IMG/VR virus record: IMGVR_UViG_3300011254_000334
Coordinates: 1-25,930 of that record
Length of the DNA stretch: 25,930 nucleotides
Source of the DNA: a virus
Direction: 5' to 3' (one strand)
Shown here: positions 1 to 25,930 of the stretch, piece by piece
How positions within the stretch are numbered: position 1 is the stretch's first letter
Layout: each line of letters opens with the position of its first letter
Translations under genes and position numbers: made by a program
The notes under the pieces: model-generated
Seen by the model: the letters and a program-made list of their open reading frames with translations, nothing else
What the model was told of the DNA's origin: nothing
Database searches by the model: none

Positions 1-854
1 GCGCCTTTTTGTGTTTGGGTAAAAAAAGCAACTAAGCTACCTATAGCTACAACAAATGCACCTATACCAGTCGCAATCAAAGCTAACTTAAAAACATTCA
101 TTGCTACCTTACCTGCGATCGTAGCAACGTTTAATGCTTTTTGTGCAGCAGTCATTCCTTTTGTAGATGCCTCTTGTGATTTTATTACACTATCTGTAAC
201 AACTAAATTTTCAATTAAGCCAGTTGTAGTATCTTTTGTTGCTTGGTAAGAATCTCTTAACCCATTTAGGCTTACTCCAAATATTTCAGTATTGCCAAAT
301 GCTTCTCTAATTGACTCAGAATAATTACCTACATTTCTTCGGTTATCTCCGACTGCACTTTCGTTCTCTTTTAACTTCTCTGTAAGGTCTAAAATGTTTT
401 TACCCATTTCTTCTCCTGCTTCAGTATTTTCTCTTTCTTCTTGACTAAGTGTGTTGTATTGTTTAGTTAAGACTGCTAATTGCGCCTTTAAACGTTCATT
501 ACTGCCTAAACTTCCATCTGTGGCAGTTTTAAAGTTTTGAACTTCTTTAACTGCTGCTCGGCGCTCTGTGTTTGTTTTACTTAATTGGTCTTTTTGCCCA
601 GCTAATTCTACTTTGCTATTCTTGATTGAATTAGTAAGTTCTTTTTCTTTTTTTATTTGCTCATCAGTTAAATCAGCACCTAACTCTCTTGCCTTTGCAA
701 ATAAAGCTAACTCTTTTTCATAGGCTTTAATTTCATCCTTAGTATCTTTTATTGCATCTTGCTGTTCAATCTGAGCCTTAGTTAAATCATCCAAACCTTT
801 TTGCGCTTTGTCAAAACCTTTTAACTCTATGTCTATTATTACTTTTTCTGCCAT
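1..854 (-). CDS. Phage tail tape measure protein, N-terminal part (runs off the window)
   Basis: The frame stays open from an ATG at 854 to the left edge, giving the first 284 residues. Residues about 20-165 are highly charged and heptad-like, rich in Lys, Glu and Gln, as expected of a long coiled coil. A hydrophobic stretch follows at about 250-278 (VFKLALIATGIGAFVVAIGS). This coiled-coil N-terminus followed by a membrane-like helix is typical of tape measure proteins, which set tail length and are carried inside the tail tube. The start codon overlaps the stop of the upstream tail gene as TAATG, so translation is probably coupled. The C-terminal part, where lytic or peptidase domains often sit, lies outside the window. 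Its presence implies a siphovirus- or myovirus-type tail; no sheath gene was seen. Confidence 0.85.
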   Translation of the reverse strand, partial: MAEKVIIDIELKGFDKAQKGLDDLTKAQIEQQDAIKDTKDEIKAYEKELALFAKARELGADLTDEQIKKEKELTNSIKNSKVELAGQKDQLSKTNTERRAAVKEVQNFKTATDGSLGSNERLKAQLAVLTKQYNTLSQEERENTEAGEEMGKNILDLTEKLKENESAVGDNRRNVGNYSESIREAFGNTEIFGVSLNGLRDSYQATKDTTTGLIENLVVTDSVIKSQEASTKGMTAAQKALNVATIAGKVAMNVFKLALIATGIGAFVVAIGSLVAFFTQTQKG

Positions 855-2815
855 TACTTCATTATTAATTTAGCTTTAACTAATTTCTTTATTATATCGT
901 AATTCCATTCTACAATCTTGTACACCTGGTTATTAAAAATGTACTCCGTTCTATTGTTTACTATCGTGCCTAATTCATCTCTAAATACAACCTCTATTAT
1001 CTTGTTGTTTTTCTTTTGATTTAAGGTGTTTAAGAATAACTTGTCCCACGTTTTAGCAAACGTAACTGGCAAACTCCAATTTAGATAAGCAGGTACAGAT
1101 GTTGTTGATGCATCTGCGTTTGTATATGTAAAAGTATCAACTCCATTAAATCCTGCATCTTGATACTTATACCTACAAGATAAATTATTCTCCCAAGTTT
1201 CAGAATAAGCGCCAGGTGAACTTGTTTGCACGGACAATTTATTTATGTAGCTTGAGCCATCAAAATAGGCTGTAAAAAAGCTATCTATTTTTTCTACTCT
1301 ACTATTGTTAAATGAGTTTAACTTATAATAAAAACTACCAAATTTTTGATATTCAAAAATAGCAGTAGATGTTACATAGTCTGTTTCATTTATTTGTTGG
1401 TTTAAATGAATCAAATCTGCTTGTAAATACTCTATGTTAGTACTTGTGCTTTCTTGTGCAATGTTAGTTAAATCATATTGGCTTGTTGCTATGCTTGGCA
1501 ATGTTGCTGGAGTTGTTCCTACTGGCTCTGTACCTTCATCTTGTAACTCTATGTAAGCAGTTGTGCCATCTATATCTAAAACTAAATTTAAATCATTTAA
1601 TACACCTTTTAAAAACTCTAACTGATTTTGCTTTCCAATATAATCACCTATCCATACAGAATCGGTTAACACTCTGTTATCGTTGCTTATATTAAACTCT
1701 GTACAAGTTAAACTTGAGCCAGTATAATCAATAGTGCCAAGAGGAGAATTGCCATTTACCTTGACCATTATATTAATCTCGTGAGTTGCTAAGAATGTTG
1801 CATCTATTTCTGTTTCAAAATAGTTTGTGCCTTCTTGTAGTAATCCACTTGTATTCTCAATTTCTTGATTGTCCCAAACTATACCAGTAGGAAAGATTGG
1901 ATTAAAAACTATTACAACTATTTGAGCAGTTTCTATGTTTGCATTTCCTTGATATTCAAAAACTCCACTTAATTTTATTTTGTCGCAGTCATTAACAATT
2001 TGATATGCATCACCATTATTAACAAAAGCTATATTAGGAGTAGGAGTAATTACGTTTATAGAGTTGTTGCCACTTGCTGGAGTTCCTAAGCCAAATCCGT
2101 GAAAGTAATTTGAGCCACTTCCAGATGGCAAAATATTTGTTCCTCCACTAAATGAGTTATTGCTTAATATATCATCGGCACTACCAAAATTAGAATAGTC
2201 AATAGCTTGTCCAAAATCACTATCAAAAAAGTTGCTCACTAAATCATAGCCTTCATCCTTAAACATTTTGTGTAGCATAGAACGTACTGTAAAATATGGT
2301 GCAACTGTGTCCTTATTTAATGTTCCTGCATCACTTAAAGATTTTAAAAAACCACTGCCAAAATGAAATTGTACATCTTCTCCAAGCGTTGTACCACTTA
2401 CAAAATTAGATAGCTTAGTTCTTATTGTCGCATCAGTCAAAGCAAACCTATTATTAGTATCTATTAAGTTTTTTAATGGCTTGGCTTTTAGCCTACCTAT
2501 CACATCATTGTTTGCACCCATAAACAAACACTTGAAATTGTCCTGGTCATAACCTTGTACATACAGCACACCTTGACTAAAAATATTGCCCTCAAGCGTT
2601 ATAAACGCAGAGCCACTTGTTGTAAGTTCTGAGCCTTCCGTTGTGATGTTGCCAAAAGCTAACTCATTCTTAGCTGTTCTCGGCAAGTTAAATTGTGTGC
2701 TTGATGTTCCAGTACGATCGGTTAAGTTATCTATCTTAGTTAATCCACCTTTTATGATCAAAGACTGCAATGTGTCTGCTCGGTAATCAAGTTCTATTCC
2801 GTTGTAAGTGATCAT
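854..2815 (-). CDS. Large tail structural protein, probably baseplate or distal-tail
   Basis: This encodes a 653-residue protein directly upstream of the tape measure gene. It is rich in Asn, Ser, Thr and aromatic residues and has no catalytic motif that I recognise. The first 120 residues look like a compact beta domain (MITYNGIELDYRADTL onward) and the last 60 end in a basic segment. Genes of this size and composition beside the tape measure in Bacteroidetes phages usually belong to the tail tip or baseplate. It starts with ATG at 2815, overlapping the TGA of the previous gene by four bases, and ends in the TAATG junction with the tape measure gene. The role is inferred from position and composition; I cannot name a family. 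Confidence 0.6.
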   Translation of the reverse strand: MITYNGIELDYRADTLQSLIIKGGLTKIDNLTDRTGTSSTQFNLPRTAKNELAFGNITTEGSELTTSGSAFITLEGNIFSQGVLYVQGYDQDNFKCLFMGANNDVIGRLKAKPLKNLIDTNNRFALTDATIRTKLSNFVSGTTLGEDVQFHFGSGFLKSLSDAGTLNKDTVAPYFTVRSMLHKMFKDEGYDLVSNFFDSDFGQAIDYSNFGSADDILSNNSFSGGTNILPSGSGSNYFHGFGLGTPASGNNSINVITPTPNIAFVNNGDAYQIVNDCDKIKLSGVFEYQGNANIETAQIVVIVFNPIFPTGIVWDNQEIENTSGLLQEGTNYFETEIDATFLATHEINIMVKVNGNSPLGTIDYTGSSLTCTEFNISNDNRVLTDSVWIGDYIGKQNQLEFLKGVLNDLNLVLDIDGTTAYIELQDEGTEPVGTTPATLPSIATSQYDLTNIAQESTSTNIEYLQADLIHLNQQINETDYVTSTAIFEYQKFGSFYYKLNSFNNSRVEKIDSFFTAYFDGSSYINKLSVQTSSPGAYSETWENNLSCRYKYQDAGFNGVDTFTYTNADASTTSVPAYLNWSLPVTFAKTWDKLFLNTLNQKKNNKIIEVVFRDELGTIVNNRTEYIFNNQVYKIVEWNYDIIKKLVKAKLIMK

Positions 2816-3960
2816 ATAAAACTCGGCTTAGTTTGTGCTTTTCTGTACTTGAAATTAAATTCTACTCCTCTTGATTTTACAGCCATTTTAAACCCACCAT
2901 CTAAAATATTGATAGGTACAAGTTCTCCATCTTCTACTACCCATTGCAACGGACTTGATACAAAATCGTGTAACTCTCCAATGTGTTTAGTTGGGAACAT
3001 CTGACCTCTTACCTCGTAATCTTCTAATATGTCCTGGTTTATCTTTACGTTATTAGCAGATGTGTTAAAGTAATTGGTGTTGCCAGTATGCGTATAACCA
3101 CCTACTCTATATGAATCACTTTTGGTGTTAATGCTTTCATAGGTGTAAGTTTGAAACTTAATGTTTTCTTTAACTCCATATTTATTGATAAATACAAACT
3201 CTTCAATGTTGCATCTGTCCTCAAAGTAAAAATACATCTTACCAAGAGATGAATGCTTTGCCATAAATCCAGTATATTTTGATAATGGCGTACTGCTCGG
3301 CGGTACAAGTGCATTGGTAGTTAAAAATGTTCTATTTAAAGGCACACTAATCAACTTATTTGTGTAGCTTGATATATTTATCTCAGCTATTTGGTTAATT
3401 GTGCTTCCATCATTTGGCTTATTTACTTGATATGTTTGTATGGATATTTGTGGGCTTTGAGCAAATACTACACATCTATCATATGCGCCTTGAAATTTAG
3501 GCGCAAAATTATCACCACTTAACTCAGAGCCAAAAAGCATACCCTTTCTATTTATACCATCGTTGGCAGTTTGGTCATTCAAGTATCTTAATCCATCAAT
3601 ATTGGCAAACGCATAAAACTCGTTGCTCGTTACATCTGGCTGAGAGTTTATTGTATCCTTAACTACTACCTCAAATTTGCCATATAAGTCGGTTAATTCT
3701 TCTATGGCTGTTGTGCTATACCCTTGAGTAGTTAATACGTTAAAAATACTCTTTAAATAATTAGATGCGTCAAAGGTGTATGTGTTGTTTATGTTAGCTG
3801 CAACGTAGTTAGGCACATTTGCTATTGCTGCACCTGCACTTGTCCTTAAACTAAACGTAAGGTAAGCAGGATTTGCAGCTTCTGTAGCCACAAATTTAAC
3901 TGGCAAATATGCAGAATATAATCCATCTGCTGTCGGTTGGTCTGTTATTACTATTGCCAT
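2812..3960 (-). CDS. Tail structural protein of unknown role
   Basis: The product is 382 residues, beta-rich in appearance, with many Thr, Ser, Asn and Tyr residues, no signal peptide and no membrane segment. The N-terminus (MAIVITDQPTADGLYSAYLP) resembles the start of an immunoglobulin-like or tail-tip beta domain. It lies between small tail-completion genes and the 653-residue tail protein, with only four bases of overlap to the latter, so the two are probably made in concert and may be partners in the tail tip. No enzymatic motif is visible. A capsid-associated or fibre role cannot be excluded. Confidence 0.55.
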   Translation of the reverse strand: MAIVITDQPTADGLYSAYLPVKFVATEAANPAYLTFSLRTSAGAAIANVPNYVAANINNTYTFDASNYLKSIFNVLTTQGYSTTAIEELTDLYGKFEVVVKDTINSQPDVTSNEFYAFANIDGLRYLNDQTANDGINRKGMLFGSELSGDNFAPKFQGAYDRCVVFAQSPQISIQTYQVNKPNDGSTINQIAEINISSYTNKLISVPLNRTFLTTNALVPPSSTPLSKYTGFMAKHSSLGKMYFYFEDRCNIEEFVFINKYGVKENIKFQTYTYESINTKSDSYRVGGYTHTGNTNYFNTSANNVKINQDILEDYEVRGQMFPTKHIGELHDFVSSPLQWVVEDGELVPINILDGGFKMAVKSRGVEFNFKYRKAQTKPSFI

Positions 3961-3963
3961 ATC

Positions 3964-4227
3964 TTAACTTGCTAATTCTACAATTATTTCATCACACAAT
4001 GTATCCATTGTTCCGTTTAAGGTAGTAAGAGTTGCACCTAATGCTGTCACCTCTTCGCCTAACAAGGTGTTAAACGTTGCACCCTCTACCAATAGCGTTT
4101 CTTCCCTTACAACTAAATTACCAGAGCCTGCGCCAGTAATTGTTGTTTTCTGCGTATCTGTTGCTTTATAGTTTTGTGCTTGTTGCAACAAGGTAGTTGC
4201 CTTTGTTATTACTACATCTATGTCCAT
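3964..4227 (-). CDS. Small Thr/Ala-rich tail-module protein
   Basis: This is an 87-residue acidic protein, rich in Thr, Ala, Leu and Glu, with predicted helices at both ends (ITKATTLLQQAQNY and TLNGTMDTLCDEIIVEL). The ATG overlaps the stop of the previous gene as TAATG, and the next gene follows after only a few bases, so it is embedded in the tail operon. I do not recognise the family. Its size and place, a few genes before the tape measure, would suit a small tail accessory or chaperone-type protein, but that is only positional inference. Confidence 0.5.
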   Translation of the reverse strand: MDIDVVITKATTLLQQAQNYKATDTQKTTITGAGSGNLVVREETLLVEGATFNTLLGEEVTALGATLTTLNGTMDTLCDEIIVELAS

Positions 4228-4625
4228 TATCTTAATTTTAAAAGTTCTCCGACAAGTTTTTCTGCTTGTCTTGTTATTTCTGTCTTATTATCATCAACCA
4301 CCTTTTCAATGATATGTAAATCTTCTTCCTTTGTGCTTGATCCACTATTATAAAGTTTTCTTTGTATAGCTGATGCAGGAGGAAACGAGCCACCATACCT
4401 CGCACTCTTGTTATTTATCCATTCTCGTATATCCTCCAAGTCCACCAACGTGCCAGGCTTAACCCCTTCGTTAATTTCTTCCCAATAATCTACGCCATAA
4501 ATAAGTAAATGCCCATCCTTTAACTCCTCTCTAAGCGTTTCAACAGATTCACCACTTGCACTACGCTTGTGGAATTCCATCTTATCCTTAATCTGCTTTT
4601 TTAAAAAGTCACCTAAACTGCTCAC
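4227..4625 (-). CDS. Probable tail-completion / head-tail joining protein (gp10-like)
   Basis: The product is 132 residues, charged, with an N-terminal amphipathic helix (LGDFLKKQIKDKMEFHKRS) and a central motif around GVDYWEEINEGVKPG. A segment with a tyrosine or tryptophan followed by E-x-G-x-P/K-G is typical of the small HK97 gp10-like or minor tail proteins that join head and tail. The start is GTG at 4625, within a GTGA overlap with the gene upstream; no better ATG exists early in the frame. Assignment rests on size, motif impression and neighbours, so it is tentative. Confidence 0.45.
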   Translation of the reverse strand: MSSLGDFLKKQIKDKMEFHKRSASGESVETLREELKDGHLLIYGVDYWEEINEGVKPGTLVDLEDIREWINNKSARYGGSFPPASAIQRKLYNSGSSTKEEDLHIIEKVVDDNKTEITRQAEKLVGELLKLR

Positions 4626-4864
4626 ACCTCAAAGTCTTTTAATCTTTCGTTTACTCTTACTATTAGATTTTCATAGCCTTCATAGTTAAGATTATCTACT
4701 TTTATATCATCAAGTAAAAGTCCAAATTTAGCATCTTTAGTTTCCAATAATACATCTACTGCAATCGTGCTTTTAGATACTTGTATTTGTATAGTATCTT
4801 CATTTGCCGATACTGATGGATTAGTTATTTCTACCTTAAATTGTTCAAATTTATATGTTGCCAT
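4622..4864 (-). CDS. Small hypothetical tail-module protein
   Basis: This encodes 80 residues with alternating hydrophobic beta-like segments (MATYKFEQFKVEITNPS, TIQIQVSKSTIAVDVLLE) and a charged helical C-terminus. It starts at an ATG 12 bases after the long lectin-like gene and shares a GTGA overlap with the gp10-like gene. No domain is recognised. It probably belongs to the neck or tail assembly set because it is locked between such genes. Confidence 0.5.
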   Translation of the reverse strand: MATYKFEQFKVEITNPSVSANEDTIQIQVSKSTIAVDVLLETKDAKFGLLLDDIKVDNLNYEGYENLIVRVNERLKDFEV

Positions 4865-4876
4865 TTCTCTTTATTT

Positions 4877-6286
4877 TTAACTTAATGTTGTGCCACTTAT
4901 TGTAAAATCTCTAACTAACAAAGCATACCCACTTGTGGTCTTTGTGCTTCTCTGTGGATAGTCAATATTACTCTGTCCACTTATTGCTCTTGCTGTGCTT
5001 GATACTTCAGTAGTAGTAGATGAAAAAGCTATCCAAAAACCAGCAGGATTATTTGCGCTAAATGGAGTATAATTCAAAAATGTAGTTCCACTCTTCATCA
5101 TTCTAAGTAGTTCATTTGAATTTGCAAGATAAAAATTGGAAAAAGCACCAACGCTATAAGGTGAATTGCTCATCCAATCTGCCCAATTCTGCTTTGCACT
5201 TGTAGAACTATTATTACTTGTTGCATATCCTAATACGGAAGATCCACCATCCCACGTTGACCAATCCACTACAATCGCATCTGCATATACTTGTGTTCCT
5301 ACGCTATCCGTAAACCTATCTGTCCCACCAAAAGGATTATTGTAAGGTATAGTATCAAAGTTAGTTAACCGACCTCTTTGTAAATCTCCATCATCATTCG
5401 TTGCATAGCTTGTAGTTTGACCAGTTTGTGTCGGCATTAAACCTTTGATAGTTACAGCATCTAAAATAGTAATTGTATTACCTGCTAATGATACTGGAGT
5501 TATAGCTGTTCCGCTTACATCTCTTAATAAGATGTCTTGGTCTTTCTTGCTTGGCTTAGTTATAAATGCTGCACTATTAACTGTGATAGCTTCGTCTGGT
5601 ATAACTAATGTTCCACCACTTGCAACGGATGCCGTATAGCTACTATCTGAATTGTTAACCGATGCGTCTGCACCACCTTGATTAACAACAATATCGTATC
5701 CAGTAAATGTTGCATCTATATTATCACCATCTTGATTCTTTAGCGTTAACTCTAAATCTACATTACACGCTTGCGTGTATTTTAAAACGTTATTAAAATA
5801 AACCTTTACCTCGTCTGCTGTCGGTGCTATCTCTTCTGGCTCTACACAAAAATCACGCTTTATTGAGATGTTTACCCTAAACTCCATTGTAAGAAAAGCG
5901 TTAATGCTTAACCTTTCTGCAATCGGAATTTCTTCTGTGCTTAAAACCTCTAAAAAATCACTACCACTTTCAAAAGGCATTGCTTGTAGCCAGGTGTAAA
6001 AGAAAGTTCTTAGCGCATCTTGTTGTGTTACTATGTAATCTCGTTGGTAATCTGCTGTTTCCGTTTTAACGCTATCTGGAAATTCTGTTAGCAAGTAAAT
6101 GTTAAGGCTCATCTCCGTACCTACCTCATCAAAGTTGTTAGTTTCTCCACTATATCTCCAAGCCAAGCAAGGCATTGTCTGATTTAGTAGTTCATTAACA
6201 TCAAAAAGCGTCTCTATTTCTGTGTAAGTAAGGCTATTTGCTATAGCTTTGGTGCGTATTCTATCTCTAAGGCTTAATAGATTCAT
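4877..6286 (-). CDS. Tail-terminator-like protein with C-terminal DUF1566 (Lcl_C) lectin-like domain
   Basis: The 469-residue product seems to have three parts. Residues 1-150 look like a tail terminator or neck protein: a helical start (LLSLRDRIRTKAIANSLTY) followed by beta strands. Residues about 155-280 are a beta-rich linker. Residues about 282-469 match the Lcl_C/DUF1566 pattern: a DDGDLQRG start, NNPFGGTDRFTD, VVDWSTWDG, NELLRMM and the closing ALLVRD. DUF1566 domains take a C-type-lectin-like fold and are often displayed on phage or cell surfaces for binding. It starts at ATG 6286 and heads the tail-completion cluster. Domain names are recognised by eye; a ligand cannot be inferred. 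No template repeat or reverse transcriptase is present, so there is no sign of diversity generation in this window. Confidence 0.6.
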   Translation of the reverse strand: MNLLSLRDRIRTKAIANSLTYTEIETLFDVNELLNQTMPCLAWRYSGETNNFDEVGTEMSLNIYLLTEFPDSVKTETADYQRDYIVTQQDALRTFFYTWLQAMPFESGSDFLEVLSTEEIPIAERLSINAFLTMEFRVNISIKRDFCVEPEEIAPTADEVKVYFNNVLKYTQACNVDLELTLKNQDGDNIDATFTGYDIVVNQGGADASVNNSDSSYTASVASGGTLVIPDEAITVNSAAFITKPSKKDQDILLRDVSGTAITPVSLAGNTITILDAVTIKGLMPTQTGQTTSYATNDDGDLQRGRLTNFDTIPYNNPFGGTDRFTDSVGTQVYADAIVVDWSTWDGGSSVLGYATSNNSSTSAKQNWADWMSNSPYSVGAFSNFYLANSNELLRMMKSGTTFLNYTPFSANNPAGFWIAFSSTTTEVSSTARAISGQSNIDYPQRSTKTTSGYALLVRDFTISGTTLS

Positions 6287-6327
6287 ATCTTGGTAAATTT
6301 AACTAATTAAAATTGCAAATATTACAA

Positions 6328-6335
6328 CAAAAATA
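6328..6335 (-). promoter_or_regulatory. Candidate -7 box upstream of the tail-completion operon
   Basis: On the minus strand this reads TATTTTTG, a full match to the Bacteroidetes -7 consensus TAnnTTTG, 42 bases before the ATG at 6286. The -33 region is weak: only TTTA, 20 bases upstream. It lies just beyond the bidirectional terminator and the opposing small gene, where a fresh promoter for the tail genes would be needed. It also shares the wider GCCTTATnTTT motif seen ahead of other genes. Confidence 0.35.
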
Positions 6336-6356
6336 AGGCTTAATTAAAATTAATTT

Positions 6357-6417
6357 AAAAAAACTTTACTTTTTTAGGTACAAAATTCTTTGGTTTGTTA
6401 AATAAGTTTTATATTAG
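6357..6417 (+). promoter_or_regulatory. Strong early-type promoter block (copy A)
   Basis: The block begins with seven A residues and CTTTACTTTTTTAGG, continues through TACAAAATT to 6387, and ends in the -7-like box TATATTAG at 6410-6417. The first 31 bases differ at a single position from the block at 16764-16794 on the other strand, and the distance from GGTACAAAATT to the -7 box is identical in the two. A TTTG at 6389-6392 could act as the -33 box. It drives the plus-strand gene that starts 29 bases downstream. Confidence 0.65.
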
Positions 6418-6446
6418 AGTATCGTTAACAATTAAAACAAAACAAA

Positions 6447-6668
6447 ATGAAACATACAATACAACTTCAATCAGTAGGATTAGTAAACGGAACACCAGCA
6501 GGAGAAATAAAAGTAGGAACTACTTTATTATGGAACTTTGGAGGTACAAGCGTGGTAAAATCAATAATTAAAGAAACAAATAAAAGTATTTGGTTTATAA
6601 CTCAAACTAAAGATGGAAATACTTACAATAGAAGATTTTTAAAAACAAGAGTAATAGGAACAAAATAA
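6447..6668 (+). CDS. Small plus-strand moron-like protein of unknown function
   Basis: This 73-residue basic protein (start MKHTIQLQSVGLVNGTPAGE) is the only convincing plus-strand gene in the window. It looks like a single small beta domain: short strands, a Gly-rich turn (FGGTS) and a basic C-terminus (YNRRFLKTRVIGTK). No signal peptide, membrane helix or known motif is visible. It has its own promoter block 29 bases upstream, an A-rich leader (AAAACAAAACAAA) right before the ATG, and a terminator hairpin 20 bases after its stop. It thus forms an independent cassette inserted, in opposite orientation, between tail genes. Such morons commonly serve host takeover, exclusion or anti-defence, but nothing in the sequence shows which. 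Confidence 0.75.
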   Translation: MKHTIQLQSVGLVNGTPAGEIKVGTTLLWNFGGTSVVKSIIKETNKSIWFITQTKDGNTYNRRFLKTRVIGTK

Positions 6669-6687
6669 TTTTTAAACTAAAAACATT

Positions 6688-6717
6688 AAAAGCCTTGCAT
6701 TAAGTTGTAAGGCTTTT
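6688..6717. terminator. Bidirectional intrinsic terminator
   Basis: AAAAGCCTT at 6688-6696 pairs with AAGGCTTTT at 6709-6717. The stem can extend by three further pairs to about 12 bp, with a six-base loop. A T-run follows on the plus strand, and TTTTAATGTTTTTAG follows on the minus strand. It ends the plus-strand cassette and can also stop minus-strand transcripts that leave the frameshifted tail gene at 6718. Confidence 0.8.
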
Positions 6718-6990
6718 TTAATTTATAGCACTCTTGTATTCCACAAAACTCATTACCTCATCAAATGGAGTATTGAACACTTGGTCTAATCGGTTTAAGT
6801 CTTTCTTCCATACCTTCCACCAAGCTACGGAGTACGAAAATACGCTTGATTCTGCAACGTTTGCAAATATAGGGTAGAAGCCCAAGCGTTTAATGTACTC
6901 GTTAGTTTTTCCATCTCCACTTTTAGTTGTAAATGTGGCTGCATATTTATTTTGTGACTCCTCGTAGAACTGAGCAAAAAAAAAGCGCAA
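6718..6990 (-). CDS. -1 frame extension of the tail assembly chaperone-like gene
   Basis: This open frame has no sound start of its own: it opens immediately after an in-frame TAG and begins with TTG only two codons before a run of nine T. It overlaps the end of the 238-residue frame by 166 bases, in the -1 register. A -1 slip on the T9 run would join the first 188 residues of that protein to 86 residues here, giving about 274. The extension has a convincing protein composition (GFYPIFANVAESS, YSVAWWKVWKK). The arrangement recalls the lambda G/GT type, where a minor fusion product acts as tail assembly chaperone. The alternative is an indel in the homopolymer, which would also make this the true C-terminus. 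Confidence 0.65.
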   Translation of the reverse strand: MRFFFAQFYEESQNKYAATFTTKSGDGKTNEYIKRLGFYPIFANVAESSVFSYSVAWWKVWKKDLNRLDQVFNTPFDEVMSFVEYKSAIN

Positions 6991-7541
6991 CTATAAAATA
7001 AATCCATTCTGCCGTACTTTTTCAAATACTCAATTCGTTCTTCTATCTCTTGCAAATCTTGGTAGTATTCGCCCTCACGCATATAGATTGCAGCTATTAT
7101 AATTCCTTTGTCTGCATCTTGGTAATCTTCATATATGCTTAATAGGCTCATCGTATCCACAAAGTCACCACAGCTTCTTTCACCAAAGTTGGGTATTTCA
7201 AACTTCTTGCCTTTGATCGTAAACTTGCGTTTTGGTGTTTCGTTTTGTAACCAGGCAAACTGCAACATAAACAAGTTATTTACCTTGTCCATATCCATAT
7301 GCATTAAATCATCCATTTCTAATCCTATGCTTAAAGCTGACATAGTTCCACACATTGACTCCACTGCAAGTTTTTGGCTTTCCTCAAGTTTGCCTTCCTC
7401 AAGCAAATCATTTGCCTTTAAAGCTGTGTTTAAATGCTCTTGTGCCTTACTCCATTGCTCAATGTTTACATCATATCTACCACTTGGTATTTTGACATCT
7501 TTTTTACTCTTTCCGTTTGCTGTTATCGTGAATGTGTTCAT
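6825..7541 (-). CDS. Tail assembly chaperone-like protein (0 frame of a probable frameshift pair)
   Basis: This is a 238-residue, mostly helical, acidic protein. It starts at ATG 7541 with a short beta-like segment (MNTFTITANGKSKKDVKIPS) and continues with amphipathic helices. Residues 181-188 (DLFYSCAFF region) are encoded at the T9 run, where the -1 frame takes over. The last 50 residues lie in the stretch shared with the -1 frame and may be less constrained. It lies two genes after the large terminase rather than directly before the tape measure, which is unusual for a chaperone. Position in the tail module, helical composition and the frameshift make a chaperone the best guess. Confidence 0.6.
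   Translation of the reverse strand: MNTFTITANGKSKKDVKIPSGRYDVNIEQWSKAQEHLNTALKANDLLEEGKLEESQKLAVESMCGTMSALSIGLEMDDLMHMDMDKVNNLFMLQFAWLQNETPKRKFTIKGKKFEIPNFGERSCGDFVDTMSLLSIYEDYQDADKGIIIAAIYMREGEYYQDLQEIEERIEYLKKYGRMDLFYSCAFFLLSSTRSHKINMQPHLQLKVEMEKLTSTLNAWASTLYLQTLQNQAYFRTP
6976..6984 (-). other. Putative -1 ribosomal frameshift site (T9 run)
   Basis: On the minus strand the 0 frame reads GCT TTT TTT TTG. Codons of the form T TTT TTT allow both tRNAs to re-pair after a -1 slip, leading into GCT CAG TTC in the extension frame. The extension frame has a TAG stop two codons upstream of the run, so the switch must happen here. Confidence 0.6.
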
Positions 7542-7647
7542 CTTCTAATTTAGCTATAAGTTTATATAATTTATCCTCATCCTTTTTACTTGATGATAGG
7601 TTTATCTTGTCTATTAAATTTAGTATTTGTATTTCAACATCACTCAT
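7504..7647 (-). CDS. Small charged protein coupled to the terminase gene
   Basis: This is a short frame of 47 residues, MSDVEIQILNLIDKI followed by a Lys/Asp/Glu-rich helix. Its ATG overlaps the TGA of the large terminase gene as ATGA, the coupling used elsewhere in this genome. It fills the otherwise empty stretch between the terminase and the chaperone-like gene, though it overlaps the latter by 38 bases. No family is recognised. The helical, charged composition is that of a small phage protein; the overlap leaves some doubt that it is expressed. Confidence 0.5.
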   Translation of the reverse strand: MSDVEIQILNLIDKINLSSSKKDEDKLYKLIAKLEDEHIHDNSKRKE

Positions 7648-8843
7648 AAAAATACTTGATTTTTCTTTTTACCGAATTGATGCCATATAAAATAACCACC
7701 TGCATCTGTTGCGTGGTCTAATCCAAGCGTTTTGTCTGGCTCTCCGTTTCTGTATGGCTGTTGCTCTAAACAATCTGTGTATGTTGGGCATTTAAAGGTG
7801 TTAATTAGATAGCTTTTATCTTGCAGTTTTTTGTTCATCGTGTTTACTCTATCCTTTACGTTTGGATTCACCTTTAATGCTCTTACATTTATACCTGCTT
7901 TCTTAATCGTATCTATGTCCGTTATACTTGCGCTTGTCTTTACTGCCTTACCACTTGCATCCGGATAAGCAAACAGCCGATGGTTAGGATACCTACCTTT
8001 TAATATTTGGCATATATCTTCCGTTTTATACGCATTAACCACTTCATCTACTGCAATAGGATTGCCCTCATCTATAACGTGAACAATCGCAGCCATAGCA
8101 CCCACGTTAAAATCCAAACCAATGTGTAAAATATCTCCATCTTGTACCTCTCTATCGGAATGATTGCCATTTCTATCAAAATGATTGTAAACTGCACCAC
8201 TCGTTAAGTTGACAAATTCACCCTCTAAATATGCTCTCAATAATTCTGGTGTGTACGTTTCTTCCAGGCTCTCAATGTAACTATCTGAAATAAATGGATT
8301 GTTTCTTGTAGATGCCCTTATCAACAGCTTACTATCTGTGTCACGCTTAACAAAGAAATCATACAAAAACCTAAAGCCTTCTGGTGTGCTTACAAAATCC
8401 GTTGCGTTATTGTTGCCTTCCGACTTAACAGAGTTCCTTGCCAATATCTTAACCATCACATCTTCCATCTTGCGTTTTGGCAATACATCTGCCTCATCAA
8501 TTAAACTGTAACCTACTTCATAGCCTACGATCAAATCTGGATTGTCCATAGAACGCATAATAATCCTTCCATATGGTGTGATTATATCTTTATCCGACTT
8601 GTTAAGCGTAAAAGGTATGTTAGCTTGTGTGAGTGCTTCTGTAAACTTTGGGAATGCAATATCTTTAATCAATGGATATGTAGGTAAATAATAAGCTACA
8701 TCTACGCTTGGGTATTGTAGCTTTTTAGATATTGTTTTCCAAATGCCTATGTGACTTTTACCACTACGGAATCCACCAACTAAACCAGTGTGTCGGTGTT
8801 GGCTTTCTAAAAACTCGCTTTGATGCTCAAGTAGGTTTACCAT
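7644..8843 (-). CDS. terL: Terminase large subunit (packaging ATPase and nuclease)
   Basis: The 399-residue protein has both terminase activities in the usual order. The ATPase has Walker A GGFRSGKS at residues 23-30 and Walker B YSLIDEAD at 112-119, ending in the catalytic acidic pair D116/E117. The C-terminal RNase H-like nuclease shows HIGLDFNVG with D244, a second acidic region near D294, and DHATD with D376 and D380. It translocates phage DNA into the prohead through the portal and cuts it. Length is normal for the short terminases of Bacteroidetes phages. It overlaps the small subunit gene by 17 bases. The portal and capsid genes are not next to it; they lie some 12 kb away on the same strand, beyond the replication module. 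Confidence 0.97.
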   Translation of the reverse strand: MVNLLEHQSEFLESQHRHTGLVGGFRSGKSHIGIWKTISKKLQYPSVDVAYYLPTYPLIKDIAFPKFTEALTQANIPFTLNKSDKDIITPYGRIIMRSMDNPDLIVGYEVGYSLIDEADVLPKRKMEDVMVKILARNSVKSEGNNNATDFVSTPEGFRFLYDFFVKRDTDSKLLIRASTRNNPFISDSYIESLEETYTPELLRAYLEGEFVNLTSGAVYNHFDRNGNHSDREVQDGDILHIGLDFNVGAMAAIVHVIDEGNPIAVDEVVNAYKTEDICQILKGRYPNHRLFAYPDASGKAVKTSASITDIDTIKKAGINVRALKVNPNVKDRVNTMNKKLQDKSYLINTFKCPTYTDCLEQQPYRNGEPDKTLGLDHATDAGGYFIWHQFGKKKNQVFL

Positions 8844-9213
8844 CTTTACCTATAATTCTAAATTGTAATGGCTCTACCTGGTGCGTATTGTCCTGCGTTA
8901 TTTGTTGTGGTGCTTTGCCCATCAATCTATCCATTGCAGCTTGGTATGCTCTTGTATCTCCCTCATCAAATGCTTTCTCAATTTGCTTCAATGTCATTGC
9001 TATATCCAAAGTAAACTCGTTATCCTCTAAATCTATGCCCACTTTATTGGCTATCACTTTGCACTTATCTAATCTTTCACCACTAATCAAGGCATCTGCT
9101 AAATCCTTTAATGCTCTCTTTCTTTTATGCCCTTCTCTCTTTGCTTCTGGTGTTGGTTGGTTATCCTTACTAAAGGGAGTTAGGTTATCCATATGATTTT
9201 TATTATTTGCCAT
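8827..9213 (-). CDS. terS: Terminase small subunit (DNA recognition), probable
   Basis: The product is 128 residues. Residues about 13-35 carry a polar motif (FSKDNQPTPEAKREGHKRKR) that is common at the N-terminus of phage small-terminase or terminase-associated DNA-binding proteins. A helical region follows (LKDLADALISGERLDKCK), then an oligomerisation-like helix, and a tail ending LQFRIIGKDGKPT. It immediately precedes and overlaps the large terminase gene, the classic place for the small subunit, which binds the packaging site. ATG 9213 is chosen because it lies about 20 bases after the predicted promoter start; ATG 9192 (MDNL) is an alternative. Confidence 0.8.
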   Translation of the reverse strand: MANNKNHMDNLTPFSKDNQPTPEAKREGHKRKRALKDLADALISGERLDKCKVIANKVGIDLEDNEFTLDIAMTLKQIEKAFDEGDTRAYQAAMDRLMGKAPQQITQDNTHQVEPLQFRIIGKDGKPT

Positions 9214-9239
9214 TACTTCGCGTTATTATCACGTTTTGA

Positions 9240-9273
9240 CAAATCTATGCATTTTTTTTGGTAATCATTCAAA
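9240..9273 (-). promoter_or_regulatory. Promoter of the terminase/tail operon
   Basis: On the minus strand TTTG (9273-9270), a 22-base spacer and TAGATTTG (9247-9240) match both boxes of the Bacteroidetes housekeeping promoter exactly. The predicted start of transcription is near 9232, leaving a leader of about 20 bases before the terminase small-subunit ATG. A strong terminator lies upstream at 9425-9465, so this promoter would restart transcription for the packaging genes. Confidence 0.65.
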
Positions 9274-9417
9274 GGAATTTTTATGATACAAATCTTCTGC
9301 TATATCTTCTTCCTTTATGCCATCGGTTAAATCATCATTTAAAGGCTTTAAATAGCGTTCTAAGAGCCTATCTATTATTTGACAACACTTAGTATAGTAT
9401 TCTTTTTTATTGTCCAT
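9265..9417 (-). CDS. Small charged hypothetical protein
   Basis: This encodes 50 residues starting MDNKKEYYTKCCQIIDRLLE, with a single predicted amphipathic helix and an acidic C-terminal half (DDLTDGIKEEDIAEDLYHK). ATG 9417 is preferred to a longer upstream frame because that frame would run through the terminator hairpin. The gene starts only eight bases beyond the terminator's T-tract, so it must depend on read-through or on an unseen promoter. No family is recognised. Confidence 0.55.
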   Translation of the reverse strand: MDNKKEYYTKCCQIIDRLLERYLKPLNDDLTDGIKEEDIAEDLYHKNSFE

Positions 9418-9424
9418 ATTATTA

Positions 9425-9465
9425 AAAATTAAAAAGGCTGCCATAAATGAATACAACAGCCTTTT
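9425..9465 (-). terminator. Strong intrinsic terminator after the replication genes
   Basis: AAAAGGCTG (9432-9440) and CAGCCTTTT (9457-9465) form a perfect 9-bp stem with a 16-base loop. On the minus strand it is followed by TTTTTAATTTTT. It lies 20 bases beyond the stop of the SSB-like gene and closes the early operon. Confidence 0.85.
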
Positions 9466-9485
9466 ACCAAACCAATTATTATCTT

Positions 9486-9782
9486 TTAAAATGGTAAGCC
9501 ACTTGCTTCTTGCTTAACCTCTTTTGTTTCTTCAGTTCTTTGCATTGGAAATTTTAGGTTACCAATATACACAGCTTTCTCTCCGGCTTCCCTTTGTTCT
9601 TTTGTTTGGCTGATTTGGATACTTGCATTGTTTCCATATTGGTCGGCTTCATCATTTAGCCATATCACAACGTTTAAGTATTTCGCACCATTATCAAAGG
9701 GCTTACCCTCTTTGTTAGTGCTTACAATTTTTGTCTTGTCTATCTTTGTTAGGTTGATAGAACCCGTTAGCATTTTACTCAT
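9486..9782 (-). CDS. ssb: Single-stranded DNA-binding protein (small, SSB-like)
   Basis: The product is 98 residues with beta strands consistent with an OB fold (GSINLTKIDKTKIV, YLNVVIWLND, ASIQISQTKEQREAG). It has a disordered polar linker (QRTEETKEVKQEA) and ends in SGLPF. A flexible tail ending in a hydrophobic L-P-F is the SSB signature used to recruit replication and repair partners, although the acidic residues normally just before it are reduced here. It is shorter than cellular SSBs. It would coat ssDNA for the phage replication and Rad52-type recombination proteins encoded in the same operon. It is the last gene before the terminator. Confidence 0.7.
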   Translation of the reverse strand: MSKMLTGSINLTKIDKTKIVSTNKEGKPFDNGAKYLNVVIWLNDEADQYGNNASIQISQTKEQREAGEKAVYIGNLKFPMQRTEETKEVKQEASGLPF

Positions 9783-9832
9783 AGTTTTTAGTTTAAATTA
9801 TTAATTAATAGAGTACCTTAAAGATAAGGCTT

Positions 9833-10540
9833 TTATTCTTTACTTTGCTTAAATACAGCATATTTATTTTCATACAATCCAAGCAAAATGTTTACTTGAT
9901 TGCGTAGTCTAATCCTATTGCTAATATCTTGCATTTGCCCATTTATTTCGCTTTTAAGCCACTTTTTCACTTCAGATAGCTTTGTGTTTAACTCCAAATA
10001 AAACTGCTTTGTATGCTTGTCGCTTGGTGTTTGCTTTAATCCTTCCATAAATTCCAGGTAACTATCTCCGTAGATTCGTTTTATGCCTTGTATGTAGTTC
10101 ATAGCATCACCACTTTTAAAATGATTGCTCTCAAATGACTGGATATGTATGTTGTGTAGGTTAAATCTTATTTGACTGCTTCCACCTGCGTGATAAAAAT
10201 GTCCTGCATTCATCTTGCCAAAGTTGCCAGTTGCTATGCAAGGCTGACCATTGTCAATGATCCTTACTAACTCATTTATCTTTGGCTGAATCATCGTGCT
10301 TTTAACCTTGCTTAAACTCATTAAGTCTATCTTCTTCTTTTGGTCTTGCAGTCTTTCCTTGTGCTTTGTTTCTTTCCTCGCTTTTATCGTGTGTCGGTTT
10401 AAGGTTTCTTTGCCCTCATCCGTTCCATAAAGCCATTTTGGAAAGCATTTATGCTCAAAACATAAGCCATACTTTCTTCTTTCTACCAGGTTACCACATC
10501 CGTATCCTTTTGCCTTATTTATGCCTTTGCACTTTTTCAT
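9833..10540 (-). CDS. ninG: NinG/Rap-like recombination endonuclease
   Basis: This is a 235-residue protein. An N-terminal zinc-binding cluster (C4, C15, C27, H30, C32) is followed by a long basic coiled segment (residues 45-80). The core then holds NAGHFYHAGG (111-120), IRFNLHNIHIQ (124-134) and SNHFKSGD (138-145), the AGH/RFN-NIH/NHKSG pattern of NinG, the lambda Rap Holliday-junction and D-loop endonuclease. One change is notable: the CNQH of NinG reads ESNH and the partner Cys pair is incomplete, so the central zinc site may be lost. It overlaps the DnaA-like gene by four bases and likely resolves recombination intermediates made by the phage annealing protein. Confidence 0.85.
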   Translation of the reverse strand: MKKCKGINKAKGYGCGNLVERRKYGLCFEHKCFPKWLYGTDEGKETLNRHTIKARKETKHKERLQDQKKKIDLMSLSKVKSTMIQPKINELVRIIDNGQPCIATGNFGKMNAGHFYHAGGSSQIRFNLHNIHIQSFESNHFKSGDAMNYIQGIKRIYGDSYLEFMEGLKQTPSDKHTKQFYLELNTKLSEVKKWLKSEINGQMQDISNRIRLRNQVNILLGLYENKYAVFKQSKE

Positions 10541-10947
10541 TGTTCTAATGCTTCCTTTACCTTGTGGTATGTGTCGCTTAAATCTTGATTATAACTGTTT
10601 GGATGTAATGCGTTCTTGACTTCGTTTAAAGCATTGATAATTGTAGAATGATCTTTGTTGCCAAATAGCTTACCAATCTCTTTAAGACTCATACTGGTAT
10701 TATACTTTAGCCAGGCTATTAAACTATATCTGTAATAAATCACATCTCTTGACCTTTTATGTAAAAAATGCTTCCTGCTTACGTTCAAATCATCACACAA
10801 TATTTCAATATAACTTGCCACTACATTACTTAAGTGATGTCCACTTCTTTTCGGTGATATTCTGTGAATTGTTAAATTAATTTCCTCTCGGTAATTTGGG
10901 TAATCTTCTCTTAATTGTAAAAGTTTTCCTATTAATTCTCTGCTCAT
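10537..10947 (-). CDS. Free-standing DnaA domain IV-like DNA-binding protein
   Basis: The 136-residue protein matches the DnaA C-terminal domain: RDVIYYRYSLIAWLKY (67-82), SLKEIGKLFG (87-96) and the signature NKDHSTIINAL (97-107), with D99, H100, S101 and T102 in place. Domain IV binds DnaA boxes in the origin. The AAA+ ATPase domain III is absent, so it cannot assemble as DnaA does. Residues 1-55 form a separate helical part. It sits between the loader-like gene and ninG, so it may recognise the phage origin or compete for host DnaA boxes. An A-rich leader precedes its ATG. Confidence 0.85.
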   Translation of the reverse strand: MSRELIGKLLQLREDYPNYREEINLTIHRISPKRSGHHLSNVVASYIEILCDDLNVSRKHFLHKRSRDVIYYRYSLIAWLKYNTSMSLKEIGKLFGNKDHSTIINALNEVKNALHPNSYNQDLSDTYHKVKEALEQ

Positions 10948-10958
10948 TTTGTTTTGTT

Positions 10959-11165
10959 TTATAGTCCTTTAATTATTTCTTCTATCTTTTCATCACTATA
11001 TCCGTTTACACCTAAATAAGATACAAGCCACAATAAATCTTCATTATTTAACTTCATAAATTCATTTGATAATTCATCGTGCATCTCATCGGTAATACAT
11101 TTCAATAATAAATTTAATAATTTTTTATTGCCATTTTCAGCTAAAAGTTTTAGTATCTCATTCAT
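10959..11165 (-). CDS. Small helical hypothetical protein
   Basis: This encodes 68 residues, almost all Leu/Asn/Glu-rich helix (MNEILKLLAENGNKKLLNLL) with a C-terminal GYSDEKIEEIIKGL segment. The ATG overlaps the end of the helicase-loader-like gene by eight bases. Nothing identifies a family. Its place between replication genes suggests an accessory of that module. Confidence 0.5.
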   Translation of the reverse strand: MNEILKLLAENGNKKLLNLLLKCITDEMHDELSNEFMKLNNEDLLWLVSYLGVNGYSDEKIEEIIKGL

Positions 11166-11607
11166 ATCTTATAAAATTGTTTGTTTCAAAATCTGTTTTT
11201 AATATCCAAACTGGTTTAGTTTGTTGTGGTGTTAATCTTATAGCACAATAACTGCTCGTAGTATTATTGCATATTTCCTCATAAGTATAAACCTTTACGC
11301 TTTTGTCATAGCTTACAAAATCTGCTATGCTTGGTTTAGGATACCTACAGTTGTCAATTACATAATTAACTGCATCGGTGAATCTTTGATCAGTAAATCC
11401 ATTTCGTTTTAAACTTTCCGTTAATAGGTCGGTAAACATTGCATCCGTTTTTTCAAACGCTGCCAGGATCCTTAAACAATTCTTTTTAATTCCTTCCTTA
11501 CTTAGCTTTCCATTGTAGATGCTTATTGCACCATTCTCAATCTTGGAAATGCTTGTCAATTGATTGCTCAAATTGCTCTCTTGTAATATTTCGCTTAGTT
11601 TTTCCAT
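11158..11607 (-). CDS. Replication protein, possibly helicase-loader type
   Basis: The product is 149 residues, helical, with a central motif FTDLLTESLKRNGFTDQRF and then NYVIDNCRYPKPSIADFVS. A helical bundle followed by a P-S/T-I-A-D/N-F-type segment is typical of small phage proteins paired with an initiator gene, in the place that lambda P and DnaT/DnaI-like loaders occupy. The frame starts at ATG 11607 after an A-rich leader and overlaps the initiator gene by 71 bases, unusually long for this genome. The loader role is inferred mainly from gene order. Confidence 0.5.
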   Translation of the reverse strand: MEKLSEILQESNLSNQLTSISKIENGAISIYNGKLSKEGIKKNCLRILAAFEKTDAMFTDLLTESLKRNGFTDQRFTDAVNYVIDNCRYPKPSIADFVSYDKSVKVYTYEEICNNTTSSYCAIRLTPQQTKPVWILKTDFETNNFIRYE

Positions 11608-12244
11608 TTGTTTTGTTTTTGTACGTTTGCTCTAATATCTTAATAAAATTTCTTTTTTCCATCATCCAATCAAAGTTAGCTGTCCAGCCTCTGTCATTAT
11701 CACCATTTAAAAATGCAGATTCAGCAGTTAAATCAATGACCTTTTTTAAATAATCTTTGCTGTATTCTTTTTCTCGGCTAACTATTAAGCGTTTTCTTTT
11801 GTCTGTTACCTTGATGACTTTTGGTAAGTTGATACAAACCCCATTAAAATAATCAATAACTCCTTTTGATAACTCACTCCCTTTTGTTACTTTTTTTAAA
11901 AGTATATCATTATCATTATCACTTACATTATCATTATCATTAACATTATCAGCTTTTTTGGGTTTCTCTAAAAAGGCTTGGGTTTTTTGGGTTTTTGGTC
12001 TGCCTCCTTTTTTCCCATTGCTTTTCTGTTTTTCAATGTAACTTTCATACTTTCTTAAATCTCTTTTAAGAGCCTTTTTTAAAGGTATAAACATCAACTC
12101 TGTAAGTCTGTCAGATGTTGGGTTTTGATCGTTTACATAAGCAAAGAAATGCTTTATTAGCTTACCAGCTTCCTCATCTGTTAAACTATCAAATTGCTCT
12201 TGCCAATCTGCATAAACTATTATGCTTTTTTTGTCTTTTGCCAT
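11537..12244 (-). CDS. Phage replication initiator (O-like, DUF6291-type N-terminus)
   Basis: This is a 235-residue protein with a two-part layout. Residues 1-85 hold a helical DNA-binding-type domain (SIIVYADWQEQFDSLTDEEA, then a basic SNGKKGGRPK) seen in initiators of Bacteroidetes and Firmicutes phages. Residues about 95-115 form an Asn/Asp repeat linker encoded by DNA repeats. Residues about 120-225 include FLNGDNDRGWTANFDWMM, a DnaD/O-like C-terminal motif thought to contact helicase or ssDNA. As in lambda O, the linker region may contain the origin. A structured leader with a terminator precedes the ATG, so its expression is probably attenuated. Confidence 0.75.
   Translation of the reverse strand: MAKDKKSIIVYADWQEQFDSLTDEEAGKLIKHFFAYVNDQNPTSDRLTELMFIPLKKALKRDLRKYESYIEKQKSNGKKGGRPKTQKTQAFLEKPKKADNVNDNDNVSDNDNDILLKKVTKGSELSKGVIDYFNGVCINLPKVIKVTDKRKRLIVSREKEYSKDYLKKVIDLTAESAFLNGDNDRGWTANFDWMMEKRNFIKILEQTYKNKTNGKTKRNITREQFEQSIDKHFQD
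11905..11952. repeat. Iteron-like repeats inside the initiator gene (candidate origin)
   Basis: Within 48 bases the plus strand repeats ATTATCA at least six times, in two ATTATCATTATCA doublets separated by short spacers and flanked by AT-rich DNA. On the coding strand it encodes the NDND/SDND linker. Iterons inside an initiator gene are the lambda ori arrangement. It could also be a simple low-complexity linker. Confidence 0.5.
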
Positions 12245-12255
12245 ATTATTATTTA

Positions 12256-12360
12256 TAAAAAAAGGCTTTAATTTACTCCTTACAAACGCACTGCAAGTTT
12301 CAAAAAAAGCCTAAATATTAATTTTTTTAGCTATCGTGTGCGTTACGATTTATTGCTAGA
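12256..12360 (-). ncRNA. Structured leader RNA ahead of the replication initiator
   Basis: Between a predicted promoter and the initiator ATG lie about 100 untranslated bases. Reading the RNA 5' to 3': a hairpin with stem ATCGT/ACGAT (12349-12345 with 12337-12333) and loop AACGCAC; an A-rich linker; then a terminator with stem AGGCTTT/AAAGCCT (12312-12306 with 12269-12263), a 36-base loop and a seven-T tract. The terminator loop contains GTGCGTT, an exact complement of the first hairpin loop, so a loop-loop or pseudoknot contact could compete with termination. It also contains AAGGAG, far from any start. It could be an attenuator, a riboswitch-like element or the source of a small RNA. Confidence 0.5.
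12257..12312 (-). terminator. Terminator-like hairpin directly before the initiator gene
   Basis: AGGCTTT and AAAGCCT pair across a 36-base loop, followed by seven T and then the start codon 13 bases later. A terminator at this spot would cut off transcription before the initiator gene unless it is overridden. Confidence 0.55.
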
Positions 12361-12363
12361 TTA

Positions 12364-12398
12364 CAAAGATAAGGTTTTATTTAAAAGTATTCTTTAAA
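12364..12398 (-). promoter_or_regulatory. Candidate promoter of the leader RNA and replication genes
   Basis: TATCTTTG on the minus strand (12371-12364) is a full match to the -7 consensus. The -33 region holds TTTA (12398-12395) with a 23-base spacer, one base off TTTG. Transcription would start near 12358, just before the structured leader. Confidence 0.5.
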
Positions 12399-12692
12399 AT
12401 AAGGCTTTTTTAATCTGTAATATCCAAGTAGTTCTCTCTTTGGGAATACCTCTTCTTCATCCTTGTAAATTTGCACCTGGTTTGCATAACGGATCTTAAA
12501 GCTAACCTCTCCACCATCTCTAAACATATCTATCTCGTTAAATGGAATTGGTAAACATTGCTTTAATTCCAATACATCTACCTCTCGCTTCTTTAAAACT
12601 CGCTTTATGCTTCTTCCAGTTGTAATGCCATAACAGCTACCTAATACTCCGAGATGCACTTTTACCTTTTGACCTGCTTTAATCATCTCCAT
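12381..12692 (-). CDS. Small basic hypothetical protein with SH3-like look
   Basis: The product is 103 residues and begins MEMIKAGQKVKVHLGVLGSC, a start typical of a small beta-barrel (KOW/SH3-like) fold, followed by alternating strands and a basic KKPYFKEYF end. It overlaps the previous gene by 14 bases. Its 3' end contains the -33 region of the promoter for the replication genes. No family is recognised; the barrel is only an impression from the hydrophobic pattern. Confidence 0.5.
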   Translation of the reverse strand: MEMIKAGQKVKVHLGVLGSCYGITTGRSIKRVLKKREVDVLELKQCLPIPFNEIDMFRDGGEVSFKIRYANQVQIYKDEEEVFPKRELLGYYRLKKPYFKEYF

Positions 12693-12996
12693 TGATATTT
12701 TTTTGAATGGCTGTTAGTAAATCTTGGTTCTCTTGCACTCCAAATATTACATCCATAATATAATCAATGGCTAATGTAAGTTCATTCTGTGCTGCTAAAC
12801 CTTCTTTAGCACTTTGCTCATCCACGTTGCTATTTATTATGCGTTCTAAGCGCCTTAATTCCCTCTCTGTGGCATTCATAAAGTTATTATGATGTTGTTT
12901 GTAGGAGTGCTTTATTTGTCCGTCTAACTGCTCAAATGTAAGCTGCTGTAATTGCATCAAAACCAATGCCCTTGATATTATTCTTTCCTTGCTCAT
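12679..12996 (-). CDS. Helical hypothetical protein of the early module
   Basis: This encodes 105 residues, mainly helical, starting MSKERIISRALVLMQLQQLT and containing an Arg/Glu-rich segment (ATERELRRLERIINS). ATG 12996 is chosen over a longer upstream frame because it overlaps the TGA of the winged-helix gene as ATGA, the junction style used throughout. No motif identifies a function. It may act with the winged-helix protein that it is coupled to. Confidence 0.6.
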   Translation of the reverse strand: MSKERIISRALVLMQLQQLTFEQLDGQIKHSYKQHHNNFMNATERELRRLERIINSNVDEQSAKEGLAAQNELTLAIDYIMDVIFGVQENQDLLTAIQKNINGDD

Positions 12997-13352
12997 AGTG
13001 TTTGTGTTTTTAAGTTTAAAATATCTATATAACCACGATCTTCGCCTTGCTTTTGCCATCTTAAAGCCTTCTCATATTGTCTTTGATTGGCTAACATTGA
13101 CTGCTTTATTTCATCGGTCACCACTTCATACTTCGTGTACCGACCTCGTGATGTTTCACGAATCAAACCCATATCAAGCAAATCTGTTACCCTTCCAGAT
13201 AACTCGTTTAAGCCTTTCTTATTTAGCTTAACTCTAAGCTGTTCTAAAGTCTGTGCTTCTATTGTAAGCAATCTATAAACTCTTGCTTTGTCTGTGTTAA
13301 ATTTGCCACTTTCTATTCCTTGAATGAAAGCATCTTTTTGTGCTGTACTCAT
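12993..13352 (-). CDS. Winged-helix DNA-binding protein
   Basis: The 119-residue protein has a winged helix-turn-helix at residues about 23-78: helices KARVYRLLTI and TLEQLRVKL, the recognition helix GLNELSGRVTDLLDMG, and a wing with LIRETSRGRYTKYEVV. The C-terminal 40 residues form a charged helix. This layout fits a transcription regulator or a replication accessory such as a DNA-binding adaptor. It lies in the early operon after the alpha-CTD-like gene and has an A-rich leader. Targets cannot be inferred. Confidence 0.7.
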   Translation of the reverse strand: MSTAQKDAFIQGIESGKFNTDKARVYRLLTIEAQTLEQLRVKLNKKGLNELSGRVTDLLDMGLIRETSRGRYTKYEVVTDEIKQSMLANQRQYEKALRWQKQGEDRGYIDILNLKTQTL

Positions 13353-13365
13353 AGTTTTGTTTTTT

Positions 13366-13704
13366 TTATTTTTTCATTATTACATTAATAGGTGCTAATA
13401 TGTTTATCAAATCATTAAGGTATTTTTTACCAACATTGCGCTTACTTAAAAATTCCGACATTGATATTTCACTTAATTCAGATAACTTTGTGTCCATATT
13501 AAATCCAAAGCCACCATATTTAGTATCTGCACACAAAATATTCCAAAGCCTAACAGTCATTTTAGGACATTCATTTATAGTTACGTTTTCATCATATAAT
13601 GGCTCTAAATTAAGTATGTACTCATACTCCTTTAGTACTTGTTTTTTGTAAAGTTCAAGTGTTCTTTTTGCTGATTCAACAGCTTTTTTAGTTATTGTTC
13701 CCAT
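13366..13704 (-). CDS. RNA polymerase alpha C-terminal-domain-like protein
   Basis: The 112-residue protein has an N-terminal helix (residues 5-32) and a C-terminal part resembling the alpha-CTD. VRLWNIL (51-57) lines up with VRSANCL of E. coli alpha, keeping the residues equivalent to the UP-element contacts R265 (R52) and N268 (N55). LSELSEISMSEFLSKRNVGK (74-93), then KYL, lines up with the helix-hairpin-helix ending NLGKKSL, keeping G296, K297 and K298 (G92, K93, K94), with Ser299 replaced by Tyr. Other HhH proteins can look similar, but keeping both halves is striking. It has no polymerase assembly domain. It could bind A/T-rich upstream promoter DNA in place of, or together with, the host subunit. 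An A-rich leader precedes its start. Confidence 0.6.
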   Translation of the reverse strand: MGTITKKAVESAKRTLELYKKQVLKEYEYILNLEPLYDENVTINECPKMTVRLWNILCADTKYGGFGFNMDTKLSELSEISMSEFLSKRNVGKKYLNDLINILAPINVIMKK

Positions 13705-13724
13705 AATTTTGTTTTGTTTTTTGG

Positions 13725-14630
13725 TTATTTAATAATATTATTAATAGGTTTAACTGTATTCATATATTCACGAGCTACCTTGATGCACTCGTTACGTTGT
13801 TCAATTCGCACCTGGTCAAATCCGTGTGGAATCATATGAATGCGTTGGTCATCTGATAACTCAATAAAATCATCAAACCAAGATAACTGAACGTTGGAAG
13901 ATTGGGTGCAATAGTCAATCAAACCTTTGCCGGTAAAGATGTGATTGCTAACTAACTCAACTACATCACCAATAAACTCATCTCTTATGTCACCACTCAA
14001 ATCTGATATGTTATACTTCCAATCCATTCGCTGTATCTCATCATCAATTAACTTTGCAGGTGTGTCAACTAAAACGTGAACTAACAAACTATCTTTGATG
14101 TTCCATAAATCCATATAACAATCTAATTGCCTTAGATACATTTCATTTGGCTTTGACAATAGATGCTTGTTAAATGATTCAAACGACCAAGAAGATTTGA
14201 TGTCAATGATTACTTCATCACTCTTAACATCTCGCAAACCAGTTACCCAATCATTTTGCTTTCTTTCTGTGTCCTCAGTTAATCGTAAACCTAAGATTCT
14301 GCTTGTTAAATCTCTACCTGCTTTTTCGGCTTCTATGCCTTTAGTGAAATACTTGTTTTCAAGTTTTGATCTTCTGCCAGTACGCTTCTCAAAGACTAAA
14401 TCGTTTAAGTACTTCTTAGCTGTATCATTTAGCTTGTACGTTTTGCTTTCATTGTGCTTATGTTCCAATGAGTGCCAAGTCTTTTTCTGATTGTCAGTTA
14501 AGGGTTTGCCTTCTCCGTTTGATCGTTCACGATAAGCTGTAAGCGTTTCGCTTTGTGTAGCTGTTAATGGCTTCGGTAAATTTACAATAGTGCCTACCGA
14601 ATGGCTTCTAAAAATGTGTTTTTCAAACAT
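13725..14630 (-). CDS. PD-(D/E)XK recombination exonuclease (YqaJ/lambda Exo type)
   Basis: The 301-residue protein carries a PD-(D/E)XK core in its middle. An acidic helix with E100 (KGIEAEKAGRD) is followed by WVTGLRDV (D134), VIIDIKSS (D143, K145) and the downstream helix YLRQLDCYMDLW (Q168). These match the catalytic order of phage 5'-3' exonucleases. The first 95 residues are polar and may be an extension. It follows the Rad52-type annealing protein gene with a 53-base gap, the usual exonuclease/annealase pair that loads annealing protein on resected ends. An A-rich leader (AAAACAAAACA) precedes the ATG. Confidence 0.75.
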   Translation of the reverse strand: MFEKHIFRSHSVGTIVNLPKPLTATQSETLTAYRERSNGEGKPLTDNQKKTWHSLEHKHNESKTYKLNDTAKKYLNDLVFEKRTGRRSKLENKYFTKGIEAEKAGRDLTSRILGLRLTEDTERKQNDWVTGLRDVKSDEVIIDIKSSWSFESFNKHLLSKPNEMYLRQLDCYMDLWNIKDSLLVHVLVDTPAKLIDDEIQRMDWKYNISDLSGDIRDEFIGDVVELVSNHIFTGKGLIDYCTQSSNVQLSWFDDFIELSDDQRIHMIPHGFDQVRIEQRNECIKVAREYMNTVKPINNIIK

Positions 14631-14683
14631 AATGTTTTGTTTTTGTTTGTGTAAAAATATAAAATGATAATCTATTTAAAGAA

Positions 14684-15301
14684 TTATTTAAGGCTTTTTT
14701 GTTTTTCGTTTATATGATCCTGGAAATTAGTTTGCTCTTTAGCACTCATAGCTGACCATATCATATCTAACTCTTCTAAAGATTCAGCCTTGACAATGTC
14801 ACTAATCCAGTCCTTAACTTGTATTTCTTTAAACTCATCCTTATTATAAATGTCGGCAGCTATGCCAATTTCAGCAGCACATTTTTTAAGGCAATCAGTT
14901 GCAGCAGATTTTAAATCATTACCAATAGACAATGGTACACGATTGCCATTTGCATCTGTTCCTCGCTTATACATTATATCCTTGTTTCCGTATTGCGTTT
15001 TAATGATAGTGCGACCATTTGACCTACAAGTTAACCGACCTTTTACAATGGCTTCATCGTGCATAATCTTATCTTCTAAAACCTCAAAATCCCAATCCCA
15101 GCCAAACATCAAGTTTAAGACCTTTTTAACGTATCCTCCACTTACATAATCCCACGTTCCACCTCCTTTAGCTGGACGCTTCTTTACATACGCTTTAGGA
15201 GTGCGTTTTAATATCTGTGCGAGTTGGTTTGCGTTTAAGCTGTTGTCATCTACCAGGCTTAAATCTTCTGCGCTTATAAGTGCTAAATTATTCTCTTTCA
15301 T
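14684..15301 (-). CDS. Rad52/Rad22-family single-strand annealing protein
   Basis: The product is 205 residues. Residues about 45-155 match the Rad52-type annealase core: WDYVSGGYVKKVLNLMFGWDWDFEV (50-74) as strand and turn, then IVKGRLTCRSNGRTIIKTQYG, and the highly typical LSIGNDLKSAATDCLKKCAA (124-143) helix with its GIAADIY end. These proteins form rings on ssDNA and anneal complementary strands. A flexible acidic C-terminus would contact partners. Together with the adjacent exonuclease, the SSB-like protein and NinG it gives the phage a complete homologous recombination set. The length is usual for the small phage versions. Confidence 0.85.
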   Translation of the reverse strand: MKENNLALISAEDLSLVDDNSLNANQLAQILKRTPKAYVKKRPAKGGGTWDYVSGGYVKKVLNLMFGWDWDFEVLEDKIMHDEAIVKGRLTCRSNGRTIIKTQYGNKDIMYKRGTDANGNRVPLSIGNDLKSAATDCLKKCAAEIGIAADIYNKDEFKEIQVKDWISDIVKAESLEELDMIWSAMSAKEQTNFQDHINEKQKSLK

Positions 15302-15302
15302 T

Positions 15303-15497
15303 TTACTTAATTTTTATGGTTATTTGTTTAGTTCCGTTAATCATTTTTAAGGTGTTGTCATCACTTATTCCAAACTTACTTAGCTTGTGTCTGCTGCACA
15401 GCTTTACCTCTGCATCAAAGACAGCTACCAGCGTAGTTATGTTAGTGTCATTCAATAGCCTTTGCGATAGGCTGTAAAGTGCGTTAAATTGTTCCAT
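15303..15497 (-). CDS. Small hypothetical protein
   Basis: This encodes 64 residues, start MEQFNALYSLSQRLLNDTNI, with a hydrophobic strand-like TTLVAVFDAEVKLC and a Lys-rich end. An A-rich leader (AAAAAACAAAAA) lies in front of the ATG, as at other early genes. It sits between the XRE regulator and the annealing protein. I do not recognise it. Confidence 0.5.
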   Translation of the reverse strand: MEQFNALYSLSQRLLNDTNITTLVAVFDAEVKLCSRHKLSKFGISDDNTLKMINGTKQITIKIK

Positions 15498-15513
15498 TTT
15501 TTGTTTTTTAAAG

Positions 15514-15717
15514 TTACGAAATTTTAAGTTCTAATCCAACTAATTCTGCATACTGCATCATCTTAGTTGTTGGCATATCAAACTTGTTCTGTTCCCAATT
15601 TAACACACTCTGTGGAGTGCTTTCCAGGTGTTCTGCTATGTCCTTTTGAATAAGTCCTTTTTCTTTGCGCTTGGCTTTTAAGATCCCAAGTAAATCTGTG
15701 TAGGTTAATGTTTTCAT
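15514..15717 (-). CDS. XRE-family helix-turn-helix regulator
   Basis: The 67-residue protein is nearly all a Cro/CI-type HTH domain. Helices run TDLLGILKAKRKEKG, then LIQKDIAEHLESTPQSVLNW (22-41), and EQNKFDMPTTKMMQYAELVG; the QKDIAEHL/TPQSVLNWE pattern is the scanning helix pair. It binds DNA, probably as a dimer. Unlike a classic lysogeny switch it has no divergent partner gene and lies in the middle of the early operon, so it could act on early promoters or be a simple Cro-like switch. Confidence 0.85.
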   Translation of the reverse strand: MKTLTYTDLLGILKAKRKEKGLIQKDIAEHLESTPQSVLNWEQNKFDMPTTKMMQYAELVGLELKIS

Positions 15718-15718
15718 T

Positions 15719-15871
15719 TTAGATTGTTTTAAAAAATGTTAAGTAAAATAATATGATTGCGATGATTGTATGCACAAATAAAGCCTTGCTAATTGTGCCT
15801 TTTTCAATGTGTTGCATTCCCATAATAAACAAGGAAATACAAGCCAGTAATAAAAAAAATAAACTCTGCAT
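15719..15871 (-). CDS. Tiny two-helix membrane protein
   Basis: A 50-residue frame with two hydrophobic segments: SLFFLLLACISLFIMG (3-18) and FVHTIIAIILFYLTFF (32-47), joined by a short polar loop QHIEKGTISK. The ATG overlaps the stop of the upstream gene as TAATG and its stop abuts the XRE gene start, so it is part of the operon. The size and hairpin topology fit a small inner-membrane effector, for example of exclusion or host lysis timing, but nothing identifies it. Confidence 0.6.
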   Translation of the reverse strand: MQSLFFLLLACISLFIMGMQHIEKGTISKALFVHTIIAIILFYLTFFKTI

Positions 15872-16215
15872 TATAATAGGTTTTTTTCGGTTAAATAATC
15901 AAGTATGTCTCTATGCTCAAATTGGTAATCACCAAGATATGTGTGTAGTTCTTCCTGGTCATAACCATCGTGAAAATTAAAAGTATCGTGCATTTCAATC
16001 ACGGTAATGTCACCGTAATATTTGCAAACTTCCAAGTCTAAGAATTTACATAAGTCATACTTGCAAATGCTAATATGATCTTCAGCAAGTAAACTATCTT
16101 CGTAGTAGATGTTACCTTCTACAGTTTCGCCAGATTGATGATGTAGGTCAAATAGTTTTTTCCGTTGTGTTAGCTTGTTAATAAAGCTGTTAAATGTGTT
16201 TGTCCAGTTCTCCAT
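15871..16215 (-). CDS. Acidic hypothetical protein, early module
   Basis: This encodes 114 residues, rich in Asp, Glu, His and Tyr (the stretch MHDTFNFHDGYDQEELHTYL is typical), with no membrane segment and no recognised motif. ATG 16215 (MENWTNTF) is favoured because an A-rich leader (CACAAAAACAAAAC) sits nine bases upstream; an extension upstream would run through it. Its strong negative charge could suit a DNA-mimic or an inhibitor, but that is speculation. Confidence 0.55.
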   Translation of the reverse strand: MENWTNTFNSFINKLTQRKKLFDLHHQSGETVEGNIYYEDSLLAEDHISICKYDLCKFLDLEVCKYYGDITVIEMHDTFNFHDGYDQEELHTYLGDYQFEHRDILDYLTEKNLL

Positions 16216-16279
16216 AGTATTAAGTTTTGTTTTTGTGCCTACTCTGTTGTATCGGATTTTCGGCATCCTCCGTTTTGGT

Positions 16280-16693
16280 TTATCCTATATCGTGGTAATC
16301 TTTAATGTGTTTGCAAATAGCCAAATGGGCAGTTGCTTTTCCATCACCTTTCCAAGTGCTAAATATTTTTCCATTAACATTAAAAGAATCTTTTAATATA
16401 AAATAAAAATCCTCATTTAAAAAAATAATTTTTTTGCCATTTTTTAATGTTTCAACTTCTACAGTTAAACCATCTAAAGAAATTTGAATATTTGTTTTTG
16501 AGTAATAATTGTTTTTTGTTAATTGATTTGCTATAAAACTTTCACCAGTTTGAAAATCTTGTCCATTCTTAAAATCAAAGAGTTCAATGCTTTCTGATGG
16601 TGTTATTGTTAAAATATTGCCATTTAATTTTTGTATTGAAAAGAAAACTTTTTTACCTTGTAATTCTGTTGTATTTCGTTCTATTAATTTCAT
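16280..16693 (-). CDS. First gene of the early operon, function unknown
   Basis: This encodes 137 residues beginning MKLIERNTTELQGKKVFF. The pattern is beta-rich with short strands (VFFSIQKLNGNILTIT, TNIQISLDGLTVEVETL) and ends in a helix AHLAICKHIKDYHD. ATG 16693 is chosen over an earlier frame start because the promoter and an A-rich leader (AAACAAAACAA) lie just upstream of it. As the gene nearest the strongest early promoter it should be made first after infection, which suits host takeover or anti-defence roles. No domain is recognised. Confidence 0.6.
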   Translation of the reverse strand: MKLIERNTTELQGKKVFFSIQKLNGNILTITPSESIELFDFKNGQDFQTGESFIANQLTKNNYYSKTNIQISLDGLTVEVETLKNGKKIIFLNEDFYFILKDSFNVNGKIFSTWKGDGKATAHLAICKHIKDYHDIG

Positions 16694-16733
16694 AATTGTT
16701 TTGTTTTTTTTGTTTTTAAATAATTTGATAGTA

Positions 16734-16794
16734 CGAATATAAAACGCTTTTCCCAAATAAAAAAATTTTGTACCTTAAAAAGTAAAGTTTTTTT
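16734..16794 (-). promoter_or_regulatory. Early operon promoter block (copy B)
   Basis: On the minus strand seven A residues and CTTTACTTTTTAAGG lead into TACAAAATT, with TATATTCG as the -7 box at 16741-16734, 41 bases before the ATG. The first 31 bases differ from the plus-strand copy at 6357-6387 by one base, and the spacing to the -7 box is the same. The region between the two parts is only partly alike, as expected of a promoter spacer. Confidence 0.7.
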
Positions 16795-16825
16795 TAGTTT
16801 TCTTTGTAACTGCTTGATAATGAGT

Positions 16826-16910
16826 AAAAATAAAATGGGCATAATCCGAAGAAAATGCCCACAAAACAAAACAATCTATTATGAAAACGTGGCATTGCAC
16901 CACTATAGAC
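16826..16910 (-). ncRNA. Candidate small RNA between late and early operons
   Basis: A promoter match (16915-16948) and an intrinsic terminator (16836-16861) bound about 80 bases with no gene. The predicted RNA can fold: UCUAU/AUAGA (16909-16905 with 16879-16875) closes an inner hairpin GUGG/CCAC (16903-16900 with 16892-16889), and the terminator hairpin UGGGCAU/AUGCCCA with a 12-base loop and UUUUAUUUUUA tail follows. Short promoter-to-terminator units with internal structure are typical of independent sRNAs. The same bases could instead just be the terminated end of the late operon. Confidence 0.45.
16830..16861 (-). terminator. Intrinsic terminator at the end of the head/lysis operon
   Basis: TGGGCAT (16836-16842) and ATGCCCA (16855-16861) form a 7-bp stem with a 12-base loop, followed on the minus strand by TTTTATTTTTA. 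It lies 67 bases after the last gene of the late operon and before the early promoter. Confidence 0.75.
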
Positions 16911-16914
16911 CTTT

Positions 16915-16948
16915 CAAATATAACCCACTATATAGGTAACCAAGCAAA
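16915..16948 (-). promoter_or_regulatory. Promoter match ahead of the sRNA candidate
   Basis: TATATTTG (16922-16915) fully matches TAnnTTTG. TTTG (16948-16945) stands 22 bases upstream, the same spacing as in the terminase promoter; CTTG with an 18-base spacer is an alternative. The -33 box lies in the end of the upstream coding region. Confidence 0.5.
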
Positions 16949-17335
16949 GGCTTTAGTATTACTTTTCAACATCTGTAAAAACTTGGTAAGCAATACACCA
17001 CCTCCCATAAATCCACCAGCTACAAGTAAAGCAGTGATCCTGGTTAAGCCTTGCATAAAGTTTAAAAACTTGTCGGTTTTTACTTCCGTTTTATTGTCGT
17101 TCTTTACAACTTTGGTGTTTTGGACATTGGCTTGTCGTTCGGTCTTTTGATTCTGCTTGTTAATCTTTACAGCTTGTTTGCCCTTATATATGATAATGGT
17201 GTCCATTATCACTCCACTATTGCAATAACATTGCTGTAAGGCATCCTCACAAGCCTTCAAATTGGATTTTAAATTCCTTTTACTTTGCCCAAATGTCAAA
17301 CCAAATAAAAAGATTAATATTAATAGTTTTTTCAT
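16928..17335 (-). CDS. Secreted or membrane-anchored hypothetical protein
   Basis: This encodes 135 residues with a clear signal sequence (MKKLLILIFLFGLTFGQS) and a second hydrophobic segment at about residues 97-118 (ITALLVAGGFMGGGVLLTKF). Between them lies a basic, Gln/Asn/Lys-rich region with several Cys (ACEDALQQCYC). No lipobox is seen. As the last gene of the lysis-containing operon it might be a spanin-like or other envelope-disrupting protein, but the order of segments does not match a standard Rz. The role is unproven. Confidence 0.6.
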   Translation of the reverse strand: MKKLLILIFLFGLTFGQSKRNLKSNLKACEDALQQCYCNSGVIMDTIIIYKGKQAVKINKQNQKTERQANVQNTKVVKNDNKTEVKTDKFLNFMQGLTRITALLVAGGFMGGGVLLTKFLQMLKSNTKAFAWLPI

Positions 17336-17344
17336 ATCATTAAT

Positions 17345-17584
17345 TTAGAAATCATCTTCACACCAAATCGGTGTTTTATCACCAAACCACGCTTGTCTTA
17401 AATTAAACTCAAAAAACTCATCTGCTTCTTCTGGTGTCATATGTTCTTCCAGGATCCTTACGCATTTCTTAACGGAATAAATTAAACGCATACTATTCCA
17501 ATCAATGCCAATTATAGCATCATCAAAACCATCAGCTTTTAACAATTCTTCTTCTGGATAACTCTCCAATATTTCTTCCATCAT
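17345..17584 (-). CDS. Small acidic phage protein of a widespread unknown family
   Basis: This encodes 79 residues, MMEEILESYPEEELLKADGF, followed by DDAIIGID, the RLIYSVKKCVRILEE helix, MTPEEADEFFEFN and the closing GDKTPIWCEDDF. A DGFDDAIIG - R-L-x-Y - E-E-A - FEFN - G-x-K-T-P-I-W pattern recurs as a short uncharacterised protein in many phages. The strong negative charge and fixed aromatic residues suggest a single folded domain. It overlaps the nuclease-like gene as ATGA. The function of the family is unknown to me. Confidence 0.7.
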   Translation of the reverse strand: MMEEILESYPEEELLKADGFDDAIIGIDWNSMRLIYSVKKCVRILEEHMTPEEADEFFEFNLRQAWFGDKTPIWCEDDF

Positions 17585-18024
17585 AATATTAATTTATGTA
17601 TTAATTTATCTTTGTTTAATTCGTACACCTGCTTGTCTATTTTATCCTTTTTATTTACAAATGTTTTTGCTGGTGCTTTTATAGTTTTTTTTGTATATCC
17701 AAACAAATCATTAATGTGGTAAATTTTAACCCCATCATCATAAAAGTTGACATAATAAATTAAGCAGTTATGATTGTCTGCAATATTTTTTAATGCAACG
17801 TATTTACTTGCTTCTAATAACGCAGATTTGTACTTGTCCATTTTGCAAGACCTCACCTTAATTTCTACAAGTATATTCTGCCCTTGTAAGCTCTTCCAAA
17901 CCTGGTCATAAATAGCATATGCATCAACGCTATCACTTACCCATTTGTACTGAGTAGATTTATTTAATATTTGCTTTGCAAGTATTCTGCCTTTTTCTTC
18001 ATATGTTGCTACTGATTGATTCAC
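17581..18024 (-). CDS. PD-(D/E)XK nuclease-like protein
   Basis: This encodes 147 residues with VDAYAIYD (D34) followed by ILVEIKVRS (E54, K56), matching the D...(D/E)-x-K core of the PD-(D/E)XK nuclease fold, including a following basic segment (VRSCKMDKYKSALL). Its size suits a small Holliday-junction resolvase or restriction-like nuclease. It starts with GTG, in a GTGA overlap with the phosphoesterase gene. The catalytic match is good, but the substrate is unknown. It could cut host DNA or resolve phage DNA before packaging. Confidence 0.55.
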   Translation of the reverse strand: MNQSVATYEEKGRILAKQILNKSTQYKWVSDSVDAYAIYDQVWKSLQGQNILVEIKVRSCKMDKYKSALLEASKYVALKNIADNHNCLIYYVNFYDDGVKIYHINDLFGYTKKTIKAPAKTFVNKKDKIDKQVYELNKDKLIHKLIL

Positions 18025-19211
18025 AATTCTATGCTTTTAAAACTTTTAATATTATTATCTATTTCTTCTATTGCAAACCCTCTGCGACCTTTGGCAAAAT
18101 TAGTGCTTACCCATTCAGATGATGGAGATAAAGCAAAGTAACTATTATACTCAAACTTTGGATTACTTGAATCTCTAATTAATTGGTGACTATCTCCCTT
18201 TTCAAAGCATATTTTAAAGCTGTGCAAATTGTGCTTGTCTATGTAGGCTCTAATGTGGTCTTTTGCCTTCTGGTCAAGCTGTGCTTTAAAGCCAAATTTC
18301 TTAAACTCTTTATCTTTTCCGTGTGTTATAATAAATGCCCAATTATCAATGGTGTAATGGCTTATAAATTGATCGTGAATGTTGTACTCTACTTCTGGAA
18401 GCAAGTACTTTAAAACTTCCTTTACTTGCAAGTTTACGATATGCCCAAAGTCACCTGCGTGATTGTCGTTCACTATGCTGTGAAATTCCAATGGCACTCC
18501 TAATGTTGCCAATGATGATGCTAAACGTATTTTAAAACTTGAAGCTATCTTAAAGCATTCTACGTTATCCATATTCTGTGGCAATTTGTGACCTCCTCTT
18601 GTAGTTTCGGCATTGTACCCATCTACAAAGTCTCCTAACTCCTGCACCACTATCTTACTATGCCCATCAAAATCCATATTAACCTGGCTAACTATTTCTT
18701 TAAGCGTATCTTCAAGTTCTTCCTTACCCCATTTGCCACTATCATACAAATCATTTTTGATATGCATTCCGATGTGTGTATCTGTATAGGTAACCTTTAG
18801 CACTTTGTTTCCATTTGGCTTAATTTTAGCCACTTTTAAAGGCTTAATATTACTCGCCTTTACACTTTGTTCAATCACATCTTTATTGAGTTCAAATAAG
18901 GCTTTATTTTGGCTCTCTTTTGTGTATATTTTCCATTGCTGACCAGTTGACTCATTGGTGCTTAGTCTTGAAAGTTCTAAATGTTCTGGTGGTAAAGCTA
19001 ATTCTGTTGGCTGTAGCTTCTCAATTCGGCTAATTATGTTACCTTGCTTGTCATATTTGCGCTGTGTTTCTACAAACTTCTTTGCAAGTTTATAATACTT
19101 TGACCTAATGGCTAAATAACTATTGTTAGGATTGACCAATCGCCTAAAATAAGATTCATTTGATTCGCCCTCTTGTTGTGGATTAGCTTTGATTAACTCT
19201 CTTGCTGTCAT
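18021..19211 (-). CDS. Calcineurin-like metallophosphoesterase
   Basis: The 396-residue protein has the full metal-binding motif series of calcineurin-like phosphoesterases: D144-x-H146 (YTDTHIG), G193-D194 (LGDFVDG), N250-H251 (NDNHAG), H297 (ITHGKD) and the closing G339-D340-x-H342 (KGDSHQ). The usual GNHD is reduced to DNH, but the pattern is intact. The first 130 residues form a helical, charged extension of unknown role. Such enzymes are binuclear phosphoesterases that cut phosphodiester or phosphomonoester bonds, including DNA. It follows a small gene and precedes the PD-(D/E)XK nuclease in a tight cluster, so both may act on nucleic acids late in infection. Confidence 0.85.
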   Translation of the reverse strand: MTARELIKANPQQEGESNESYFRRLVNPNNSYLAIRSKYYKLAKKFVETQRKYDKQGNIISRIEKLQPTELALPPEHLELSRLSTNESTGQQWKIYTKESQNKALFELNKDVIEQSVKASNIKPLKVAKIKPNGNKVLKVTYTDTHIGMHIKNDLYDSGKWGKEELEDTLKEIVSQVNMDFDGHSKIVVQELGDFVDGYNAETTRGGHKLPQNMDNVECFKIASSFKIRLASSLATLGVPLEFHSIVNDNHAGDFGHIVNLQVKEVLKYLLPEVEYNIHDQFISHYTIDNWAFIITHGKDKEFKKFGFKAQLDQKAKDHIRAYIDKHNLHSFKICFEKGDSHQLIRDSSNPKFEYNSYFALSPSSEWVSTNFAKGRRGFAIEEIDNNIKSFKSIEL

Positions 19212-19413
19212 TTTCTTTAGTTTTGTTGTGAAATTCTAATAGCCTTTCATAGTAAGCTAAGTAAAGTTTATTGCCACTATTAATTTCTAAAAATGATGTG
19301 TGTGATTCTACAAACTGCCTTGCGTTTATGATTGTGCCATTGTCCAAATGAAAGCCGTTATACTTGTCTAAATCAAGTTTAAGCAATTCTTTTTTTAGTT
19401 CTTGCAGTTTCAT
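19183..19413 (-). CDS. Small hypothetical protein
   Basis: This encodes 76 residues beginning MKLQELKKELLKLDLDKYNG, with a helical N-terminus, a central strand-turn (FHLDNGTIINARQFVESH) and a Lys/Asn-rich end. It overlaps the phosphoesterase start by 29 bases. A 13-base palindrome precedes the ATG. No motif is recognised; coupling suggests a job together with the phosphoesterase. Confidence 0.55.
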   Translation of the reverse strand: MKLQELKKELLKLDLDKYNGFHLDNGTIINARQFVESHTSFLEINSGNKLYLAYYERLLEFHNKTKENDSKRVNQS

Positions 19414-19415
19414 CG

Positions 19416-19428
19416 GTTACAATGTAAC
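19416..19428. repeat. Perfect 13-base palindrome (possible operator)
   Basis: GTTACAATGTAAC is symmetric about its central base. It sits in the gap between the amidase stop and the next ATG, 3 bases before that start. It could be a regulator site or chance. Confidence 0.3.
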
Positions 19429-19432
19429 TAAT

Positions 19433-19897
19433 TTATTTGATATTCCTATAAGCAAGTTTTGCATCAAACGATGGACATTCTTTTATACGTTCCCAACTAT
19501 CCACCTTTCCGTTTAAGTTTTTGTCTGGTGATATGTCGCGATGTCCTAAGATTTCTACCTTGCTTATGTCTTGATAATCACTTAGAAAGTTAAGCGCATT
19601 GTCTAACTCGCATAGTAAAGCCTCTTTCTGTGCATCTGTGCGTGTATCTTCTGCCTTGTTTACATCTTGCTTGTTTACCCCTCCAATATAGCAAATATGT
19701 ATGCTTGTGCTGTTATAGTACTTTACTCCGTTGGTAACCTGGTCATAAGGTGCTAATTTAAATACCTCACCATCTTCTGCTATGATACGATGATAGCCTA
19801 CCGACTTCCACCCTATGCTCTTCCAATATCTTTTAATTGATTCCACCCCACCAAATCCAGCAGAGCAATGAATAAAGATTCTTTTAATTTTTCTCAT
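19433..19897 (-). CDS. N-acetylmuramoyl-L-alanine amidase (endolysin)
   Basis: The 154-residue protein is a single Amidase_2/T7-lysozyme-type domain. Zinc ligands appear as H10 (IFIHCSA), H119 (LGHRD) and C141 (ECPSFD). Tyr35 in the VGYHRII segment lies where the amidase family keeps a catalytic tyrosine, and the GVKYYNSTSIHICYIGG strand matches the central sheet. The enzyme cuts the bond between MurNAc and the first L-Ala of the peptidoglycan stem to release virions. There is no signal peptide, so export would depend on a holin, for which the three-helix membrane protein upstream is a candidate. The four-base overlap with the next gene upstream supports a lysis cassette. Confidence 0.93.
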   Translation of the reverse strand: MRKIKRIFIHCSAGFGGVESIKRYWKSIGWKSVGYHRIIAEDGEVFKLAPYDQVTNGVKYYNSTSIHICYIGGVNKQDVNKAEDTRTDAQKEALLCELDNALNFLSDYQDISKVEILGHRDISPDKNLNGKVDSWERIKECPSFDAKLAYRNIK

Positions 19898-20460
19898 TGC
19901 ATCATCATACGCACCTCGTTAACTGCCTTGCGTATTTCATCCTTTGTATTGTCGCTTATCTCATCATCTTGTACCTCAAAATCTACTGCTACAAAAAAGA
20001 ATTTTTCTGGCATCATCTTAATAAAATAACACAAAGAGCATTTAACATTTTGAACGCTAAAAATTGCTCTTAAATGTCCACTTAAATCTCTGATGTTTAC
20101 CCAAACTTTTCTATTCTTTAACAACGGATAAACTACCTTCTCTTGATACTCACCATCCAATAGCTGATGGTTAAAACTACTGCGCCATAAAGACGGATAA
20201 ATGATTGTGCCATAAATTGCATCTCCTGCCATAATCTTCATACCACTATTGTGAATCTTAACAAGCACTGCTTTTTTAACTTCTGGACATTGTGCCAATT
20301 CTTCTAAAATCTGAGATATTTTAGGATTTTTAGTAACAGCATTTTCTACGTTGTTGCGAAACATTTTATTTTTAAGTGCTTTCCAATTTGGCAAAGCTAC
20401 CACTATACCCAAGAAACCAGCTACAGATGTAATAATTGATGCTATAACTATATCACTCAT
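19894..20460 (-). CDS. Membrane-anchored protein, possible GAF-like domain
   Basis: The 188-residue product begins with one hydrophobic helix (SDIVIASIITSVAGFLGIVV, residues 2-21) followed by a soluble region of about 160 residues. The centre (VKKAVLVKIHNSG...) has alternating strands and turns that resemble a GAF or PAS-like sensory fold. It overlaps both neighbours by four bases, in the lysis cluster between the holin candidate and the amidase. It could regulate lysis or act as an antiholin; the fold call is only a guess from the pattern. Confidence 0.4.
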   Translation of the reverse strand: MSDIVIASIITSVAGFLGIVVALPNWKALKNKMFRNNVENAVTKNPKISQILEELAQCPEVKKAVLVKIHNSGMKIMAGDAIYGTIIYPSLWRSSFNHQLLDGEYQEKVVYPLLKNRKVWVNIRDLSGHLRAIFSVQNVKCSLCYFIKMMPEKFFFVAVDFEVQDDEISDNTKDEIRKAVNEVRMMMQ

Positions 20461-20735
20461 TTCTTCGGCATTGCCATTTTAAACAGTTGCCTGGCTACTG
20501 ACTGAGCAGAATAGCCTAATAAAATAGCTGTGAATGTGTTTAAAGGATAGAATGGTTTAAGATCATCTTTAGCAAATACAAATAACAAGACTATTAATGC
20601 GCTTATGCCTACGCTTATAAGTTCCAAGCCACTATCAAGTTTAATGCCTTTCTTCTTAGCATTGTACAGCTTAGTTAATAGGTGCAATATTACACCACCT
20701 AAACCCATTAGATATAGTTCTGCGATCGGACTCAT
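20457..20735 (-). CDS. Three-helix membrane protein, holin candidate
   Basis: This encodes 92 residues with three hydrophobic segments at about 5-25 (AELYLMGLGGVILHLLTKLY), 38-57 (ELISVGISALIVLLFVF) and 66-85 (NTFTAILLGYSAQSVARQLF), linked by basic loops (NAKKKGIKLDSG) and ending in a Lys-rich tail. A short protein of this topology just upstream of an amidase gene is typical of phage holins, which open the inner membrane to release the endolysin. Its ATG sits in the stop of the connector gene, and it overlaps the next gene by four bases. No holin family motif is specific enough to be certain. Confidence 0.6.
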   Translation of the reverse strand: MSPIAELYLMGLGGVILHLLTKLYNAKKKGIKLDSGLELISVGISALIVLLFVFAKDDLKPFYPLNTFTAILLGYSAQSVARQLFKMAMPKK

Positions 20736-21175
20736 TAGAAGATAATAATTTTATTAATGATTCCATCGCTATCTTGTTCACCTTTCCAAAGCACTGGTTT
20801 AGTCTTGTCCAAGTAAGCAATCATTTGCTTTTTATATCTTGTTGCCATTGCCATTGCTTGTCGCTTTGCTTCTTCTACGTTAGCAATTACCTCGTTACTG
20901 CCTTGTGCTGTTTGTGCGCCCTTGTTGCCAGTTTTGATGTGGTTAGGTTTGCTTATGTAAGCCTTTAAATTATAAGCTATGTATGGCTTTAAATAGTCGC
21001 TTAACAAAGTTGCATAGCTACCAGGATTGGCTACTACATCATCATACAAATCTGTTCCTAAAACAGTCATTACTTGTTCCCACTCCACTATCTGAATCAC
21101 ATTATCCTTAACAGCGTTAATGTCAAAAGTATTGCTAAACGCTAAAGCCTTTATCTCTGATTTACTCGCTATCAT
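20735..21175 (-). CDS. Head-tail connector/adaptor protein
   Basis: This encodes 146 residues, mainly helical, beginning MIASKSEIKALAFSNTFDIN and containing a repeated helix pattern (IQIVEWEQVMTVLGTDLYDD, YLKPYIAYNLKAYI). This layout matches the small DUF6712 or gp6-like connector proteins of Bacteroidetes phages that bind below the portal. It lies immediately after the portal gene with a 14-base overlap, as such connectors do. Function is inferred from size, helical content and neighbours. Confidence 0.6.
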   Translation of the reverse strand: MIASKSEIKALAFSNTFDINAVKDNVIQIVEWEQVMTVLGTDLYDDVVANPGSYATLLSDYLKPYIAYNLKAYISKPNHIKTGNKGAQTAQGSNEVIANVEEAKRQAMAMATRYKKQMIAYLDKTKPVLWKGEQDSDGIINKIIIF

Positions 21176-22436
21176 TGTCTGAAATTATTTTAGCTTGTTG
21201 TTCATCCATTCCCATCATTTTAAGCAATTCTTTAACTGCTTCTGCACCTATTGTTTCCTTGTTCTGTAAAAGTGTTGTAATGTTGCTTAAATCGTTAACT
21301 ACGTTCATTGGTGATTGATTGTTAAACTCAACCTCTCCTTCATAGATAGTTCCTTCAAATGCTTTTTGAACAGCACCCATAATTACATCTTGCTCGTTTT
21401 GGATTAAGCGTTCTGCCAATTCCCACTCATTTCTAAGCTGTTGATTATTGCCTAATGCACCTGCACTCTCTAAACCTGCCAAACTTCTAAACCAGGAACA
21501 AGCCTTTACAATGTTGTTTTCTACCATCTTCTGCAAATCCATAAAGCTACCTTCCTTATTCATAGGATAAGTAACGTATTCTGGAGGCTGAACATCTCCA
21601 GTTTTAGGCACTATTAAACTCTTACCACTTCTTCCTCCACTTGTACCTTTAATGTTCTGCTCAAGTTTGTACTTCTTATCTTTTAATCCATCCTCACCAT
21701 TTTCATCAGTTACATCTCCAAAGTCAAACATTAAGATGCTTGATAAAGTTACTCCGTTTTCAAATTGGTTAGCGTTGTATTGACCTATCAAACTTTCTAC
21801 TTGTGCATCATAAAACGCACCACTCCAAACTGGCAAAGGGTAATCATTTTGCCCACTCTCATACTCAAATATTGGAATGATTGTTCTGCCCTCTTCATCG
21901 TAGTTAGGGAATAGCGTTCTTTGTATTGGATGTATTCGGTTGTCGTTCCAATCTTTAGATATTGCTACTTGCTCTGGATGCTCTCCATCGTACTCGCAAA
22001 ATCTAACTTTACTTGCATCTAAATGATAAATAAATACCTCGCCACCTATACGCACAGATTCAATGAAACCATAGCCATAAGTTCTACGATCCTTAGCTAC
22101 ACGCTTTGACAATTCAAACCAGTTATAATACTTGTTTAAATCATCGGTTAATTTGCTTTCTAATGCCTGGTTTTCAGTTAAGATACTACCATAGCTAACA
22201 TACTCGGCAAATGAGTTAATAACAGACTTTAATGTGCTGCTTTCTTTTGCTAACTTGCTAACTTTTTGAGGGAATAAATTGTTATCAGTTGTGCTGATTA
22301 ATCTAATTCCTTGCTTGGTTATGATTTTCTCTTTCTCTGTGTAATCTGGTAACTGTATTACGTTGTTACTTATCGGAAAGTTTATCTGTCTTTGCTGACT
22401 TCTTTGCTTTTTTTGGTTTTTCTTCTGCACGTTCAA
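21162..22436 (-). CDS. Portal protein
   Basis: This encodes 424 residues beginning with a basic, Gln/Lys-rich tail and then LPDYTEKEKIITKQGIR. The body has portal-like features: VAKDRRTYGYGFIESVRI, a strand IYHLDASKVRFCEYDG and later the helix QQLRNEWELAERLIQNEQDV. Portals form the dodecameric DNA gate and docking site for terminase and connector. The frame has no early ATG; TTG at 22436 or GTG at 22430 must start it, which places the first 71 bases inside the previous gene. The true N-terminus is therefore uncertain. It follows the capsid genes instead of the terminase. Confidence 0.75.
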   Translation of the reverse strand: MNVQKKNQKKQRSQQRQINFPISNNVIQLPDYTEKEKIITKQGIRLISTTDNNLFPQKVSKLAKESSTLKSVINSFAEYVSYGSILTENQALESKLTDDLNKYYNWFELSKRVAKDRRTYGYGFIESVRIGGEVFIYHLDASKVRFCEYDGEHPEQVAISKDWNDNRIHPIQRTLFPNYDEEGRTIIPIFEYESGQNDYPLPVWSGAFYDAQVESLIGQYNANQFENGVTLSSILMFDFGDVTDENGEDGLKDKKYKLEQNIKGTSGGRSGKSLIVPKTGDVQPPEYVTYPMNKEGSFMDLQKMVENNIVKACSWFRSLAGLESAGALGNNQQLRNEWELAERLIQNEQDVIMGAVQKAFEGTIYEGEVEFNNQSPMNVVNDLSNITTLLQNKETIGAEAVKELLKMMGMDEQQAKIISDNDSE

Positions 22437-22575
22437 TGTATCTAATTAGTCCTCTATATTCGGACATTAATGAAAGTTTGTGAATAGTATCTGCTGACTC
22501 AAGGTTGGTGTTAAGGAGTCCAAACCCCCTAACACCTATTTTACATCCTTGATACTCTTTTTTATACCTCCACAT
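22366..22575 (-). CDS. Small basic protein between capsid and portal genes
   Basis: This encodes 69 residues, MWRYKKEYQGCKIGVRGFGL, with a Trp/Tyr-rich head, a helical middle (IHKLSLMSEYRGLIRYIERA) and a Lys-rich tail (EEKPKKAKKSAKTDK). Its last 71 bases are shared with the start of the portal frame, in the +1 register and across an A7 run (CCAAAAAAAGC). Either the portal starts inside it by TTG/GTG, or a +1 slip or indel at the A7 joins the two. It may be a small head-stabilising protein. Confidence 0.55.
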   Translation of the reverse strand: MWRYKKEYQGCKIGVRGFGLLNTNLESADTIHKLSLMSEYRGLIRYIERAEEKPKKAKKSAKTDKLSDK

Positions 22576-22576
22576 A

Positions 22577-23143
22577 TTAAACTGTAGTTGCGTTAACTAA
22601 CTCAGTTACCATTTGAGTAGTTGTAGTTGCAGACGCACCAGTTAAAGCAGATAATACTCTTAACGGCTCTCCTTGCTCTGCTCCCATAGTCATAGAGAAT
22701 AAGTTATCATCTGTTTTAGCACGACCACTTGTTGACTCAAAAGATTCAAAAGCTACAAAACCTTCATCTAAAGATTCTTCATCATAACCTACAAACAATA
22801 ATAAATCTTGATCATATAGTCTTGCAACCATATATTGCTCACAACTTTTTCTAATTGCATTTAAAGATTTTCTTTGCTCTTTTGTTGGATTAGCAACGGC
22901 AAAATTTACTTTTACTTCGTTGCTTCTTTCCATAGATTCAGTTACTTCACATTCTCCACGTTTAAAATTTAATTTTCCAAAGCCATCTCCTGCTACTTTA
23001 AAAACAATATTTGTAATATCGTGGTCAGAACCTAAAGTAATGCTATTTACATCACCTACTGGTATTGTGTAAAGTTCTTTTACACCTGCCGTTTTTGGAC
23101 AATTTGTCCCAGCTACGGCTGCTAAACTTAAATTTGCTGGCAT
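22577..23143 (-). CDS. Tail-tube-like or head decoration protein
   Basis: The 188-residue product is beta-rich with a Thr-rich C-terminus (ATTTTQMVTELVNATTV). The features that suggest a tube protein are strands such as NIVFKVAGDGFGKLNFKRG, the helix TKEQRKSLNAIRKSCEQYMV, and the SGRAKTDDNLFSMTMGAEQG segment, similar to the end of tail-tube proteins of Bacteroidetes phages. No obvious tube gene exists among the tail genes at the other end of the window, which makes this the leading candidate. A capsid decoration role is the alternative, given its place directly after the major capsid gene. Confidence 0.45.
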   Translation of the reverse strand: MPANLSLAAVAGTNCPKTAGVKELYTIPVGDVNSITLGSDHDITNIVFKVAGDGFGKLNFKRGECEVTESMERSNEVKVNFAVANPTKEQRKSLNAIRKSCEQYMVARLYDQDLLLFVGYDEESLDEGFVAFESFESTSGRAKTDDNLFSMTMGAEQGEPLRVLSALTGASATTTTQMVTELVNATTV

Positions 23144-23169
23144 TTTTTTATAATTTAAAAATAGACTAT

Positions 23170-23187
23170 GGGCAGAATTAACTGCCC
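23170..23187 (-). terminator. Hairpin after the major capsid gene
   Basis: GGGCAG and CTGCCC form a 6-bp GC-rich stem around a six-base loop, 22 bases beyond the capsid stop codon. On the minus strand ATAGTCTATTTTT follows, so the T-tract is not immediate. It may be a partial terminator or an mRNA-protecting hairpin that raises capsid output relative to downstream genes. Confidence 0.5.
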
Positions 23188-23208
23188 TTTATCTATTGGT
23201 TATGAAAT

Positions 23209-24381
23209 CTATCGGTATAGAACGATGTCCTCTCCGTTAGTATAATTTACATCAAATGCATAGTCACATCTGTATCGAACTGTTCTGTCACCAGTTGCCT
23301 CAAATTGTGGCAAGATAGCTAAGTTATTCCACTCTGCATCTAAAGCAGTTCCAAAGTGTAAGTTAGATACGTTAGCTGCTACAATATGGTTTGTGCTTAC
23401 AAAAGGTAAAATAGCTAAACGCTGACCTAAGAAATCCAATTCTTTTGCACCGATGTAGTAACTTCCTGCGCCATTAGCAGCAGATGCTTGAGCCAAGCTG
23501 TATGCTTTTCCTAAACCTTTGTTACCAAAGATGTAAAAATCTGGATCATCTTCTACTGATTCGCTTAATCCGTTGTAAACTTGCGTTAAAACAGATAATG
23601 CGTTTGATGCATTAATAAACGCTATGTTACCACTTGTGAATGCACCAGCATAAGAGCCAGTATCCAAAGGAATAGTAAATTTAGTTGGACTTGTAACTGT
23701 AATTACAAAAGATTTGGCATTTAAAGCTGGCCAATCTGATCCACTTCCTACCATATGCGTAAAAGTGATTACATCACCAGTTGACAAAGTAGATGTATCT
23801 GCTAATTCAATTTCAGACACTCCTGCTGCTGGAAAACCTACAATAGCTAATTTGTCAGAGTCTAATTTTGTTACATCAGAACCTGCTTCCATCAATGGAA
23901 TAAGTCCAGATACAACGTTAGAAGATGCAGAAACAGTAATTTTAGATAATTCTCCTGCTGCAACAGATCCTCTCCAGATAGATGCATCAATGAACTTAGA
24001 ACGGATTCCAGCCATTTGCTCAATCATAGCTTCTTCTAAAGTAGCTGGAGGAACAAAGTCACCTGCTCTACCTCTTGGCTGCTGAGATGCATACCAGGTA
24101 GCGTTAAGTGAAGAATAATCATACTCTACTGCATCCATAAATTTCTTTGGATCTAAGTATTTCTCATCCAAAGTTAAAGAACCTGCATCGTTAAATGCTG
24201 CTACAGAATCTTGTATTGTTAATGTGTTAGCCATAGTCTTAACTACTGCTCTTGAATCAATATCAGTATGTACAGATATTAGTCCGTTTTCAATCGTTTT
24301 ACCTCGTAAAACCGACTGCGCTATTACGCCTTCCAGATCCTTTCCAGCGTAAGTGTTTTTTGTTAATGTTGGTGTTGCCAT
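23209..24381 (-). CDS. Major capsid protein
   Basis: The product is 390 residues. The N-terminus MATPTLTKNTYAGKDLEGVI lacks the long scaffold arm of HK97, in line with the separate acidic scaffold-like gene upstream. Helical parts (LEEAMIEQMAGIRSKFIDAS) and beta segments rich in Gly, Ala, Ser and Thr follow, ending with FEATGDRTVRYRCDYAFDVN, a pattern seen at the end of Bacteroidetes phage capsid proteins. Position between protease/scaffold and neck genes and the length support the call. About 400 copies would form the icosahedral shell. A hairpin lies after its stop. Confidence 0.85.
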   Translation of the reverse strand: MATPTLTKNTYAGKDLEGVIAQSVLRGKTIENGLISVHTDIDSRAVVKTMANTLTIQDSVAAFNDAGSLTLDEKYLDPKKFMDAVEYDYSSLNATWYASQQPRGRAGDFVPPATLEEAMIEQMAGIRSKFIDASIWRGSVAAGELSKITVSASSNVVSGLIPLMEAGSDVTKLDSDKLAIVGFPAAGVSEIELADTSTLSTGDVITFTHMVGSGSDWPALNAKSFVITVTSPTKFTIPLDTGSYAGAFTSGNIAFINASNALSVLTQVYNGLSESVEDDPDFYIFGNKGLGKAYSLAQASAANGAGSYYIGAKELDFLGQRLAILPFVSTNHIVAANVSNLHFGTALDAEWNNLAILPQFEATGDRTVRYRCDYAFDVNYTNGEDIVLYR

Positions 24382-24390
24382 TTTTTTTAT

Positions 24391-24870
24391 TTATTTAATG
24401 AAATTGTGAAAATTATTTAAATGTCTTTGCCATACTGGTGTATTAGCGTTATTGGTTGCAGATGCTTTTTTAGTTGTTGTAGGCTCTACAAGATTTTTGA
24501 TAGCTTCTTTTACTTCGTTTTTGATAACATCGGCTATGTTTTCTTTTTTAGATTTTTCATCTTCATCTTCCATATCCTCATCATCTCCGTATTTAGCTTC
24601 TACCTCTTCTACTTCTTCTACTTCTTCTACTTCTTCTTCAGCTTCTTCTTCCATTGGCATCATTTTTTCGTGTGCCTCTTCCAATGCAACTAATCTCGGC
24701 TCAATAATTTGCATTACTTCGCTAATAATATCAGTTACTTCTTCTGGTGTAACTTCGTTTTCTACAGCTACATCATTTGTTGGAGTTTCGCTGTCGTTTG
24801 ATAGCTTGTTCCAAATTTTTTGCAACAAAGACTTTTCCTCTGTCACAACTTCTTGTGGTGTTTCTTCCAT
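24391..24870 (-). CDS. Acidic scaffold-like protein
   Basis: The 159-residue protein is extremely acidic, with a repeated Glu/Val tract (EEEVEEVEEVEEVEA) encoded by a tandem DNA repeat at 24598-24650. It has heptad-like helices (ITPEEVTDIISEVMQ region) and a short conserved-looking end (TPVWQRHLNNFHNFIK). Lying between the prohead protease and the major capsid gene, it occupies the place of a scaffolding protein, which fills the prohead and is removed on maturation. The C-terminal basic-aromatic segment could dock on the capsid protein. No domain is recognised. Confidence 0.6.
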   Translation of the reverse strand: MEETPQEVVTEEKSLLQKIWNKLSNDSETPTNDVAVENEVTPEEVTDIISEVMQIIEPRLVALEEAHEKMMPMEEEAEEEVEEVEEVEEVEAKYGDDEDMEDEDEKSKKENIADVIKNEVKEAIKNLVEPTTTKKASATNNANTPVWQRHLNNFHNFIK

Positions 24871-24916
24871 TTCTACTTCTTTTTGATTAATTAAATTATT
24901 TGGTACTAAAATTCCT

Positions 24917-25543
24917 TTATTGACAAATGTGGTCTTTAGAGTAGTTTGTTACTTTTTTAGTTTCCCACTCATTGCCGACAAATCCGTACATTTTTGCTTC
25001 TGTATATGTAAGCCATTCTCCGTGACCTGCATTGCGTTCCATTAGTTCATCTATTACTATCTGCTGTACTCCTAAATTTAAGTAAGCCTGGTTAAGTGCA
25101 GATTGCCACTTGTTAAGATCGTTAATAGCATCTTGCATATCGTTTTCGTTTCCCTCTGCATAAGACATAACCTTGTGAACTAAAAACAATCCAGTATTAT
25201 CCATAAAAATGTTATCTACTGAACTTGCTGCACTACCTATAATTGTAGATGCTGATGCATTTGCACCTCTATAATATGTATTTATTGTCGCACCACTATT
25301 CTTTAGTAGTGAATATATAGCTAAAGCGTGACTTACATCACCACCTAAACTCTCCATTGTCAAATTGATTACCTCAACATCCAACTCTTGCAAGGCTTTA
25401 ATTTCTTTAGCCTTTACTTCGCTTGTGTTCTTTTGGTAATCTTCAAAATTATCTGCCCAAACGTTGTAGCCAATGTCACCAAATATTTCTATATCTGCAA
25501 CTTTGTCTTTTTTCTTTACGTTTAAAAAAGGTGTAATTTTCAT
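24917..25543 (-). CDS. ClpP-like prohead protease
   Basis: The 208-residue protein shows the ClpP/crotonase-type serine protease fold. MESLGGDVSHALAIYSLLKN (63-82) matches the ClpP NSPGG region. YRGANASAST (91-100) carries the nucleophile Ser97, and LFLVHKV (119-125) the catalytic His123. The later ERNAGHGEWLTYTEAKMYGF segment matches the ClpP end that holds the third residue. In phages this class processes scaffold and capsid in proheads. ATG 25543 (MKITPFLN) is preferred over an earlier TTG. A promoter match ends within about ten bases of that ATG, so the mRNA may be leaderless. Confidence 0.88.
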   Translation of the reverse strand: MKITPFLNVKKKDKVADIEIFGDIGYNVWADNFEDYQKNTSEVKAKEIKALQELDVEVINLTMESLGGDVSHALAIYSLLKNSGATINTYYRGANASASTIIGSAASSVDNIFMDNTGLFLVHKVMSYAEGNENDMQDAINDLNKWQSALNQAYLNLGVQQIVIDELMERNAGHGEWLTYTEAKMYGFVGNEWETKKVTNYSKDHICQ

Positions 25544-25549
25544 ATCATA

Positions 25550-25584
25550 CAAAAATACATCGCAAACCTTGCAATATTTACAAA
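25550..25584 (-). promoter_or_regulatory. Promoter match before the protease gene
   Basis: TTTG (25584-25581), a 23-base spacer and TATTTTTG (25557-25550) match both boxes of the Bacteroidetes promoter. The predicted start lies within a few bases of the ATG at 25543. Confidence 0.5.
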
Positions 25585-25590
25585 TAATAT

Positions 25591-25731
25591 TTAGCTATAA
25601 TATAAATTCAGATAATCTCTAAGAATACAGCACACCTCGTAGTACTCCATACGTTCATAAAAAGCAAGATACTCTCTAATGTAATCCTCTTCTTCATCAT
25701 CAAGCCATTCCATTATATCTTCCTTAGTCAT
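25591..25731 (-). CDS. Small acidic hypothetical protein
   Basis: This encodes 46 residues, MTKEDIMEWLDDEEEDYIRE followed by a Tyr-rich helix (FYERMEYYEVCCILRDYLNL). The E-Y-E-V-x-x-I-L-R-D part recalls the short UvrB/C-type helix hairpin in many small phage proteins. ATG 25731 is preferred, though a GTG at 25773 would add 14 residues and begin in the stop of the previous frame. No function is known. Confidence 0.55.
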   Translation of the reverse strand: MTKEDIMEWLDDEEEDYIREYLAFYERMEYYEVCCILRDYLNLYYS

Positions 25732-25769
25732 CAAAAGAATAATGCTATTATCAAATAGGTTAACGCTGT

Positions 25770-25930
25770 TCACGAGTTGGTAATTAAGTAGATTGCTCGT
25801 AAGCTATAGCCATACTTCCTGGCTAACTTGTTGCGAATGTCTTAAACACTTATGCGACCATTACTTTGATGTTCATATTCTGCTTTGATCGTGCGATTAA
25901 TGGACTCTCTGTTAAGCAATCCCTTGTCGG
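25770..25930 (-). pseudogene. Interrupted gene at the window edge (in-frame TAA)
   Basis: On the minus strand one frame reads from the right edge as DKGLLNRESINRTIKAEYEH, then QSNGRISV, hits TAA at 25844-25842, and goes on in the same frame as DIRNKLARKYGYSLRAIYLI, then TNS, stopping at TGA 25772-25770. The part after the stop looks as protein-like as the part before, with a helix-turn-helix-like end. A single-base change to CAA or AAA would restore the frame. It may be a small DNA-binding protein inactivated by a point mutation, or a sequencing error; the start lies outside the window. Confidence 0.5.

Follow-up and report, generated by a model that had tools for sequence, protein, structure and literature searches.

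A 31-bp block that occurs twice in the virus record analysed here recurs in related marine virus contigs at five fixed places, designated slots A to E, where it precedes small genes unrelated to each other. That these slots hold interchangeable single genes is well supported by the sequences. We consider it quite probable that the block belongs to an early promoter for the host sigma-A polymerase, equipped with a UP-like tract, and that this promoter drives the swappable slot genes.

The repeated block and its surroundings

The window, i.e., the whole stretch of DNA analysed, is a 25.9-kb virus record (IMG/VR record IMGVR_UViG_3300011254_000334, positions 1–25,930). It carries a structural module and genes for TerL (7644–8843), a NinG-like protein, a replication-initiator-like protein and an XRE-type regulator, besides a Rad52-like annealing protein and an exonuclease, both encoded in the slot A operon, which carries the block. 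The host is probably a flavobacterial member of the Bacteroidota, because the promoter type and the leaders described below fit such a host. TerL was found in none of 299 Flavobacteriaceae genomes.

The two blocks, at 6357–6387 on the plus strand and at 16794–16764 on the minus strand, differ by one mismatch and constitute the longest near-exact repeat within the window; dinucleotide shuffles gave no match in 100 trials. In both copies 22 nt separate GGTACAAAATT from a TATATT(A/C)G box, which reads TATATTAG at 6410–6417 (+) and TATATTCG at 16741–16734 (−). The plus copy precedes 6447–6668, the only convincing plus-strand gene, and the minus copy heads 16693–16280, the first gene past an upstream terminator-like hairpin, in an operon that carries recombination genes. 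The repeat, its equal spacing to the box and its position before both genes had been pointed out in a preliminary description of this DNA, and all of them were confirmed. Promoter positions are numbered here after PMC6847099, with the box at −12 to −5 and the start 4–5 nt later. Transcription is predicted from the sequence to start at about 6422 (+) in slot D and at about 16729 (−) in slot A. The features of the window are as follows.

6357–6376 (+): A/T-rich upstream tract (A7 CTTTACTTTTTTA), UP-element-like by sequence, about −65 to −46
6377–6387 (+): GGTACAAAATT, about −45 to −35
6410–6417 (+): −7 box TATATTAG, with one deviation, at −6, from the sigma-A consensus TAHHTTTG
6422–6446 (+): slot D leader, A-rich, type 1; GTATCGTTAACAATTAAAACAAAACAAA begins at 6419
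6447–6668 (+): slot D cassette gene, 73 aa, predicted all-beta
6688–6717 (+): slot D cassette 3' end, terminator-like hairpin AAAAGCCTTGCATTAAGTTGTAAGGCTTTTTT (−15.9 kcal/mol, z −4.3), common to slots C, D and E of relatives
10537–10540 (−): slot C, empty in the window, where two genes overlap; occupied in L074, L075, L083 and L157
14631–14683 (−): slot B, empty in the window; occupied in L074, L075, L136, L142 and L145
16236–16273 (−): slot A cassette 3' end, DUF805b RNA (Rfam RF02914, 45.1 bits), before the next core gene
16280–16693 (−): slot A cassette gene, 137 aa, no relative found
16694–16729 (−): slot A leader, A-rich
16734–16741 (−): slot A promoter, −7 box TATATTCG, by sequence
16764–16774 (−): slot A promoter, GGTACAAAATT
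16775–16794 (−): slot A promoter, A/T-rich upstream tract
16835–16862 (−): terminator-like hairpin preceding slot A (z −3.6)
25553–25590 (−): slot E, empty in the window; occupied in L135

Copies in related viral contigs and elsewhere

Relatives of the window were gathered via TerL, an upstream protein and the exonuclease. The preliminary description had proposed a search for further copies of the block, and an ungapped search with a position-specific matrix recovered 41 of them on 28 contigs, the window included, with scores of 33–77 bits against a shuffled maximum of 6; these copies are not all independent, as some contigs derive from the same phages. An absence of copies from related phages, which the description had named as part of its refutation, was thus not the outcome. 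We tabulated 24 distinct variants, the alignment of which is gapless from −61 to −5, as expected from an ungapped search. Inspection of the occupied slots in close relatives revealed no gapped version of the block. The distance from block to box is still 22 nt among variants with fully different spacer sequences. Leader length varies freely, the ATG lying 67–111 nt from the block start.

The exact pattern was found in ten viral contigs, nine of which have a −7-like box at the same offset, and a shorter pattern matched 71 viral contigs, with the −7 box correctly placed in this group only. A phage DNA collection contained no near match and no near relative of the window, and the promoter region gave weak partial matches only. 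A scan of about 85,000 genomes of bacteria and archaea found no occurrence in promoter context, and none of its 46 matches is a clear promoter of this kind. One match, in the Aquimarina genome L100, has TATATTAG at the same offset, yet bears no other likeness to the group and was rejected.

Nature of the probable promoter

The sequences indicate that the block is very likely a promoter, and likely one read by the host sigma-A polymerase with UP-like help. In all 24 variants the DNA from −61 to −46 is A/T-only or nearly so, in most cases with a T-run at −52 to −47, in agreement with the A/T tracts that UP elements have between about −59 and −38. A UP-like role had been suggested for the A7 and A/T part, and its position at about −65 to −46 would fit that role. 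All variants also share a stretch close to AAAATT around −40 to −35, as well as TAnnTT at −12. The −7 box is exactly TAnnTTTG in many relatives and has one off-consensus base in both window copies, in which the nearly invariant T at −6 is missing. A TTTG 19 nt before the −7 box, i.e., the Bacteroidota −33 element, occurs in relatives in many of the copies at slots B, C, D and E and is missing from the close slot A copies; the plus copy of the window has a TTTG with 17-nt spacing, and the minus copy has none at that place. With the T at −6 missing from the window copies and the TTTG from the close slot A copies, a different contact could be of importance. According to PMC6847099, the sigma-A consensus of F. 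johnsoniae is TAHHTTTG at −12 to −5 and the −33 element is weak there too. Apart from the base at −6 in the window copies, the −7 box of the block promoters and its position agree with this consensus and with the F. psychrophilum sigma-A motifs (PMC9723704).

The preliminary description suggested that the block is the dedicated recognition element of a phage-specific early regulon. In such a regulon the 31-bp block would bind a phage or host regulator, e.g., the XRE-type helix-turn-helix protein at 15514–15717, which would switch all copies together. This protein, a product of the slot A operon, is conserved at 96–98% in close relatives, a perfect 14-bp palindrome (TACAAAATTTTGTA) spans about −43 to −30 of several copies, and the other operons of the window, core operons among them, have plain boxes without the block (e.g., on the minus strand, TATCTTTG at 12371 and TATTTTTG at 6335), all of which would suit a regulon. 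Nevertheless, neither window copy retains an intact palindrome, nor does any of the close slot A copies. The GGTAC segment is GGTAC, GGTTA, GCTAC, ATGTAC or TACTA depending on the copy and changes from slot to slot even within one phage. Relatives of 55–72% lack it at these slots, where they keep T-rich DNA and TATATTTG-type boxes. Moreover, no sigma factor or RNA polymerase family was detected among the 20 window proteins scanned against Pfam. We regard a phage-specific regulon as unlikely, and the claim of a dedicated element was not supported. A sigma-A promoter with a UP-like region would look like the observed pattern of variants, which suits the site of one dedicated protein less. The conservation of the GGTACAAAATT stretch in close relatives exceeds the need of a plain A/T tract, which counts against a UP-only reading. 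On balance, we take the block to belong to a strong, UP-like promoter for early transcription by the host polymerase, rather than to be a recognition element private to the phage.

Two further observations concern transcription in this phage. The core promoters at 6335 (−), 9826 (−) and 12371 (−) share CCTTATnTTT(G/A) around the −7 box and are perhaps a second promoter class. A small protein encoded at 13366–13704 (−) has a C-terminal part resembling the C-terminal domain of the RNA polymerase alpha subunit (Pfam E 0.03, below the cut-off). We rejected it as a candidate UP-binding factor, as the Pfam match is weak and the protein was not seen in the promoter-bearing contigs L074 and L136.

Turnover of the slot genes

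The first ORFs behind the 40 copies with a readable downstream region form 28 unrelated clusters, distributed over the five fixed slots. These ORFs are small (42–192 aa), mostly one per slot, and almost none of them has a relative in the databases. In close relatives the core proteins on either side are for the most part 94–100% identical, a few being lower. Mean pairwise identity within slots is 0.81–0.87 for the block, 0.64–0.72 for the first 15 nt of the gene and 0.31–0.34 for its remainder, the last being at the level of chance (0.31 in shuffled sequences). Between slots the block has an identity of 0.68, compared with 0.38 in shuffled sequences. In other words, promoter, leader and first codons match among copies, and the gene bodies do not. 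The sharing of the block by two unrelated genes, which had been singled out in the window, is real and not special, as nearly every slot in every relative holds another unrelated gene.

The clearest sign of recent exchange in these sequences is found between L005 and L074: over the 6.6 kb that end at the slot C start codon their identity is 99.94%, and beyond it they have different genes; the L005 contig ends soon after the slot C start and shows the near joint only. The same gene stands behind two promoter-leader types in L009 and L080. The slot C gene of L157 is related to the slot A genes of L153 and L154, so that one family occupies different slots in different phages. The slot D gene of the window has 76–82% relatives in four otherwise unrelated phage contigs (L170–L173), each behind its own TATATTTG box and following a large gene that is terminase-like by eye. 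An xNL start is present in 13 of the 29 distinct cassette proteins, compared with 8 of 341 other ORFs, and the shared first codons would be consistent with a joint made by recombination or with selection for ease of translation.

About 20 cassette proteins, including those of the window, had no Pfam matches, and a search of the same number against PHROGs, again with the window genes included, matched only a few PHROGs, of unknown function. The 73-aa slot D protein is predicted to be all-beta (pLDDT 76), with no meaningful structural match. Some variable genes in relatives are not preceded by the block. In L075, a DNA methyltransferase-like gene (6504–7448; motif ADPPYY, by eye), which is inserted after the NinG-like gene in some relatives, is not behind the shared promoter.

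Leaders and 3' ends

The leaders fall into a few types, which are reused at different slots. We rejected leader GTATCGTTAAC as a host leader, since the number of Flavobacteriaceae genomes in which it occurs, 11 of 299, does not exceed that of the reversed control. Hairpins at the leader 5' ends (L074 213–275, L136 5940–5995 and L080 2770–2835) display matched changes in both arms, GTATGC/GCATAC and GTATGG/CCATAC (GGGAATAACCC, GGCAATAAGCC).

Slots C, D and E close with the hairpin AAAAGCCTTRCATTAAMTTGTRAGGCTTTTTT or a near variant, and slots A and B mostly with the short DUF805b RNA element. The slot B 3' ends of L142 and L145 are other hairpins, and thus the 3' ends vary too. The DUF805b RNA of the window matches the family in both sequence and structure, its 45.1 bits standing against an Rfam gathering score of 35.6. 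Five further copies were found in relatives, and the element is present in L074, L136 and L137. Our literature search on this RNA found no paper. For the gene at 15871–16215, the start called by the ORF tool (16266) falls inside the DUF805b RNA, and the ATG at 16215 is the likelier start.

Proposed mechanism and remaining alternatives

We propose that the block supplies the upstream half of an early promoter of high strength, which would be read by the host primary sigma-A polymerase. Its A/T tracts (about −65 to −46) probably serve as contacts for the alpha subunits of the polymerase in the style of a UP element; next would come the −33 region, a TAnnTTTG-type −7 box at fixed spacing, and an A-rich leader suited to flavobacterial translation. 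The promoter-leader unit, repeated at up to five fixed slots, would drive one interchangeable small accessory gene in each. In slots C, D and E the cassette would be closed by a terminator; in slots A and B, where the DUF805b RNA mostly stands at the end, transcription could then run into the core operon. New genes would enter by recombination, with the joint in the leader or first codons on one side and in the shared 3' element on the other, and the exchange may be carried out by the Rad52-type annealing protein and the exonuclease that the phage itself encodes. Both recombination through such standard ends and a role of the cassettes against the host or its defences are plausible. The sequences show directly the repeat, its fixed spacing, the slots, the turnover of their genes and the 5' breakpoints; the activity of the promoter, its early timing, the UP role, the mechanism of recombination and the action of the genes against the host or its defences are inferred. 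It is attractive to speculate further that the promoter-leader unit and the standard 3' ends together define the slots as a 'socket' system, through which single early genes are exchanged between slots and phages, giving fast turnover of host-takeover or counter-defence genes. We consider this wider idea slightly less likely than not.

Alternatively, the copies might be alike only through recent promoter duplication or recombinational homogenisation, with no special selection on the block. The reuse of leader and spacer types across slots does imply copying, and the slot-specific upstream flanks (identity between slots 0.33) imply that the promoter unit alone was copied. However, slot-specific variants persist, the 22-nt spacing is constant though the spacer changes fully and the leader length is free, and the −7 box position common to all copies points to function. 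We consider this alternative improbable. It is most improbable of all that the block works as a target of site-specific recombination or of integration, gathering cassettes like attI/attC of integrons, as interchangeable single-gene cassettes at fixed slots might suggest, since no such integrase or recombinase was found in the proteins scanned (a set covering part of the structural module), the gene joint lies at the leader or start codon, about 60–110 nt downstream of the block and outside it, and the block retains promoter spacing.

Significance

If a host sigma-A promoter indeed drives swappable slot genes, the system suggests how one phage group trades single genes while leaving their expression intact. 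The small size of the cassette genes, their probable early expression and their exchange between near-identical phages make them good candidates for functions in host takeover or counter-defence. The promoter-leader block can also be used as a DNA probe that pulls fast-changing early genes from marine virus data without protein similarity; here the yield was 28 small genes unrelated to each other, of which almost none has known relatives. In addition, the Rfam DUF805b RNA gains a definite genetic context.

Comparison with known systems

The morons of lambdoid phages are single genes with their own promoter and terminator, inserted between core genes. Slot D resembles them in holding a single opposite-strand gene between core genes, with its own promoter and terminator as judged from the sequence, and the genes likewise differ between close relatives at the same place (28 unrelated ORFs). 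Unlike morons, one promoter-leader unit here serves many unrelated genes in up to five slots, and a structured RNA rather than a terminator usually closes slots A and B. By analogy, the slots would work as several morons served by a common promoter.

The SAS/ESAS of cluster K mycobacteriophages are 13 bp long, lie a few nt from the start codon and were proposed to act in translation, their authors also naming the SAS as a possible recombination target (PMC3203893). Both repeats are short, confined to one phage cluster and placed before the start codons of different gene families (PMC3203893), whereas the repeat described here is probably an upstream promoter element, about 85–110 nt before the start codon. 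The diversity hotspots of P2-like phages and P4 satellites are loci of about 1–5 kb that hold antiviral systems, and they share with the slots a high gene turnover between two conserved genes (PMC9122126). The present slots differ in holding mostly one ORF of 42–192 aa and in that several of them share one promoter.

Flavobacterium sigma-A promoters have the TAnnTTTG −7 box that is exact in many relatives of the window, a weak −33 element and, like the slots, A-rich leaders without Shine-Dalgarno; as far as consulted, the two studies report no conserved far-upstream block of A/T and GGTACAAAATT (PMC6847099, PMC9723704). The DUF805b RNA (RF02914) here forms the 3' boundary of swappable cassettes in two slots. 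Relative to morons, SAS and hotspots, the new point is one shared promoter over several slots.
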